Origin: Colwellia sp. M166
GTDB taxonomy: Bacteria > Pseudomonadota > Gammaproteobacteria > Enterobacterales > Alteromonadaceae
Direction of reading: 5' to 3'
NCBI RefSeq assembly: GCF_024585285.1
Contig: NZ_CP040755.1
Coordinates: 1,612,001-1,676,000 of the forward strand
Length of the DNA: 64,000 nucleotides
Shown piece by piece: positions 1 through 64,000 of the stretch. Position numbers and translations under genes: made by a program. Positions within the stretch are counted from its first letter, which is position 1. Each line of letters opens with the position of its first letter. The notes below the pieces were generated by a model. The model worked only from the letters and a program-made list of their open reading frames with translations, did no database searches and was not told where the DNA came from.

Positions 1-1
1 T

Positions 2-523
2 AATGCGGAAGAAAAAAAGTTATTTAAAGATGCCATAGGTAAGATAAAACCTATGGTGCAGGACAGAGTACACCCGGTAAAAAGAACCGGCAAGCAGAAA
101 ACCGCTTTAACGAAACAAAAAGATAAAAAAGCCCTAGCTGAGTTTCATTTTTCCGACGAATTTGAACCTGACCTAAATAATCACGGACCGGTCAAATATG
201 TCCGTGATGGTGTCGATAGTTTTGAAGCGAAAAATTTACGCCGAGGACGATATGCCCCCGATTTAATTTTAGACTTACACGGACTTGATCAACAGCAATC
301 AAAACGCGAAATAGCGGCACTACTGGCTGCTTGTGAAAAAGAGCATGCCCAATGTGTTTGTATTGTTCATGGTTTAGGCGGGCGAGTATTAAAAAATAAA
401 GTACCACACTGGCTAGTACAGCACCCGGATGTTATGGCATTTCATCAAGCACCATTAGAATGGGGTGGCAATGGCGCCTTACTGGTTTTAGTGGAATTAA
501 AAGATAAGTTTATTCGAGATTAA
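2..523 (+). CDS. smrB: Endonuclease SmrB (ribosome collision rescue), 5' end outside window
   Basis: Smr-domain endonuclease. E. coli SmrB is recruited to collided ribosomes and cleaves the mRNA between them. The Smr domain shows the DLHGL motif (about 271-285) and the HGLGG loop with the following lysines, and it ends in the family's HQAP..GG.GALLVL segment. An ATG at 53 could be taken as the start, but the same frame is open from base 2. Those upstream codons (NAEEKKLFKDAIGKIKP) match the usual SmrB N-terminus in character, so the gene begins just left of the window and this entry is partial. Its 3' end overlaps the convergent sixA end by about 14 bp. Confidence 0.9.
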   Translation, partial: NAEEKKLFKDAIGKIKPMVQDRVHPVKRTGKQKTALTKQKDKKALAEFHFSDEFEPDLNNHGPVKYVRDGVDSFEAKNLRRGRYAPDLILDLHGLDQQQSKREIAALLAACEKEHAQCVCIVHGLGGRVLKNKVPHWLVQHPDVMAFHQAPLEWGGNGALLVLVELKDKFIRD

Positions 524-992
524 TATCATTAGGCGACACTAAAGTGACAAGTTCACCTTGCATCCGCTCGGTATCGTAGTCAATTTGTGCTACAGAGGCG
601 GTTTGAAATATCGGCATAGCGTTATCACTGGTTAACTCAGCAACTAAATAACTGACTAAAGGCATATGCGAAACCAGTAACACTTTTTGATATTGCTTAT
701 CACTACAAATAGCATCAAGATAATCATGTACATCTTTAGGATTATCTTCAGGCGTTATAAAGTTTACTGTTTCTTTGTAAGCCACATTACCAAGCGCAGT
801 AAGCACAGCATCAGCTGTCTGCTGCGCTCGTAAATAAGGGCTGATAAAAATAGCATCAATTGTAGCGGCGTTTTTTAATAACCACTGGCCGATCATGCTA
901 GCTTCAGTGACACCGTTGGCGGTTAACGGTCTGAGTGCATCAGTTGGAGCAACCATATCGGCTTGGCCATGACGCATAATAAAAATTTGCAT
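510..992 (-). CDS. sixA: Phosphohistidine phosphatase SixA
   Basis: Histidine-phosphatase superfamily protein of 160 residues, the usual SixA length. It removes phosphate from phosphohistidine; targets described in E. coli are the HPt domain of ArcB and the nitrogen phosphotransferase protein NPr. The catalytic R7-H8-G9 motif, the S51-P-Y-L-R55 segment and the second histidine H109 (VSHMP) are all present. The ATG at 992 was chosen because AAGG lies five bases upstream; a GTG two codons earlier is also open but overlaps that ribosome site. It is convergent with smrB, with overlapping 3' ends. Confidence 0.92.
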   Translation of the reverse strand: MQIFIMRHGQADMVAPTDALRPLTANGVTEASMIGQWLLKNAATIDAIFISPYLRAQQTADAVLTALGNVAYKETVNFITPEDNPKDVHDYLDAICSDKQYQKVLLVSHMPLVSYLVAELTSDNAMPIFQTASVAQIDYDTERMQGELVTLVSPNDINLE

Positions 993-1287
993 AAACACCT
1001 TAATTATATCAAATAAAATAATGCTTTTAGCTCTTAGCGAATAACATTAATTTATTAAGTAGTACAACACGCTTTAGCGACATAGCCAAACCACACGATA
1101 GGATTTTATGCCATTTAGCTATAAAATTAAAAATTGCGGCTATAGTAAAGGAATTGTTTATCTTTTATAACAGCTGTTTAGAATAAAATAGACTCATGTT
1201 ATTCCTTAAAGTAATTTAATAGCATAATAAAAATAACACTTAGACCATAGCTAGGCCTTGCTATAGCTAGATTCTGCGAGAGAAAAA

Positions 1288-4083
1288 GTGAAAAAAAGCC
1301 CTAATGACACCAAGCAATATAAAACCATAACATTAGCCAATGGCTTAAGAGTATTATTAGTGCACAATGCGGAATCTAATAAATCTGCTGCAGCACTAGC
1401 AGTCAACGTTGGTCATTTCGATGATCCTAATCACCGACAAGGACTGGCTCATTTTTTAGAGCATATGCTATTTCTTGGCACCAAAAATTTTCCAGATGGC
1501 AGCGAATATCAAAAATTTATTAATGAACATGGTGGTAGTAATAATGCTTGGACCGCAACCGAACATACTTGCTTCTTCTTTGATATTGGATACCAACATT
1601 TTGGCTTAGCCATAGAGCGTTTTGGCGAGTTTTTTACTGCGCCATTGCTTTCAGAAGAGTTTGTTAACAAAGAGCGTAAAAACATTGATGCTGAGTTTAA
1701 ACTCAAGCTTAAAGATGATATTCGACGTCTTTATGATGTCCATAAAGAAACCATTAACCAAGCCCACCCTTTTGCTAAGTTTTCTGTCGGTAGCAGTGAA
1801 ACGCTAGCGGATAAAACCGGTTATAATTTGCGTGATGAGGTATGCAATTTTTTTCAAAATAACTACCAAGCTCATTTTATGACTTTAGTTTTAGAGGGAC
1901 CACAGACCATCGCTAAATTAGAGGCTTTAGCAAACAACCACTTCTCTAAAATAAAATCAGACGGAGTGGCTAAAACAACCATTAGCCAACCACTTTATCG
2001 TCCAGAGCACCAGCAAAAGTGGATATCTGTACAGCCGGTAAAAAACGATCAACAATTGATCATTAGTTTTGCCATGCCTAGTATTGATAAATTCTATCGT
2101 CAAAAACCTGAGTCTATCCTTGCTTATTTAATCGGGCATGAAGGCCCCGGCAGCATATTATCGTTATTAAAAAGCAAGCAATGGGCTTTAGCATTGACCG
2201 CAGGTTCAGGCATAAACGGCTCTAATTTCAAAGACTTCAACATTAGTATTTCCCTCTCTGAACTAGGCAAGAAAAATATTAGCGCTATTATTAGTATCGT
2301 GTTCTCATATCTAAACTTATTGAAGCAAGATCCGCTTCATGAACAATATTATCAAGAAAAAAAAGCCTTAGCAGAATTATCATTTTCTTACCAAGAAAAA
2401 CTATCACCCCTTGATTCTGTCAGCCAACTTGTTATCAATATGCAACATTATCCCCAACAAGATTACATCTTTGGTGATTATGTTATGCAAGGGTTAGATG
2501 AATCAGTGTTCAACACTTTACTAGGTTATATGGTGGCAACCAATGTTCGCATTATTGTTATAGGTAAAAACATTCAAGAAGAATCACATAAAAACACGAG
2601 CAAATGGTATCAAGTACCTTACTCAATCACTGATATCAAACAAGCAAAAATTGAGCAATGGCAACAAGCGCCCTATTTAACTGAATTATCTCTACCCAAT
2701 AAAAACCCTTATATAGTGTCGAAGCCAGAGCTGATCTCTGACGACAGAAAAGAAAATCCCCCTTTAACGCCACCAACAAATATTTGTCAAGAAAGCGGGC
2801 TAAATGTTTGGTTTAAGCAGGATACAAGCTTTAACACCCCAAAAGGTTATATCTATCTCTCCATAGACTCACCTGCGGTCATAGAAAATACCAGCACAAT
2901 CGCAATGACCCGCTTATTTATTGACTTATACAGTGACGCAGTTATAGAAGAGCATTATGATGCTGAGTTAGCAGGCATTCACTATCACCTGTATTCACAT
3001 CAAAGTGGCCTAACATTACAATTATCTGGCATTAGTACCAAGCAAGAGCAACTATTACCTTTATTATTAAATAGCTTAATGCAATGTGACTTTTGCCAAG
3101 AAAAGTTCGAATTATTTAAACAACAGCTACTGAGTCATTGGCACAATGCAGAAAACAGCAAATCAATTTCACAGCTATTTGCTAATCTTAGTGCCACAAT
3201 GCAACCTAAAAGCCCTAGTAGTCACACCTTAATTAATGCCCTGCAACAGGTCGAATTTAATCAGTTTAAAAGTTTTATAACACAAATTTTTCAGCATACG
3301 GCCATAGATGTACTCATCCATGGTAATTGGTCAAGACAGTCAGCAGACAATATCATTGCCGACATTAAAACCATATTTAAGGGAAAGTTATCACATAAAA
3401 ATCAAGTGAAAATTCCTTGTATTGATATACAAGGACAAGGAACATTGACTATACCGATGGAGTTACCCGAACACGATCATGCCGCGGTTCTCTATTACCC
3501 TATGCCGAAAAAAGATTTACACACGGTGGCATTAACCATGCTAACCAATCAGCTATTATCACCTATTTTTTTCCAAGAAATGCGCACAGAAAAACAATAC
3601 GGATATTTGGTTGGTGTCGGTTTTATCCCTATTAATCGTTATCCGGGTATTGCTTTCTATATTCAATCTCCGCATACCAACTCAGCCACTTTAATAGCAG
3701 CAATGGACAGCTTCATTGCTAAAGCAAGCGACTATATAGCCGAGCTACCTAAGGAGCATTGGCAACACCTACAATTTGGCCTAGCAAGTCAACTACAAGA
3801 AAAAGATACTAATCTAAGAATAAAAAGCCAACGTTATTGGGCGGCAATTTGCAATAAAGAAGCCTCTTTTACAGAAAAGCAAAAGCTTATTGCAATCATT
3901 GAAAGTGCATCAATAAATGATGTCGCTAAATTCCTGCAACAGTATTTTAATGGCGCAAAAGCTAAGGATCGCTTGTCTTTACTCAGTTATGAGAATAGCG
4001 CTCAGTTAGAGAAAATGGCCAATAACTTAATAAATAATGACAATATCTCAACTTTATTAAAAAAGTGTCAAAAAAAATATTAG
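1288..4083 (+). CDS. Insulinase-family (M16A, pitrilysin/protease III-like) zinc peptidase
   Basis: Single-chain M16 metallopeptidase of 931 residues, close to pitrilysin (about 960). The inverted zinc motif H55-F-L-E58-H59 is followed by the distal glutamate E136 in the ERKNIDAE segment, so the N-terminal domain should be active. The C-terminal half carries the second M16 pair including R..K.YGYLVG, which contacts substrate. E. coli protease III has a signal peptide, but this one starts directly with a hydrophilic stretch, so it is probably cytoplasmic and degrades peptides. The start is GTG with GAGAG upstream. About 290 bp of AT-rich DNA without a gene separates it from sixA. Confidence 0.88.
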   Translation: MKKSPNDTKQYKTITLANGLRVLLVHNAESNKSAAALAVNVGHFDDPNHRQGLAHFLEHMLFLGTKNFPDGSEYQKFINEHGGSNNAWTATEHTCFFFDIGYQHFGLAIERFGEFFTAPLLSEEFVNKERKNIDAEFKLKLKDDIRRLYDVHKETINQAHPFAKFSVGSSETLADKTGYNLRDEVCNFFQNNYQAHFMTLVLEGPQTIAKLEALANNHFSKIKSDGVAKTTISQPLYRPEHQQKWISVQPVKNDQQLIISFAMPSIDKFYRQKPESILAYLIGHEGPGSILSLLKSKQWALALTAGSGINGSNFKDFNISISLSELGKKNISAIISIVFSYLNLLKQDPLHEQYYQEKKALAELSFSYQEKLSPLDSVSQLVINMQHYPQQDYIFGDYVMQGLDESVFNTLLGYMVATNVRIIVIGKNIQEESHKNTSKWYQVPYSITDIKQAKIEQWQQAPYLTELSLPNKNPYIVSKPELISDDRKENPPLTPPTNICQESGLNVWFKQDTSFNTPKGYIYLSIDSPAVIENTSTIAMTRLFIDLYSDAVIEEHYDAELAGIHYHLYSHQSGLTLQLSGISTKQEQLLPLLLNSLMQCDFCQEKFELFKQQLLSHWHNAENSKSISQLFANLSATMQPKSPSSHTLINALQQVEFNQFKSFITQIFQHTAIDVLIHGNWSRQSADNIIADIKTIFKGKLSHKNQVKIPCIDIQGQGTLTIPMELPEHDHAAVLYYPMPKKDLHTVALTMLTNQLLSPIFFQEMRTEKQYGYLVGVGFIPINRYPGIAFYIQSPHTNSATLIAAMDSFIAKASDYIAELPKEHWQHLQFGLASQLQEKDTNLRIKSQRYWAAICNKEASFTEKQKLIAIIESASINDVAKFLQQYFNGAKAKDRLSLLSYENSAQLEKMANNLINNDNISTLLKKCQKKY

Positions 4084-4266
4084 CTTTACCGATACAGAAA
4101 ATAGATATTTTATTGACAAAAACGCCCCTTATTGCCCAATACAATAACACCAAAGATTGACTTAACACCTCACATCATTTGTAATGGGGTGTAGCGCCCA
4201 AAAAAATAATAATAACAGCATACTCAAAGATCTGGGTATGATTTTCACTACCAAAAGGCTGAGTTA

Positions 4267-7200
4267 GTGCTATTGCTTTTTTTTAAAAATAAGTTGATTT
4301 CTAAATTTTATTTAACCTTTTCCATTTTGGTTATATCAGCTTTACTATCCCTTTCAAGTACAGCTACCGCTGCAGAACACAATATCAATCAGCCTCCCCT
4401 AAAGTTTGAAAGTATTTCAATTGCCGAAGGCTTATCGCAAAGCTATGTTTACGACATAGTACAAGATAAAAACGGTTTCATATGGATCGCCACACAAGAT
4501 GGCTTAAACCGTTATGACGGCAAAAATTTTGTCTACTATCGTCACGATAGTACAAATAGAACTTCAATAGCCGACAATTTTATTCGCAAACTATTTATTG
4601 ATAATAAAAACCTACTCTGGGTTGGTACAAATGCAGGCTTAAGCCGTTACGATGAAACCTTAGATAGTTTTGAAAACTTTTTTCATCAAACTGATGATAG
4701 TAGCTCATTAAAAGACAATGAAATTTGGGATATTTATCAAGATCAGCAAAATAGTATTCTGATCTCGACCAAAACTGGTTTACATAAATATGATGTTGAA
4801 AACAAAAATTTCTCTCAAATAAGAATTCGTGGTTTTAATAATGCCTTAAAAGAAATTAAAACCATATATCAAGATAAGAAAGGTAACTATTGGTTAGGCA
4901 CTTATGATAAGGGGATATTCTTAACCAATAGCGCTATGACGTCTGTGGTATCTTTAAATGCGCAAAATAAGTGGCACCTTAATCTTAACGCTAGTGCACT
5001 TTATGACTTAAAGTTTATTGATAACCAATATTGGTTAGGCACTGATAATGGTTTATTTGTTATTTCACAAGATTACCAAATAACCAAGCATTATATAACA
5101 AGTAATAATGATAGTAGTTTGAATATACTGTCAAATAAAGTGCGTTCGATTGAGCAATTAAATGACTCAGCCGTTTGGTTGGGTACTCTAAACGGTTTGA
5201 ATAGTATCAATATACTCACTGATAAGATCACCTCTTATCAAAGCTCACCACATAAAAATGCCTTATCGTTTGATCTTATATTAAAAGTATACAAAGATAA
5301 CTCAGGTAAAATGTGGATCGGCACTAATGGTGGCGGCATTAACACCTTCAATTCTTTGCAATTAAAGATTAACCACGGTTTATTTAATTATGATGATTCT
5401 GGGCAAGCTGTTTATGCTTTTGCTGAAACTTCAGACGGAACGGTTTGGTTTACAACAGATAACGGACAACTCAATAAAATTGCTTCAAACGGAGAAATTA
5501 GCCAAGCTATTATTAAAAACAATAAGCCAATTTCACATTTATTTGTTGATGCAAAAGATAATTTTTGGTTAAAAACAGAACCTAATAACCCTTCAGAACC
5601 TGGTAATCTATATTATTACCAAACAGATAAAGGCAGCCTGACAGAAAACTATGAATGGCAAGAAAAATCAACAAACAATGACTTTAGTAACTTAATATTG
5701 GCAGACGGTAGATTATGGTTTATCGACGAAGCAAAACAATTTTCTTCATTTCATTTAGGTTCTAATAAATTAGAACAAATCGACGATGATAACCAAACCA
5801 TTTACACTGCAATTAAGTATGATAATAACGATAAATTATGGTTAGCTACAACAGATAATAAAATATTATATTACAGCATATCTTCAAAAAAATTCTCTAA
5901 CATTATCACAAGCATTCCTGCTAATTTGCAATTTGGCAATATATCAAATATTGGTCTATCAAAAGATTGGATTTGGCTTGGTTCAAGAGGACAAGGCATT
6001 GCCCTTTATAATAAAAAAATCAAAACAGTGTCGATAATAAATGAGAGTAACCACTTAAGTAACAACTTTATAGCAGACATTATTGTCGATAACCAACAGA
6101 TAGCTTGGGTATCTACCAACAGAGGAGTGAATGCTGTCAATCCTAATACCAAAGTGGTAAAAGCATTTAACAAAGACCTGTTATTAGATAACAATGAGTT
6201 TATTAGTGATAGTGCTATTTTAACGAAAAACGATACCATTTATTTCGGTGGTATTAATGGTTTTCATTCATTTATCCCGAAAGAATTACTCAGCATAAAG
6301 CAAAAATTATCAGCCCCGTATCTCACAAGTATCTTAGTTGCTAACAAAGAGCTTGCTGTTTCAAGTTTAAAACCAAATCAACCTACATTTCCATTCACTT
6401 TAAGCAGCTCACCTAACGCACTGAAAGTGCTGAATTTAACACACAGCCAATCCCCATTCAGTATTGAGTTTATTACACCTAATGTAAAATTATTAGGGCA
6501 TTTAAAATATCGTTATCGTCTTCTTGAGTTAGAAGAAAATTGGATAGATGCTGGTAAAAATAACCAAAGAGCGACATACACTAACCTAAGTCCTGGTGAT
6601 TATGTTTTTGAAGTGCAAGCACTTGATTTACAGAATAACCAAAAAAGTGCAATAAAATCTCTGAACATTACAATCCTGCCCCCTTGGTGGCTATCTCGTA
6701 GTGCCATATTACTTTACAGCCTTATGGCGCTATTAATCATAACCTACATTCTTCAACAAATGCGCCATAAGCGTCTTTATCATCTACAAATAAAGTTAAG
6801 TGAAGAACGTCTTAAATTATCGCTCTGGGGTAGTGGTGATGAAATGTGGGATTGGAACATTAAGAAAGGTAAAATATACCGCTCTAATATATGGGGAATA
6901 CTGGAATTTCCACAAGACGGTAAACGCAATGTCGGTGCCGATCAAACCAATATTCATCAACATGATATCCCAAGAGTTAGAGAAGCGCTAAATCAACATT
7001 TTGAAGATAGTAGCCAACATTTCGAAGCTACCTATCGCGTAAAAGACAAAGACGATAAATGGATTTGGGTACTCGATCGCGGCAAAATTGTTGAGCGCGA
7101 TGAAAAAGACGTTCCAAGTCGAATGACAGGTACCTTAAAAGATATTAGTCAAATTAAGCGTGCCGATGAGCGTTTAAAGCTTTTTGCCAAATGCATTGAG

Positions 7201-8853
7201 AACATTTCCGACGCGATTGTAATTTATGATCGCAAATTCACTGTCGTCGATGTCAATAAAGCATTTCAGCGCATCACAGGAAAGAATAAACTACAAATGC
7301 GCGGCACTCAGCTTAAATTTGAACAATACCCAGATAGTTTTAGCCAGAACATTAAAAAGCACTTAATTACCAAAGGTAACTGGCACGGTGAAATAGAAAA
7401 CTTACGTGATAATGGTGCGCTCTATTTAACCGATTTAAATATCGATATTATTCGTGATGAAGACGGCAATATCTCACACTTTGTTGGTGTGTTTTCTGAT
7501 ATTACCAAACGTAAGCAAACAGAAGCTGAATTAAGAAAACTTGCCAACTCAGATACATTAACAGGACTACCTAATCGCTCATACTTTCAAGCCAATCTAC
7601 AACGATTAGTAAAAAATAAAATTCACCATGCTTTATTAGTTTTTGACTTGGATAACTTTAAAAAAGTCAATGATTCTCTAGGCCATGAAGCAGGCGATGT
7701 TCTATTATGCAAGGTTGCTGAGCGCATTAGGGGATTAGGGCGAAATCAAGACTCTGTTTATCGTTTAGGGGGAGATGAGTTCAGTTTAATTATCGAAGAT
7801 ACCAACGATATTCATACCATCACCAGTATTGCTAAAGAAGTATTAAAATCAATTGCTCTGCCGCTGAGGCTGAAGAGCCAAGAAATAGTCCTTTATAGTA
7901 GCATAGGTATCGTGCTTTACCCTGAAGACGGTACAAACCCACAAGAACTACTTAAAAATGCTGATACGGCGATGTATCATGCGAAAAATGCTGGAGGTAA
8001 TAAGTATCAATTTTTCAGCGACTCGATGAACAAAGCTGCCGTTAAGCGTTTACAAATCGAGAGTCTTATTCGCCATGGCCTCAAAGAAGATTTCTTTTCC
8101 GTGTTCTATCAACCCAAAATTGAAATCGCAACCGGAAAAATAGCCGGTATGGAAGCACTTGTTCGCTTTGAAACCCCAGGTAAAGGTATTATTAGTCCAG
8201 CGATTTTTATTCCAGTTTCAGAAGAAACAGGTCAAATTATTGATATTGGTGAAGTGGTATTACGTAAAGCTTGCTTTGCGACTAAGAAATGGGTTGATGC
8301 TGGACTTTTTGAAGGTCGAATTGCCGTTAACTTATCGGCAGTTCAGTTTACTCAACCTAACCTAGTCGCCATGATCGCGAGTATTTTAAAAGAAAGTAAA
8401 CTAGCGGCCAAATACCTTGAATTAGAAATAACAGAAGGTACGGTAATGGATTCACCACAAAAAGCGATTGATACCATGTTGCAAATTCGTGCGATGGGCA
8501 TCCATTTATCGTTAGATGATTTTGGTACTGGTTATTCTTCACTCGCTTATTTGAAAAAATTCCCTCTCAATACCCTAAAAATTGACAAGGCTTTTGTTGA
8601 TGACATTGAAACCTCAGAGAAAGGCCGAAACATGGTGGCAACCATCGTCACTATCGCGCACAACTTAGGCATGGCAGTGGTAGCAGAAGGTGTTGAAACC
8701 AATCAACAATTAAGCTTTTTGTCTGGCTTACGTTGCGAACAATTGCAAGGTTACTTGTATAGTAAGCCATTACCTGAAAATGACTTTCAAAAATACTTAT
8801 TATCCTTTCAGATCACCAACAAATCGACATCATTTAGTAAAAATACCATTTAG
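4267..8853 (+). CDS. Beta-propeller sensor / PAS-PAS-GGDEF-EAL cyclic-di-GMP protein
   Basis: A 1528-residue one-protein signalling system. A signal peptide (about 1-35) is followed by a periplasmic two-component-regulator propeller region (about 45-700, many W(I/V/L)GT..GL.RYD repeats), a Y_Y_Y domain (about 733-787), a membrane helix (about 812-832), two PAS domains (843-962 and 968-1082), GGDEF (1092-1252) and EAL (1270-1510). Both catalytic signatures are intact: G1168-G-D-E-F and E1296-A-L with D1417-D-F-G-T-G. The protein could therefore make and degrade cyclic di-GMP. Propeller-Y_Y_Y sensors often sense sugars or surface polymers; the ligand here is unknown. The start is GTG. Confidence 0.9.
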   Translation: MLLLFFKNKLISKFYLTFSILVISALLSLSSTATAAEHNINQPPLKFESISIAEGLSQSYVYDIVQDKNGFIWIATQDGLNRYDGKNFVYYRHDSTNRTSIADNFIRKLFIDNKNLLWVGTNAGLSRYDETLDSFENFFHQTDDSSSLKDNEIWDIYQDQQNSILISTKTGLHKYDVENKNFSQIRIRGFNNALKEIKTIYQDKKGNYWLGTYDKGIFLTNSAMTSVVSLNAQNKWHLNLNASALYDLKFIDNQYWLGTDNGLFVISQDYQITKHYITSNNDSSLNILSNKVRSIEQLNDSAVWLGTLNGLNSINILTDKITSYQSSPHKNALSFDLILKVYKDNSGKMWIGTNGGGINTFNSLQLKINHGLFNYDDSGQAVYAFAETSDGTVWFTTDNGQLNKIASNGEISQAIIKNNKPISHLFVDAKDNFWLKTEPNNPSEPGNLYYYQTDKGSLTENYEWQEKSTNNDFSNLILADGRLWFIDEAKQFSSFHLGSNKLEQIDDDNQTIYTAIKYDNNDKLWLATTDNKILYYSISSKKFSNIITSIPANLQFGNISNIGLSKDWIWLGSRGQGIALYNKKIKTVSIINESNHLSNNFIADIIVDNQQIAWVSTNRGVNAVNPNTKVVKAFNKDLLLDNNEFISDSAILTKNDTIYFGGINGFHSFIPKELLSIKQKLSAPYLTSILVANKELAVSSLKPNQPTFPFTLSSSPNALKVLNLTHSQSPFSIEFITPNVKLLGHLKYRYRLLELEENWIDAGKNNQRATYTNLSPGDYVFEVQALDLQNNQKSAIKSLNITILPPWWLSRSAILLYSLMALLIITYILQQMRHKRLYHLQIKLSEERLKLSLWGSGDEMWDWNIKKGKIYRSNIWGILEFPQDGKRNVGADQTNIHQHDIPRVREALNQHFEDSSQHFEATYRVKDKDDKWIWVLDRGKIVERDEKDVPSRMTGTLKDISQIKRADERLKLFAKCIENISDAIVIYDRKFTVVDVNKAFQRITGKNKLQMRGTQLKFEQYPDSFSQNIKKHLITKGNWHGEIENLRDNGALYLTDLNIDIIRDEDGNISHFVGVFSDITKRKQTEAELRKLANSDTLTGLPNRSYFQANLQRLVKNKIHHALLVFDLDNFKKVNDSLGHEAGDVLLCKVAERIRGLGRNQDSVYRLGGDEFSLIIEDTNDIHTITSIAKEVLKSIALPLRLKSQEIVLYSSIGIVLYPEDGTNPQELLKNADTAMYHAKNAGGNKYQFFSDSMNKAAVKRLQIESLIRHGLKEDFFSVFYQPKIEIATGKIAGMEALVRFETPGKGIISPAIFIPVSEETGQIIDIGEVVLRKACFATKKWVDAGLFEGRIAVNLSAVQFTQPNLVAMIASILKESKLAAKYLELEITEGTVMDSPQKAIDTMLQIRAMGIHLSLDDFGTGYSSLAYLKKFPLNTLKIDKAFVDDIETSEKGRNMVATIVTIAHNLGMAVVAEGVETNQQLSFLSGLRCEQLQGYLYSKPLPENDFQKYLLSFQITNKSTSFSKNTI

Positions 8854-8990
8854 TGTCGACTTTATGACACTAAATATTCTGCATAAATAATCCATTAAGC
8901 GCCTTATAAACAAAGGCCTTTCATTAGTGGCACATTTCTCGCTTATACCTTATTGAATTTCAATTAACTTTAATAATAATAAGGAATAAC

Positions 8991-9302
8991 ATGCTTAGTT
9001 CAATCATTCTTTCTTTCGCAATGTCTGCGACACCTACTACTGAAATCACCAATGAAGCCTTTATCGTTGAGGAAGTTGGCACAAAGCGTAGTCAAGTAAG
9101 AATTGGCACTAAACGTAGCCAAGTTCGTATCAATACTCAAGAGCTCACAGTAGCAGAAATTGGAACCAAACGCAGCCAAGTAAGAATTGGCACTAAACGT
9201 AGCCAAGTTCGCATCAACAGCCAAGAATTAGCAGTCGAAGAAGTTGGAACCAAACGCAGTCAAGTAAGAATTGGTACTAAACGTAGTCAAGTTCGTATCT
9301 AG
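8991..9302 (+). CDS. Small protein with six identical GTKRSQVRI repeats, unrecognised
   Basis: A 103-residue protein I do not recognise. After a mildly hydrophobic N-terminus (about 1-16) and a short acidic stretch come three 28-residue modules. Each has two tandem GTKRSQVRI nonapeptides followed by an acidic linker (NTQELTVAEI, NSQELAVEEV); the last module ends on the second nonapeptide. Module starts at 9078, 9162 and 9246 give an exact 84-bp period. All differences between the six DNA copies are synonymous (for example aga/cgt, att/atc, ggc/gga/ggt), so the frame is really translated and selected. AAGGA lies upstream of the ATG. The repeats are very basic with dibasic KR sites and the linkers acidic. 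No function is proposed as established. Confidence 0.8.
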   Translation: MLSSIILSFAMSATPTTEITNEAFIVEEVGTKRSQVRIGTKRSQVRINTQELTVAEIGTKRSQVRIGTKRSQVRINSQELAVEEVGTKRSQVRIGTKRSQVRI

Positions 9303-9310
9303 GAGCGTTT

Positions 9311-9415
9311 ATGATCAACTTAATCAAATCATTATTTGTGAACAAAGCGACAGAAAACGCGATTGCAGCAGGTATTGAAATTAAAGAAATGCCTGCCAGT
9401 ACTTGGTGGAGTTAA
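9311..9415 (+). CDS. 34-residue peptide coupled to the repeat-protein gene
   Basis: A very short open frame whose product starts MINLIKSLFVNK and ends MPASTWWS. The stop codon TAG of the preceding repeat protein is part of the TAGGAG ribosome site of this frame, and only eight bases separate the two, so translation is probably coupled. It has an amphipathic, lysine-containing N-terminus and a hydrophobic WWS tail. Roles such as a ribosomally made peptide precursor or partner of the repeat protein are guesses. Two stem-loops follow (9412-9433 and 9442-9481), consistent with the end of a two-gene transcript. Confidence 0.6.
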   Translation: MINLIKSLFVNKATENAIAAGIEIKEMPASTWWS

Positions 9416-9481
9416 GCGTTAAGAAGCGCTTAACAGGCAATAAATAGACACTTCGCGACAAGGAAGTTAGCGTGTTTATTT
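9412..9481 (+). terminator. Two consecutive stem-loops after the small-peptide genes
   Basis: The first hairpin pairs TTAAGCG with CGCTTAA (loop of 8) and starts inside the stop codon of the 34-residue peptide. The second pairs AAATAGACAC with GTGTTTATTT (one G-T wobble) and contains an inner ACTTC/GAAGT stem. No strong T-run follows beyond TTTATTT, so termination or mRNA 3'-end protection is inferred. Confidence 0.45.
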
Positions 9482-9524
9482 GAACTTTAATCGTTACGTG
9501 CAAATAAATCAGGAGTAGTTAAAA

Positions 9525-9728
9525 TTATGCCGAAAATAATAAACAGTCAAAACCAAAGCGCTGATATGTTTTTAAACGTTTATTAATACAAAACATTGGC
9601 CAAATAAAAGGGCCAAACATCAAACCAGCCATTGCCCATCGTTTAGCACCCAAGCCACTACTTACCGCCTGACAATAAAAAAATATAGAAAAGACAATAC
9701 CTAATACGGTTATCAGTAACAAAAACAC
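9525..9728 (-). CDS. Small predicted inner-membrane protein
   Basis: A 67-residue hypothetical protein, mostly membrane-embedded: one helix at about 1-25 and a second hydrophobic stretch at about 32-47. Between them lies the motif KRWAMAGLMFGPFIWPMF, which resembles small uncharacterised proteins of marine gammaproteobacteria. The start is GTG with AGGT eight bases upstream. It is convergent with the repeat-peptide genes and separated from fadJ by the terminator at 9817-9845. Function unknown. Confidence 0.5.
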   Translation of the reverse strand: MFLLLITVLGIVFSIFFYCQAVSSGLGAKRWAMAGLMFGPFIWPMFCINKRLKTYQRFGFDCLLFSA

Positions 9729-9816
9729 AGCTTTACCTAGTGAGAGAAATAAAATTTATGCAATATTAGCACTTGCTATATACGCGTATGTTAACAAGTG
9801 TAGAGTATTTATTCAA

Positions 9817-9845
9817 AAAAAAAAGAGGCAACGAATTGCCACTTT
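9817..9845 (-). terminator. Rho-independent terminator of fadIJ
   Basis: Read on the minus strand this is GGCAA, loop TTCG, TTGCC, then TC and a run of ten T. It is a textbook intrinsic terminator with a stable UUCG tetraloop, about 75 bp past the fadJ stop codon. Confidence 0.85.
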
Positions 9846-9919
9846 TAAAATCAAATATCTGCCAACTTACGGCTAAATTATTCCATTAACGAAACCATTA
9901 ATCTGCTAATAGCTCACAA

Positions 9920-12073
9920 TTACGAATAATACTTTCCGCCTTGTTCTGCCATTTTCAGCAATGCATCACAAGGCGCAAATCGTTCACCAAATTCAGCTTG
10001 CCATTGTCTTAATTTACTGACGAGTGTTGCAGCGCCGATTTTATCCATGTATTGAAATGGTCCGCCAAGAAATGGCGGAAAGCCTATACCGAAAATTGCG
10101 CCAATATCACCATCACGGGCATTGCGAATAATCTCTTCATCTAGACAACGAGCGGCTTCATTTAACATCATATAAACACAACGTTCAGCCTGAGCATCAG
10201 TAACAGCGGTATTACTTACTTGCAGTCCTAATAAGCTATAAACACTTTCATCAACTAATTTCTTTTTACTCTTGGTATTATATTGATAGAAACCTTTGTT
10301 AGCTTTCTTGCCTAAGCGGCCATCATCAATTAATTTTGAAAATGCTGCTGGTGGCGCGAATCTTTCACCTAATTCAGCTTGTAAAATTGGACCAATTTTA
10401 GCGCCGACATCAATACCCACTTCATCGAGTAATTGCATAGGACCAACCGGAAAACCAAATTTCATCATCGCTTTATCAAGTGCTTCAATAGAACACCCTT
10501 CAAGCAGTAAAATAGCCGCCTCATTCATGTAAGGTGCTAAAATACGATTTACATAAAAGCCGGCCTTATCTTTAACCACAATCGGTGTTTTACCTTGCTT
10601 CTTAGCAAATGCTACGGTTGTAGAAATGGTTTGATCCGAGGTTTTATCGTGAGCAATAATTTCTGCTAATGGCATTTTATCCACGGGTGAAAAGTAATGT
10701 AGACCTATCACATTTTCAGGACGTAATGCTTTTTCAGCTATTTGGCCAATCGGCAAACTAGACGTGTTACTAGCAAAAATAGTACTTTCTTTACAATGGC
10801 TTTCAATATCTGCCACCATATTTTGTTTTAAAGTTAGATCTTCAAATACCGCCTCAACAACAATATCAACATTATTGAAACCGCTATACTGCGTTGTACC
10901 CGTTATCAGTGAAAGTTGGCTTTGCATTTCACTGTGGCGCATAAAACGTCGTTTAACTTTTTTGTTTAATAGTTCATAACCATATTTCAAAGCAGAGCTA
11001 ATACCTTGATGTGAAATATCTTTAATTCTCACTGGTAGTTTAGCTTTAGTCGCGGTAACAAAAGCAATACCACCGCCCATAAGGCCACCACCAAGCACAG
11101 CGGCATTGGAAATTTTTGCCGGCGCTACGCCCTCAACACCCTGCTCTTTTTTCATGTCAGTCGTGGCAAAAAATAGCTGTCGAAGTTGTGCTGAAACATC
11201 AGACATCACTAGTTGGCCAAAATGATCAGCTTCTACTTGATAGCCCTTTGAAGGAGCCTGTTCAACACCCGCTCGAATACAGTCAATAATTTTTAACGGT
11301 GCAGGATAGTTACCCTTCGTTTTTCCTAGGACAGTTTTTGTTGCTTGACTAAATACAATGCTACGACCCACACCGTTACCTTCAAGCAGCTTGTCCATCA
11401 ATGATAACTTACGAGCTTTTGGCTTAACTTTACCAGAAAGCGCTAACTTCTCAGCCGTTGCAAGTAACACACTGTTGGGTACTACATCATTTACTAAACC
11501 GGCTTTTAATGCCTGCTTAGCGCGAAGTTGCTTACCGGTAAGCATCATATCTAATGACTTTTGAATACCTACACGTTTCGGCAATCGTTGTGTGCCACCA
11601 CCACCAGGCAGTAGGCCTAATTGTACTTCAGGCAAACCTAAAGCGGTTTTAGGGCTATCGCTACAAACAATGGCATGACATGCCATCGCAAGCTCTAAAC
11701 CACCACCTAAACAAGCGCCATGAACCGCAGCAACAACTGGAATTGATAAATTCTCTAGCTGATCAAAAATAATTTGCCCTTGACGCGACAAAGCTGTTGC
11801 TTCAGCAGCTGAGGTGCAATTTGCTAGCATATGTACATCAGCGCCAGCGACAAAAGAATCAGCTTTACCACTCACTAAAACTAAGCCATTAATACTTTTA
11901 TCTTCGCGTATTTCTTTTAATATTTCAGCAATTTCATCAGAAAACTCAGCCTTTAGCGTATTCATGGTGTCGCCTTTAACATCCATGATCAAATGTGCTA
12001 TGCCATTTTCTTGGCGCACTAAACTAAAGGTATTATTGTTTTCTTGTTGAACTACTTCTGTTACATCAGTCAT
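9920..12073 (-). CDS. fadJ: Fatty acid oxidation complex alpha subunit FadJ
   Basis: Bifunctional enoyl-CoA hydratase / 3-hydroxyacyl-CoA dehydrogenase of 717 residues (E. coli FadJ about 714). The N-terminal crotonase domain shows HGACLGGGLE and LPEVQLGLLPGGGGTQRLP, carrying the two catalytic glutamates. The dehydrogenase domain starts with the NAD-binding LGGGLMGGG and has the catalytic histidine in GLHYFSPVDKMPL. I chose the ATG at 12073 (MTDVTEV); upstream codons in frame run inside fadI and encode an unlikely Cys/Arg-rich leader. The start overlaps the fadI stop by one base (TAATG), so the two subunits are translationally coupled. It pairs with FadI to form the alpha2beta2 beta-oxidation complex. 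Confidence 0.94.
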   Translation of the reverse strand: MTDVTEVVQQENNNTFSLVRQENGIAHLIMDVKGDTMNTLKAEFSDEIAEILKEIREDKSINGLVLVSGKADSFVAGADVHMLANCTSAAEATALSRQGQIIFDQLENLSIPVVAAVHGACLGGGLELAMACHAIVCSDSPKTALGLPEVQLGLLPGGGGTQRLPKRVGIQKSLDMMLTGKQLRAKQALKAGLVNDVVPNSVLLATAEKLALSGKVKPKARKLSLMDKLLEGNGVGRSIVFSQATKTVLGKTKGNYPAPLKIIDCIRAGVEQAPSKGYQVEADHFGQLVMSDVSAQLRQLFFATTDMKKEQGVEGVAPAKISNAAVLGGGLMGGGIAFVTATKAKLPVRIKDISHQGISSALKYGYELLNKKVKRRFMRHSEMQSQLSLITGTTQYSGFNNVDIVVEAVFEDLTLKQNMVADIESHCKESTIFASNTSSLPIGQIAEKALRPENVIGLHYFSPVDKMPLAEIIAHDKTSDQTISTTVAFAKKQGKTPIVVKDKAGFYVNRILAPYMNEAAILLLEGCSIEALDKAMMKFGFPVGPMQLLDEVGIDVGAKIGPILQAELGERFAPPAAFSKLIDDGRLGKKANKGFYQYNTKSKKKLVDESVYSLLGLQVSNTAVTDAQAERCVYMMLNEAARCLDEEIIRNARDGDIGAIFGIGFPPFLGGPFQYMDKIGAATLVSKLRQWQAEFGERFAPCDALLKMAEQGGKYYS

Positions 12074-13380
12074 TAATCTGTCTCCACGATCATAGCCGCA
12101 CCTAAACCACCTGCAGCACAAGCAGTCGTTAAACCAACCCCACCACCACGACGATTTAATTCATTCAATGTTTGCACAATTAAGCGCGTGCCCGTTGCAG
12201 CAAAAGGATGACCGTAAGCGAGTGAGCCACCCATAACATTAAACTTGTCCATATCAATTTCACCAATGGCTTTGTCTTGACCAAGATGTGTTTGCGCAAA
12301 CTTGTTACTACCAAACATTTTAACATTGGCCAGTGCTTGCGCAGCAAACGCTTCATGCATTTCAATTAAGTCAAGATCGGCTAAATTCATGCCAGCGCGT
12401 TGCAAAGCAATTGGCGAAGCAAAACTAGGCCCCATCAACATATCTTCCCAAACATCAATAGCGGCAAAACCATAGCTACGAATATAACCTAATGGTTTAT
12501 AACCTAATTCTTTTGCTCGCCCTTCACGCATCATCAAAATTGCTGACGCACCATCAGTTAACGGCGTACTTGTTGCCGCAGTGACCGTACCATGCTTACG
12601 ATCAAAGACGGGACGAAGCTTAGCGTAACTGGCTAATTCTGAGTTTTCACGAATGCAATTATCTTTAGAAATAAAGGTTTTATAAGGTTCGCAATGCGCA
12701 GTCATTACCTCACCATCAAGCTTGCCTTCTTGCCAACTTTTCGTCGCAAGCGTGTGCGAACGATGCGCTAATGCATCTTGTGCTTCACGCGTAATACCGT
12801 GAGTTTTTGCCATTTGCTCGGCAGTTTGTCCCATTGAAAGGCCGGTAGAGTATTCGGCAACGGCAGGAGGAACAGGTAAAATATCTTTAAAGTTAAGTTG
12901 ACGTATTAACGCCATTTTAGCGCCAAATGAACGGGCTTTACTTAAATCAAGTAAGGTACGAGCAAATTTCTTTGATACGCCAACAGGAGCAACTGATGTT
13001 GAATCTGCACCACCAGCAACACCAACATCAACAAAACCGGCCATAATCGACTCAGCAATATTAACCGTTGATTGGAAACTCGTCGCACAAGCTCTAGATA
13101 CACTGTAAGCATCAGTATGAGTATTCATGCCGGTGCCTAAGACGATTTCACGAGCAATATTTGGCGCTTCGGGCATTTGCACAACTTGACCAAAAACAAG
13201 TTGATCAATAATTTTAGGATCAACATCATGTTTTTTAAGTAATTCGTTAACTACTATTTTTCCTAAATCGACCGCAGGTACACCATGAAAAGCGGTTGCT
13301 TGTTTAGCAAACGGTGTGCGCAATCCTGCAACAACCGCAATACGCTCTCCACTGCCTGTTATTAATTTTGATTTTGTCAT
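12073..13380 (-). CDS. fadI: 3-ketoacyl-CoA thiolase FadI
   Basis: Thiolase of about 435 residues performing the last step of beta-oxidation, releasing acetyl-CoA. Acyl-accepting cysteine in [10 protein letters not shown], conserved HEAFAAQ histidine, YGHPFAATG histidine and the C-terminal [11 protein letters not shown] cysteine are all present. The N-terminus [21 protein letters not shown] is typical of FadI rather than FadA. The ATG at 13380 has GGAA seven bases upstream; another ATG at 13392 is open but has no ribosome site. A FadR-like palindrome at 13408-13424 lies just upstream. Confidence 0.94.
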
Positions 13381-13407
13381 TTTTGTTTCCATTTTGTGGC
13401 AATACTC

Positions 13408-13424
13408 AAGAGGTCTGACCTCTT
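13408..13424. promoter_or_regulatory. FadR-like operator palindrome upstream of fadI
   Basis: Perfect 8-1-8 palindrome AAGAGGTCTGACCTCTT. Its centre GGTCTGACC fits the GGTCNGACC core of the E. coli FadR operator. It lies just past the -10 (13437-13442) of a possible fadI promoter and touches the -35 of a rightward promoter, a good place for repression of both. Binding by a FadR homologue is inferred. Confidence 0.6.
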
Positions 13425-13464
13425 TGACTTAAGATAATTCTAACGATATATAGAAATAATTCAA
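13424..13464. promoter_or_regulatory. Overlapping divergent promoters, fadI and moxR operon
   Basis: Rightward: TTGACT (13424-13429), 17-bp spacer, TATATA (13447-13452), pointing to the MoxR operon with a leader of about 170 bases. Leftward: TTGAAT (13459-13464), 16-bp spacer, TAGAAT (13437-13442), pointing to fadI. Both fit sigma-70 boxes; neither is proven. Confidence 0.45.
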
Positions 13465-13583
13465 TGCTTAGCTAACAAAATTTGAGCAAATTAATGCCAA
13501 GGTACTAAAAAGCTAAAGAAAACCCCCGACAATTTTGTCATTATGGTTGTTTTTGTTAAACATGAACCTTATATCAATTTATG

Positions 13584-13592
13584 GGTCAGACC
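13584..13592. promoter_or_regulatory. Second FadR-type core motif, upstream of moxR
   Basis: GGTCAGACC again fits GGTCNGACC, but the flanks are not palindromic (ATG before, TGC after), so it would be a weaker site. It lies 40 bp before the MoxR start codon. Confidence 0.35.
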
Positions 13593-13631
13593 TGCTGACT
13601 AAAATTTTATAATCAATAAGAACGATAAACT

Positions 13632-14588
13632 ATGGCTATTGAACATTTTTCATCATTAAAAGAACACTTATCCTCGCAAATTATCGGACAGCACGCGCTG
13701 GTTGAAAACTTACTCATCGCACTTTTAGCGAATGGTCATCTTATTGTAGAAGGTCCTCCAGGTTTAGCAAAAACGCGTGCCGTTAATGCCTTAGCCCAAG
13801 GCCTAGAAGCCGACTTTCACCGCGTTCAATTTACGCCTGATCTACTACCAGCAGATTTAACCGGCACAGATATTTACCGCCCTGAAGATGGTACATTTGT
13901 ATTTCAACCGGGGCCACTATTTCGTAACTTAGTGCTCGCAGATGAAATTAACCGTGCGCCAGCCAAAGTTCAGTCGGCTTTACTAGAAGCGATGGCAGAA
14001 GGCCAAATTACCGTTGGTCGCAATACTTACCCATTGCCTGAACTATTTTTAGTTATGGCAACACAAAACCCCATCGAGCAAGAAGGGACTTACCCATTAC
14101 CCGAAGCACAACTCGATCGCTTTTTAATGCATGTGGAAATTGATTACCCTGATGCAGCCAGCGAATTAGAAATTTTAAAACTTAACCGTGGCGAAGCTTT
14201 AAAAGTAGAAAAACAAGCAGTAAAAGAAATCACACAGGCCGATATTTTCGCCGCTCGCGAACAAGTGATGCAAATTCACATGGCGCCAGCGGTAGAAAAT
14301 TATATTGTTGATCTCATTATGGCGACACGTAACCCTGAAAAATATGACGATAAATTAAAACAATGGCTTGCTTACGGCGCCAGTCCACGTGCGACTATTG
14401 CCCTTGACCGCTGCGCACGTGCACGCGCTTGGTTAAATAATCGCGACTTTGTTAGCCCTGAAGATGTACAAGCGGTTTTTCATAATGTCTTACGTCATCG
14501 TATCTTAATGACCTATCAAGCAGAAGCTGAGGGTATCAGTAGTAATCAACTGCTTGATCATTTACTCAGCCTAGTGGCGGTTGCCTAA
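13632..14588 (+). CDS. MoxR-type AAA+ ATPase
   Basis: A 318-residue MoxR-family ATPase. Walker A is G41-P-P-G-L-A-K-T, Walker B is LVLADEINRAP, and sensor 1 is ATQNPIEQEGTYPLPEAQLDRF, the MoxR signature. Members act as chaperone-like ATPases that insert or remodel proteins with von Willebrand A (VWA) domains; the VWA and DUF58 proteins next door are the likely clients. First gene of a six-gene plus-strand operon with 15-bp or smaller gaps. Confidence 0.92.
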   Translation: MAIEHFSSLKEHLSSQIIGQHALVENLLIALLANGHLIVEGPPGLAKTRAVNALAQGLEADFHRVQFTPDLLPADLTGTDIYRPEDGTFVFQPGPLFRNLVLADEINRAPAKVQSALLEAMAEGQITVGRNTYPLPELFLVMATQNPIEQEGTYPLPEAQLDRFLMHVEIDYPDAASELEILKLNRGEALKVEKQAVKEITQADIFAAREQVMQIHMAPAVENYIVDLIMATRNPEKYDDKLKQWLAYGASPRATIALDRCARARAWLNNRDFVSPEDVQAVFHNVLRHRILMTYQAEAEGISSNQLLDHLLSLVAVA

Positions 14589-14603
14589 GCGCAAAATAAC
14601 GTT

Positions 14604-15623
14604 ATGTGGTTTACTCAAAAAAAATCAACCGAGCAAGACAATCCACAAGTTTTGCTTGATGAACTTGATAGTAATGGCATTGACTTAACCATTGAAGAGC
14701 TAATTCGATATCAGACTAAAAGCTCGCTGATTAACTTAGCAGCAGCAAAAAGCTTGCATGGTAAAATGTCCGGTAATTACCTCGCCCGTAGCAAAGGCCG
14801 GGGCATGGAGTTTGACGAAGTACGTCACTACCAAAATGGCGATGATATTCGCGCCATAGATTGGCGGGTAACTGCGCGTACCGGTCAAACTCACACAAAA
14901 TTATTTCGTGAAGAAATTGAGCGCCCGGTGCTTATTGCCAGTGATTTAAGCACCAGTATGTTTTTTGGCAGCCGTTTACTGTTTAAATCCGTGCAAGCTG
15001 CACATGTCGCGGCATTAGTCGCTTGGCATGCTAAGTCACGTGGCGATCGTATTGGCGGCGTGGTGTTTAACCAATATGCTCATACCGAATTAAAGCCCCG
15101 TAGTAGACAACAAGGCGTATTACATTATTTACATGCGCTAGTCGAAAGCCACGCAAACTCTGCCATTAAATCAACAGAGGCATTAGATCACCAGCAAGCA
15201 AAACTCGCTTTTGAACAAAACTGTGCACGTTTACGTCAACTCGCTAAACCTGGAAGTTTAGTGTACTTAATCACCGATGGTTACAACCTCACTGATGAAG
15301 CCGTGCGACATTTAGCCAATATTAGCCGCCACTGTGAATTAGTGGTGTGTTTAATTAGCGATCCTCTAGAGCAACAATTACCTGAGAGTAAAAGTAAAAT
15401 CAGCGTTGCTATTACTAACGGTACAGATAATGATGGCGATGATCGCCAACAGCTTATTTTAGGTGATAAAGCAATAGCTGAGCAATATCATCAACAAGCC
15501 ATGGCCTTAAATAGCACCATGGAAGAAAAGTTAACTAAAGCCGGCGCTAGACTATTGCACTTCTGCGCTAGTGAAGCACTTGAAACTCAATTAAATCGCG
15601 GAGTAGCGTCATGGATCCGTTAG
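14604..15623 (+). CDS. DUF58 domain protein of the MoxR/Bat operon
   Basis: A 339-residue DUF58 protein. The diagnostic segment is RGMEFDEVRHYQNGDDIRAIDWRV.. followed by TKLFREEIERPV, and the C-terminal half folds like a VWA domain (ASDLSTSMFFG is the DxSxS-like site). No membrane helix is seen, so it is probably cytoplasmic. DUF58 always accompanies MoxR and is thought to help assemble or regulate the membrane VWA proteins. Its stop overlaps the next gene by 13 bp. Confidence 0.88.
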   Translation: MWFTQKKSTEQDNPQVLLDELDSNGIDLTIEELIRYQTKSSLINLAAAKSLHGKMSGNYLARSKGRGMEFDEVRHYQNGDDIRAIDWRVTARTGQTHTKLFREEIERPVLIASDLSTSMFFGSRLLFKSVQAAHVAALVAWHAKSRGDRIGGVVFNQYAHTELKPRSRQQGVLHYLHALVESHANSAIKSTEALDHQQAKLAFEQNCARLRQLAKPGSLVYLITDGYNLTDEAVRHLANISRHCELVVCLISDPLEQQLPESKSKISVAITNGTDNDGDDRQQLILGDKAIAEQYHQQAMALNSTMEEKLTKAGARLLHFCASEALETQLNRGVASWIR

Positions 15624-16180
15624 CACAGTTAAATGATATTCATCTGCCGGAAAATATACACAGTTATCCTATTGCACCAGGTTGGTGGCTTTTAGTTGCA
15701 CTTATATTGGCATTGATTATTTATGGCTCTGTTAAGTTACGACAATACATAACTAAACGTAAAAACCAAAAAAGTGCCCTAAAACAACTTTCGCCAAATG
15801 CCGATGTCGGCACGGTTGTTACCTTACTAAAATGGGCAGCATTACAGTATTTTCCACGTCAAACAGTGGCAAATTTAACCGGCGAGCACTTTAAAAGCTT
15901 TTTAACCACAACCTTGCCTACTAAGTATCAAGCTGATTTTTCTAAACTCAGTGCTGATTATTTTACCTCGGCTTATCAACACCAAGCCGGCAGTAAAGCG
16001 TCAGCAGAGTTTCATCAAGCAGCAAAACTATGGCTTAACCATGCCTTACCACCGCAAAAAAATGTGATAAGTACGTTAACACCTATGCCTGAACAAGCCG
16101 ATTTAACCAGTAAAAATAACACAATTTCATCAGCTAGCTCTTCACCACAACTGACTGAGCGTAATGGAGTAAAGTCATGA
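15611..16180 (+). CDS. DUF4381 single-pass membrane protein
   Basis: A 189-residue protein with the DUF4381 pattern: short N-terminus DPLAQLNDIHLPE, proline turn, a single membrane helix at about 25-42 (GWWLLVALILALIIYGSV), then a cytoplasmic helical region. It overlaps the DUF58 gene at its start and BatA at its end (4 bp). It appears consistently between DUF58 and BatA in gammaproteobacteria; its molecular role is unknown. Confidence 0.82.
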   Translation: MDPLAQLNDIHLPENIHSYPIAPGWWLLVALILALIIYGSVKLRQYITKRKNQKSALKQLSPNADVGTVVTLLKWAALQYFPRQTVANLTGEHFKSFLTTTLPTKYQADFSKLSADYFTSAYQHQAGSKASAEFHQAAKLWLNHALPPQKNVISTLTPMPEQADLTSKNNTISSASSSPQLTERNGVKS

Positions 16181-17196
16181 TCCATTTTGATTTTATTTGG
16201 GCTTTAATCGCCCTGCCTTTACCCTTACTTGTTTATTGGCTACCCGCTAAAAAACAAATACAAGCCGCGCCATTGAGAATGCCGACCGTAGTTAAAGGTG
16301 TGCAAGCACAAGATTTTGCGCCCGAAAAGAAAAAAACATCCTTAGTCATCTTAAGCCTTATCTGGCTTCTAGTGGTATTTGCTAGCACTCAACCGCAATG
16401 GCTAGGTGAGGCAGTAAATGTACCAACAGAAGGTCGCGAAATGATGATTGCGGTTGATCTATCTGGCAGTATGCAAGTTGAAGACATGACGCTTAATGGT
16501 CGCAGTGTCAATCGCCTTGATATGCTAAAAGTACTATTGGGCGAGTTCATTGAACGACGTAATGGCGACAGACTCGGTTTGATCTTATTTGGCGATGATG
16601 CTTATATGCAAACGCCCATGACCTTTGACCGCAAAACCGTACAACAAATGCTAGATGAAACCGTGCTAGGTTTAGTGGGTAAACAAACCGCTATTGGTGA
16701 TGCAATTGCGCTTGCCGTTAAACGTTTCGATGAAAAGAAAGACTCGAACCGCGTTTTACTATTATTGACTGATGGCCAAAATACGGCGGGGAAGATCACC
16801 CCAGAACAAGCGCTTGAATTGGCCGTAGCAAAACACATCACTATTTACTCTATCGGTATCGGCGCCGATGTTATGATCCAAAACTCATTATTTGGTGCTC
16901 GTCGTGTTAACCCTTCAAGTGAACTTGATGAAGAGTCTTTGCAGCGCCTTGCTGATGAAACCGGTGGTTATTATTTCCGTGCCCGCGCCAGTGAAGACAT
17001 GAGCAAAATATACCAACTATTGGACGAACTTGAACCGGTAGAACAAGAACAGCAACAAATGCGACCATTAACCGCTCTGTACTACTGGCCTCTAGGTCTA
17101 GCGCTATTGATAAGTTTAGTAACCTTGCTCAGCAAAACCGTTTCCAATGGTTATTTTTTCACACCAAGCAATAAAACGTCAGGAGCGAAGCACTAA
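16177..17196 (+). CDS. batA: BatA-like VWA-domain membrane protein
   Basis: A 339-residue VWA protein with helices near both ends (about 7-22, 48-66, 305-322) and a periplasmic or cytoplasmic VWA domain between them. The metal-ion site is intact: AVDLSGSMQVED near residue 94, the threonine loop TPMTFD and the LLTDGQNTAG loop. Aerotolerance (Bat) proteins were named in Bacteroides; in proteobacteria the operon is linked to envelope or oxidative stress. A single base separates it from BatB. Confidence 0.85.
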   Translation: MIHFDFIWALIALPLPLLVYWLPAKKQIQAAPLRMPTVVKGVQAQDFAPEKKKTSLVILSLIWLLVVFASTQPQWLGEAVNVPTEGREMMIAVDLSGSMQVEDMTLNGRSVNRLDMLKVLLGEFIERRNGDRLGLILFGDDAYMQTPMTFDRKTVQQMLDETVLGLVGKQTAIGDAIALAVKRFDEKKDSNRVLLLLTDGQNTAGKITPEQALELAVAKHITIYSIGIGADVMIQNSLFGARRVNPSSELDEESLQRLADETGGYYFRARASEDMSKIYQLLDELEPVEQEQQQMRPLTALYYWPLGLALLISLVTLLSKTVSNGYFFTPSNKTSGAKH

Positions 17197-17197
17197 T

Positions 17198-19063
17198 ATG
17201 GCTGACTTTCATTTTATTCGCCCACTGTGGCTACTCGCGCTTATCGTCTTAATAGTCATGCTATTGATGCTAAAAAAGCTGCGTATTAAGCAATCAGGCT
17301 GGCAACAACTTTTACCAGCACACTTAGCGAAAGTATTAGTACAAGGTAATAGTAAGGCTAAGTCCAGTTCACTAGCGCTGCCATTTTTAATTGGCTTACT
17401 GTCAATTATAGCAATGGCAGGTCCTAGTTGGCAGAAACTACCACAACCGGTATACCAAGTCGCACAAGGCTCAGTGCTAATCATGGATATGTCATATTCA
17501 ATGTATGCGACCGACGTTGCGCCTAATCGCCTAACACGTGCTCGCTACAAGGCGATAGATTTACTCGACAGTATCAATGAAGGCGAAGTTGGGCTTATTG
17601 CCTACGCAGGCGATGCCTTTAGTATTAGTCCGCTGACCGATGATAGCAACAATATCAAATTGTTATTGCCGTCATTAAGCCCAGAGCTGATGCCAGCATT
17701 AGGCAGTAATCCGATATCAGCGCTAGCCTTAGCCAATGAAATGCTAGTGAATGCTGGCCATAATAGCGGTGATATTTATTGGTTTACTGACGGTGTCGAT
17801 AATATTGATATTCAAGACATCACCCAATGGTCACGTGAGCATCCCTATCGCCTAAATATACTCGGCGTTGGTACAAAAGCAGGTGCGCCCATTAAGCTCA
17901 GTAATGGCGAGTTAATGAAAGACGACAACGGTGCCATTATTATTCCCAAGTTAACAGAAAAGTTACTCCAAGGGCTTGCCGCACGTGGCAAAGGTAACTA
18001 CACCACGCTAACACATAATAATAAAGATATTGAAAAACTGACCACTAAGCCACTACTTAACGACACAGAGCAAACTAAAGAAAGTGATAATACTGGCGAT
18101 CAATGGCAAGAATTTGGTCCTTACTTGTTATTACTCGTTTTACCTATGTTACTAAGTTACTTTAGACGTGGTGCACTTATGGCTACTTTACCCTTTGCCT
18201 TACTATTAATTCCTAATCATCAAGCCCAAGCTAATGTTTGGCAAGATTTATGGAAAACCAAAGATCAGCAAGGCCAAGCGCATTTTAATAAAGAACAATA
18301 CCAACAAGCGGCTGAACAATTTAACGACCCACTTTGGCAAGGTAGTGCACACTATAAGGCAGGAGATTACGAGCAAGCATTATCTGCTTATCAGCAAGTT
18401 GATAGTGCTGAATCTTTGTATAACCAAGGTAACGCTTTAGCAAAATTACAAAAACTTGATGAGGCAATAGCCGCTTACAATCAGGCTTTACAACTTGATC
18501 CTAACTTAACCGATGCACAAGACAACAAAGCTATTCTTGAGCAATTAAAACAACAACAAGAAAATCAAGAACAGCAATCTGGCGACGACCAACAACAAGA
18601 TAAAAACCAAGACCAACAAGACCAGCAACAAAATGGTGATGATCAAAATGGTGAAAACCAAGAGAGTCAGGATAGTGAAAGTCAACCGAGCGAGCAGCAA
18701 TCCCAAAACTCAGCACAAGAAGATAAAAATCAGCAAAGTGATACCTCAGAACAAAGTAATGAAGATCAGCAGCAAGAGCAAAACGATCAACAGCAAGCTG
18801 AAAGTGATAAGCAAAAAGCAGCAGAACAACAGCAAGCCAAAGATGCTCAGCAAGCAAATGAATCAGAAGCAGCACCTGAAGAGCAAAGTGCTCAAGCTCA
18901 AGCAATGGCAGAGCAATTAGCCAAAGAAACCGAACAAAAACATCAACAATTACTCAATAAAGTCACTGACGATCCTTACATGTTACTAAGAAATAAAATG
19001 CAATTAGAGTATCAAAAACGTCATCAAGATCGCCGAAATATAGGAGTTAAGAAAAAGTGGTAA
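17198..19063 (+). CDS. batB: BatB/BatC fusion: VWA domain, TPR and Gln-rich tail
   Basis: A 621-residue protein. An N-terminal helix pair (about 8-24, 62-80) and a VWA domain with MIDAS MDMSYSM near residue 96 form the BatB part. A hydrophobic stretch at 308-335 leads to TPR repeats (about 345-441, NQGNALAKLQKLDEAIAAYN) typical of BatC. The tail from about 448 to 575 is an extreme Gln/Asp/Glu/Asn/Ser low-complexity region, ended by a basic segment. I start it at the ATG at 17198 because CAGGAG lies in front; an open upstream extension lies inside BatA. Fusion of BatB and BatC is common in gammaproteobacteria. Confidence 0.86.
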   Translation: MADFHFIRPLWLLALIVLIVMLLMLKKLRIKQSGWQQLLPAHLAKVLVQGNSKAKSSSLALPFLIGLLSIIAMAGPSWQKLPQPVYQVAQGSVLIMDMSYSMYATDVAPNRLTRARYKAIDLLDSINEGEVGLIAYAGDAFSISPLTDDSNNIKLLLPSLSPELMPALGSNPISALALANEMLVNAGHNSGDIYWFTDGVDNIDIQDITQWSREHPYRLNILGVGTKAGAPIKLSNGELMKDDNGAIIIPKLTEKLLQGLAARGKGNYTTLTHNNKDIEKLTTKPLLNDTEQTKESDNTGDQWQEFGPYLLLLVLPMLLSYFRRGALMATLPFALLLIPNHQAQANVWQDLWKTKDQQGQAHFNKEQYQQAAEQFNDPLWQGSAHYKAGDYEQALSAYQQVDSAESLYNQGNALAKLQKLDEAIAAYNQALQLDPNLTDAQDNKAILEQLKQQQENQEQQSGDDQQQDKNQDQQDQQQNGDDQNGENQESQDSESQPSEQQSQNSAQEDKNQQSDTSEQSNEDQQQEQNDQQQAESDKQKAAEQQQAKDAQQANESEAAPEEQSAQAQAMAEQLAKETEQKHQQLLNKVTDDPYMLLRNKMQLEYQKRHQDRRNIGVKKKW

Positions 19064-20730
19064 GAGTTATAATTTCTCTGTTAGCTATTTTATTATCACT
19101 TAATAGCTACGCATTAACCAAAGTCAGTGCTAGCGTTGATAAAAACCCAGTAGTTGTCAACGAGTCGTTAATATTAACCGTGACCGCAGATGATGACGTT
19201 AACAGTAACGCATTAGATACTTCTGCCCTACTCGGTGACTTTATTGTTGGCAGAACATCGGTTAGCTCACAAACTAGCATGGTAAATTTTAATACCTCGC
19301 GCACCACAACTTGGACAACCGTATTAATACCGCGTAAGTCAGGTGAGTTGCTTATACCAGTATTTACTATTGACGGCATTCAAACCCAAGCTATCGCGAT
19401 TAAAGCACTCGAAGCCAGTCAATTACCGGCCTCTAGCCAACAAGATTTATTTATTACCACGCAAGCTTCAGCCACCGACATTTACGTTCAGCAACAAATA
19501 ACTCTGAAAGTAAAATTACATTTTGCCGCTGAGTTAAAAAGAGGTAGCTTAACCGAGCCAACCTTAGCTGGTGCAAACATTTTACAAATCGGTCAAGATA
19601 AAGAATCAGAAAACATTATTAATGGCAAACGTTACCGTATCATCGAGCGAGTTTATGCTATTAGCCCGCAACAAAGTGGCGAAGTAATCTTAAAATCACC
19701 GGTTTTTTCCGGAGAGATTATTGTACCTTCTTCAAGACGTTCAAACTTTTTAAGTTTCGCTGATACTAAGCCTGTCAGTGTTATTGGTGATGATATTGCT
19801 TTAACGATTAAAGCAATTCCGGCGCAAGTCAGTGGTCCATGGTTACCGAGTGAACTACTTGCCATGCATCAAGAATGGCAACCTGAACCCGCTCAATTTA
19901 AAGTTGGCGAGCCAATCACGCGAACTATTACATTAACCGCAGCAGGTCTATCAGAAGAACAATTACCTGAAATCACCATGACTATGCCACAAGGATTAAA
20001 AGTATACCCCGATCAAGCCGAGCTACACACAGGTCTTAATAATGAACGTTTAGTCAGCCAAAAAGTGGTTAACTTTGCTATCGTCGCTAGTAAAGCTGGT
20101 GAATATCAGTTACCAGAAATAACCATTAACTGGTGGAATACGATTACCAATAAAGCTGAGATTGCTAAAATTCCGGGGCAAAAAATCACTATATTACCTA
20201 ACGCTGATTTAGCGCCGAGCATCACAGCAAAACCGTTAAGCAATAACGCAACTCAATTGACAGCAGCGCCAGCACCACAAACGGTAATAGTTCAGCAAAA
20301 CAGTTTTTGGCAGTGGCTATTTCTCGCTTTATGGTTGCTGACCTCACTCGCTTGGTTTGTCTCAGCTAAATGGTCTTTTAAAGCGAAACAGAAGTTTGAT
20401 AATAAGAATACAGACGTTAATAGTGCATATCTTGCATTATTAGCGGCATGTAAACAAAATGATGGTGAGGCAGCATTAGCTAACTTACTGCCTTGGGCAC
20501 AATCACAGTCATCAGACAACAAAGACAAAGCCTCGTTAACGACCTTAGATTCTCTACACGGTTATTTTAACGACAAAGCCCTTTCTGAGGCTATCATTGC
20601 CTTACAACAAAGTTACTATGGTAAACAACCAAGCCCATGGGTAGGCCAAAGCTTACTTAACGCAGTACAAACTTTGCATAAAAAACATCATCATAAATCA
20701 TCAAGCACTAAGGTGACCATTAACCCATAA
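19057..20730 (+). CDS. batD: BatD-like membrane protein
   Basis: A 557-residue BatD (oxygen-tolerance) protein. It starts with a cleavable signal peptide (VIISLLAILLSLNSYA), continues with immunoglobulin-like beta domains (VSASVDKNPVVVNESLILTV at the start is the family hallmark) and has one membrane helix at about 418-437 (WQWLFLALWLLTSLAW) with a cytoplasmic tail. The start is GTG, overlapping the BatB/C stop by seven bases, with TAGGAG eleven bases upstream. Last gene of the MoxR operon. Confidence 0.86.
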   Translation: MVRVIISLLAILLSLNSYALTKVSASVDKNPVVVNESLILTVTADDDVNSNALDTSALLGDFIVGRTSVSSQTSMVNFNTSRTTTWTTVLIPRKSGELLIPVFTIDGIQTQAIAIKALEASQLPASSQQDLFITTQASATDIYVQQQITLKVKLHFAAELKRGSLTEPTLAGANILQIGQDKESENIINGKRYRIIERVYAISPQQSGEVILKSPVFSGEIIVPSSRRSNFLSFADTKPVSVIGDDIALTIKAIPAQVSGPWLPSELLAMHQEWQPEPAQFKVGEPITRTITLTAAGLSEEQLPEITMTMPQGLKVYPDQAELHTGLNNERLVSQKVVNFAIVASKAGEYQLPEITINWWNTITNKAEIAKIPGQKITILPNADLAPSITAKPLSNNATQLTAAPAPQTVIVQQNSFWQWLFLALWLLTSLAWFVSAKWSFKAKQKFDNKNTDVNSAYLALLAACKQNDGEAALANLLPWAQSQSSDNKDKASLTTLDSLHGYFNDKALSEAIIALQQSYYGKQPSPWVGQSLLNAVQTLHKKHHHKSSSTKVTINP

Positions 20731-20751
20731 GTAATTAAATCGTCACTCAAT

Positions 20752-20824
20752 GGGGAAAGAGAAATCAAACTATGCAGACAAAATGATGTTCCGTTTCAGT
20801 GAACATCATTGGTCTGCAATCCCC
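20752..20824. other. Long interrupted hairpin after the MoxR/Bat operon
   Basis: Nested pairing: GGGGA (20752-20756) with TCCCC (20820-20824), GCAGAC (20774-20779) with GTCTGC (20812-20817), and AATGATGTTC (20782-20791) with GAACATCATT (20801-20810), loop of 9. It lies 22 bp past batD and has no T-run, so it is not a classical terminator. It could be an mRNA 3'-end structure, a small palindromic repeat or an operator. Confidence 0.55.
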
Positions 20825-20896
20825 TTAGACAAAAGCCATTAAAATCTCCTCTGTCGACAACCCAAATCAAAAAAATATAAATCAGAATATAATTTC

Positions 20897-20944
20897 TGTT
20901 AACTATCAATTAGTAATTCACGCTATAGTTAACATATCTAAAAA
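20897..20944. promoter_or_regulatory. Perfect 10-bp inverted repeat upstream of the ECF sigma gene
   Basis: TGTTAACTAT (20897-20906) and its exact complement ATAGTTAACA (20935-20944), separated by 28 bp, ending 21 bp before the sigma factor start codon. The GTTAAC cores resemble a two-site operator. No regulator can be named. Confidence 0.4.
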
Positions 20945-20965
20945 TTTGCATCAGTGTGAAATAGA

Positions 20966-21508
20966 ATGACAAAGCCTCAGGTCTCTTACAACATGGCGAC
21001 AAAACAAGTTAGATACGAAGCACTCGTTAAAGCATTACATGCCGATTTATATCGGTATGGTTACTGGCTATGCCATGACAAGCATATTGCTGAAGACTTA
21101 GTGCAAGAAACATTTTTACGTGCATGGCGCGCGCTTGACTCATTGAAAGATGAAAAGGCAGCAAAGTCATGGTTAATTACGATTCTTCGCAGAGAAAATG
21201 CCCGCCGATTTGAGCGTAAGCGTTTTGAAATGAGCGAATATGAAGAGGCGACAATTACCGATGTAAAAGCAACGAGTAATGAACAAGAAATTGAAAACTA
21301 TTGGTTACGCGAAAAAATCGCTCAAATGCCGGAAGAGTACCGAGAGCCGCTAGTTTTACAGGTTATTGGAGGTTTCAGTGGTGAAGAAATCGCTAACATT
21401 TTGTCATTAAATAAAAATACCGTTATGACACGATTATTTCGTGCTCGCAATCAATTAAAAGAGGCCGTAGACGACGAGCCAAAATTAAGAGGTCTACACA
21501 ATGGATGA
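20966..21508 (+). CDS. ECF-type sigma-70 family RNA polymerase sigma factor
   Basis: A 180-residue extracytoplasmic-function sigma factor containing only regions 2 and 4. Region 2 is about 25-92 (AEDLVQETFLRAWRALDSL is 2.2) and region 4 about 125-175 (LVLQVIGGFSGEEIANILSLNKNTVMTRLFRAR, the -35-binding helix-turn-helix). It directs polymerase to a stress regulon not identifiable here. Its end overlaps the next gene by eight bases, the usual arrangement with an anti-sigma factor. A second ATG at codon 10 lacks a ribosome site. Confidence 0.9.
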   Translation: MTKPQVSYNMATKQVRYEALVKALHADLYRYGYWLCHDKHIAEDLVQETFLRAWRALDSLKDEKAAKSWLITILRRENARRFERKRFEMSEYEEATITDVKATSNEQEIENYWLREKIAQMPEEYREPLVLQVIGGFSGEEIANILSLNKNTVMTRLFRARNQLKEAVDDEPKLRGLHNG

Positions 21509-22214
21509 TTTGCAATTTAGACGTAGCATATTAGCAGATCCAAAAAGTCGTGATGATGCAACAAATGAAGCCATCAAAAACGACGCAGCGAAACAAAAGT
21601 TTGCACACGATGTTTCTGCATTAGATGATAAAATTGCGCAAGCAATGAACATTCCCGTACCTGATGGTTTATACGATAATTTAATCTTACGCCAAACAAT
21701 GGCCAGCCATCAGCAGCAAAAAAGAACAACACGTGTACGTTTAGCGATGGCAGCTTCTGTGGCATTTGTTATGGGCTTAACCGTTAACTTTATGATGTTT
21801 TCTAGCACCTATAAAAATTTAGGTGACTATGCCATTGCTCATGTTAATCATGAAGCCGCTCATTTTTCAAACGATGCTCAGCCAACAGTAACATTGGCGT
21901 CATTAAACGAAAAAATGGCCAAATTTAAGGGCAGTTTTAGTAGTACCTTAGGTAAGCTAATGTTTGCTGATTATTGCCGTTTTGATGGCAGTATGAGCCT
22001 GCATTTAGTGTTTCAAGGCCAATCAAGTCCGGTCAATATTTTCATTTTGCCTGATGATAAAGATATTAAATTCATTGCTGATTTTGCCAACGACAAGTTA
22101 CAAGGTCAGTCTTCGAACTTTAATCATTCTAATATCGTTGTTGTTGGTGATAAGAATGAACCGATACAGCAGTGGCAAGAACGCGTTAAGCAAAATATTA
22201 CTTGGTCAATTTAG
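21501..22214 (+). CDS. DUF3379-type membrane anti-sigma factor (predicted)
   Basis: A 237-residue protein with an acidic cytoplasmic N-terminal half (about 1-75), one membrane helix (about 80-102, VRLAMAASVAFVMGLTVNFMM) and a periplasmic C-terminal domain. This is the layout of the DUF3379 proteins that follow ECF sigma genes in Shewanella and Colwellia. Position and overlap with the sigma gene suggest it sequesters that sigma factor at the membrane. The N-terminal segment FRRSILADPKSRDDA is typical of the family. Confidence 0.78.
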   Translation: MDDLQFRRSILADPKSRDDATNEAIKNDAAKQKFAHDVSALDDKIAQAMNIPVPDGLYDNLILRQTMASHQQQKRTTRVRLAMAASVAFVMGLTVNFMMFSSTYKNLGDYAIAHVNHEAAHFSNDAQPTVTLASLNEKMAKFKGSFSSTLGKLMFADYCRFDGSMSLHLVFQGQSSPVNIFILPDDKDIKFIADFANDKLQGQSSNFNHSNIVVVGDKNEPIQQWQERVKQNITWSI

Positions 22215-22248
22215 ACTAATTAGCATCAAATCCTGTGCATTATTTATT

Positions 22249-22355
22249 CTCCCTGTGACTATCACACAGGGAGAATTCAAAGAAGGCTAAAGGAAAAAAA
22301 ACCCTTCTTTTACTTTCTTTCCTCCCTGTGAAAATAAAAAATATTGCACAAGGAG
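22249..22355. repeat. Duplicated CTCCCTGTG hairpins
   Basis: CTCCCTGTG (22249-22257), 7-base loop, CACAGGGAG (22265-22273). A second, imperfect copy has CTCCCTGTG (22322-22330) with CACAAGGAG (22347-22355). Between them AGAAGG (22281) pairs with CCTTCT (22303), followed by a pyrimidine run. Together with the next hairpin this makes a strong 3' end zone after the anti-sigma gene. Confidence 0.55.
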
Positions 22356-22384
22356 AAGCCAAAGAGAAAATCAAAAGCACTAAA

Positions 22385-22425
22385 AAAGTCGTTAATGATT
22401 TCATTAACGACTTTGTTTATTTTTC
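22385..22425. terminator. Bidirectional terminator between the anti-sigma gene and putP
   Basis: A 14-bp perfect stem, AAAGTCGTTAATGA with TCATTAACGACTTT, loop TT, flanked by A-rich sequence on the left and GTTTATTTTT on the right. It should serve both convergent genes. Confidence 0.8.
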
Positions 22426-22504
22426 AAAAATGCTGTACAGCTTATGATGACAGCAACCGAAGTTATATTTTCGATTGGTTTTTATATTTACTCATGCTTG
22501 TTCG

Positions 22505-23989
22505 CTAATGTTTAGCAGCAACCTGATCAAACACAGCCTCTAGTTCTGGTTGCTCTTTCGGTGTTAATCGGCTCACTACCACAATAGCAATACTTGCCAT
22601 AATAAAACCAGGTACTATCTCATACATCACCGAGCTCAAAGACTCGCCATTAATTGTTATTGGCGCATATATCCACACTAATACAGTAAAGGCTCCGGTT
22701 AACATACCGGCTAATGCACCGTGTCTGTTCATCTTCTTCCAGTACAAACTCATAATAACCAATGGACCAAACGCCGCACCAAAACCGGCCCAAGCATTGC
22801 TGACTAAGGTTAAAATTGAGCTGTTTCGATCATAAGCAAGAAACACAGCCACAAGCGCAACTAAAGCGACAGATAAGCGACCAACGAATACTAATTGTTT
22901 TTCACTGGCATTTTTGTTCAAAAACGCTTGGTAAAAGTCACCAGTTAATGAACTCGAGGTCACCAATAATTGCGAGGAAATCGTACTCATAATTGCCGCT
23001 AATATCGCTGCCAATAAGAAGCCAGCAATAAGTGGATGAAAAAGCACTTGTCCCAATAAAATAAATATCGTCTCTGAATCATCGATTTTCATCCCGGTTT
23101 TCGCTACATAAGCCACGCCAGCAAAACCGGTAGCCATAGCGCCAAACAAAGATACTATCATCCAGCTCATGCCTATTCTTCTTGCTTTTGGCAAGTCATC
23201 AACAGAACGAATAGCCATAAAACGAACAATAATATGCGGCTGGCCAAAGTAACCCAAACCCCACGCCAAAGCAGAAATGATCGCAATAATACTCACACCA
23301 CTAAATAAGTTCAAAAACTCAGGGTTTATCTGCTCAATCGTATCTAGCATAGTTGCAGTGCCGCCAACGTTGGTAACAGCAACAATAGGGACTAAAACAA
23401 GGGCGAGAAACATAATACAGCCTTGAACAAAGTCAGTTAAGCTCACCGCTAAAAAGCCACCAAACAACGTATAAAGCACCACCACACCAGCAGTAATATA
23501 CAAACCAACTTCATAGCTTAAACCAAACGAGCTTTCAAAGAGTTTACCGCCAGCAACAATGCCTGACGACGTGTATAAGGTAAAAAATAGAATAATGACA
23601 ACAGAGGAAGTAATTCGCAATGCACGGGATTTATCAGCAAAACGATTTTCAAAAAAATCAGGCAGAGTAATAGAATCATTTGCCAGTTCAGTATAGGTTC
23701 TTAACCTTGGCGCGACAATAAGGTAGTTTAAATATGCCCCCAAGATCAAACCAAAAGAGATCCAAGCACTACTTAACCCCACAGCAAACATTAGTCCTGG
23801 CACCCCCATAAGCATCCAACCGCTCATATCCGAGGCGCCAGCAGAAAGCGCTGTTACCCCTGGGCCCAAACTACGTCCTCCTAACATAAAGCCAGAAACA
23901 TCACTGGTTGACTTTCTATAGGCGTATATACCTATTCCTAACATAACAATAAAATAAAGTGCCAATGAAATCATTGTTCCTACTGCCAT
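22505..23989 (-). CDS. putP: Sodium/proline symporter PutP
   Basis: Sodium:solute symporter family (SLC5) protein of 494 residues, the usual PutP length, with about 13 membrane helices. The N-terminal ASDMSGWMLMGVPG segment and the GFGAAFGPLV stretch match PutP and carry sodium- and proline-binding residues. It imports proline with Na+, useful to a marine bacterium as nutrient or compatible solute. It is monocistronic; no putA is seen beside it. Its start at 23989 has GGAGGT upstream. Confidence 0.92.
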   Translation of the reverse strand: MAVGTMISLALYFIVMLGIGIYAYRKSTSDVSGFMLGGRSLGPGVTALSAGASDMSGWMLMGVPGLMFAVGLSSAWISFGLILGAYLNYLIVAPRLRTYTELANDSITLPDFFENRFADKSRALRITSSVVIILFFTLYTSSGIVAGGKLFESSFGLSYEVGLYITAGVVVLYTLFGGFLAVSLTDFVQGCIMFLALVLVPIVAVTNVGGTATMLDTIEQINPEFLNLFSGVSIIAIISALAWGLGYFGQPHIIVRFMAIRSVDDLPKARRIGMSWMIVSLFGAMATGFAGVAYVAKTGMKIDDSETIFILLGQVLFHPLIAGFLLAAILAAIMSTISSQLLVTSSSLTGDFYQAFLNKNASEKQLVFVGRLSVALVALVAVFLAYDRNSSILTLVSNAWAGFGAAFGPLVIMSLYWKKMNRHGALAGMLTGAFTVLVWIYAPITINGESLSSVMYEIVPGFIMASIAIVVVSRLTPKEQPELEAVFDQVAAKH

Positions 23990-24526
23990 TTAACCTCCAA
24001 AAAAATTAGACTAATCAGACTGATTTATTGTGCAACCTAACATGTTAATGACGAGCATAGAACAAGTAAAATTTGTTAAACATCGTTATTTCATACTAAA
24101 TTTAATTTTCGTCATCACCCGTTTACCACTGGGTGAATAAAAGAAGAGCTCTGAACTTTATCGCTAGTGTTACTGCGTTTGATATAAAAAAGCATTATTT
24201 GCTATTTTATCAACCAAAATCGTAGACAAATTAAAACTCAAATTGAAGCTTTACACCCTCTACTATAAAATTCTACTCTCGTTAGCTGCCAACAATAAAT
24301 TGTTTGTCTGCCATTGATTTGTTCAAAAAAAAAGCACATTGCTATTCAATTAAACATGAACCGGAACATTATGTTAAGTAAATGGTTAATTACCATGCTT
24401 TTTCATAAGTGTTCCCATTTATTTGTGTTATAAATAAGATTGTAACGAGTAAATTACTTTTACTGGTTGATAATAACAATAATAATAAGTTTATGTATTA
24501 TAAAATCAGATTAATCGGGAATTTGT
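23990..24526. other. 537-bp intergenic region between putP and the EAL-HDOD gene
   Basis: AT-rich divergent promoter region without a convincing gene. TCACCC (24115-24120) pairs with GGGTGA (24131-24136) over a 10-base loop. Long A/T tracts and TAATAA runs precede the gene at 24527. No clear operator or small RNA was recognised. Confidence 0.5.
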
Positions 24527-25747
24527 ATGTATTTCTACGCTGCTAGGCAACCTATTTTAGATAAAGAAAAAAAGCTCTTTGCCTATGAACTATTGTTTCG
24601 TGACAGTATCGATAATATTTTTCCCGACATTGACGCTGACGAAGCAACCACTAAAATGATCGAAGCGAGTAACTTTAATCTAGGCATCAGTGAATTTACC
24701 GGCAATAAGCCAGCTTTCATTAATTTCACCTTAGCAACACTGCTCAAAGGGTACCCAGAAACCCTGACACCTGAAGAAGTTGTTGTCGAAATTTTGGAAA
24801 CAGTAAAACCAGGTAAAAAGCTATTAGCAATCTGTAAGAATTTACATGACAAAGGTTATACCATAGCCTTAGATGATTATATTCATCAAGCTGTTTGGCA
24901 ACACTTTTATCCGTTTATTCACATTATTAAAATCGACTGGCAAGTCACGTCCTTAGAAACTATAAAAGCAGTAAAATTTGCTATTAAAAATTTCCCTCAT
25001 ATCAAATTGCTAGCGGAAAAGGTCGAAACTTATGAAGAATATAACCAAGCATTAGCGTTAGATTTTGAGCTCTTTCAAGGTTTCTTTTTTGCAAAACCAG
25101 AAATGGTAAAAACTAAAAGCCTATCCCCATCACAAATGGCAATGGCAGAATTGCTTTATGAAACATCAAAAAAAGATCTAGACCTCGCAAGTATCACCTC
25201 AGTTTTTGAGCGTGACGTAACCTTATCGTATAAATTATTGCGTTACGCAAACTCAGCAATTTTCAAACGACGCAATGAAATAGCAACCATTAAGCAAGCA
25301 TTGGTTACACTAGGCTCAGGGGAATTAAAACGCTTTTTGGGCTTAATGTTTGCGTCTAATATTAATCCGGATAAGCCATCAGAGCTTATCAACGCAGCCA
25401 TGGTACGTGCAAAATTTTGTGAACTAATGGCCAGTGATGTTAAACCGCCAATAGATAATTCTATCGCATTTTTAACCGGTTTATTGTCATTAATTGACGC
25501 CATTGTTGATGAAGAGCTAGCAAGTATTCTCTCGAAGTTGCCTTTAGCACAAGAAATAAAAGACAGCTTGTTAACGCGTAAAGGCTCAATGGCGGCACTC
25601 ATTATGCTATTAGAGTTTATTGAGCGAGCAGAGTGGTCAAAAACCACCACGGTTATAGAAACCCTTGGCTTAGAAAAAGCTAAGGTCATAAAAAATTACA
25701 ATGAAGCTATTGCTTGGGCTGATGAACAATCAAGCACTAAAAGCTAA
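24527..25747 (+). CDS. EAL-HDOD signalling protein with degenerate EAL domain (CdgJ/YuxH-like)
   Basis: A 406-residue protein with an EAL-like domain (about 1-200) and an HDOD domain (about 205-395). The EAL signature is replaced by YELLFRDS, the DDFGTG motif is reduced to LDDY, and EGVE is LAEKVE, so phosphodiesterase activity is unlikely. Such proteins (CdgJ in Vibrio) act as regulators of motility and surface behaviour through interactions. Transcribed alone, with a palindrome at its 3' end. Confidence 0.87.
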   Translation: MYFYAARQPILDKEKKLFAYELLFRDSIDNIFPDIDADEATTKMIEASNFNLGISEFTGNKPAFINFTLATLLKGYPETLTPEEVVVEILETVKPGKKLLAICKNLHDKGYTIALDDYIHQAVWQHFYPFIHIIKIDWQVTSLETIKAVKFAIKNFPHIKLLAEKVETYEEYNQALALDFELFQGFFFAKPEMVKTKSLSPSQMAMAELLYETSKKDLDLASITSVFERDVTLSYKLLRYANSAIFKRRNEIATIKQALVTLGSGELKRFLGLMFASNINPDKPSELINAAMVRAKFCELMASDVKPPIDNSIAFLTGLLSLIDAIVDEELASILSKLPLAQEIKDSLLTRKGSMAALIMLLEFIERAEWSKTTTVIETLGLEKAKVIKNYNEAIAWADEQSSTKS

Positions 25748-25780
25748 TAGTAACTATCGGCTTGGGTATTACTAAAACCA

Positions 25781-25814
25781 AAATATAAAGCCTAGGATAT
25801 TCTAAGCTTTATAT
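25781..25814. terminator. Palindrome between convergent EAL-HDOD and rmlB genes
   Basis: AATATAAAGC (25781-25790) and GCTTTATATT (25805-25814) pair perfectly over a 14-base loop. There is no T-run, but the position between convergent stop codons suggests a bidirectional terminator. Confidence 0.55.
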
Positions 25815-25831
25815 TAGGGGAGCGGTAAGCA

Positions 25832-26932
25832 TTACGAATATTGTTCAGCAATCCAATTTTGATATGAGCCATCCATCACACTTTGCCACCATGCTTCATT
25901 GTTCAAATACCAAGCCACCGTTTTAGCAATACCGCTATCAAATGACTCTTTCGGCTGATAACCCAACTCATTATTGGTTTTAGTCGCGTCAATAGCATAA
26001 CGGCGATCGTGGCCAAGTCGGTCTTTAACATAACTAATCAGTGATTCAGTGTTTTGCGCCATCGCCGCTTTAGCCGCGGGAAAACGAGTAGCTAAAGCTT
26101 TGTTTTTTACAAACTCTTGTTCAACCAATTTTGAAATGGTCTTAACAATATCAATATTGGCCCATTCATTATCACCACCAATATTATAGTTTTCGCCAAT
26201 GCGACCATTTTGTAATACTAAATCAATACCATAAGCGTGGTCTTCTACATATAACCAATCACGTATTTGCTGACCATCACCGTATATTGGTAAGGCTTTA
26301 TCATGCAAAATATTAGTAATAACCAATGGAATTAATTTCTCTGGAAAATGAAACGGGCCGTAGTTGTTTGAGCAGTTACTAGTCGTCACATTTAAACCAT
26401 AAGTATGATGATAAGCACGTACTAAATGGTCACTAGCCGCTTTACTGGCAGAATAAGGTGAATTAGGCGCATAAGCAGTATCTTCGGTAAAAGCAGGATC
26501 GGTAGCTGATAACGTACCGTACACTTCATCCGTTGAAACATGATGAAAACGATGTCCTTCAAGCACACTTTCACCATCTAGCCAGACTTTTTTTGCCGCT
26601 TTCAGCAAACTATAGGTACCGATAATATTAGTTTCAATAAAGGCATCAGGTCCAGTAATTGAGCGGTCTACATGTGATTCAGCAGCAAAGTGCACTAAGG
26701 TATCAATACTGTATTCAAGTAATAATGTTTCAATTAATGCTTGCTCACAAATATTACCATGGACAAAAGTAAAGTTAGTTTTATCTTTTACATTGTCTAA
26801 GTTAGCAATGTTACCCGCATAGGTCAGTGCATCAAGCACCACCACTTGGTCACTTGGATATTTAGCCATCCAATAATGCACAAAGTTAGCGCCAATAAAA
26901 CCCGCCCCACCCGTAACTAATAATTTTTTCAT
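25832..26932 (-). CDS. rmlB: dTDP-glucose 4,6-dehydratase, copy 1
   Basis: A 366-residue RmlB converting dTDP-glucose to dTDP-4-keto-6-deoxyglucose. NAD-binding GGAGFIGANFV, catalytic STDEVYG, YSASKAASD (Tyr-x3-Lys) and YGPFHFPEK are present. It is the last gene of rmlA-C-D-B copy 1. Direct comparison with copy 2 (42243-43343) shows about 22 differences in 366 residues, so the pair are recent paralogues or homogenised by recombination. Confidence 0.96.
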   Translation of the reverse strand: MKKLLVTGGAGFIGANFVHYWMAKYPSDQVVVLDALTYAGNIANLDNVKDKTNFTFVHGNICEQALIETLLLEYSIDTLVHFAAESHVDRSITGPDAFIETNIIGTYSLLKAAKKVWLDGESVLEGHRFHHVSTDEVYGTLSATDPAFTEDTAYAPNSPYSASKAASDHLVRAYHHTYGLNVTTSNCSNNYGPFHFPEKLIPLVITNILHDKALPIYGDGQQIRDWLYVEDHAYGIDLVLQNGRIGENYNIGGDNEWANIDIVKTISKLVEQEFVKNKALATRFPAAKAAMAQNTESLISYVKDRLGHDRRYAIDATKTNNELGYQPKESFDSGIAKTVAWYLNNEAWWQSVMDGSYQNWIAEQYS

Positions 26933-26971
26933 AATAATCTCTAATTAATAAACTTGGCTAACTCGGCTTTA

Positions 26972-27850
26972 CTAGGCTTCACGTTCGGCCTTTAACGCTA
27001 TCATCATAACTCTTAATTGTGTTTGCCAATGCATTAACGAAAGCTCCGGTAAGGCATTAACTAGGCTAGACTTATCTAGCACACTATAAGGTGGACGTTT
27101 AGCGGCTGTAGGGTATTGCGCAGTAGTTATCGGCTTAAGGGGTATTTTTGTATCCAACAAGCCAAGCTCTAAAGCAATATTCTGAATAGCTACAGCAAAG
27201 TCAAACCAGCTAGCAACACCGGTATCAGTATAATGATGAATACCAGTAACTTGCTGAGCTATACTAGCAATACAGGCTTTTGCTAAGCCTTGAGCATAAG
27301 TGGGCGTGCCAATTTGGTCACTGATAACACCCAAATCGGGTTTAGTCGCCATTAAATTCAGCATAGTTTTTACAAAGTTATTGCCATGCGTTGAATATAC
27401 CCAAGATGTGCGAACAATAGTGCTATGTTTGGGGTAAATATCGGCAATTAACTGCTCTCCTTGCGCTTTACTCGCACCATAAACACCTAATGGATTTATT
27501 TCATCACTGGGTAAATAGGGTGAGCCTTTGTCACCATGAAAAACAAAATCGGTTGAAATATGCACAAATGGCACAGCTAAGCACTTACATGCTTGCGCTA
27601 AGTGCCCGACCGCTTCCGTATTTAATAAGTAGGCGTTTTCTCTATCACTTTCAGCTTTATCTACCGCGGTATAAGCAGAGGCATTAATAACAGCAGTAGC
27701 TTTGTGCTGTTTTAACGTCTTAACTAATGCAGCAACATCTTGTAAGTCAATATCATCGCGTCCAAGGCATACAACAGCTTGTGAAGGTGTCGACAGCTGA
27801 GCTAATTCCCAAGCAAGTTGACCAGATTTACCAATAACGATTATTGTCAT
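26972..27850 (-). CDS. rmlD: dTDP-4-dehydrorhamnose reductase, copy 1
   Basis: About 292 residues. RmlD reduces dTDP-4-keto-L-rhamnose to dTDP-L-rhamnose with NAD(P)H. Shows VIGKSGQLAWEL at the nucleotide-binding loop, NASAYTAVDKAE and YGASKAQGE. Start chosen at 27850 (MTIIVIGKSG), matching copy 2; seven more in-frame codons upstream are possible. Lies 39 bp before rmlB. Confidence 0.94.
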   Translation of the reverse strand: MTIIVIGKSGQLAWELAQLSTPSQAVVCLGRDDIDLQDVAALVKTLKQHKATAVINASAYTAVDKAESDRENAYLLNTEAVGHLAQACKCLAVPFVHISTDFVFHGDKGSPYLPSDEINPLGVYGASKAQGEQLIADIYPKHSTIVRTSWVYSTHGNNFVKTMLNLMATKPDLGVISDQIGTPTYAQGLAKACIASIAQQVTGIHHYTDTGVASWFDFAVAIQNIALELGLLDTKIPLKPITTAQYPTAAKRPPYSVLDKSSLVNALPELSLMHWQTQLRVMMIALKAEREA

Positions 27851-27905
27851 TTTCTTATTATCTATCATCATTTATCTATTATCTATTTATTGATAAAGCA
27901 GAGCA

Positions 27906-28451
27906 CTAGAACGTAGGCGCATCTTTGAATAACAGGCCCACTTCATCTTTTGCTGATAATGAAGGTTTTTTGCCGTCAACTAAAGGCCACTGAATATTTA
28001 ACGCCGGATCATTCCATAATAATGACACTTCATGCTCAGGCGCATAATAATCAGTACATTTATAAACAAACTCTGCCGACTCACTCATGACATAGAAACC
28101 ATGCGCAAAACCTTCAGGCACCCATAACTGACGTTTATTCTCACCAGAAAGTACCACGCCAACATGTTGGCCATAAGTAGGTGATGATTGGCGCATATCA
28201 ACGGCCACATCATAAACTTCGCCAGAAGTTACACGAACTAATTTACCTTGGGTGTTTTTCAATTGATAATGCAAACCACGTAAAATACCATGACTTGATT
28301 TACTGTGATTATCTTGCACAAAGCTATACTCTGCACAGTGACTAGTGAATTCATCAACGCGAAAGGTTTCCATAAAAAAACCACGTTCATCACCAAATAC
28401 ATTCGGCTCGATTATTTTAACATCCTCAATAGCGGTATCAATGTATTGCAT
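27906..28451 (-). CDS. rmlC: dTDP-4-dehydrorhamnose 3,5-epimerase, copy 1
   Basis: A 181-residue cupin epimerase. Conserved QDNHSKSSHGILRGLHYQ (catalytic His), VRVTSGEVYDVAVDMR and LWVPEGFAHGFYV. The ATG at 28451 overlaps the rmlA stop by one base (TGATG), so rmlA and rmlC are translationally coupled here. In copy 2 the same junction is split by about 210 bp of repeats. Confidence 0.95.
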   Translation of the reverse strand: MQYIDTAIEDVKIIEPNVFGDERGFFMETFRVDEFTSHCAEYSFVQDNHSKSSHGILRGLHYQLKNTQGKLVRVTSGEVYDVAVDMRQSSPTYGQHVGVVLSGENKRQLWVPEGFAHGFYVMSESAEFVYKCTDYYAPEHEVSLLWNDPALNIQWPLVDGKKPSLSAKDEVGLLFKDAPTF

Positions 28452-29329
28452 CAAAACACTCGCTCTTCAATCAATTTTATTAAATATTCACCGTAACCAC
28501 TTTTAAGTAACGGCTGAGCAATTTCACGCAGCTTCTCTTCACTTAACCAACCATTACGATAAGCCACTTCTTCTGGGCAATTAACTTTTAGCCCTTGACG
28601 TTTATCAATAGTGGCTATAAATTGTGCTGCTGCCAGCAAATCATCATGCGTGCCAGTATCAAGCCAAGCCGTACCACGGCCCATAATTTCAACTTTTAAT
28701 TCGCCAGCTTTTAAATACTGATCAATAACATCTGTTATCTCTAATTCTCCACGTGCTGAAGGCTTAACATTTTTAGCGTATTCAACCACACGCGAGTCAA
28801 AAAAGTATAACCCTGGTACTGCATAGTTAGATTTAGGCTCTAGAGGTTTTTCTTCTATCGAAATAGCAGTTCCAGCAGAATCAAACTCAACTACGCCGTA
28901 ACTTTTAGGATTTGAAACATGATAACCAAAAACCGTGCCGCCGGTTATTTGCGTATTAGCATTTTGCAGTGACTTAACCAGATCATGGCCATAAAACATG
29001 TTATCGCCAAGTACTAATGCCGCAGGTGCACCATCAAGAAATTCTTCTGCTAAGATAAAAGCTTGTGCTAAACCATCAGGACTAGGTTGTTCTTTATAGG
29101 AGATTGACACACCAAAATTATCACCATTGCCGAGCAAATCCTCAAAGCGATGAATTTCTTCCGGCGTAGATATAATCAAGACCTCTCGGATCCCAGCTTG
29201 CATTAATGTTGCAAGTGGATAATAAACCATAGGTTTATCATAAACGGGCATCAACTGCTTACTCACTACTTTGGTTAATGGATAAAGACGAGTACCACTA
29301 CCACCGGCTAAAATAATTCCTTTGTGCAT
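28451..29329 (-). CDS. rmlA: Glucose-1-phosphate thymidylyltransferase, copy 1
   Basis: A 292-residue nucleotidyltransferase starting the dTDP-rhamnose pathway. Signature [34 protein letters not shown] and [20 protein letters not shown] are intact. The start at 29329 has GGAGAATT upstream. First gene of rml copy 1; about 70 bp separate it from the galE end upstream. Confidence 0.96.
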
Positions 29330-29399
29330 TCAATTCTCCTATTTTAAAAGCTTAATTGCGCTTGTCTACGGCCAAATATACGATTTACTAAACCATTAA

Positions 29400-30410
29400 T
29401 TATTCAAAACCATTAGGGTTTTGTGACTGCCAGCGCCACGTATCAGTAATCATAGTCGCTAAATCACGCTGTGCATGCCAGTTTAAGAGCTTATTGGCGA
29501 CTTTCGCATCAGCATAAACAGTGGCGATATCGCCAGCACGACGTGGCACTATTTTAAAGGGAATATCTTGGCCTGAAATTTCTTTGAAGGTATTAACAAT
29601 TTCTAGTACCGACGTACCATTACCTGTGCCCAAGTTAATCGCTACACAGCCTTTAATTTCGTTAAGTTTTTCTAATGCTTTAACATGACCTTGGGCTAAA
29701 TCAACAACATGAATGTAGTCTCTAACACCAGTGCCATCGGCAGTTGGGTAATCATCACCAAAAACTTGTAACTGTGCTAAGCGGCCAACGGCAACTTGTG
29801 AAACATATGGCAGTAAATTATTAGGAATACCATTCGGATTTTCGCCAATTAAGCCTGACTCATGTGCGCCAATTGGGTTAAAGTAACGTAAACAGGCAAT
29901 AGACCATTCGGCATCACTTTTTGCTAAATCAAAGAGTATATTTTCGATCATTAATTTGGTTTGACCATAAGGGTTGGTCGCAGAGGTAGGCATAGTCTCA
30001 TCAAGTGGTGACGGATTGCTTTCACCATAAACAGTAGCTGACGAACTAAAAACTAAGTTTTTAACGCCATGTTCAGCCATAACTTGTAGCAAGGTTACTG
30101 AGCCCGAGACATTATTATGATAGTAACTTAATGGCATAGTACTAGACTCACCTACCGCTTTTAGGCCGGCAAAGTGAACTACCGCATCAATGTCATGTTC
30201 GGAGAATACTTGCTGCATCGCAACTCGATCACAAATATCAGCTTCAATAAAAGTGACTGTTTTACCGCTAATTTGCTTTATCCGATCGAGTACTAAGGTT
30301 GAAGAGTTTGCCAGGTTGTCGACAATGATAATATCTTTATCTAAAGCTAATAATTCCACAACCGTGTGGCTACCAATAAAACCGGTACCGCCAGTGATCA
30401 ACAAACTCAT
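29400..30410 (-). CDS. galE: UDP-glucose 4-epimerase GalE
   Basis: A 336-residue short-chain dehydrogenase interconverting UDP-glucose and UDP-galactose (or the N-acetyl forms). GGTGFIGSHTVVELL binds NAD; SSSATVYG and YGQTKLMIE hold the Ser/Tyr/Lys triad. AAGGAT lies eight bases before the ATG. It lies in the minus-strand precursor block with rml, pgi and galU. Confidence 0.95.
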   Translation of the reverse strand: MSLLITGGTGFIGSHTVVELLALDKDIIIVDNLANSSTLVLDRIKQISGKTVTFIEADICDRVAMQQVFSEHDIDAVVHFAGLKAVGESSTMPLSYYHNNVSGSVTLLQVMAEHGVKNLVFSSSATVYGESNPSPLDETMPTSATNPYGQTKLMIENILFDLAKSDAEWSIACLRYFNPIGAHESGLIGENPNGIPNNLLPYVSQVAVGRLAQLQVFGDDYPTADGTGVRDYIHVVDLAQGHVKALEKLNEIKGCVAINLGTGNGTSVLEIVNTFKEISGQDIPFKIVPRRAGDIATVYADAKVANKLLNWHAQRDLATMITDTWRWQSQNPNGFE

Positions 30411-30474
30411 CTAAAAATCCTTATAAATATCAAAATTTAATTTATCTTATTCTCAGATGCGAAATGCTGATAAA

Positions 30475-31434
30475 TTATGCTTGATAATATTTTGACACCA
30501 TCTCGATGAACTTGCCAAGGTTTTCTGGTGAAAGCTTATTTATACCTGCGGCTGCAGCTCTGCCACCACCAGTCTCAAATTGCACGCAGAGATCGCCAGC
30601 ACCTTGCTTATTATTTAAAGGTGCTCGCAGGCTAACTAAATAGCTATTATCAGCATTTAACGTTAACACTGCATGCGCTTTGTAGGGCGCTCTATTTGCT
30701 AATTCATTACCAAAAACACCGCTCACTCGTCTTGACCAAGGGGCATTTTCGAGCTCAATAATTTGCAGTACATTACTATCGTGTAATATCTCGGCGTTAC
30801 AGGCTTGCTGCATATCAGCATTATAGGCTTGTTCAAGCTGGCTGAAAATTGAGTTAGGCTCGGCGATTAACGTAAATGGATTAGGGTAACTAAGTAGCTT
30901 TTCAAACAGCTGCGCTGGTGCGAAGTGCAAATCATCAACTGAGCGCCCATAGCCATTGTAATTGATATAAGTGCCTAAGGCTTTAAGCTTTGCCTGCTCA
31001 TTGAGCGCTAAACCTTGTTGCGCTGACAATTGTTCAGCAGCCTGATTCATATTATCACCAAATGCGGCAACAATTGCCCACAAAACAAAGCGCCCTGCTA
31101 AATGCTGATTAACCAGTAAACTTGTACAAGTATTAGCATCGGTATCAATAATTGCTTTTAGCTGTTTTGACTTTGGGATAGTACCCGCGCGATGGTGATC
31201 AACATAAAAAACCTCAACGTCATTATTGAGTATGTTTGTCAGTGCTTGATGATTTTTCTCCATTGATATATCCAGTACAGTTACCGAAGTCGCTTTTTTA
31301 ATGTCAACTTGCTGTAATAACTCGATATCACGTTTAACACCGGTGATTAATGTTGAAGATTTTGGCTCAGCCAGTCGTAGCTGTAAAAGCGCAATGATAC
31401 CGTCGGCATCGCCATTAAAAACATCAAAATGCAT
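30475..31434 (-). CDS. DHH-family phosphoesterase-like protein
   Basis: A 319-residue protein with DHH-superfamily features: FNGDADGIIAL near the N-terminus, a VLDIS motif, the eponymous YVDHHRAG, and near the C-terminus GGGRAAAAGIN (the DHHA1 signature). These enzymes hydrolyse phosphodiesters such as oligonucleotides or cyclic dinucleotides; the substrate here is unknown. TAGGAT precedes the ATG. Repeat-rich DNA fills the 353 bp between it and cysC. Confidence 0.82.
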   Translation of the reverse strand: MHFDVFNGDADGIIALLQLRLAEPKSSTLITGVKRDIELLQQVDIKKATSVTVLDISMEKNHQALTNILNNDVEVFYVDHHRAGTIPKSKQLKAIIDTDANTCTSLLVNQHLAGRFVLWAIVAAFGDNMNQAAEQLSAQQGLALNEQAKLKALGTYINYNGYGRSVDDLHFAPAQLFEKLLSYPNPFTLIAEPNSIFSQLEQAYNADMQQACNAEILHDSNVLQIIELENAPWSRRVSGVFGNELANRAPYKAHAVLTLNADNSYLVSLRAPLNNKQGAGDLCVQFETGGGRAAAAGINKLSPENLGKFIEMVSKYYQA

Positions 31435-31454
31435 GAAAGATCCTAAATAAATTA

Positions 31455-31808
31455 TTAGCTATCAGTAAAAGAAAGTTATCAGTTTGGAGCTGTCAGTAAA
31501 AGATAGCTATCAGTTAAAAGCTGTCAGCTGTCAGCTAAAACAAGTAAAACCAAACACCACACTCTTGGTTAGGCGCTTGGTTTTGCTTTTACTGAAAGCT
31601 AAAAACTAATAGCTTACAGCTAAGTTCTTAGTTTGAAGCTATCAGCTAAAACAAGTAAAACCAAACACCACACTCTTGGTTAGGCGCTTGGTTTTGCTTT
31701 TACTGAAAGCTTAAAACTGACAGCTTACAGCTATTTTTTGGTTTTACTGAAAGCTCAAAACTGAAAGCTTACAGCTATTTTTTGGTTTTACTGAAAGCTT
31801 GCAGCTTT
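31455..31808. repeat. CTGANAGCT repeat spacer 1 (DHH gene - cysC)
   Basis: The 353-bp gap is filled by the repeat family. Left part: AGCTATCAG / AGCTGTCAG forms with TAAAA tails. Right part: the complementary TTTTACTGAAAGCT forms. A 70-bp segment occurs twice without change (31531-31600 and 31642-31711), each with an A arm, a core of about 25 bp and a B arm that can fold back. Further copies of GGTTTTACTGAAAGCT follow at 31739 and 31784. The right edge runs into the end of cysC. Confidence 0.9.
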
Positions 31809-32411
31809 GCTCTTAGCTATAATTCCGTGTTCTGCCAAGTAATCAACAACCTGTTGAGCACATTGTTCAATGCTTTTACCGTCAGTATTAATATGAATTT
31901 GTGCTTTTTCAGGCGCTTCATAAGCAGAGTCGATACCAGTAAAGTCTTTAATCTCACCCGCTCTGGCAAGTTTATATAAACCTTTAGGATCACGTTGTTC
32001 ACAAATCTCAATCGGTGTATCAATAAAGACTTCGATAAACTCAGCTGGTGCCAATTTACTTTCAGCTAAAGCTCTGTCCGCACGAAATGGCGATATAAAC
32101 GCTGTAGAAACAATTAAGCCGGCATCAACGAACAATTTTGCTACTTCGCTGATACGGCGAATGTTCTCAACACGGTCTACATCACTAAATCCTAAGTCAC
32201 CATTTAAACCGTGGCGAACATTATCACCATCGAGCAAATAGCTATGGCAACTACGTTCAAATAACATCGCATCAACGGCATTCGCAATGGTTGATTTACC
32301 TGAGCCACTAAGGCCGGTATACCAAAGTAAACAAGGCTTCTGTTGTTTCAATTCAGCACGCTGCTGTTTATCAATATGCTGTTCATGCCAAACAGTATTT
32401 TCAGTTTTCAT
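31788..32411 (-). CDS. cysC: Adenylylsulfate kinase CysC
   Basis: A 207-residue APS kinase that phosphorylates APS to PAPS. P-loop GLSGSGKST, DGDNVRHGLNGDLGF and the FISPFRADR segment are present. AGGA precedes the ATG. Oddity: the last six codons and the stop (KAASFQ, TAA) coincide with the CTGANAGCT repeat, so the C-terminus seems to have been rewritten by the repeat. With cysN and cysD it makes PAPS; the SLC13 permease lies between. Confidence 0.95.
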   Translation of the reverse strand: MKTENTVWHEQHIDKQQRAELKQQKPCLLWYTGLSGSGKSTIANAVDAMLFERSCHSYLLDGDNVRHGLNGDLGFSDVDRVENIRRISEVAKLFVDAGLIVSTAFISPFRADRALAESKLAPAEFIEVFIDTPIEICEQRDPKGLYKLARAGEIKDFTGIDSAYEAPEKAQIHINTDGKSIEQCAQQVVDYLAEHGIIAKSKAASFQ

Positions 32412-32447
32412 AAAATTCCTAAAATAAACATAGATAATAGCGGTAAG

Positions 32448-32940
32448 TTGTCAGTTCAAAGCTTTCAGTAAACCACAAAACAAGCTCCCAACTAGTCTTT
32501 ATTTTTAACTGACAGCTGACAACTTCAAACTTTCTCTACTTGTTTTTATTGCAAGCTGACAGCTTCAAACTTTCTCTTACTTGTTTTTACTGCAAGCTGA
32601 TAGCTTCAAACTTTCTCTACTTGTTTTTACTGACAGCTGATAGCTTCAAACTTTCTCTTACTTGTTTTTACTGACAGCTGAAAACTTCAAACTTTCTCTT
32701 ACTTGTTTTTACTGCAAGCTGACAACTTCAAACTTTCTCTTACTTGTTTTTACTGACAGCTGACAGCTTCAAACTTTCTCTTACTTGTTTTTACTGCAAG
32801 CTGATAGCTTCAAACTTTCTCTTACTTGTTTTTACTGATAGCTGACAGCTTCAAACTTTCTCTTACTTGTTTTTACTGATAGCTGACAGCTTCAAACTTT
32901 CTCTTACTTGTTTTTACTGAAAGCTCAAAACTTATCGCTT
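32448..32940. repeat. CTGANAGCT repeat spacer 2 with ten 41-bp tandem copies (cysC - permease)
   Basis: About 490 bp. A short A arm (32448-32485) is followed by ten tandem copies of a 40-41-bp unit at about 32515-32932: CTGACAGCTGACAGCTTC, then AAACTTTCTCTTACTTG, then TTTTTA. The CTTCAAACTTTCTCT part recurs at about 32523, 32563, 32604, 32644, 32685, 32726, 32767, 32808, 32849 and 32890. The units vary mainly at the N of CTGANAGCT and in CTCTTACT/CTCTACT. No gene lies in this 539-bp gap. Confidence 0.93.
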
Positions 32941-32950
32941 AATACCAGTA

Positions 32951-34678
32951 TTAAAACTTATAAACCAGCGGTATCATGGTTAATACTACCGCGCTATATG
33001 CGAAAGTTATTGGCCAACCGAACTTAACAAAGTCTGATATTTTATAATTACCGGCATTAAAGACCATAATATTAGTTTGGTAGCCATAAGGACTGATAAA
33101 ACTACCGCTGGCACCAAACGCTACTGCCATAACTAAGGGCATTGGGTTTACCCCTAACCCAATCGCTACATTGTAAGCAATGGGAAATATTAATGCCGCG
33201 GCAGCACTATTAGTGACAACTTCGGTGAGCAATAAAGTGATAAAGAAAATAACCACTAGCGCGATAATCGCACTTTGTCCTGTTAATAACTGCTCAATTT
33301 CACCAGCAAAAATCGCTGCAGCACCACTATTTTCAAAAGCCTGCGCTAAGGTTAAGGCACCGAGCACAATTAACCAAATTTCAATCGGGAAACGACGCTT
33401 AATTTCATTAACCGTTAAACACCCCGTTAAAATTAATATCGCAATGTAAAACATTAAACTAGACAATAAACTTATCGAGCTAAATAGCGTTAAGGCAATC
33501 GCTGACACAAAACCAAATATAGCTAACGAATCACGCCAGCCTGAAAGCATGCTATCCGGTTTATGGCCAGAAAGAATATAGAAATTTTTAGTTAAGTTAG
33601 TACGGGCAGAAAAGTCATTACCTACGGCTAAGACAAGAAAGTCACCTGGTTGAATTTTTATCTCGCCTAACTTACCTGACAATGCCATCCCTTCGCGACG
33701 AATAGCGACAACGGCGGCATCAAAGCGAGCGCGAAAACCAGCAGTTTTTAGCGTTTTACCAACAATGGCTGAATCCGGCTTAATCAATACCTCGGTCAAG
33801 TTATCACGTAATAAACCATTTTTTTCAGCAAATAAACTTAAACCATCAAACTGTTGTAAAACTAACACTTTACTGATGTCGCCACTAAAAATTAATCTAT
33901 CATGCTGCTGAATCACTTCATCGGGTGCAACAGGAGAAATCAGGCGGCCAGAGCGAACTAGTTCAACAAGGAATAGTGTGTCTAAATTTCGTAAACCGTT
34001 ATCTTCAATACTTTTACCAATGAGTTTAGACTGCTCGCTTACCCTAGCCTCTACCAAGTACTCTTTAACTTGTAAGTCATCTGTTTTCATATCCTTAAGG
34101 GTATTTTGTCTCACCAAAATAACCACTAAACACACGATTAACGCAACAAGCCCTACCAAACTAAAATCAAAAAAGCCAAAGCTCTCTTGCCCTTGTTTAA
34201 GCCACAAAGAATTAACAATAAGATTGGTTGAAGTACCAATTAACGTCAATGTACCGCCTAAAATTGCCGCAAATGATAATGGTAAAAGCAGCTTAGCAGG
34301 ATTAACCAGGGTATTTTTTTTCACCGTAGAAATAAGTGTTGCAACCACAGCGGTATTACTTATTACTGCTGAACTTAATGCCGTAAACAACAAGGTTTTA
34401 GTGCTGGCAGACTTCTCATTACCACTGAGTAGCAAAGCGGATATCCGTCTTAAGATACTGGTACGTTCATAAGCAAATGAACATAGCACCAATAACAATA
34501 AGGTCACTAAACCAGGGTTTACCGCATTATGAAGAATATCATTTGAAGAAACAAAAGAAGCAGCTAAACACGCCAGCGTAGCACTACCAAATACCCGCTC
34601 AGGAATACTGGAAAAGCGAACTAGCGCGACAAGTGTTAATACAAATATCAACACAAATAACCACTGCATAAACAACAT
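32951..34678 (-). CDS. SLC13-family permease with TrkA-C domains
   Basis: A 575-residue membrane protein: an N-terminal helix block (about 1-190), two cytoplasmic TrkA-C (RCK-C) domains (about 205-370), and a second helix block (about 385-575). The NSAAAALIFPIAYNVA segment near the C-terminus is typical of the DASS/SLC13 anion transporters. Genes like this next to cysND/cysC in marine bacteria are assumed to import sulfate with sodium. The substrate is inferred from position only. Repeats fill the spacers on both sides. Confidence 0.85.
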   Translation of the reverse strand: MLFMQWLFVLIFVLTLVALVRFSSIPERVFGSATLACLAASFVSSNDILHNAVNPGLVTLLLLVLCSFAYERTSILRRISALLLSGNEKSASTKTLLFTALSSAVISNTAVVATLISTVKKNTLVNPAKLLLPLSFAAILGGTLTLIGTSTNLIVNSLWLKQGQESFGFFDFSLVGLVALIVCLVVILVRQNTLKDMKTDDLQVKEYLVEARVSEQSKLIGKSIEDNGLRNLDTLFLVELVRSGRLISPVAPDEVIQQHDRLIFSGDISKVLVLQQFDGLSLFAEKNGLLRDNLTEVLIKPDSAIVGKTLKTAGFRARFDAAVVAIRREGMALSGKLGEIKIQPGDFLVLAVGNDFSARTNLTKNFYILSGHKPDSMLSGWRDSLAIFGFVSAIALTLFSSISLLSSLMFYIAILILTGCLTVNEIKRRFPIEIWLIVLGALTLAQAFENSGAAAIFAGEIEQLLTGQSAIIALVVIFFITLLLTEVVTNSAAAALIFPIAYNVAIGLGVNPMPLVMAVAFGASGSFISPYGYQTNIMVFNAGNYKISDFVKFGWPITFAYSAVVLTMIPLVYKF

Positions 34679-34694
34679 AATATCAACCTAAAAA

Positions 34695-34933
34695 ACAGCT
34701 GTAAGCCTTCAATAAAACACACAAAATATAGCTGTAAGCTTTCAGTTTTAAGCTGTCAGTAAAAATCAAAAACAAGCTCAAAACAAGTCTTTTGTCTTTA
34801 ACTGACAGCTGAGAGCTTAAAACTTATAGCTGTAAGCTTTCAGTTTTAAGCTCTCAGTAAAATCAAAAACAAATTCGAAACGAGTCTCTTGTCTTTAACT
34901 GATAGCTGATAGCTGCTCTTAACTGACAGCTAT
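34695..34933. repeat. CTGANAGCT repeat spacer 3, two 98-bp units (permease - cysN)
   Basis: Two imperfect tandem units starting at about 34727 and 34825 (98-bp period). Each reads TATAGCTGTAAGCTTTCAG, AAGCTNTCAGTAAAA, an A-rich core, then TCTTTAACTGANAGCTGA. Each unit contains the A form on the left and the B form on the right and can fold back. The variant CTGAGAGCT occurs here. Confidence 0.88.
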
Positions 34934-34941
34934 TCCTATGG

Positions 34942-36372
34942 TTATTTCTTTAACAAGTCACGAGCACCCCAGTGCGGGAAATGTTTACGCACTAAAGTGT
35001 TCAGTTCTTTTTCAAAGTCAGAATATTGATGTTCTTGCTGTGCCTCTAAGGCACCATTGATCATACCGGCACCAACCGTGATGTTACTCAAGCGATCAAT
35101 AATGATAAATGCACCTGTTGCTTTGTTGTCGTTGTATGCATCAAAATGCAATTTTTCAGCGACTTCAAAGTTAACCACACCAATTTCATTTAACGCTAAT
35201 TGGTCAACATTAGATTCTTCCAAGGTATTTACGTCAATACGATGACTAATATTTAGTGCATGGCCAGTAGTAAGTTTACTGCCCTGTTTAATATAGTATT
35301 CACGACCAGGTTCAAGCTCATCTTCATGCATCCAAACAACGGTTGCACTGAGTTCTTTAGCTGATGACGGCAAATGACCTTTCTTAACAATCATTTCACC
35401 ACGGCTGATGTCTATTTCATCTTCTAAGGTCAGCGTAATAGCCATGCCCTGATCAGCACGGTCAATATTACCTTCAAAGGTAACAATTGATTTAACAATA
35501 CTTTCTTTACCTGATGGCAAAGCAACCACTTCATCACCAACACGAATATGGCCAGAGCCAACCGTACCAGCAAAACCTCTAAAATCTAAGTTAGGACGGT
35601 TAACATATTGCACTTGCAATCGAAATTGCGTAAAGCCTTTTTGATCATCAACTTTAATGGTATTAAGCAACTTCATCATGGTCGCGCCAGGATACCAAGG
35701 CATGTTGACACTTTCTTCAACAACATTGTCGCCATTAAGCGCCGAAATAGGCACAAAACGCACATCATCAAACGCTAAGTCATCCGCAAATTTACGATAT
35801 TCTTTTTTAATTTCTTGATAACGATCTTGGCTGTAATCAACCAAGTCCATTTTATTTACTGCTACTAATACATGCTTAATGCCTAACAAAGAGCAGATAA
35901 AAGAATGACGACGAGTTTGCACTTGCACGCCATGACGAGCATCAATCAAGATAATGGCAAGATCACAATTTGATGCACCCGTAGCCATATTTCGAGTATA
36001 TTGTTCGTGGCCTGGAGTATCAGCAATAATAAACTTACGTTTATCAGTAGCAAAATAACGATAAGCTACATCAATGGTAATACCTTGCTCACGCTCAGAC
36101 TGCAAACCATCAACTAATAAAGCTAAATCAATCGCTTCACCGGTAGTGCCTGACTTCTTACTGTCATTTTCAATCGCGGCTAATTGATCTTCAAAGATCA
36201 TTTTCGAATCATGCAATAAGCGACCGATTAAGGTACTTTTACCATCATCAACGCTGCCACAAGTAAAAAAGCGCACCATTTCTTTATTTTCATGCTGCTT
36301 TAAATAAGACTCAATGTCAGTTTCAAGCAAATCGCTATCAAGCACATCTTTCGCGGGTGAATCAATCATCAT
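34942..36372 (-). CDS. cysN: Sulfate adenylyltransferase subunit 1 CysN
   Basis: A 476-residue GTPase subunit of ATP sulfurylase; GTP hydrolysis drives CysD to make APS from sulfate and ATP. G1 [17 protein letters not shown] (G3) and NKMD (G4) are intact, followed by EF-Tu-like beta-barrel domains. There is no fused APS kinase, consistent with the separate cysC. AGGA lies closer to the second of two adjacent ATGs, so the start may be three bases inside. Order in transcription: cysD, S23-like gene, cysN, permease, cysC. Confidence 0.95.
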
Positions 36373-36390
36373 TATTCCTAATTACGTTGT

Positions 36391-36508
36391 AGCTGTAAGC
36401 TTTCAGTTTTAAGCTTTCAGTTAAAAGACAAACCATCAGTGTGGCACTTGTTTTTACTGACAGCTGACAGCTTAAAACGTTTTTACTGATAGCTTTAAAC
36501 TGCTCTTA
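36391..36508. repeat. CTGANAGCT repeat spacer 4 (cysN - S23-like gene)
   Basis: A arm AGCTGTAAGCTTTCAG and AAGCTTTCAGTTAAAAG, a core containing CCATCAGTGTGGCACTTG, then a B arm TTTTTACTGACAGCTGACAG. This is a compact single copy showing the likely basic element: A arm, core, B arm. Confidence 0.85.
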
Positions 36509-36517
36509 ATTTCTTTT

Positions 36518-36853
36518 TTAAATCGTGTTTCTCAACCCGGTTAACATGGCTGATAACTCTTCTGTTTCTTTAATCCAGTATTGGCCTTTATCTTTTGGTA
36601 AATAGCCAATCTCGATTCCAATGTAAATTTGTGTTCTCAGCTCGGCCAGTGATGAACGCGAGATGGTAATAAAATGCCGTTTATCCTTCGGTGTTTCACG
36701 AGTCATGCCTTCAGCAATGTTACTCGGTACAGACAATCCAGAGCGTGTAATTTGATCCCTAAAACCAAAATCACGTAAAGACACCGTTTGCTTATAAATT
36801 TCCGCCGATAACCGCGCAGCTCTTTTCCACACCTCTAACTTCTCAAAGTTCAT
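36518..36853 (-). CDS. Four-helix-bundle protein (S23 / 23S rRNA intervening-sequence family)
   Basis: A 111-residue helical protein with the family marks FEKLEVWKRAARLSAEIY at the N-terminus and QITRSGLSVPSNIAEGM in the middle. Relatives are encoded within 23S rRNA intervening sequences or stand alone in many genomes; function is poorly known. It interrupts the cysD-cysN pair, and the CTGANAGCT repeats sit on both sides, which points to later insertion. It is not part of sulfate activation. Confidence 0.85.
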   Translation of the reverse strand: MNFEKLEVWKRAARLSAEIYKQTVSLRDFGFRDQITRSGLSVPSNIAEGMTRETPKDKRHFITISRSSLAELRTQIYIGIEIGYLPKDKGQYWIKETEELSAMLTGLRNTI

Positions 36854-36875
36854 AACAAATCCTTGTTAAGACAAA

Positions 36876-37328
36876 GCTAACAGCTGTCAGTTTAAAGCTA
36901 TCAGTAAAACCTAAAAACATAGCTATAAGCTGTCAGTTTTAAGCTTTCAGTAAAACCTAAAAACATAGCTATAAGCTGTCAGTTTTAAGCTTTCAGTAAA
37001 ACCTATAAACATAGCTATAAGCTGTCAGTTTTAAGCTTTCAGTAAAACCTAAAGACATAGCTATAAGCTGTCAGTTTTAAGCTTTCAGTAAAACCTAAAA
37101 ACATAGCTATAAGCTGTCAGTTTTAAGCTGTCAGTAAAACCTATAAACATAGCTATAAGCTGTCAGTAAAACCTAAACCATCAGTATGGCACTTGTTTTT
37201 ACTGATAGCTGATAGCTTCAAACTTTAAATTTTAAACTTTCTTTTCCTTGTTTTTACTGAAAGCTGATAGCTTCAAACTTTAAACTTTCTTTTCCTTGTT
37301 TTTACTGATAGCTGATAGCTTCAAACTT
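36876..37328. repeat. CTGANAGCT repeat spacer 5 with 46-bp tandem copies (S23-like gene - cysD)
   Basis: A arms: five full tandem units and a partial one of 46 bp start at 36921, 36967, 37013, 37059, 37105 and 37151 (AGCTATAAGCTGTCAG, TTTTAAGCTTTCAG, then TAAAACCTAAAAACAT). A core with CCATCAGTATGGCACTTG follows at about 37180, then two B-arm units (GTTTTTACTGATAGCTGA with a TTCAAACTTTAAA tail). The A arms are expanded here, the B arms in spacer 2. No gene lies in this 505-bp gap. Confidence 0.93.
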
Positions 37329-37358
37329 ACAACTCTCGGATATTTTTAAAACGCAGTT

Positions 37359-38258
37359 TTAAAAATATCCTTCCATTTTCTTTTTCTCCATCGAGCCAGC
37401 AGAGTCGTGATCAATCACGCGCCCTTGTCGTTCGGAGGTTTTGGTTAATAGCATTTCTTGAATAATTTCAGGTAAAGTCGTCGCTGTTGACTCAACAGCA
37501 CCTGTTAATGGGTAACAACCTAAGGTTCTAAAGCGCACACTTTTCATTTGTACTTCTTCATCATCACCAATTGGCATGCGGTCATCATCAACCATAATTA
37601 ATGTCCCGTCACGTTCAACTACTGGACGTTTTTCAGCTAGATATAACGGTACAATTGGAATACTTTCTAAATAAATATATTGCCAAATATCAAGTTCGGT
37701 CCAGTTTGATAAGGGAAAAACTCGGATGCTTTCACCTTTATTAACTTTACCGTTGTAAACATTCCACAACTCTGGACGTTGGCTTTTAGGATCCCAACGA
37801 TGGTTTTTATCACGGAATGAATAAACACGCTCTTTGGCACGCGACTTTTCTTCATCACGGCGTGCGCCACCAAAGGCCGCATCAAAACCATATTGGTCTA
37901 ATGCCTGCTTTAAGCCTTGCGTTTTCATGATATCAGTATGCTTAGCACTACCATGTTCAAAAGGGCTGATATTCATCGCCATGCCCTCAGGATTTTTATG
38001 CACCAGTAAATCAAAGCCATGGTCTTTCGCCATTTGATCACGAAAAGCGATCATCTCTTTGAATTTCCAGTTAGTATCAACATGAAGTAGTGGAAAAGGT
38101 ATTTTACCCGGCGCAAAAGCTTTACGCGCTAGGTGTAATAGTACCGCTGAATCTTTACCTACAGAGTAAAGCATTACGGGATTATCAAATTCTGCGGCAA
38201 CTTCGCGCATAATATGGATAGATTCGGCTTCAAGCTTTTGTAAATGTGTTAAAGGCAT
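37359..38258 (-). CDS. cysD: Sulfate adenylyltransferase subunit 2 CysD
   Basis: A 299-residue PP-loop adenylyltransferase. [18 protein letters not shown] is the PP-loop, [15 protein letters not shown] and the C-terminal [11 protein letters not shown] segment are conserved. It forms APS together with CysN. No strong ribosome site is visible before the ATG. About 145 bp without the repeat family separate it from pgi. Confidence 0.95.
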
Positions 38259-38402
38259 CGCTGTTCACTAAAGGTGTTGACATAATATTGGTTAATATCA
38301 TGCCACAGCGACCAAGCATTATCCATATAAGTAAAAGCTTGGTTATACCAAAATAATATAAAGCTAAAAATTCAGAGTAACTAAAGTGCTATTGGGATTA
38401 AT

Positions 38403-40049
38403 TTAGCTGTTACCTAAATTATGTTTATAGCGACGGATCAGTGCTAATGAGGAAGCAGAGAGTGTTGTACTATCAATTTCGGCCATCGGCTTAGCCATAA
38501 CATTTAGTACTTCTTTACCTAGCTGTTTGCCTAATTCTACGCCCCACTGATCGTAAGAATTTACTTGCCAGATAACGCCTTGGACAAATATTTTATGCTC
38601 ATAAAGCGCCAACAGCGCACCTAGCGATTTCGGATCAAGCTGCTGCATCAATAAAGTGTTACTTGGGGTGTTGCCTTTCATGGTTTTATGGCTAGCGAGC
38701 CTTTTAATCTCAGCTTCATCTGCGCCAGATAAACGCAGCTCTTGTTCGGCTTGTGCTAAGGTTTTACCTTGCATTAGCGCTTCGCTTTGCGCAAAACAAT
38801 TTGCCACTAAGGCATCATGATTAGCTAAATGTTCACTGGTAGGAGCCAGTGATAAAATAAAATCAGTGGGAATAATATCAGCACTTTGATGCATTAATTG
38901 CATAAAAGCGTGCTGACCGTTCGTGCCCTCTTGACCAAAAACTACCGGCGCAGTTAAATAATTTAACTTGTTGCCATTATTATCAACAGATTTACCATTA
39001 CTTTCCATATCTGTTTGTTGCAAATACCCCGGCAAAGCCCTGAGCGCATGGTTGTAAGGTAAAATAGCTAAACTCGGGTAGCCTAAACCGTTACGATTCC
39101 AAACACCTAATAATGCCATAATAACGGGCATATTCTGCTCAAACGTTGCATGTTTAAAATGCTCGTCCATCGCGTGAGCACCGGCTTTTAAAGCATTAAA
39201 ATGCGTATTACCAATGATCAATGCCAGTGGTAAACCCACCGCTGACCATAACGAAAATCGGCCCCCTACCCAATCCCACATAGGCAAAATGTTTTCCGCA
39301 TTTATACCAAATTGTGTCGCAGCCGCAATATTAGTGCTTACCGCATACCAGTGTTGAGCAATAATGTCAGCAGGTGAATTATCGCTATCAGCTAAAGCTT
39401 TAAGCATCCACGCTTTAACGATAGTGGCGTTCAGTAGAGTTTCTTGAGTAGAAAAGGTTTTAGAAATAACCACCACGAGTGTGGTTGAGGCATTAAGTTT
39501 AGCAAATTTTTCTTGTGCAGCGTCACCATCAACATTGGCTAGCACATGGGCTTTCAAACCTTGCTGATGATAAGGAACCAGTGCTGACAAGGCCACTTTT
39601 ACGCCATAATAAGAGCCACCAATACCTATCGCGAGAATATCAGTAAACTTTTCGCCTGTAATCGAGCGAACATTACCTGATTGCACATCATCAACAATCT
39701 TCGCCATTTTAGCTTCAGTATCAATAACCTCTTGCGCCTCTGCACCTAAAACATCATGTTTCATCGCATCTGGCGCACGTAATACCGTATGTAATACCGC
39801 ACGTTGTTCAGTGCAGTTTAATTCATCACCCGCAAACTGAGCCGCTATTTTACCGGCAAGGTCAACTTGCTCAGCCAAAGTAAATAACGGCGCAAACTCG
39901 CTATCAACAATATTTTGCTTAGCATAATCTAAAAATAAACCCGCTGCCGAAACCGAATAATTGTCACTTCGTGCATCATCACTAAACAGTGAAAACAACT
40001 CACGTATCCGCGCTTTAGTACTTAGCTTGGTTAAATACTCAATATCCAT
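38403..40049 (-). CDS. pgi: Glucose-6-phosphate isomerase
   Basis: A 548-residue Pgi interconverting glucose-6-P and fructose-6-P, full length. The signatures DWVGGRFSLWSAVGLP and GYLQQTDMESNGK, plus GQEGTNGQHAF and the C-terminal YDQWGVELGKQLGKE, are intact. It lies in the sugar-precursor block with galU and galE, as in many O-antigen regions. Confidence 0.96.
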   Translation of the reverse strand: MDIEYLTKLSTKARIRELFSLFSDDARSDNYSVSAAGLFLDYAKQNIVDSEFAPLFTLAEQVDLAGKIAAQFAGDELNCTEQRAVLHTVLRAPDAMKHDVLGAEAQEVIDTEAKMAKIVDDVQSGNVRSITGEKFTDILAIGIGGSYYGVKVALSALVPYHQQGLKAHVLANVDGDAAQEKFAKLNASTTLVVVISKTFSTQETLLNATIVKAWMLKALADSDNSPADIIAQHWYAVSTNIAAATQFGINAENILPMWDWVGGRFSLWSAVGLPLALIIGNTHFNALKAGAHAMDEHFKHATFEQNMPVIMALLGVWNRNGLGYPSLAILPYNHALRALPGYLQQTDMESNGKSVDNNGNKLNYLTAPVVFGQEGTNGQHAFMQLMHQSADIIPTDFILSLAPTSEHLANHDALVANCFAQSEALMQGKTLAQAEQELRLSGADEAEIKRLASHKTMKGNTPSNTLLMQQLDPKSLGALLALYEHKIFVQGVIWQVNSYDQWGVELGKQLGKEVLNVMAKPMAEIDSTTLSASSLALIRRYKHNLGNS

Positions 40050-40063
40050 ATAAATCTCTAAAG

Positions 40064-40213
40064 AAGTTTTAAGCTGTCAGACAAGAGACAGTTTAAAGTG
40101 TTAGTAAAACAAGCACCAAACTTATGGTTTTTCTTTTCTCTGACAGCTGACAGCTCAATACTAACAGCTTACAGCTATGTTTTTCTGAAAGCTTAAAACT
40201 GATAGCTGACAGA
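40064..40213. repeat. CTGANAGCT repeat spacer 6 (pgi - mntA)
   Basis: AAGCTGTCAG and related A forms, a core with AAGCACCAAACTTATGG, then CTCTGACAGCTGACAGCT, AACAGCTTACAGCT and CTGAAAGCTTAAAACTGATAGCTGACAG forms (split here for reading). Same A-core-B layout as the other spacers. Confidence 0.82.
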
Positions 40214-40219
40214 TTTTTC

Positions 40220-40543
40220 TTAGCTATATCTCTTTTCTTTTCCCGCTTTACGATAAAACTCTACACCAACTCGCTTAATATGTTCAAGTAAACTATTACT
40301 GTCTATATCTTCATAAATCGACAAGTCAAACTCATAAGGTAAGAGTAAATCATCTAACTCAATACTAATATTAATTAGGTCTTTATAAGTCAATTTTTCA
40401 CCTAAAAGCGTTATATCAATATCAGACCCTATCTTAAAGTTTCCCTTTGCTCTCGAGCCATAAAGTATTACCGTATCAATAGTTGAGTATTTTCTAAATA
40501 TAGCTTTAATGGCATCAATAGCATCAGGTTCTAAGCCAAACAT
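40220..40543 (-). CDS. mntA: MntA-like nucleotidyltransferase antitoxin
   Basis: A 107-residue minimal nucleotidyltransferase. G29-S30, ten residues, then D41-I-D43: the exact GSX10DXD motif of MntA. In the HepT/MntA (type VII) systems this enzyme adds AMP to the tyrosine of the HEPN toxin's RX4HXY motif and so silences it. It follows hepT by two bases. Assignment as antitoxin is from motif and pairing. Confidence 0.8.
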   Translation of the reverse strand: MFGLEPDAIDAIKAIFRKYSTIDTVILYGSRAKGNFKIGSDIDITLLGEKLTYKDLINISIELDDLLLPYEFDLSIYEDIDSNSLLEHIKRVGVEFYRKAGKEKRYS

Positions 40544-40545
40544 TA

Positions 40546-40974
40546 TTAAAGTAAACTCTGATCTTTTGTTTGAAGATCATTTAATTTGGTATTCAGCAAG
40601 ACAAAAGCATCGTAATACTCATTAATAATTTGTGCAGATATTTTAGCAGCAGTTTCACGATTATAAGTATGTGAAGTTAGCACTCTACTTTTAATCATTT
40701 CCATCCATAAACTGCCATTATCAATTAGACCGCGTTTAAAGGCTATACGAATAGCATCACGACTACCTTGAATACCAACTTCCGCCTGCGCTTCATAAAA
40801 ATCTTTAATAACATTCCAGGCTAACTCATAGTTATATTCAAAGGCCTGAATTAAGCCTTGCTCTTCCAGTTTACTGAGTGGGCGTTCTTTATTTAAATTT
40901 ACAGCCTCAGATAACCCATTAAGGGCTAAATTAAAATTACTCAACCTTTGTTGCCATCGAACATCTAAAGACAT
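40546..40974 (-). CDS. hepT: HepT-like HEPN ribonuclease toxin
   Basis: A 142-residue helical protein of the nucleotidyltransferase-substrate-binding / HEPN family (HI0074-like). R97-x4-H102-x-Y104 (SRVLTSHTYN) is the RX4HXY active site and AMPylation tyrosine of HepT. HEPN toxins cut RNA. The gene pair lies between galU and pgi with CTGANAGCT repeats on both sides and is unrelated to sugar metabolism. Confidence 0.8.
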   Translation of the reverse strand: MSLDVRWQQRLSNFNLALNGLSEAVNLNKERPLSKLEEQGLIQAFEYNYELAWNVIKDFYEAQAEVGIQGSRDAIRIAFKRGLIDNGSLWMEMIKSRVLTSHTYNRETAAKISAQIINEYYDAFVLLNTKLNDLQTKDQSLL

Positions 40975-41013
40975 ATATAACCTTTGAGTGTTAAGAATGC
41001 AGTAAACCTGATT

Positions 41014-41089
41014 AGCTTTAAGCTGTCTGCGATTCTTTTTTCTTTTCTTTTCTTTAAACTGAAAGCTTAAAACTGATAGCTTAAAACTT
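41014..41089. repeat. CTGANAGCT repeat spacer 7 (hepT - galU)
   Basis: A short version: GCTTTAAGCTGTCTGC on the left, then a T/C-rich core, then AAACTGAAAGCTTAAAACTG and ATAGCTTAAAACTT. It abuts the galU 3' end. Confidence 0.75.
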
Positions 41090-41092
41090 AAT

Positions 41093-41995
41093 TTAACTAT
41101 TCATCAACTCAGTCAAATAACTTCTAAATTCATCAGCCATTTCTGGGTGACGTAAACCATATTCAACATTGGCTTTCATATAACCTAACTTAGAACCACA
41201 ATCATGTGACTTACCTGTCATATGAAATGCTTCAACGGTTTCTTTTTCCATTAGCATCGCAATAGCATCAGTTAATTGAATTTCATCACCCGCACCAGGC
41301 GGTGTTAGTTTTAATAAATCCCAAATTTTTTCAGATAACACATAACGGCCAACCACAGCGAGATTTGACGGCGCGTCTTCCATCGCTGGCTTTTCAACAA
41401 TAGCAGTCATGGGTTGTGACTGGCCAGGTGCGAGATCAACACCACCACAATCGACCACACCGTAACTACTGACTTGCTCCATAGGAACAGGCTCAACCAT
41501 AATTTGGCTGTAACCACCTACCTCGTTATAACGGCTTAACATCGCGGCTAAATTTTCAGTTTTTAAATCTGCAGTCGCATCATCTAAAATAACATCAGGC
41601 AACACCACCACAAACGGTTCATTACCAATAATCGGTCGAGCTTTTAATACCGCATGACCCAAACCTTTTGCTTCACCTTGGCGAACATGCAAAATGGTGA
41701 CATCTTTTGGACATATTGCTTGAATTTCATCAAGTAACTGGCGCTTAACACGCTTTTCTAATGTCGTTTCCAGCTCAAATGATTTATCAAAATGATTTTC
41801 AATGGCGTTTTTAGAAGAATGCGTAACTAACACAATTTCTTTAATACCGGCAGCAATACATTCATTAACAATGTATTGAATAAGGGGTTTATCAACAATC
41901 GGCAGCATTTCTTTTGGAATAGCTTTAGTTGCTGGCAACATTCGAGTACCTAAACCTGCGACAGGTATTACCGCTTTTGTGATCTTATTTGGCAT
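41093..41995 (-). CDS. galU: UTP-glucose-1-phosphate uridylyltransferase GalU
   Basis: About 300 residues, makes UDP-glucose. [24 protein letters not shown] is the nucleotide-binding signature. Start at 41995 ([14 protein letters not shown]) because AAGGAT lies a suitable distance upstream and homologues begin there; an upstream open extension of 19 codons looks non-native. UDP-glucose feeds GalE and the polysaccharide genes. Confidence 0.95.
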
Positions 41996-42242
41996 TTTTA
42001 TCCTTATTGGCAACTTTATATTTATTGTATGGGTTGTTTCAGTACTTGTCATGACATTTATAGATGAAAAATTTGAAGCCGTATTGTCTAGCGATAGAAT
42101 AATTACAGCGTTTCCCCCCTTTCAAACGATTGCTAACAATGACACCTAAAGCTAGTACAAAGCGCTATTTTAAATCACCAAAACTGCTTACAACAACTCA
42201 ATAATTTAATATATTTCAGTTATTTTTAGCTACGGGTAATAT

Positions 42243-43343
42243 TTATGAATATTGCTCTGCTATCCAGTTTTGGTATGAGCCATCCATCACACTCTGCCAC
42301 CAAGCTTCATTATTTAAATACCAAGCAACGGTTTTAGCAATACCCGTTTCAAATGACTCTTTCGGTTGGTAGCTCAACTCATTGTTGGTTTTAGTCGCGT
42401 CAATGGCATAACGACGGTCGTGGCCAAGCCGGTCTTTCACGTAAGTAATAAGTGATTCAGTGTTTTGCGCCATCGCCGCTTTAGCCGCCGGAAAACGGGT
42501 AGCTAAATTTGTGTTTTTAACAAACTCATGTTCAACCAATTTTGAAATAGTTTTAACAATATCAATATTTGCCCATTCATTGTCGCCACCAATATTGTAA
42601 TTTTCACCAACTCGGCCATTTTGTAAAACTAAATCAATGCCGTAAGCGTGATCTTCAACGTATAGCCAGTCTCTAATTTGTTGGCCATCTCCGTATATTG
42701 GCAAGGCTTTATCGTGCAAAATATTAGTAATAACTAAAGGAATAAGCTTTTCAGGAAAATGAAATGGCCCATAATTATTTGAACAATTACTGGTAGTAAC
42801 ATTTAAGCCATAAGTATGATGATAAGCACGCACTAAGTGATCACTTGCTGCTTTACTGGCAGAATAAGGTGAATTAGGGGCGTACGCCGTATCTTCGGTA
42901 AAAGCAGGGTCAGTAGATGAAAGCGTGCCATATACTTCATCGGTAGATACATGATGAAAACGATGGCCTTCATGAATACTCTCGCCGTCTAACCACACTT
43001 TTTTAGCCGCTTTAAGTAAACTATACGTGCCGATGATATTGGTTTCAATAAATGCATCTGGGCCAGTAATTGAGCGGTCAACATGAGATTCCGCCGCAAA
43101 ATGCACTAAGGTATCAATACCATGTTCAAGCAGTAATGTTTCAATTAACCCCTGGTCGCAAATATTACCGTGCACAAAGGTAAAGTTAGCTTGGTCTTTT
43201 ACAGAATCTAAGTTAGCAACATTGCCGGCATAAGTTAGTGCATCAAGCACCACGACTTTATCAGTCGGATATTTAGCCATCCAATAGTGCACAAAGTTAG
43301 CACCAATAAAACCCGCACCACCTGTAACTAATAATCTTTTCAT
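42243..43343 (-). CDS. rmlB: dTDP-glucose 4,6-dehydratase, copy 2
   Basis: A 366-residue paralogue of the gene at 25832-26932 with the same catalytic motifs (STDEVYG, YSASKAASD). Last gene of the O-antigen/capsule operon in this window. About 190-250 bp of non-repeat DNA follow before galU. Substitutions relative to copy 1 are conservative (K/R, S/T, I/V), so both should be active. Confidence 0.96.
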   Translation of the reverse strand: MKRLLVTGGAGFIGANFVHYWMAKYPTDKVVVLDALTYAGNVANLDSVKDQANFTFVHGNICDQGLIETLLLEHGIDTLVHFAAESHVDRSITGPDAFIETNIIGTYSLLKAAKKVWLDGESIHEGHRFHHVSTDEVYGTLSSTDPAFTEDTAYAPNSPYSASKAASDHLVRAYHHTYGLNVTTSNCSNNYGPFHFPEKLIPLVITNILHDKALPIYGDGQQIRDWLYVEDHAYGIDLVLQNGRVGENYNIGGDNEWANIDIVKTISKLVEHEFVKNTNLATRFPAAKAAMAQNTESLITYVKDRLGHDRRYAIDATKTNNELSYQPKESFETGIAKTVAWYLNNEAWWQSVMDGSYQNWIAEQYS

Positions 43344-43351
43344 AATAATCT

Positions 43352-44248
43352 CTAATTAATAAACGCTAATTGTGCTTCACGCTCTACTTTTAGCGCTGTC
43401 AACATAGCTTTTAACTGTTCTTGCCAGTGTGTTAACGATATTTCCGGTAAAGCGTTTGCTAAACTCGCTTTATCCATCACACTATAATGTGGGCGTTTAG
43501 CAGGCGTTGGATATTGCGCAGTGGTGATCGGCTTAATAGCTATTCTTTTATCTAACAAGCCAAGCTCCAAGCCAAAGTTTTGAATTGCCACAGCCAAATC
43601 AAACCAACTTGCCACACCCGAATCTGTATAATGATGAATACCAATCACTTGGTTATTCAGGCATGCAATACATGTTTCCGCTAGGCCTTTCGCATAAGTT
43701 GGGCTACCTATTTGGTCACTGATAACACCAAGTTCTGGTTTAGACGCCATTAAATTCAACATGGTTTTTACAAAGTTATTGCCGTGCGTGGAATACACCC
43801 AAGACGTCCGAATAATAGCGCTACGCTCGGGATAAATATCGGCAATTAGCTGTTCACCTTGGGCTTTACTCGCGCCATATACACCTAGTGGGTTTATTTT
43901 ATCACTTGGTAAATAAGGCGAGCCTTTATCACCATGAAACACAAAATCAGTTGAAACATGTACAAGCGGGACAGCTAAGGCTTTACAGGCTTGGGCTAAA
44001 TTACCCACAGCTTTTGCGTTAAGCATAAAAGCATTTTCAACATCGCTTTCAGCTTTATCTACTGCGGTATAAGCAGACGCATTAATAACACCTGCAGCAT
44101 TATGAAGATGCAACATGTTAGTAAGCGCAGTTACATCTTCAAGGTTAACATCATCTCGCCCAAAACAAACGATTTCATGCTCAGGCGTCGAAAGCTGGGC
44201 TAATTCCCAAGCAAGCTGGCCAGATTTTCCAATAACAATTATTTTCAT
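43352..44248 (-). CDS. rmlD: dTDP-4-dehydrorhamnose reductase, copy 2
   Basis: A 298-residue paralogue of copy 1; VIGKSGQLAWEL, NASAYTAVDKAE and YGASKAQGE conserved. Eight bases separate it from rmlB. It differs from copy 1 more than rmlB does, mainly in the C-terminal third, which fits older duplication with uneven homogenisation. Confidence 0.94.
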   Translation of the reverse strand: MKIIVIGKSGQLAWELAQLSTPEHEIVCFGRDDVNLEDVTALTNMLHLHNAAGVINASAYTAVDKAESDVENAFMLNAKAVGNLAQACKALAVPLVHVSTDFVFHGDKGSPYLPSDKINPLGVYGASKAQGEQLIADIYPERSAIIRTSWVYSTHGNNFVKTMLNLMASKPELGVISDQIGSPTYAKGLAETCIACLNNQVIGIHHYTDSGVASWFDLAVAIQNFGLELGLLDKRIAIKPITTAQYPTPAKRPHYSVMDKASLANALPEISLTHWQEQLKAMLTALKVEREAQLAFIN

Positions 44249-44293
44249 TTTATTGTCTATATTACTATATCTATTTATTGGCTAGTCTATTTA

Positions 44294-44839
44294 CTAGAAC
44301 GAGGGCGCATCTTTAAACAATAACCCTACTTCATCTTTTGCAGATAACGAAGGTAAATTACCATCGCGTAGCGGCCATTGGATGTTTAACGCAGGATCAT
44401 CCCATAACAATGAAACTTCATGCTCAGGGGCATAGTAATCGGTACATTTATAAACAAACTCTGCTGAATCACTCATCACATAAAAACCATGAGCAAAGCC
44501 TTCAGGCACCCATAATTGACGTTTATTTTCACCAGAAAGTACAACACCAACATGCTGGCCATAAGTAGGTGATGATTTACGCATATCAACCGCAACGTCG
44601 TAAACTTCACCAGAAGTAACACGCACAAGCTTACCTTGAGTGTTTTTCAGTTGGTAATGTAAGCCTCGTAAAATGCCATGCCCTGACTTACTATGGTTGT
44701 CTTGTACAAAAGTGCGTGCTGCACAGTGCTTAGTAAACTCATCAACACGAAAGGTTTCCATAAAAAAACCACGTTCATCACCAAACACGTTTGGCTCAAT
44801 AATTTTTACATCCGCTATAGCAGTATCTATATAATTCAT
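44294..44839 (-). CDS. rmlC: dTDP-4-dehydrorhamnose 3,5-epimerase, copy 2
   Basis: A 181-residue paralogue of copy 1 with intact catalytic His in GHGILRGLHYQ. In copy 1 the start codon overlaps the rmlA stop; here the start lies 213 bp from rmlA because of inserted repeats, so coupling is lost. Confidence 0.95.
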   Translation of the reverse strand: MNYIDTAIADVKIIEPNVFGDERGFFMETFRVDEFTKHCAARTFVQDNHSKSGHGILRGLHYQLKNTQGKLVRVTSGEVYDVAVDMRKSSPTYGQHVGVVLSGENKRQLWVPEGFAHGFYVMSDSAEFVYKCTDYYAPEHEVSLLWDDPALNIQWPLRDGNLPSLSAKDEVGLLFKDAPSF

Positions 44840-44850
44840 AAAATCTCATT

Positions 44851-44948
44851 AAAGCTGTAAGTTAGAAGCTTGCAGCTATCAGTTAAACAAGTGCCACATC
44901 ATGGTTGTGGTTTACTGCAAGCTCAAAACTGTCAGCTTATAGCTATGT
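44851..44948. repeat. CTGANAGCT repeat spacer 8 (rmlC2 - rmlA2)
   Basis: A arm AAGCTGTAAG, GAAGCTTGCAGCTATCAG, core AAGTGCCACATCATGGTTG (the reverse complement in type of the core in spacers 4 and 5), then B arm TTTACTGCAAGCTC and CTGTCAGCTTATAGCT. The element is inverted relative to spacers 4 and 5. Confidence 0.82.
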
Positions 44949-44961
44949 TTCTGTTGTCTAC

Positions 44962-45036
44962 CGTAGAGGCGAATTTATTCGCAGTGCTACAAACAAAATT
45001 TAACCACAAACAAGCGACTAAAGCCGCGCTCCCTAC
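44962..45036. repeat. REP-type doublet (BIME-like) in the rmlA2-rmlC2 gap
   Basis: Two inverted REP-like units: GTAGAGGCGAATTTATTCGC (about 44963) and AGCGACTAAAGCCGCGCTCC (about 45013, then CTACA), each with a G-rich head and a small stem-loop (GCGAATttATTCGC; GCGACtaaaGCCGC). This resembles REP doublets spread by RAYT transposases. Only one such doublet is seen in this window. Confidence 0.6.
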
Positions 45037-45052
45037 AAAAAATAAAGAATAC

Positions 45053-45931
45053 TTAAAACACCCGATCTTCAATTAATTTAATCAAATACTCACCATAGCC
45101 ACTTTTACGCAAAGGCTGTGCTATTTCACGCAACTTCTCTTCACTCAACCAACCATTGCGATAAGCTACTTCTTCAGGACAATTAACTTTCAGACCTTGG
45201 CGTTTATCAATAGTAGAAATAAATTGTGCAGCCGCGAGTAAATCATCATGAGTACCGGTATCAAGCCAAGCCGTACCACGGCCCATAATTTCAACTTTTA
45301 ATTCACCTGCTTGCAAGTACTGGTCAATAACATCAGTAATTTCTAATTCGCCACGCGCTGAAGGCTTAACATTTTTAGCAAATTCAACTACACGTGAATC
45401 AAAAAAGTATAATCCTGGCACTGCATAATTCGACTTAGGCTCAGCCGGCTTTTCTTCAATAGAAATTGCCGTACCACTAGCGTCAAACTCAACTACACCG
45501 TAAGAACGTGGATTGGAAACATGATAGCCAAAAACAGTACCACCTGTTGTTTGCGCATTGGCGCTTTGCAGTGACTTAGTTAAGTCATGTCCATAAAACA
45601 TATTATCGCCAAGCACTAATGCAGCTGGGGCTCCATCAAGAAATTCTTCAGCAAGGATAAAAGCTTGGGCTAAACCATCAGGGCTAGGCTGCTCTTTATA
45701 GGAAATTGAAATTCCAAAATTTTCGCCATTACCGAGTAAATCTTCAAAACGACTAGTTTCTTCAGGAGTTGATATAATCAATATCTCTCGTATCCCTGCT
45801 TGCATTAAGGTAGCAAGAGGATAATAAACCATTGGCTTATCGTAAACTGGCATCAATTGCTTACTAACCACTTTTGTGAGTGGATAAAGGCGAGTACCAC
45901 TACCACCTGCTAAGATAATTCCTTTTCTCAT
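45053..45931 (-). CDS. rmlA: Glucose-1-phosphate thymidylyltransferase, copy 2
   Basis: A 292-residue paralogue of copy 1 with [17 protein letters not shown] and LGDNMFYG intact. Copy 1 stops with TGA overlapping rmlC; this copy ends in TAA and is followed by repeat DNA. It lies ten bases after the DUF1972 rhamnosyltransferase gene. Confidence 0.96.
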
Positions 45932-45941
45932 AATTTTCTCT

Positions 45942-46994
45942 TTATTTAAACAAACTAAAATACTGTTCTTTTACTATTTTCCAAGTATAGCGGCGCTCTG
46001 CTATTTCTTGCATAACAACGCCGTTATTGAAGGTTGCAGAATTCTCTATCAACTCGACTAATTCCTCAGTGTTTTTAAAGAACCGAGCCTTACTTTCGGT
46101 TGAAGCAATATTGTAGTTGCAATCATAAGCAACAATGCTTTTATTAAAGTGCATCATTTCAACTAAAGAAGGGTTAGTACCGCCTGCTGAATGCCCATGT
46201 ACATAAAAACTACATTTTTGACGAATATCAAAAAGCGTATTAATATCATAAATAGGATTAATAATTTCTATATTATCATACTGGTCATATTTAGCTTTCA
46301 TGGTTCGACCAAACTCACTATTGTCCCAGTTACCAATGAATTTTAATGCTTTATCTTTTTGGCTAAATGCTTCTAAAATTAATTCAATATTATTTTCAGG
46401 CTCGATTCTACATAAAGCTAATGCATACCCCTCATCCGAACGGTTTAAATCATTTACAACCGCATGATCACCACCATAAGCTATGACTTCTGACACAACA
46501 CCATATTCATTTTTTACATAATCCGCGATCGCTTGATTGTCGGAAATAACAACATCAGAATATTTCACTGCTAATTTTTCAGAAAGCTTTAAAAAACGTT
46601 TCGGCCATTTACCCCACTTTGCTCTGCGCCACTCTAAACCATCAATATTTGTGATAATTTTAGCCTTAGTGAACAGCCTGATAAAAGGTAAGGAAATAGC
46701 ACCGGATACACCTAACAGCAGAATATTATCAGTACCTTTAATTACTGCATGACATAACGAGAAAATATCATATGGAATACTTTGTACGCCATTGGCGTTT
46801 AAAGGAATATAATACAATTGTGCATTTTTGTATTTTTTGGCTTTGTCGCTATAGCTTTTTGAAGAGCAATAAACGCTAATCACTTTATCATTTTCATTTT
46901 CATCGAGTAAATTCTCAACTAACGTTTCAAACCCGCCATAACAGGCAGGAACACCAACGGTGCCAATGATTGATATCATAACTCTTTTACTCAT
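45942..46994 (-). CDS. DUF1972 / GT4 rhamnosyltransferase (predicted)
   Basis: A 350-residue glycosyltransferase. The N-terminus [20 protein letters not shown] is the hallmark of DUF1972 (Cps2T-like) enzymes, several of which are beta-1,4-rhamnosyltransferases. The C-terminal GT-B domain shows [18 protein letters not shown], where the nucleotide sugar binds. Next to rmlACDB it probably uses dTDP-rhamnose; the acceptor is unknown. Confidence 0.85.
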
Positions 46995-47003
46995 AGGAAA
47001 ATT

Positions 47004-48110
47004 TCACACTAAATCAAATTTTTGAAAATATGCTTTAAAGGATTTTTTATACTCTTCAGCGGTGAACAGCTTTGACGTTTGAAACGCTTGTTGCGAATAA
47101 GCATTCCACACATCGAAGGAGCTGTTTAAATGTAAAATGAACTCAACAATTTTCTCTGTCTGTCGCGAATCCACTAAATAACCATTACTACTGTTTACAA
47201 ATTCAATAGGCCCCCCTACCGGTGGCGAGATTACAGGTGAGCCAAAAGCCATCCCTTCTAAAAGCGATAAACCAAAGGTCTCCACCCAACCATCAGGCAG
47301 CGATAAGTTCAATACTAAAAAACTTTGTTCGAAATAAGATTGGATGTTAAGTGGGCGAATATGAAACAACATATTTTTAGGTATTATATTACTCTTTTTA
47401 TATTGGGCCAGCTCTACCTCTTCGCAATTAACCGCAGCGATCACCTTGAAATCAGGTAAATGCAAAGCAAGTTGAAGTAATTGGTCAATTCCTTTATAAG
47501 ATTTTAATGAACCAGCAAAAAACAATTGCTTATGCATAAACTTTGCCTTCGAATCAACGTCCTTTACCACAGGAAAGTCTGTTCTTAAGCCATTATAAAT
47601 CACTTCAGCCAATGGTTTTTTAAATGACTCCGTTTGCTGAAGGTATTTCGAGACAAAAATAACATGGGTTGCACAATGCTCTATAAAAAAACGTAAAAAA
47701 CACTTCAATACATCAGGTTTAATGTGTGTTTCATGAACATAATATACAATACTATTAGCAAAAAATTTAGCGGAAAGCCCTGCACCGAATGGCAACATAG
47801 TATTAATAATAACCGTTGACTTACGGCCTTCAAGCCGCCCTTTAAGTAAAAAACAGGATAGCTGACCAAACAGTAATATTTGAGAGAGAATAAAGTAAAA
47901 AAGCTGCATATACCTATTATTACTTCTGGCATAGAAGCAATTAATTCGACTAGCATTAACACCATCTAGAAAACCTTGATGTTTGCTCGTTACAACATAA
48001 GTTTTACCGAAATTATTAATATTACTATCTATTGCGTCTTTAAACACTCTAGGACTGCCACTAAAGTCATTGAAAAGGTGGACATAAAACAAATCTATAT
48101 TATTTGACAT
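47004..48110 (-). CDS. GT4-family glycosyltransferase
   Basis: A 368-residue GT-B enzyme. LFFAGSLKSYKGIDQLLQLA is the start of the C-terminal nucleotide-sugar domain and SLLEGMAFGSPVISPPVGGP is the EX7E-like donor site. There is no signal peptide; it would act on the cytoplasmic face of the membrane on lipid-linked intermediates. Donor sugar unknown. Confidence 0.85.
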   Translation of the reverse strand: MSNNIDLFYVHLFNDFSGSPRVFKDAIDSNINNFGKTYVVTSKHQGFLDGVNASRINCFYARSNNRYMQLFYFILSQILLFGQLSCFLLKGRLEGRKSTVIINTMLPFGAGLSAKFFANSIVYYVHETHIKPDVLKCFLRFFIEHCATHVIFVSKYLQQTESFKKPLAEVIYNGLRTDFPVVKDVDSKAKFMHKQLFFAGSLKSYKGIDQLLQLALHLPDFKVIAAVNCEEVELAQYKKSNIIPKNMLFHIRPLNIQSYFEQSFLVLNLSLPDGWVETFGLSLLEGMAFGSPVISPPVGGPIEFVNSSNGYLVDSRQTEKIVEFILHLNSSFDVWNAYSQQAFQTSKLFTAEEYKKSFKAYFQKFDLV

Positions 48111-48122
48111 TTTTTATTTCTT

Positions 48123-48788
48123 TTAAAATTTTGCCGGTACCCCACCAACAACAACATGATTGGGAAACACCCCATTAACGACCGCACCAGCAGCAATAAC
48201 ACAACCATCGCCTACTATACTACCATCCAAAACCGTGACTTTAGCTCCGACCCAGCAATTCCTACCTATTGATATCCCTTTTCTGGAGACACCTTGGTTG
48301 CGGATAAGCTCGTTAGTGTCTGAAAAAACGTGGTTTTCTGGGTGAATACTTAGATAAGCACCAGCAATAGTGTCATCACCAATCTCAACACCGCCAGCCC
48401 CACCAATATGAGTAAAATCCCCGAGACCGACATTACATCCAATATTTATACCTTTACCAAGAGACTTTAATGTGCCGCTTACTTTTAACAATGAAAAAGA
48501 ACCTATTGATGAACCCGCCCCAATGCATAGTCCCTCATGCCCTAGTGCATCTAATGTACAATAGTCACCAATAGAAACACCTTTGCCAAATTTAACGTTT
48601 CGTTTAGCTTTAATGACAACATTGTTTCCTAAAAAAACCACTTTCCTGAATCTTAACAAGCCTCTTAACACGGCAAACCCTTGCGTGAAGAGTAAACTGA
48701 GCAAATCAATATCACGCACTTTTTCATCAAAAGTAATAGTACGACCTTTGATTTTTAACACAGAAAATTTAAGTATCGACTTTATCAT
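48123..48788 (-). CDS. Hexapeptide-repeat acyltransferase
   Basis: A 221-residue left-handed beta-helix protein with many (I/V)G.. hexads (VSIGDYCTLDALG, INIGCNVGLGDFTHIGG, VVAAGAVVNG). Such enzymes O- or N-acetylate sugars. The active-site histidine is probably that of SIHPENHVF. The start overlaps the Wzy-like gene by 20 bp. In a polysaccharide cluster it most likely O-acetylates a residue of the repeat unit. Confidence 0.82.
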   Translation of the reverse strand: MIKSILKFSVLKIKGRTITFDEKVRDIDLLSLLFTQGFAVLRGLLRFRKVVFLGNNVVIKAKRNVKFGKGVSIGDYCTLDALGHEGLCIGAGSSIGSFSLLKVSGTLKSLGKGINIGCNVGLGDFTHIGGAGGVEIGDDTIAGAYLSIHPENHVFSDTNELIRNQGVSRKGISIGRNCWVGAKVTVLDGSIVGDGCVIAAGAVVNGVFPNHVVVGGVPAKF

Positions 48789-50037
48789 TTAACGTCCTTT
48801 TGTTAGATAAAAAACTAGCAACACAGATAAATAAAGCAAAACAGACTGAACTCATACCATTAAAAAGTACGTGCCCAGCAATAATTGAGTGCAGCGAAAG
48901 CAGTAACATACCTAAAAACAAGACTTTATAATTTCTTAGCTTAAACAGCACGACACCAATAACAGCTAAATATGCAATTACAGCAAATAAACCATACATG
49001 AACAATAAATCAAAAAGGTCTGTTTCTAATGTATCAAATTCTCGAACAAACAAAGGATCTTGAAAAGATGTATAAGCCCCCATTCCAAATAACAACCTAA
49101 AAGGATTAGGGTCCTCTTGAAGAAAGAGGCCAAAGGCATCAACTACATAATCAATTCTACCACTGCCTAAATACAATATTAAATTATCGGAATTGGTTAA
49201 TCTATTTAAAATAACATCGAATAAAACACTCAAAGTATCTATTATTGCAGGCAAAAAGATGAATACCAATGCAGACAATACTATTATAAAGCTGGCTCTG
49301 TATTTTGAAAGTACAATAATACACAATAAATTAAAAGCACAGAGGATTAATGCAGTTTTAGAACCAATAAGAGCAATGGATAATACAATGTAAAGTAACG
49401 TCTTTTGACTAAAGCCTGTAAGTTTATAATGCCTTGCCCCAATTAAAAACAGGCTACCAACACCTAGATATAAGCCTAACCCATTGCCTGATGCGAAAAA
49501 GCTTTTGGTGCCAAAACCGAAACCATAAGTACTATTACCAATTCCTGTGATTGTAGAAAAATACAGCATTGTTGCAATTATAATTAAGTTGTATTTTAAA
49601 AAAACGACAAGTTGCCCCATGCCTTGAGGGCTTTTTGAGTAATGTTTCAGGAGAACTGTTAGAAAAATCAAATACCCTATTTTATATGCCGATATAACTC
49701 CGTATGTAAAGCCGTATTGACTTTGATGATAAAGACCTGAAAAAACTTCTACTGTTAATAAATATATTAAAAAAAATACTGGTGGTATTGATAATTTTTT
49801 AGTCGCCAAAATATATATTAATAAACTAGAAACCGCTAAGCGCCCTAACTGAGAAGGAGAAGCTAAACCTGCAGGTGCAATCAGGCCTTTAGCAACTAAG
49901 TACCCATTAATTGAATCAAAAATCGGGAGTACTATAAAAACTAAAAATAGTAAAAAATCCCTAAAAGTTAGTTTATGAAAATCTAGCTTCACATTATATG
50001 ACCTTACAAATTCAAAAATTAACGTACTAAATTGCAA
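48769..50037 (-). CDS. wzy: Wzy-like O-antigen polymerase
   Basis: A 422-residue multi-pass membrane protein with about 10-12 helices and a large periplasmic loop in the C-terminal half (about 265-335), the usual Wzy layout. Wzy proteins share little sequence, so this rests on topology and the presence of Wzx in the same operon. It would polymerise lipid-linked repeat units in the periplasm. Confidence 0.75.
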   Translation of the reverse strand: MQFSTLIFEFVRSYNVKLDFHKLTFRDFLLFLVFIVLPIFDSINGYLVAKGLIAPAGLASPSQLGRLAVSSLLIYILATKKLSIPPVFFLIYLLTVEVFSGLYHQSQYGFTYGVISAYKIGYLIFLTVLLKHYSKSPQGMGQLVVFLKYNLIIIATMLYFSTITGIGNSTYGFGFGTKSFFASGNGLGLYLGVGSLFLIGARHYKLTGFSQKTLLYIVLSIALIGSKTALILCAFNLLCIIVLSKYRASFIIVLSALVFIFLPAIIDTLSVLFDVILNRLTNSDNLILYLGSGRIDYVVDAFGLFLQEDPNPFRLLFGMGAYTSFQDPLFVREFDTLETDLFDLLFMYGLFAVIAYLAVIGVVLFKLRNYKVLFLGMLLLSLHSIIAGHVLFNGMSSVCFALFICVASFLSNKRTLNDKVDT

Positions 50038-51152
50038 TATTTTTCAACATGGACAGAAAAATCATAATTCCTAGAATATTCATTCATTTTTTTAGGGTAC
50101 TCAAACGGATCTTCCCTGCAGTTTATTATTGCTAATTTCAGCTGTTCAACTAAAGACTCTACATCCCCTTCTTTAGCTTTAAAAAACAACTCTGAACCAA
50201 TAACTTGATTAAAGATATCATTATCCCAGCACACTATCCGTTGACCGGAAGCCATAGCCTCTAATAGGCTGTGAGATACTCCCCCTCCCCCTATATCCTT
50301 GCTTAACGTTAAGTGAAAAGATATGTTGGCCTGAGCAAGTTCGCACTTAACTTCTTTGGGACCAAGCGCCCCCATATAGGTCAGACCGTCAATATCTATC
50401 GCTAATTCTTTTATCTCTTTAGTTTTAGGGCCATCCCCAATAATTGAAAACGTTATATCCTTAAGGCAATCTTCCATATTTAATACTCGGATAGCCTTAG
50501 CTAAATGAAGGATTCCTTTCTCAACACTAGTTCTACCAATAAACTGGCATTTGACATCAGTTGAATTATTAATAATAAAATCACTTGTATGTATACCATT
50601 AGCTATTGTTAAGTTATCAACTTTTTTATCTACATAGTACTTACTAGTATCACTCCCATTAGCAATAATAAACTTGTACTTTTTTAGAATATAAACTTCT
50701 AATATTTCACATAAGTTCAGGATATATTTTGGGTAAATTCGAGCAAGTTCCTTCACCATAATTGAGCGAAGCCAACAAATACTTCTTACATTTTTTTTTC
50801 GAAAAAATGAGCTATAATAAAGAGAAATCGACTCCCCCCATGAGCCACATGAGATAACATCATATGAAGCGGTCGTTCGATAAAGCGTCCTTAGCTGCTT
50901 CCTTACAAAAATTGCGTAGTAAATAATTCCAGGTAAATAACTTTTATTGCGATATTTATCTTTAACAACTTTTATTTTACGGGGGAAAACTACTTCTTTA
51001 TTAGAAATGGTAATTTCACTACCTAGTACAATAATTGAGTCGTAAAGTTTCAGTATATCATGATCATTTAAGAAGTTACCTATCCAGGTTTCTCTTCCCC
51101 CACCTCGAGAATCAAGGTTGCTTGCTAATAAAATAATTAAGGTTTTTTTCAT
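50019..51152 (-). CDS. GT4-family glycosyltransferase
   Basis: About 377 residues. GT-B enzyme: N-terminal LASNLDSRGGGRETWIGNF, C-terminal FIGRTSVEKGILHLAKAI, and donor-site HSLLEAMASGQRIVCWD. I start at 51152 (MKKTLIILL) as fits the family; an open extension of 20 codons upstream contains no ribosome site. AT-rich like its neighbours. Donor sugar unknown. Its stop overlaps the Wzy start by 19 bp. Confidence 0.84.
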   Translation of the reverse strand: MKKTLIILLASNLDSRGGGRETWIGNFLNDHDILKLYDSIIVLGSEITISNKEVVFPRKIKVVKDKYRNKSYLPGIIYYAIFVRKQLRTLYRTTASYDVISCGSWGESISLYYSSFFRKKNVRSICWLRSIMVKELARIYPKYILNLCEILEVYILKKYKFIIANGSDTSKYYVDKKVDNLTIANGIHTSDFIINNSTDVKCQFIGRTSVEKGILHLAKAIRVLNMEDCLKDITFSIIGDGPKTKEIKELAIDIDGLTYMGALGPKEVKCELAQANISFHLTLSKDIGGGGVSHSLLEAMASGQRIVCWDNDIFNQVIGSELFFKAKEGDVESLVEQLKLAIINCREDPFEYPKKMNEYSRNYDFSVHVEKYCNLVR

Positions 51153-51397
51153 TTTTAGCTTTCTTCTTTTGATTTGCAGGTAAGAAATGTCGCAAATACT
51201 ATTAAAAATCACATTATAATAATTAAATCAATAAAACTAAATACTGGTGGCATCCTATTGCATAATCACAATATGGGGAAAGCTAGGATTTAGCGTAATA
51301 ATATAAATAAGGCCTAAAGTAAATCTAACAAGTCAATTTTCAACATTCTCTTTCTATACTTTATTCAATAAATAACTTACATAATTAACAGCATTAT

Positions 51398-53194
51398 TTA
51401 ACAATATTTAGACTCAATGGTATTAATATAAATTATATATGAGTCAATCATTGCATTTCTTTCATTCGACTTTAGGTAATCATAAATTAAGCTTTCATTA
51501 AAAATATATTTATATTTCGAAATACTAGAGTATTTATCCATTATAAATTTAGCTTCTTCTGTAATATCTTTTGAGTTGACTTTTTCAGAGCGACCTTTAT
51601 ATATATTCTTTTTAATTAAGCTTTTGGCTTGAGGTAATTTTTTAGTTAAAAATTGAATGATATTTAGTTTGACTTTAGACTTCAGATCATAAATATACCT
51701 GCTTCGAGCTGACTTCAAATTAATATCGGACCCAAATATATCCACTTCTAATAATTTACTATCAATCTCATTCATAATCTGTGTAAAAAAATCATAATTT
51801 ATCCATGACAAAGGGACATTATTAAAAGCTCTTACTAATTTTACAGTCCAAAATGGTTGGACCCCCCAAAAATGTATTCTCTCCCTATCCTCAGCATCTG
51901 TCCCAACTTCAATTCTGTAATACTCTTCAACATAAAGTTTTTTTAATTGTTGTTCATGAGTACCAGCATATGACTTAAAGTACGTCGAGAGATAAGATTT
52001 ATAATCTTTTACCTGAAAATTTAATATTGATGAAAGGTCTTCAAGTTCTTTTTTGTAAGAACCATCTAAAATAGCAAAAGCTCTAGGGGTGATATCAGTA
52101 TTGTATGGATGCCTAAAGAATTCACCACCTAGGCCGCCAAAACGGACTGTTTTCCCTAATGCTTCGCTATGGTATAAAAAGTCTACATCTTTATAACAAA
52201 TATATGAAGTATAATAATTCGTTAAACAGTCTAAATTAAATAAAACTCTGGGTGTTTCCTGTATATCTAATTTATTCTCGAATTTTAATTTTTTGTATTT
52301 CCCTGGTTGTTCCAAAGTGTTAAAAAGCTCGAATGCTATAGGGCTTTCATCATGCGTATATTCAAACGTATAATAGTTGACTGTCCTACAAAACTTGGAC
52401 ACACCTCCAATCACAGCTCTAGAGTCAAAGCCGCCGCTTAAATCTGATATTACTCGATAACCTAATCTTTCAACCTTGTTAACTCTATTTTCAATAGATT
52501 CAAAGAAGTGATTCTTAATATCCTTAATTGCATCCATTTTAGTTTTATAAAGCTCGACTGATAAATAGTCTATTTGGGTTGTATTAAATTTTTCAATTGC
52601 AAAGCCCTGACCTACGCATAATAATTCACCTGGTTGGATATTATAAACATTATTGTAAATAGTATTTTTCCCTAGCGTATAGCCAAGCGTCACCTTATTG
52701 ACAACTTCAAATATATTAAATTCAACGTTGTCACTAAATCGTAATATTGCTTTAAATTCGCTACTAATACAAAGACCATTCTCACCTTCGTAGTAATATA
52801 GAGGTAAACGCCCCAAAATATCATTGAATATAAACCTAAAATCATTGACTTTACTATAAATCACCAAAATATAATCGCCATCAGCACTACCAACGAAATT
52901 TTTTATCTTTCGCAGGAAGCTTTGGTTATTACCAATATTATCAATTATATCTTTTAATCTACCCAATAAATCATCATCAGTAAAATTATAAATCATGCCT
53001 GAAATCAAGACGATATAAGAACCTACTACATACTCCTTATTAGGATAATTTATTGCATAGTTAGAGAAAAACAGTTCATTCTCAGTTTCTATATAACTAT
53101 TAAGCTCAATAGTACTCGAATAATTCATATCTTGTTTAAATGATTTTATATCGTCAATCGCTATTTTTGATTTACAATAAGTAATTCCTGGCAT
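51398..53194 (-). CDS. Asparagine-synthase-like amidotransferase lacking Cys2
   Basis: A 598-residue AsnB-type protein. The N-terminal class-II glutaminase-like domain (about 1-200) keeps NDILGRLPLYYY and SSEFKAIL, but residue 2 is Pro, not the catalytic Cys. The C-terminal ATP-pyrophosphatase domain has the PP-loop S253-GGFDSR. Family members in O-antigen clusters (WbpS of Pseudomonas aeruginosa O6) amidate uronic acids. Here it could amidate a uronate made by WbpE/WbpD-type enzymes, using free ammonia. GAGGGA precedes the ATG. Very AT-rich, suggesting transfer. Confidence 0.78.
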   Translation of the reverse strand: MPGITYCKSKIAIDDIKSFKQDMNYSSTIELNSYIETENELFFSNYAINYPNKEYVVGSYIVLISGMIYNFTDDDLLGRLKDIIDNIGNNQSFLRKIKNFVGSADGDYILVIYSKVNDFRFIFNDILGRLPLYYYEGENGLCISSEFKAILRFSDNVEFNIFEVVNKVTLGYTLGKNTIYNNVYNIQPGELLCVGQGFAIEKFNTTQIDYLSVELYKTKMDAIKDIKNHFFESIENRVNKVERLGYRVISDLSGGFDSRAVIGGVSKFCRTVNYYTFEYTHDESPIAFELFNTLEQPGKYKKLKFENKLDIQETPRVLFNLDCLTNYYTSYICYKDVDFLYHSEALGKTVRFGGLGGEFFRHPYNTDITPRAFAILDGSYKKELEDLSSILNFQVKDYKSYLSTYFKSYAGTHEQQLKKLYVEEYYRIEVGTDAEDRERIHFWGVQPFWTVKLVRAFNNVPLSWINYDFFTQIMNEIDSKLLEVDIFGSDINLKSARSRYIYDLKSKVKLNIIQFLTKKLPQAKSLIKKNIYKGRSEKVNSKDITEEAKFIMDKYSSISKYKYIFNESLIYDYLKSNERNAMIDSYIIYINTIESKYC

Positions 53195-53369
53195 ATTTAT
53201 CCCTCAAGATAAAGCGTAATTAATTTAGGTTATTATGGCTATATATTTGCTAAGTGAAAGATAATTTTAAGGTTTATAGCTCTATTTGGAAACGAATAAT
53301 GAATTTATTTAGATGATATTTGTAATGAACTCCATAAATTTTGTGCATAAGTCGTATAAAAAGAATAAC

Positions 53370-54674
53370 TCATAAAGGGATAGAGTAAATCAAAATGCAA
53401 AAAATACTGCTGAATATTAAAAGTGTAAGCATATAGTTAATTGGTATCTTATAAAATCGTTGAGCGAGTAGTGCATTACAAAGCAATGCAATAGATATTG
53501 AGAGCAACGTACTAAAGGAAGCACCTAATGCCCCGAACTTAGGAATAAACACATAATTAAGTATAACATTCAGTAGGCCTACAAGAACATTAACAATCGC
53601 TATAATCGATGTTTTTTTTGCAATACTCAACCCTGGAAAGAAAATATACATACTTGAAAATAATGCAGCGCAAACTAACGGAACAACATAGTTTACAGCT
53701 TCGACATATTGCTCCCCAGCAACAATCTTAACTAGCCAACTACCTAATATCGATAAAATAATTACACTGAAAAGTGAAATGATTAAGTAAAGGTGAAATA
53801 ATTTAGCTACTTTTTCAGGGGTGTCTTTTTCTTTATAATGTGAATAAAGTAAAGGCGTTAATGCCGACTGGAAACCAATCAACAGTAACGTTGCTATACT
53901 GGCAATTTTTATTGCTACCGCATAAGGTGCCAATTGCTCCGCACCTAAAAACTCTTTCAGCATCACCCTATCTACGAACATTGATAATACAACACCAATG
54001 CTAGAGAAAACTAAAGGTGCAGAATAAGACAACATGTCTTTTAATTCTTTAAAACAAAAAACTAACTTGATCCAAGCTTTTACAAAAAACAATGCAATAA
54101 TAATACTTAAGCTAACACCTATCAACTGCCCTGCAATAAGGCCGAGAAGACCTAATTTTAAATAAACCACTAATACCAACGAAAAACTCGCTACAAAAAT
54201 CGCGTTAAAAGTTGATACTAATACCACCTGCTTAGATAAGAGATTTGCTCGCATTAACGTCGAAAAATTAAACAAAATAGCGTTAGTTAAGAATAGTATG
54301 CTAGTGGTTTTAATCAGTTCCGCATACTTTGCGTCATCAAGCAAAATTTTAGATAATTCATTTGAAAAAATAAAACAAATCACACATAAAAATGAGTACA
54401 TCAGCAGTGAAAACCAAAAACTTGTAGATGCTAACTTCACTTGTTGAAGGGGCTGACCTTTATATTCAGGAATAAAGCGGTATATAGCTTGTGTTATTTC
54501 TAATGTCATTATTACACCTAACATCAGACCTATAGTTGTAAGATAATCAAATAGCCCATATTCCTGCTTAGATAATACACGAGTATAAATAGGTAATAAT
54601 ATAAAACCAATGCCACGAGTAAATAAGTTCGCAAAGGTATAAAGTAGAGAGTCCTTAAAAAACGCCTTAATCAT
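53370..54674 (-). CDS. wzx: Wzx-type oligosaccharide flippase
   Basis: A 434-residue membrane protein with about 12 hydrophobic helices of the polysaccharide exporter (MATE-like) family; N-terminus NLFTRGIGFILLPIYTRVLS and the KQEYGLFDYL segment are typical. It flips undecaprenyl-linked repeat units to the periplasm. Eight-base overlap with the upstream glycosyltransferase gene; 175 bp of AT-rich DNA follow. Confidence 0.87.
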   Translation of the reverse strand: MIKAFFKDSLLYTFANLFTRGIGFILLPIYTRVLSKQEYGLFDYLTTIGLMLGVIMTLEITQAIYRFIPEYKGQPLQQVKLASTSFWFSLLMYSFLCVICFIFSNELSKILLDDAKYAELIKTTSILFLTNAILFNFSTLMRANLLSKQVVLVSTFNAIFVASFSLVLVVYLKLGLLGLIAGQLIGVSLSIIIALFFVKAWIKLVFCFKELKDMLSYSAPLVFSSIGVVLSMFVDRVMLKEFLGAEQLAPYAVAIKIASIATLLLIGFQSALTPLLYSHYKEKDTPEKVAKLFHLYLIISLFSVIILSILGSWLVKIVAGEQYVEAVNYVVPLVCAALFSSMYIFFPGLSIAKKTSIIAIVNVLVGLLNVILNYVFIPKFGALGASFSTLLSISIALLCNALLAQRFYKIPINYMLTLLIFSSIFCILIYSIPL

Positions 54675-55821
54675 TAATAATATCGTTCATTTTTTTGGCG
54701 CCAGCTGCATAGGTGCAATGTTTTTTAGCCCAATTATGACCTGCTAGCGCTTGTGGTTTTATCATGTCAGGATTATCTAAAAATAGTTTTAAATGATCAT
54801 AAACCATCCAATATGGTGTAACTTTCCAAGCCTGGTTAGCACCTTCATCTAATGTAGTCTCGATATTTTCATCTGCAGATGTAAGCAATGCACAAGAACT
54901 TGCCATTGCTTCTAAACCAAAAACACCAGGCACAAACGCATAAAACTCGTTAAGCACAATATGAGCCGAACACAATGTCTTAAGCATTTGTTCATGTGGT
55001 ACATTAATTAACTCTATATACTTAAATTTGTAACCTTCCATTTGGAGTTTTTTTATTGCGGCCCTAACAATCGGCGTACCTTTGATAATTGGTGAACTGG
55101 GCCCATGAAGCACAATAATTTCACTGAGGTCATCAAATTTGTTTAACGATGGTTCAAATAAGTCATCGGCTAAAAAATAAATACATGGGAAGGTTTTTCG
55201 TTGAATATAGGCCATTTGATCTGTGCTAGGGTTAAATATAACGTCGGAATATTTATCGGCTATTTGCCCCAATTGTTTTCTTTTATACTCGTTTTTTGGC
55301 GCATCAATACCCACATGAGAAATTGCTTGGTAAGTAGTCAGTACATCTAGTGAACGATCTTGAGAAAATTGATTTAATAATTTAAAAGAGCGAATTTCAG
55401 AGCCTAAAAAATAGCATACTAGCTGCTTATTTATACTCTTAAGAAACTTAAATTCTTGCTGGCGGCCATCTGTGTATGGACTTACAAAACCAATAGCGCC
55501 AAGGTACATAAATTTATCGTATTTACTAAGTAAATAGCCGAATAATATTGGGGAATATACTAAGGTGATGAGCTTTAAAAGACCTTTTTTTGGATATACT
55601 TCATAATTATAATTGAAATCATAAAAGCGATTAGGAGCAAAATTAACCGACACTGAATTCGGTAATGCGCTTGAAATATTCTTCAGCATTGAAGCCGTTT
55701 CAACAGCAACAACAACCCAGCCATCTTGCTTTTTTATATTAAAAAATCTACAAATATAGTAGCTAATTCTAACGAGTATCATTTGCATGATACTCGTGCA
55801 TGTAATTAATAGTTTTTTCAA
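54667..55821 (-). CDS. Glycosyltransferase-like protein (GT-B fold, tentative)
   Basis: A 384-residue protein with a hydrophobic N-terminus (possible membrane anchor at about 5-28). The C-terminal half has the GT4 look: IIVLHGPSSPIIKGTPIV, LNEFYAFVPGVFGLEAMASS with a conserved Glu. Placed between WbpG and Wzx. It is more divergent than the other transferases, so the call is less certain; donor unknown. Confidence 0.65.
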   Translation of the reverse strand: MKKLLITCTSIMQMILVRISYYICRFFNIKKQDGWVVVAVETASMLKNISSALPNSVSVNFAPNRFYDFNYNYEVYPKKGLLKLITLVYSPILFGYLLSKYDKFMYLGAIGFVSPYTDGRQQEFKFLKSINKQLVCYFLGSEIRSFKLLNQFSQDRSLDVLTTYQAISHVGIDAPKNEYKRKQLGQIADKYSDVIFNPSTDQMAYIQRKTFPCIYFLADDLFEPSLNKFDDLSEIIVLHGPSSPIIKGTPIVRAAIKKLQMEGYKFKYIELINVPHEQMLKTLCSAHIVLNEFYAFVPGVFGLEAMASSCALLTSADENIETTLDEGANQAWKVTPYWMVYDHLKLFLDNPDMIKPQALAGHNWAKKHCTYAAGAKKMNDIIND

Positions 55822-55876
55822 AATAACAAAATACCTAACTAAATACGCAACAAAGGCTTGGATTAAAATAATGCGA

Positions 55877-57028
55877 CTATTTTTTTTCTACATTATGGGG
55901 CAAGGTATATTTAATGTAAAAGCTCCATGGTATGAGCTTCCATTTCGCCATTAAATAGAAAAATGGCCGCATGCGTTCAAAGGTTTTTTTATACGTTTTA
56001 AAGTCCGTATAGTGCTTTTTAGGCAAATTCATTAAGCGCTCAAATTCTTCATCTGAAAGATTCAAACGTTTTTTGTAAAACTCTAATAAACCGTCTTCAA
56101 TATGAGGCTCTTCTTTCATCAGATTTAGGGCTTCTTCCCGAGTCATTCGCCCATCTCTACAATAAGCTGAATATCCTGCAATTCGAAAGTCTGTATTCCA
56201 ACGTTTAGGAAAGAAATAACTATGAAAAAATGATGAGGTTCTATTCTCTAGATGATGACCGCCATACCATGTCCATCCGTAATCTTTAGCTAACATTGCT
56301 TTAGCTGCTTCTTTATCGTATTGCAGATAATAAAGCGGTCTAATCGATTTTATTTGATTAAACAACATCCATTTCAATTGTTTTGAAAGCCATAAATTGG
56401 GAAATGTTTTCATCGGTACAGTACCAAACTCTTTATGAACACTCTGTATGTACTTAGCGTCCATGTATATCCAGCCCATAGGTGCAGAGCCTTCAGTTCT
56501 GAACGAATGACCGTCAATTTTATATTTAATACCGTATTTTTCAGCGGCAAGATTCATGGTTGTAGCTAAACCAATATCCGTTGGGTTTTCAATTTCTTTA
56601 ACGCCGGCTTTCAAGTGCGCTAAGATCAAGTCATCGAACTCATGGGCATCCACAACATGAGTATATAGGTCGATACCTAGTTTCTCTGTCATACAATGAA
56701 TATTTTCAGTCGCTACCGTTGAGTTCCATGTATTATCAAAGTGCACAGCTAATAATCGCAAGCCATATTTATTTGTCATTAGGTCTAATAAATAAGACGA
56801 ATCACAACCACCACTAACACCAATTAACGCATCGTATTTTTTTCCTTTACCTGCCTGCTTCATCTCATCGACTAAACGTTGTAATTCAATTTCGCCTTTT
56901 TCATCATTTGGGAACTGCGCTGAAAGTTCATCAATTTGCACACAGTAATTGCATACGCCTCGAACATCGAAGGATATATTTGGAACTTCAGTATCGTAAA
57001 TACAGCGAGTACAGATTTGATAAGTCAT
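55877..57028 (-). CDS. wbpG: N-acetyl sugar amidotransferase WbpG
   Basis: A 383-residue PP-loop enzyme converting an N-acetyl group on a sugar into an acetamidino group. C6/C9 and C26/C29 make a zinc site (CTRCIYDT.., CNYC), and S72-GGCDS is the PP-loop. In P. aeruginosa WbpG works with HisH2 and HisF2, which supply ammonia from glutamine; the same trio is adjacent here. It implies an acetamidino sugar in the repeat unit. Confidence 0.9.
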   Translation of the reverse strand: MTYQICTRCIYDTEVPNISFDVRGVCNYCVQIDELSAQFPNDEKGEIELQRLVDEMKQAGKGKKYDALIGVSGGCDSSYLLDLMTNKYGLRLLAVHFDNTWNSTVATENIHCMTEKLGIDLYTHVVDAHEFDDLILAHLKAGVKEIENPTDIGLATTMNLAAEKYGIKYKIDGHSFRTEGSAPMGWIYMDAKYIQSVHKEFGTVPMKTFPNLWLSKQLKWMLFNQIKSIRPLYYLQYDKEAAKAMLAKDYGWTWYGGHHLENRTSSFFHSYFFPKRWNTDFRIAGYSAYCRDGRMTREEALNLMKEEPHIEDGLLEFYKKRLNLSDEEFERLMNLPKKHYTDFKTYKKTFERMRPFFYLMAKWKLIPWSFYIKYTLPHNVEKK

Positions 57029-57037
57029 TTTTATTGC

Positions 57038-57802
57038 CTAGGGTAAAATTTTAGTTAGTTCAGTTTGCTTGGGAAATTTAATTAAAACCCCCATATCTTT
57101 TGCTTGAAATACTGCCATACTGCCAAGCGCAACGGCTGAAGCATTAGCGCTTACAACAACATTTTTAATATCGTCTAATGTGCCAGCACCGCCGGCAGCT
57201 ACAACAGGAACATTAACGTTTGCAGAAATTTGACTAATGAGTTCTTGATCAAAACCAGACCAAGTACCATCGCGATGGATAGCATTAACAATAATTTCTC
57301 CTACCCCAAGACTACACGCATATTTTGCAGCTTCAACGGGCGTATATTTTCTCTTTTGTTTACCCGAATGGGTACATACTTGATATTTTTTTCTATATTT
57401 AGATAGGTTTATATCTAATGTCGCAATTATGCTCTGTGAGCCATATATTGCTACTGCTTGAGCCACAACGTCAGGGCTATCAAACAGCAAAGAGCTTACA
57501 GATACCTTTTCAATGCCTAGAGAGAAAAGCTTTCGGAAGTCCTCTAAGGTTCTCACACCTCCGCCATAGCATACGGGCATAAAGCATTCTGATGTTATTT
57601 GCTCAAGTAAGGAGTAGTTAATGGTGCCTGAATCACTCGTGCAGTTAATATCAAACAGCACTAATTCGTCTACCTCTTTTTGATTAAAAATTCGTACAGC
57701 ATTAATAGGATCACCAACGTAACGTTCGTTTTTAAACTTTACCGTTTTAACTAAACCTCTACCTTGTAATAGCAAACAAGGCATAACTCGTGTTCTAAGC
57801 AC
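57038..57802 (-). CDS. hisF2: HisF2-type ammonia-channelling barrel, catalytic Asp11 lost
   Basis: A 254-residue TIM barrel homologous to imidazole-glycerol-phosphate synthase HisF. The phosphate-binding glycines (YGGGVRTLED, AAGGAGTLDD) and D130 are kept, but the catalytic Asp11 in the motif PCLD is Leu (PCLL). It is thus not a histidine-biosynthesis enzyme but the WbpG partner seen in other O-antigen clusters (HisF2). Four bases separate it from HisH2, nine from wbpG. Confidence 0.88.
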   Translation of the reverse strand: MLRTRVMPCLLLQGRGLVKTVKFKNERYVGDPINAVRIFNQKEVDELVLFDINCTSDSGTINYSLLEQITSECFMPVCYGGGVRTLEDFRKLFSLGIEKVSVSSLLFDSPDVVAQAVAIYGSQSIIATLDINLSKYRKKYQVCTHSGKQKRKYTPVEAAKYACSLGVGEIIVNAIHRDGTWSGFDQELISQISANVNVPVVAAGGAGTLDDIKNVVVSANASAVALGSMAVFQAKDMGVLIKFPKQTELTKILP

Positions 57803-57806
57803 TCTA

Positions 57807-58430
57807 TTATAGCTCCGCGAATGACTTCATTAATGCCATACCAAATTTATGACTTTTTTCAGGGTGAAACTGAACACCCCATATATTGTCTTTGTGAATG
57901 GCGCAGGTAAATTCATAGCCATAATTGCAAGTCATCAATGCATGGTCTTTGTTTGCAACCTCAGCATGGTAAGAATGAACAAAATAGTAACGAGTTTCAT
58001 CATCATTCAATTGAGTAAGCGCAGTTTGTTTTTTGTTATGCGTAACATTCCAGCCCATGTGTGGAATTCTTAGCTTATTGGCAGTTTGTTGCTCTGGTGT
58101 AAAATAAAACTTTTTTACTTCACCTGGGATCCAACCTAAACCTGCTAACTCGCCCTCCTCGCTAGCATCAAGCAATATTTGCATACCTAGACAGATACCT
58201 AACACTGGCACTTTGTCAGATAATACACGCTTATTAAGTACTGAAAGCAAGCCACTTTCCGTTAGTTTCGCAACACCGTTATCCCAACTACCTACACCTG
58301 GAAGTATAATTTTAGTTGCGGTACTCAATTCCTCAGCTGTAGTAATAATTTTACTTTCTATATTAAGGAACTTCAGCATGTTCTTTACTGAGCCTAAATT
58401 TCCCACACCATAATCAATTATTGAGATCAT
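57807..58430 (-). CDS. hisH2: HisH2-type glutaminase for WbpG
   Basis: A 207-residue class I glutamine amidotransferase. The triad C80 (GICLGMQ), H189 and E191 (FHPEKS) is complete, so it can release ammonia from glutamine. Its barrel partner HisF2 lies directly downstream. The surroundings (no other his genes) show it serves the sugar amidination step. Confidence 0.9.
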   Translation of the reverse strand: MISIIDYGVGNLGSVKNMLKFLNIESKIITTAEELSTATKIILPGVGSWDNGVAKLTESGLLSVLNKRVLSDKVPVLGICLGMQILLDASEEGELAGLGWIPGEVKKFYFTPEQQTANKLRIPHMGWNVTHNKKQTALTQLNDDETRYYFVHSYHAEVANKDHALMTCNYGYEFTCAIHKDNIWGVQFHPEKSHKFGMALMKSFAEL

Positions 58431-58445
58431 TTTATAACCTAGTCT

Positions 58446-58955
58446 CTACTTAGCAGGAATACCAAATACTTTTGCATTAGACTGCACGTTCTTATTAACA
58501 AAAGACATCGCACCGATAATCGCTTTGTCTCCTACTTTAACGCCTTTTTGAATAATAGTGTTAGGCCCAATATATACACCATTGCCAACATAAGTAGGTG
58601 CTTTTTTAACAGCACTCTCTCCTAAGCTGGTTGACCAAGAAACAGAGTCATGAGTATATATTTGCACACCGGCGCTTATTGAGCAAAAATCACCAATAAC
58701 CAGCTCACCACCACTGCCATCTAAAATAACATTAGGCCCGATCCAAGTGTTTTTGCCAACTTTTACATTACCCAAAACTAAGACATTATTATAACAAGAT
58801 GTACCTTCGCCAAAACCTAAAAATTTTGCCGTTTCCCAGCGATCTGTCAACAAATCACCTAACGAGACATGGCGATTAAATTTACGTTTCATTCGAAAGC
58901 GAAGGTAGTGAATAAATCTTGTTAAAAGCTTAGTGATATTTGGCATGCTAGGCAA
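58446..58955 (-). CDS. Hexapeptide-repeat acetyltransferase (4-amino-sugar pathway, predicted)
   Basis: A 169-residue beta-helix acetyltransferase ([21 protein letters not shown] etc., active-site His in [11 protein letters not shown]). Overlaps the aminotransferase gene by eight bases, so it likely N-acetylates the amino sugar that enzyme makes. An O-acetyltransferase role is the alternative. Confidence 0.8.
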
Positions 58956-60042
58956 AAAAACCAGATATTACGTCAGTAACCGTTTGAACGTCAACACCAT
59001 CATAACAAGGTAATGTGATAGTGTGATTTTCAAGCCAGTGCGCTGTTGCTTGCACCGAATTATATTTGTTGGTATAAAAAGTTGTACCACTCAAACAATA
59101 AGTGCCCAGTGTTGACTCAATATTATGCTCAGCTAAATAATCAATTAAATCATCACGTTTTACAGTCTCTGGTACTGTAAAAATTAATGATTGAATATTA
59201 TGGTATACACCTTGAGCGATTTTTTGCCGCTTCATACCTAATGGCTCTAAAGCTTCGGCATATTGGTCAGCAATTAAATTGCGTCGTTCGGTAATGCCAT
59301 CAAGTTTAGCAATTTGTTTCCAGCCCATGAGTGCTTGTATTTCACTCATACGATAGTTATAGCCAAAGTCTATAAAGTCAAATACTTTACCACGTAAGCC
59401 TGATGCACCATGATTGGCTTTCATATCTAACCAAGTTGCATATTCAGGGTTATTAGTAAGAATCGCACCACCTTCCCCCGTAGTCAGCAACTTACGTGGA
59501 TGAAAACTAAAGCAGGTTAAATCTGCGATATTGCCAACTTTCACACCATTTACAGAGCTGCCAATTGCACATGCGGCATCTTCAATTAACGGTATGCTAA
59601 ACTCTTCACAAACAGCTTTTATTTTATCTATACCAGAGGGGCTGCCTAAAGCATCAACAAATATCACTGCCTTGACTTTATCATCTAATTTACTGCGCAA
59701 GTCATCTACTGACATATTATAAGTGTCTTGATCAACATCGATGAAAATGGGTGTTGCTTCAACATCTTCAACGACATTCGCTGTTGCAGGAAACGAAAAG
59801 TCAGAAATTGCAACCTTATCGCCCTTTTTTATGCCAAGAGCTTTCAAACACATGGTCAATGCTGTTGTTGCTGAAGTCATCGGCACGGCATATAAACCAC
59901 CAGTGTAGTTTGTTAAACTTTTAACAAACTTAGCAACATGCTGGCCTTTAGTTAATTGACCTGAGTCAAATATTTCTTCTAACTCTGAAGCTACTTCATC
60001 AAAAGAAATATAAGGCTTAATTAGTTTAATTCTATCTTTCAT
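58948..60042 (-). CDS. DegT/DnrJ/EryC1-type sugar aminotransferase
   Basis: A 364-residue PLP enzyme. The Schiff-base lysine is in [24 protein letters not shown] and EDAACAIGS are conserved. It probably puts an amino group at C4 of a 4-keto-6-deoxy sugar, since a TSE-motif dehydratase lies just upstream and an acetyltransferase just downstream. Six bases separate it from the upstream gene. Confidence 0.88.
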
Positions 60043-60048
60043 TATCTA

Positions 60049-61014
60049 TTAACCTGAAAACTTTGCTTGATACCAATCTAGCGTGTTTGCTAAGCCAACA
60101 TCGAAAGGTGTTAAATTGTACTCTATAAGACTTTTAACCTTTTCATTGCTGGCGTTATGCCCAAGTACATCTGCACCACGAGCTTCTTTTTTAACTAACT
60201 CGCCTTGATAGTTATAGTGAGTAAGTATTTTCTGTAATAAATCTTTAACTTTACACTGATTATCTGTTGAAATATTGACACTTTCACCTACTGGCATAAC
60301 GGTAAATAACTTAACAACGGCATCAACAGTATCACTAACATAAATAAAATCGCGACTTTGATTACCTTCGCCATGTATCTCCGGGGCAATGTCATTATGA
60401 ATACGCCATGCGGTAATTGGAATAATACCAGCTAGATATCCTTTATGATTTTGTCTCGGGCCGTAGTTATTAAACGGCCTTACTATAAAAGCATCTACAT
60501 TAAACATATTGACATAGCTTTCTACAGCGAGATCCGCAGCTGCTTTACCAGCCGCATAAGTTGTAGTTGGTACTTTAGGGTGAGCTTCATCCATAGGCTC
60601 ATAAATAGCACTGCCGTACACTTCCGAGGTAGAAAAGTGACATAATGATTTAAACTTCCCTTTTCTTTGAAGTTCAAGCAAATTTACCGTACCAGTAACA
60701 TTGGTTGTGAAAGCATTGGCTGGGTTTACAAATGAATAATTTAACGCTTTAGTCGCAAGGTTAAAAACTACATCGACATTATGCACGTCAAATATATATT
60801 CTAAGCTTTCTTTATACTCTATATCTTCGTTGTAAAAAACAGCACCCTTAGCAACCGCATCAACAATATTATCTTCAGAGCCTATAAATAAATTATCTAC
60901 GATAATAACTTGTTTTGCGCCATCTGCGATTAAGCGATCAACTAAATGACTGCCGATAAAGCCTGCGCCACCGGTAACTAAAACAACCTTTCCAACATAA
61001 CTATCTCTAAACAT
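60049..61014 (-). CDS. NAD-dependent nucleotide-sugar dehydratase/epimerase
   Basis: A 321-residue extended short-chain dehydrogenase. GGAGFIGSHLVDRLIADGA binds NAD; STSEVYG and YAAGKAAAD form the active site. The Glu of TSE is typical of 4,6-dehydratases or decarboxylases, not C4 epimerases. Substrate unknown; with the next two genes it would make a 4-acetamido-4,6-dideoxy sugar. Overlaps the oxidoreductase gene by eight bases. Confidence 0.82.
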   Translation of the reverse strand: MFRDSYVGKVVLVTGGAGFIGSHLVDRLIADGAKQVIIVDNLFIGSEDNIVDAVAKGAVFYNEDIEYKESLEYIFDVHNVDVVFNLATKALNYSFVNPANAFTTNVTGTVNLLELQRKGKFKSLCHFSTSEVYGSAIYEPMDEAHPKVPTTTYAAGKAAADLAVESYVNMFNVDAFIVRPFNNYGPRQNHKGYLAGIIPITAWRIHNDIAPEIHGEGNQSRDFIYVSDTVDAVVKLFTVMPVGESVNISTDNQCKVKDLLQKILTHYNYQGELVKKEARGADVLGHNASNEKVKSLIEYNLTPFDVGLANTLDWYQAKFSG

Positions 61015-61954
61015 TATTTATTTGCTCCAAAACTAATTCACTTATTTTTAATGAATCTACACCACTATCAATAGTTGGTAATTCCTTCGATATGTCACCA
61101 TTACATGCTGCAATAAAAGCCTGATGTTCAACAAGTAATGCTTCTTGAGGTTTAACCTCTATTTGTTGTTCAAGAGAGGATACTATATACGGACTTCCTT
61201 CTTCTTGGGTCATTGTAGACTGCTTATGAACGACTAACTCTTTTCTTACTAATTCAGCATCAATGTATGCACCTACAGTTGTAACTTGAATTGAACGTTG
61301 CTTTTTTTCTGTCATTCTACTTGCTAAAACTCGTGAAAGTGAGCCATTTTCATGGTGTAGCAATGCGGAAGCGAAAGCAACTAACCCATGCTCCTCTTTA
61401 CCATGTGCTACCACACTTTTCACTGGGCCATTTAGGTAAAGCGCCAAATCAATATCATGTATCATCAGATCTAGCACTACATCAACATCAGTAATTCGGC
61501 TACTTAGCCTATTGGTTCTCGAAAAGTCAATATTTATAACTTCTTCATTTTCTAGAACTCGCTTTAGCTCAGATACTACAGGATTAAACCTCTCAATAAA
61601 GCCACATTGAATGAACATGTTATGCTTTTCAGCTAACTCTTTAATTTTAATACCCTGTTCAAGTGTTTCAGCTAAAGGCTTTTCAATAAAAACATTTTTT
61701 ACTTTACCTGCACATAAAGTGAAGTAGTCAAAATGGGTGCTAGTCGGTGTCACAATAACAACCGCGTCAACACCTTCTATCGCGGCATTAGCGTCGGTGG
61801 TATATGGCACTTGATATTGCTCGGAAAGTTGTACTAATTGCTCTTTATTAAAATCAAAAATATTAGTAACTTCAACACCTCGTAACATACTCAAAACACG
61901 AAGGTGGTTCTTCCCCATATTTCCAATGCCCAATATGGCTACTTTTAATGTCAT
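61007..61954 (-). CDS. Gfo/Idh/MocA-type nucleotide-sugar 3-dehydrogenase (predicted)
   Basis: A 315-residue oxidoreductase: LGIGNMGKNHLRVL binds NAD, VFIEKPLAE is the family EKP motif. It resembles UDP-GlcNAc 3-dehydrogenases (GnnA type) more than WbpB. It could make the 3-keto sugar that WbpE then transaminates. The exact substrate (UDP-GlcNAc or its uronate) cannot be read from sequence. Confidence 0.8.
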   Translation of the reverse strand: MTLKVAILGIGNMGKNHLRVLSMLRGVEVTNIFDFNKEQLVQLSEQYQVPYTTDANAAIEGVDAVVIVTPTSTHFDYFTLCAGKVKNVFIEKPLAETLEQGIKIKELAEKHNMFIQCGFIERFNPVVSELKRVLENEEVINIDFSRTNRLSSRITDVDVVLDLMIHDIDLALYLNGPVKSVVAHGKEEHGLVAFASALLHHENGSLSRVLASRMTEKKQRSIQVTTVGAYIDAELVRKELVVHKQSTMTQEEGSPYIVSSLEQQIEVKPQEALLVEHQAFIAACNGDISKELPTIDSGVDSLKISELVLEQINNV

Positions 61955-61973
61955 CTCAAATCTCTACAGTTTA

Positions 61974-62468
61974 TTAAGTTAATTTATTACCAGCTTTATC
62001 TATTTTTGCAACTACTCTTGCTGGATTACCAACTACCAGACTATATGGAGGCACATCTTTAGTAACTACTGAGCCTGCTGCCACCATCGAGTACTCACCT
62101 AAAGTGATACCGCAAACAATAGTTGCATTAGCGCCTAAACTGGCGCCAGTCTTGACCAAAGTTTTAGTGATTCTCCAGTCTGAATTAAAGGCTCTTGGCA
62201 CCTTATCATTGGTAAAGCATACATTAGGCCCAACAAATACATCGTTTTCTATAGTCACGCCTTGATATACAGACACTGAGTTCTGTATTTTACAGCCATT
62301 ACCTATAGTTACGCCTGCATCAATATATACGTCTTTCGACAGTATACAATTGGTACCGATAGACGTATTTTCTCTAATTTGAGTATTGATCCAAACCTTA
62401 GTACCTGCGCCAATTTTTGCATCAGGGCTAACATTCGCTGTCGGATCTATATAGATATCTGCTGACAT
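61974..62468 (-). CDS. Hexapeptide-repeat N-acetyltransferase, WbpD-related
   Basis: A 164-residue acetyltransferase. VFVGPNVCFTNDKVPRAF and GASLGANATIVCGITLGEY match the WbpD/QdtC group. Overlaps the aminotransferase stop by one base (TAATG). A second member of the group is at 63644, so the two probably act on different amino sugars. Confidence 0.82.
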   Translation of the reverse strand: MSADIYIDPTANVSPDAKIGAGTKVWINTQIRENTSIGTNCILSKDVYIDAGVTIGNGCKIQNSVSVYQGVTIENDVFVGPNVCFTNDKVPRAFNSDWRITKTLVKTGASLGANATIVCGITLGEYSMVAAGSVVTKDVPPYSLVVGNPARVVAKIDKAGNKLT

Positions 62469-63622
62469 TATAACGTTCCAATTAAGTCACAAATTGTTTC
62501 TATATCTTTAGTTTCCAAATAAGGATGCATTGGCAAGCTAAAGACTCTTTTGGCGGCATTTGAAGAAACGGAAAAGTCGCCCGGATTATAGCCTAAACTT
62601 TCAAATACCTTTTGTTCGTGTAATGGAATAGGATAATAAACAGCGACAGGAATATTGTTATTTTTTAAGTGATCCATAATTGCAGTTCTATGGTTGTCAT
62701 CTTTCGCCATTAACGTGTATTGCGCCCAGGCACTAACATAACCATCAGGAGTTGTCGGCGTTGTAACTCCATCAACATTCGCCAAATTAGCTGTGTATAA
62801 CTTTGCAACATTTTGGCGTTGTTCAATTTCACTATCAAAGACTTCTAATTTAGGTAATAACACTGCCGCTTGTATGGTATCTAATCTACCGGTTAAACCT
62901 AGGCGAACATTTTGATATTTATCTTCACCTTGTCCATGTACTCGAATAGACTTTAATTTATTTGCTATGTCATCATTGTCTGTAAAGATAGCACCACCGT
63001 CGCCGTAACAACCTAGCGGCTTAGCTGGGAAGAAAGATGTGCAACCTATATCGGCCAGGCTGCCAGCCTTATTGTCATCTATAGAGCCACCAAAACCTTG
63101 TGCAGCATCTTCAATGACGACTAAACCAAAATCTTTAGCTATTTTATTTATTTTTACAGCATCTGCAGGTAATCCGAATAAATCAACACTAATAATTGCT
63201 TTGATTTTGGCTGCATCAGTACAAATTTTAGAATGAATTGTATTTTTATTTTTAGATATGTCGTTTAATGCTTCTTCAATTAATTTTGGCGAGATATTAA
63301 AGGTTTCAATATCTATATCTATAAATAATGGTGTAGCTCCTACAAACTTTATCGCTTCTGCAGTGGCAATAAAAGTAAAGGGTGTTGTTATGACAACGTC
63401 CCCTTCGCCAATATCATGTGCCATTAATGCCATAACTAAAGCATCTGTACCTGATGAACAAGAAATACAATGTTTCGTTCCAGTATATTTAGCAAGTTCT
63501 GTTTCTAAAGTTATAACTTCTGGCCCCATAACATATTGGCCATGATCTAATACTTTATGAATATTAGTATCTATTTTTTCTTTCAATAAAGCGTACTGTG
63601 TTTTCAAATCTATGAATTGCAT
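62468..63622 (-). CDS. wbpE: WbpE-type 3-keto-sugar aminotransferase
   Basis: A 384-residue DegT-family PLP enzyme; the lysine is in TSFFPAKPLGCYGDGG. N-terminus MQFIDLKTQYALLKEKID fits WbpE/WlbC. It transfers an amino group from glutamate to the 3-keto sugar of the UDP-GlcNAc(A) route. Followed by the partial WbpD-like gene upstream (63644), the usual WbpD-WbpE pairing. Confidence 0.87.
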   Translation of the reverse strand: MQFIDLKTQYALLKEKIDTNIHKVLDHGQYVMGPEVITLETELAKYTGTKHCISCSSGTDALVMALMAHDIGEGDVVITTPFTFIATAEAIKFVGATPLFIDIDIETFNISPKLIEEALNDISKNKNTIHSKICTDAAKIKAIISVDLFGLPADAVKINKIAKDFGLVVIEDAAQGFGGSIDDNKAGSLADIGCTSFFPAKPLGCYGDGGAIFTDNDDIANKLKSIRVHGQGEDKYQNVRLGLTGRLDTIQAAVLLPKLEVFDSEIEQRQNVAKLYTANLANVDGVTTPTTPDGYVSAWAQYTLMAKDDNHRTAIMDHLKNNNIPVAVYYPIPLHEQKVFESLGYNPGDFSVSSNAAKRVFSLPMHPYLETKDIETICDLIGTL

Positions 63623-63643
63623 TGTAATTACTCAAAAATTAAT

Positions 63644-64000
63644 TTATAAAACTAGGGATAAATCTTCACCTGAAAGCTTATATAAAACACCCGTATGTGA
63701 ACATGTAACTTGCGCATCCCCATGAAGAGGAATATCAAGCTGTTCGCCATATGTGCTCATCCAACCAATCTGCTTTGCAGGGACACCAACCATTAGCGCA
63801 AAAGGTTTAACGTCTTTATTAATAACAGCACCAGCACCAATGAATGCATACTCACCAATTGTGACTCCGCATACGATGGTACAATTAGCACCTAAAGTAA
63901 CGCCTTTTTTAACCAGTGTATCCCGATATTCATCTTTACGTTCAACACCAGAACGCGGATTATATACATTAGTAAAAACCATGCTTGGGCCGCAAAACAC
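63644..64000 (-). CDS. wbpD: WbpD/WlbB-type N-acetyltransferase, N-terminus outside window
   Basis: The last 118 or so residues of a beta-helix acetyltransferase. [20 protein letters not shown] and the GWMSTYGE segment are specific to WbpD/WlbB, which N-acetylates the 3-amino group of UDP-GlcNAc3NA. The frame is open to the window edge, so the gene starts further right. The neighbours predict that a WbpA/WbpB-like enzyme follows outside. Confidence 0.85.

Follow-up and report, generated by a model that had tools for sequence, protein, structure and literature searches.

A sixfold repeat-peptide gene beside a cyclic-di-GMP sensor gene in Colwellia: a candidate precursor of a species-specific peptide signal

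Peptide signals passed from cell to cell belong mostly to Gram-positive bacteria and eukaryotes. What, then, does a gene do in the gammaproteobacterium Colwellia sp. M166 that spells out the nonapeptide GTKRSQVRI six times within 103 amino acids? The gene, here called ORF1, lies in a stretch of 64,000 nucleotides (contig NZ_CP040755.1, positions 1,612,001 to 1,676,000), which we refer to as the window; the source genome holds one such locus, and the closest named relative found is Cognaticolwellia aestuarii. A preliminary description of the DNA had looked at this gene by itself, and that view proved too narrow: ORF1 is part of a two-ORF cassette, stands behind a sigma-54 type box and beside the gene of a beta-propeller GGDEF-EAL sensor (c0), has cores that differ between species, and has relatives that carry a single core.

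Anatomy of the cassette

The features of the locus are the following.

4267..8853, plus strand: c0, 1528 aa, Reg_prop beta-propeller and Y_Y_Y, then PAS-PAS-GGDEF-EAL (Pfam); candidate receptor
8849..8874, no strand assigned: palindrome TTTAGTGTC-N8-GACACTAAA, overlapping the c0 stop (read from the sequence); possible activator site or terminator
8928..8942, plus strand: sigma-54 (-24/-12) type box TGGCAC-N5-TCGC, 63 nt 5' of the ATG (0 of 100 shuffles as good)
8991..9302, plus strand: ORF1, putative multicopy peptide precursor, 103 aa (ORF reading, alignment, homologues, within-array selection)
8991..9077, plus strand: N-terminal leader of ORF1, hydrophobic start MLSSIILSFAMSATP (alignment, hydropathy, charge)
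9078..9131, plus strand: core copies 1 (9078-9104) and 2 (9105-9131) (copy comparison)
9132..9161, plus strand: spacer NTQELTVAEI (translation)
9162..9215, plus strand: core copies 3 (9162-9188) and 4 (9189-9215) (copy comparison)
9216..9245, plus strand: spacer NSQELAVEEV (translation)
9246..9299, plus strand: core copies 5 (9246-9272) and 6 (9273-9299), copy 6 being the C-terminus directly before the stop
9311..9415, plus strand: ORF2, 34 aa, MINLIKSLF...IEIKEMPASTWWS (ORF reading, profile matches in relatives)
9441..9482, plus strand: hairpin 3' of ORF2, possible transcript end (-10.8 kcal/mol, z -1.74, 9 of 200 shuffles as good)

ORF1 thus consists of a leader of 29 residues and six GTKRSQVRI units set as three pairs, with two ten-residue spacers between them. 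The copies fall into two codon classes: odd copies differ from one another at 1-5 bases and even copies at 1-3, odd from even at 7-8, and TRF finds a period of 84 bp, which bears out the earlier proposal of growth by 84-bp doublets in this genome. The alternation of basic units with acidic linkers, also pointed out before, stands as read in the window but is not general, as several arrays in relatives are free of linkers and C-termini are acidic in one family (f15). Hydrophobic and uncharged, the window leader contains neither K nor R, and relatives have MLKAYAVALVLSTSAPV-like or MIKGIIALSILSAFSSVVFA-like N-termini at this position; it is probably an export signal without basic residues, by which the window protein would leave the cytoplasm. 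An AlphaFold model of ORF1, computed on a shallow alignment of 18 sequences, shows no fold (pLDDT 44.8), which would suit a precursor and tells against a rigid solenoid; we reject a beta-solenoid on this ground, though weakly given that alignment. A function of the array at the RNA level was set aside as well, in view of the free codon variation and the lack of an Rfam match.

ORF2 begins eight bases past the ORF1 stop, which itself sits inside the Shine-Dalgarno-like TAGGAG of ORF2. Its relatives are 30-39 aa long and usually, not always, end in WW and one more residue; ORF2 would probably serve as a small partner, either for processing or for association with the membrane. In genus g52 (G139, G178, G194, G210, G224, G237, G249, G261) two adjacent ORF2 matches follow one array. 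The hairpin after ORF2 has no Rfam match. Further 3' lie a small ORF and then genes with fadJ and fadI domains; this ORF (9525-9728, minus strand) is hydrophobic, belongs to no Pfam family and by eye resembles a small ORF at the same position in five other genera (cluster 13).

The box upstream of ORF1 follows the -24/-12 consensus of sigma-54 promoters. Across cassettes it typically reads TTGGCAC/T-N5-NNGC, with the start of ORF1 about 61 nt further on, and at most 5 of 100 shuffles are as good in 72 of 73 cassettes, the remaining one (L017) also having a box; L049, whose upstream sequence is too short, was left out of the count. Under a single cut-off the box passes in 71 of 73 cassettes and in 9 of 290 controls, namely the sequences upstream of the remaining ORFs of these loci that have 200 aa or more. 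Such a box at a fixed distance marks ORF1 as a predicted sigma-54-dependent gene. Two further elements lie upstream of the box. The palindrome at 8849..8874 is marked terminator-like on the minus strand, and by eye similar GTC..GAC pairs stand upstream in many relatives; an activator-site regulon was rejected, since the genome count of the pattern GTCRANTTTNTGRC is not above that of its reversed control. An inverted repeat, GCCTTATAAACAAAGGC (8901-8917), lies directly 5' of the box, with similar ones by eye in many relatives, and may be a c0 terminator or a regulator site.

Elsewhere in the window, four regions (31456-31800, 32503-32925, 34727-34914, 36871-37328) hold tandem arrays of 17-111 bp units with a AGCTGTCAGTTTTAAGCTTTCAGTAAAA-like sequence in common, among them 41 bp x 10.4 and 46 bp x 6.5 (TRF).

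The peptide gene in relatives

A search of related genomes found homologues, among them that of a close relative (P0002) with four core copies, the first carrying a G-to-D change; P0015, which has an odd C-terminus, was left out of alignment A1. Within the family, an ORF1 profile matched 49 of 295 genomes (13 of 52 genera) and an ORF2 profile 78 of 295 (19 of 52 genera), two of the latter (G058, G107) having no cassette on reading. Of 32 stretches at further ORF2 matches, 25 have an upstream ORF1, 4 run into a contig edge and 3 lack a cassette, one of these (G412) being a chance ORF2 match within a long protein. Those 25 ORF1 genes comprise 22 arrays and, in three g13 genomes, single cores; the ORF1 array profile overlooks genomes with an altered core.

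Where genera of the family (f1) have no ORF2, the same place holds a sigma-54-type box and an ORF of 44-80 aa, mostly beginning MLKAYAVALVLSTSAPV..., usually with one C-terminal core (WKPGSVRL, RWKPIRF, ARKPGKIRI) and in most followed by what by eye is a terminator-like hairpin and T run. A peptide ORF stands beside c0 in 28 of 32 such genomes with full-length c0 in place, and none was seen in four g3 genomes with full-length c0. The 32 derive from 40 f1 flanks, less L160 and L162 (non-orthologous c0), L163 (no c0 flank), L144 (ORF2-type), L164-L166 (c0 elsewhere or contig end) and L145, from G283, where no peptide was seen and the c0 frame is 830 aa only. The N-termini of MLK-type members look by eye like signal peptides. 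Arrays occur among the 28 as well, with three copies each in L174 and L179, two each in L158 and L170, and five in L159; single-core congeners exist for L170 (g5), L174 (g9) and L179 (g23), and other arrays are those of g19 and g31. By this comparison of sequences, arrays arose repeatedly.

Outside this family, c0 was matched in 63 genomes of the order. Among 40 flanks hand-picked from these, 31 have a peptide ORF at c0 and 9 have none: the counts are 17 of 18 in the Shewanella-like genus g57 of family f6, 4 of 4 in f20, 4 of 4 in f16, 5 of 5 in f15, 1 of 6 in f7 and 0 of 3 in others. The peptide ORF is therefore genetically linked to the candidate receptor gene. The f6 peptides are heptamers of the form [GAR]xPx[VI][KR][FVLWY], in up to 30 copies, with Ala mostly just before the core, and all 16 arrays read differ (L205, a single core, and L212, at a contig end, stand outside the 16; the start codon is not resolved in L209 and L211). 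One of these precursors matches Shewanella frigidimarina in a database search, and a search with a second gave no match. N-termini in f6, f16 and f7 are signal-peptide-like by eye. The precursor checked in f16 adjoins AnmK, not fadJ, and that of f7 adjoins YccF, with no sigma-54 box seen; since c0 and the peptide stay adjacent there without fadJ-type neighbours, the pairing outlives the surrounding gene order. In f15 (L199, L200, L219, L220, L221) ORF1 is short and accompanied by ORF2, four of the five lack a repeated core, and the C-termini are mostly acidic (IEDQVGL twice in L219, IDDQVEM, TDEEVGI), opposite in charge sign to the rest.

Selection within arrays and divergence between species

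That the six window copies differ only synonymously, and that this speaks of selection on the peptide, had been claimed from the letters of the sequence, and both points hold. Among the 27 nucleotide columns of the core 9 vary, which requires at least 12 changes, none of them altering an amino acid; if single-base changes fell at random in these codons, each would be silent with a probability of 0.241, and 12 silent changes out of 12 have p ~4e-8, or ~4e-6 when corrected for 95 possible windows. Across 69 own-family arrays (drawn from 74 cassettes, of which G013, G095, G124, G235 and G274 have no exact repeat), 365 of 374 copies are the same as the unit chosen for the array, with pooled pS 0.328 and pN 0.011. 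This count chooses its unit by identity, and it was therefore redone with the core preset as the last seven residues and at most three mismatches allowed, which excludes 21 of the 74 cassettes: in the 53 arrays left, 287 of 298 copies are identical and core pN/pS is 0.042.

Might recombination by itself have homogenised the repeat, so that identity reflects recent duplication and no selection? Copy number does vary, and some arrays have low pS (G214 0.055, G240 0.095, G003 0); G214, for one, is recent. In 11 of the 69 arrays, however, pS exceeds 0.6 (0.739 in the window) while the protein is near-perfectly identical, and in the sister genomes G133 and G172 the copies stand in register and retain their copy-by-copy orthology. 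Recombination would moreover treat core and spacer alike, and in the 37 arrays with comparable spacers pN/pS is 0.041 in the core and 0.233 in the spacer, about 6-fold apart, which points to selection. The contrast is about 14-fold in the f6 arrays (0.015 in the core, 0.206 in the tail), where variation within arrays is 0-1.4% per position; the motif used to find these cores presets positions 3, 5 and 6 of 7 and leaves positions 1, 2, 4 and 7 free. Silent-site divergence and the contrast of core and spacer exclude homogenisation by recombination alone, which we regard as barely credible, and on these substitution patterns selection acts on the core peptide within arrays.

Between species the core is not kept. 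Besides GTKRSQVRI we read GTKRTQVRI, GTRPGTVRI, GDKRGSIRI, GKSHGKVRI, SAKRGSRRL, GDNRIRIQP and others, and a few pairs of close relatives have a core in common (G091/G252; G133/G172); uniform within an array and divergent between species, the core shows this contrast on one genome per species. For the S-to-T switch that separates the window from G182, copy-by-copy comparison finds copies that are not clearly orthologous. Copy number ranges from 2 to 30 across arrays, linkers between units are variable or, in several arrays, absent, 56 of 69 arrays have repeated units of net charge +2 or +3, and many cores end strand-like, in [VI][RK] and an aliphatic or aromatic residue.

The neighbouring sensor and the readings of the locus

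All the domains of a Reg_prop-GGDEF-EAL sensor (Reg_prop, Y_Y_Y, PAS, GGDEF, EAL) are found in c0, whose propeller would lie in the periplasm. When its N-terminal 811 aa were searched, the best match among solved chains was 4a2l, a two-component sensor (E=1.5e-84); Reg_prop/Y_Y_Y sensors of this type share the sensor domain with c0, which differs from them in its PAS-PAS-GGDEF-EAL output and in the peptide gene at its flank. All 55 c0 proteins read contain the GGDEF motif and 52 of them EALxRF, and in c0 from six families Reg_prop, PAS, GGDEF and EAL occur in 6 of 6 and Y_Y_Y in 5 of 6. Over 52 genomes the mean distance is 0.637 in the sensor half versus 0.232 in the cytoplasmic half, and a divergent sensor half is what a ligand-specific receptor might show. 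In partial Mantel tests, core distance goes with the distance of the c0 sensor at 0.348 (p 0.004), but a fast neighbour with no relation to it scores nearly as high, 0.291 (p 0.006), and two slower ones reach p ~0.04, so that the correlation does not single out c0. The gene order of the locus is common to 12-13 of 13 genera among 40 loci compared and spans about 19 kb in f1, further conserved neighbours being what we take to be MoxR and insulinase-like proteins. In G281 (L046) and G292 (L070) the cassette still adjoins the fadJ-type gene, with c0 elsewhere in the genome. No protease, exporter or modifying enzyme was recognised among the neighbours conserved across genera, and the nearby modifying enzyme that would mark a ribosomally made, modified peptide (RiPP) is thus missing from this set.

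The earlier statement that no family was known for the repeat agrees with the scans. ORF1 proteins from the window, five P relatives and seven other-family genomes gave sub-threshold Pfam/NCBIfam matches only, three ORF2 proteins gave none, and ORF1 has no sequence match among solved structures. Pfam PF27509 is precomputed on two relatives (P0004, P0005), so the sequence family may already be catalogued. A likeness of the VRIG stretch to CsrA, seen as a sub-threshold Pfam match in P0005, was discarded, as cores of other genera are unlike CsrA. The matches listed in the open literature, including PMC7439477 and PMC3409153, gave no account of this peptide family, most subscription papers and bioRxiv preprints lying outside that scope. 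By descent, then, ORF1 appears as a member of no family that could be tested, PF27509 being outside the models compared.

In its working principle ORF1 would, by analogy, resemble the alpha-factor precursors of yeast, and the likeness to multicopy peptide precursors drawn in the preliminary description is supported: several identical short units follow a leader, as in the precursor of a multicopy peptide pheromone. Yeast alpha-factor precursors have a leader and spacers. MFalpha1 carries several repeats of the mature signal in one precursor, their number varying between isolates (PMC5850478). Like MFalpha1 and other multicopy eukaryotic precursors, ORF1 puts repeated signal units into one chain; unlike MFalpha1 it is bacterial, has a sigma-54 box, shows no Kex2-type sites and no homology, and its candidate receptor is a c-di-GMP enzyme and not a GPCR. 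Multicore RiPP precursors, known among graspetides and for thiovarsolin and, in fungi, as Kex2-processed repeat proteins, likewise join a leader to repeated cores, but here no modifying enzyme stands among the conserved neighbours, and the cores are identical within and different between species. The autoinducing peptides of the Gram-positive Agr and Com systems are single-copy and act on histidine kinases or cytosolic receptors; a short species-specific peptide encoded beside a membrane sensor gene is what they have in common with ORF1 and c0, while here there are many copies and a GGDEF-EAL sensor.

We read ORF1, with belief and doubt about evenly matched, as the precursor of an exported, multicopy, species-specific peptide signal that is driven by sigma-54 and sensed by c0, which would alter c-di-GMP. 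The sigma-54 promoter would switch the cassette on, the leader would route the chain into the periplasm or out of the cell, and a protease would release the units, or else the multivalent chain would act whole; the peptide would then be bound in the periplasm by the beta-propeller of the adjacent c0, a domain that evolves fast, and on this recognition c0 would alter cyclic-di-GMP. What we infer here is that the window protein is exported and cleaved, along with the receptor and the response.

An array that stays uncut might instead act in the periplasm or at the surface as a repeat protein, structural or multivalent, with many motif copies binding a fixed partner. Tandem units in 2-30 copies and cores with strand-like ends would suit this, and yet relatives with a single core sit in the same place, every Shewanella-like array read has a core of its own, linkers vary or are absent, and no confident fold appears on the shallow alignment; we think it unlikely. 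The conserved gene order of f1 and the persistence of c0 without a peptide in g3 could also mean that the linkage is inherited gene order, and that the peptide works at the inner membrane or periplasm independently of c0, for example as a regulator of an envelope stress pathway or of a protease; the c0-peptide adjacency that survives in f16 and f7 without adjoining fadJ-type genes speaks against this, and we consider it quite improbable. Slightly more improbable still is a peptide of competition, bacteriocin-like or modified with several identical cores, with ORF2 as an immunity or accessory peptide. It would account for the mostly cationic units and the small partner ORF, and multicore modified peptides do exist; against it stand the neighbourhood without recognised modifying enzyme, exporter or protease, the single fixed chromosomal place, not patchy, in most genomes read, the acidic C-termini of f15, and the MLK-type single-core genomes, in which ORF2 was not seen.

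If the signal reading of ORF1 is extended to the whole group, marine Gammaproteobacteria from several families of the order, Colwellia-like and Shewanella-like ones among them, would signal by multicopy, species-specific, unmodified peptides much as yeast pheromone and neuropeptide precursors do, switched by sigma-54, with a beta-propeller receptor setting c-di-GMP and a core that evolves like a mating pheromone; this is a tentative proposal, which we hold to be rather more doubtful than sound. Whether or not the guess at the receptor is wrong, a peptide that is uniform within and different between species and varies only silently still calls for explanation. If the proposal is true, many marine bacteria, the Shewanella-like ones included, would have a private peptide language, with up to 30 identical peptides encoded beside a c-di-GMP sensor. 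Sensors of a class whose ligands are unknown would gain a candidate ligand, and the receptor-ligand pairs would form a natural series in which to study how specificity changes.
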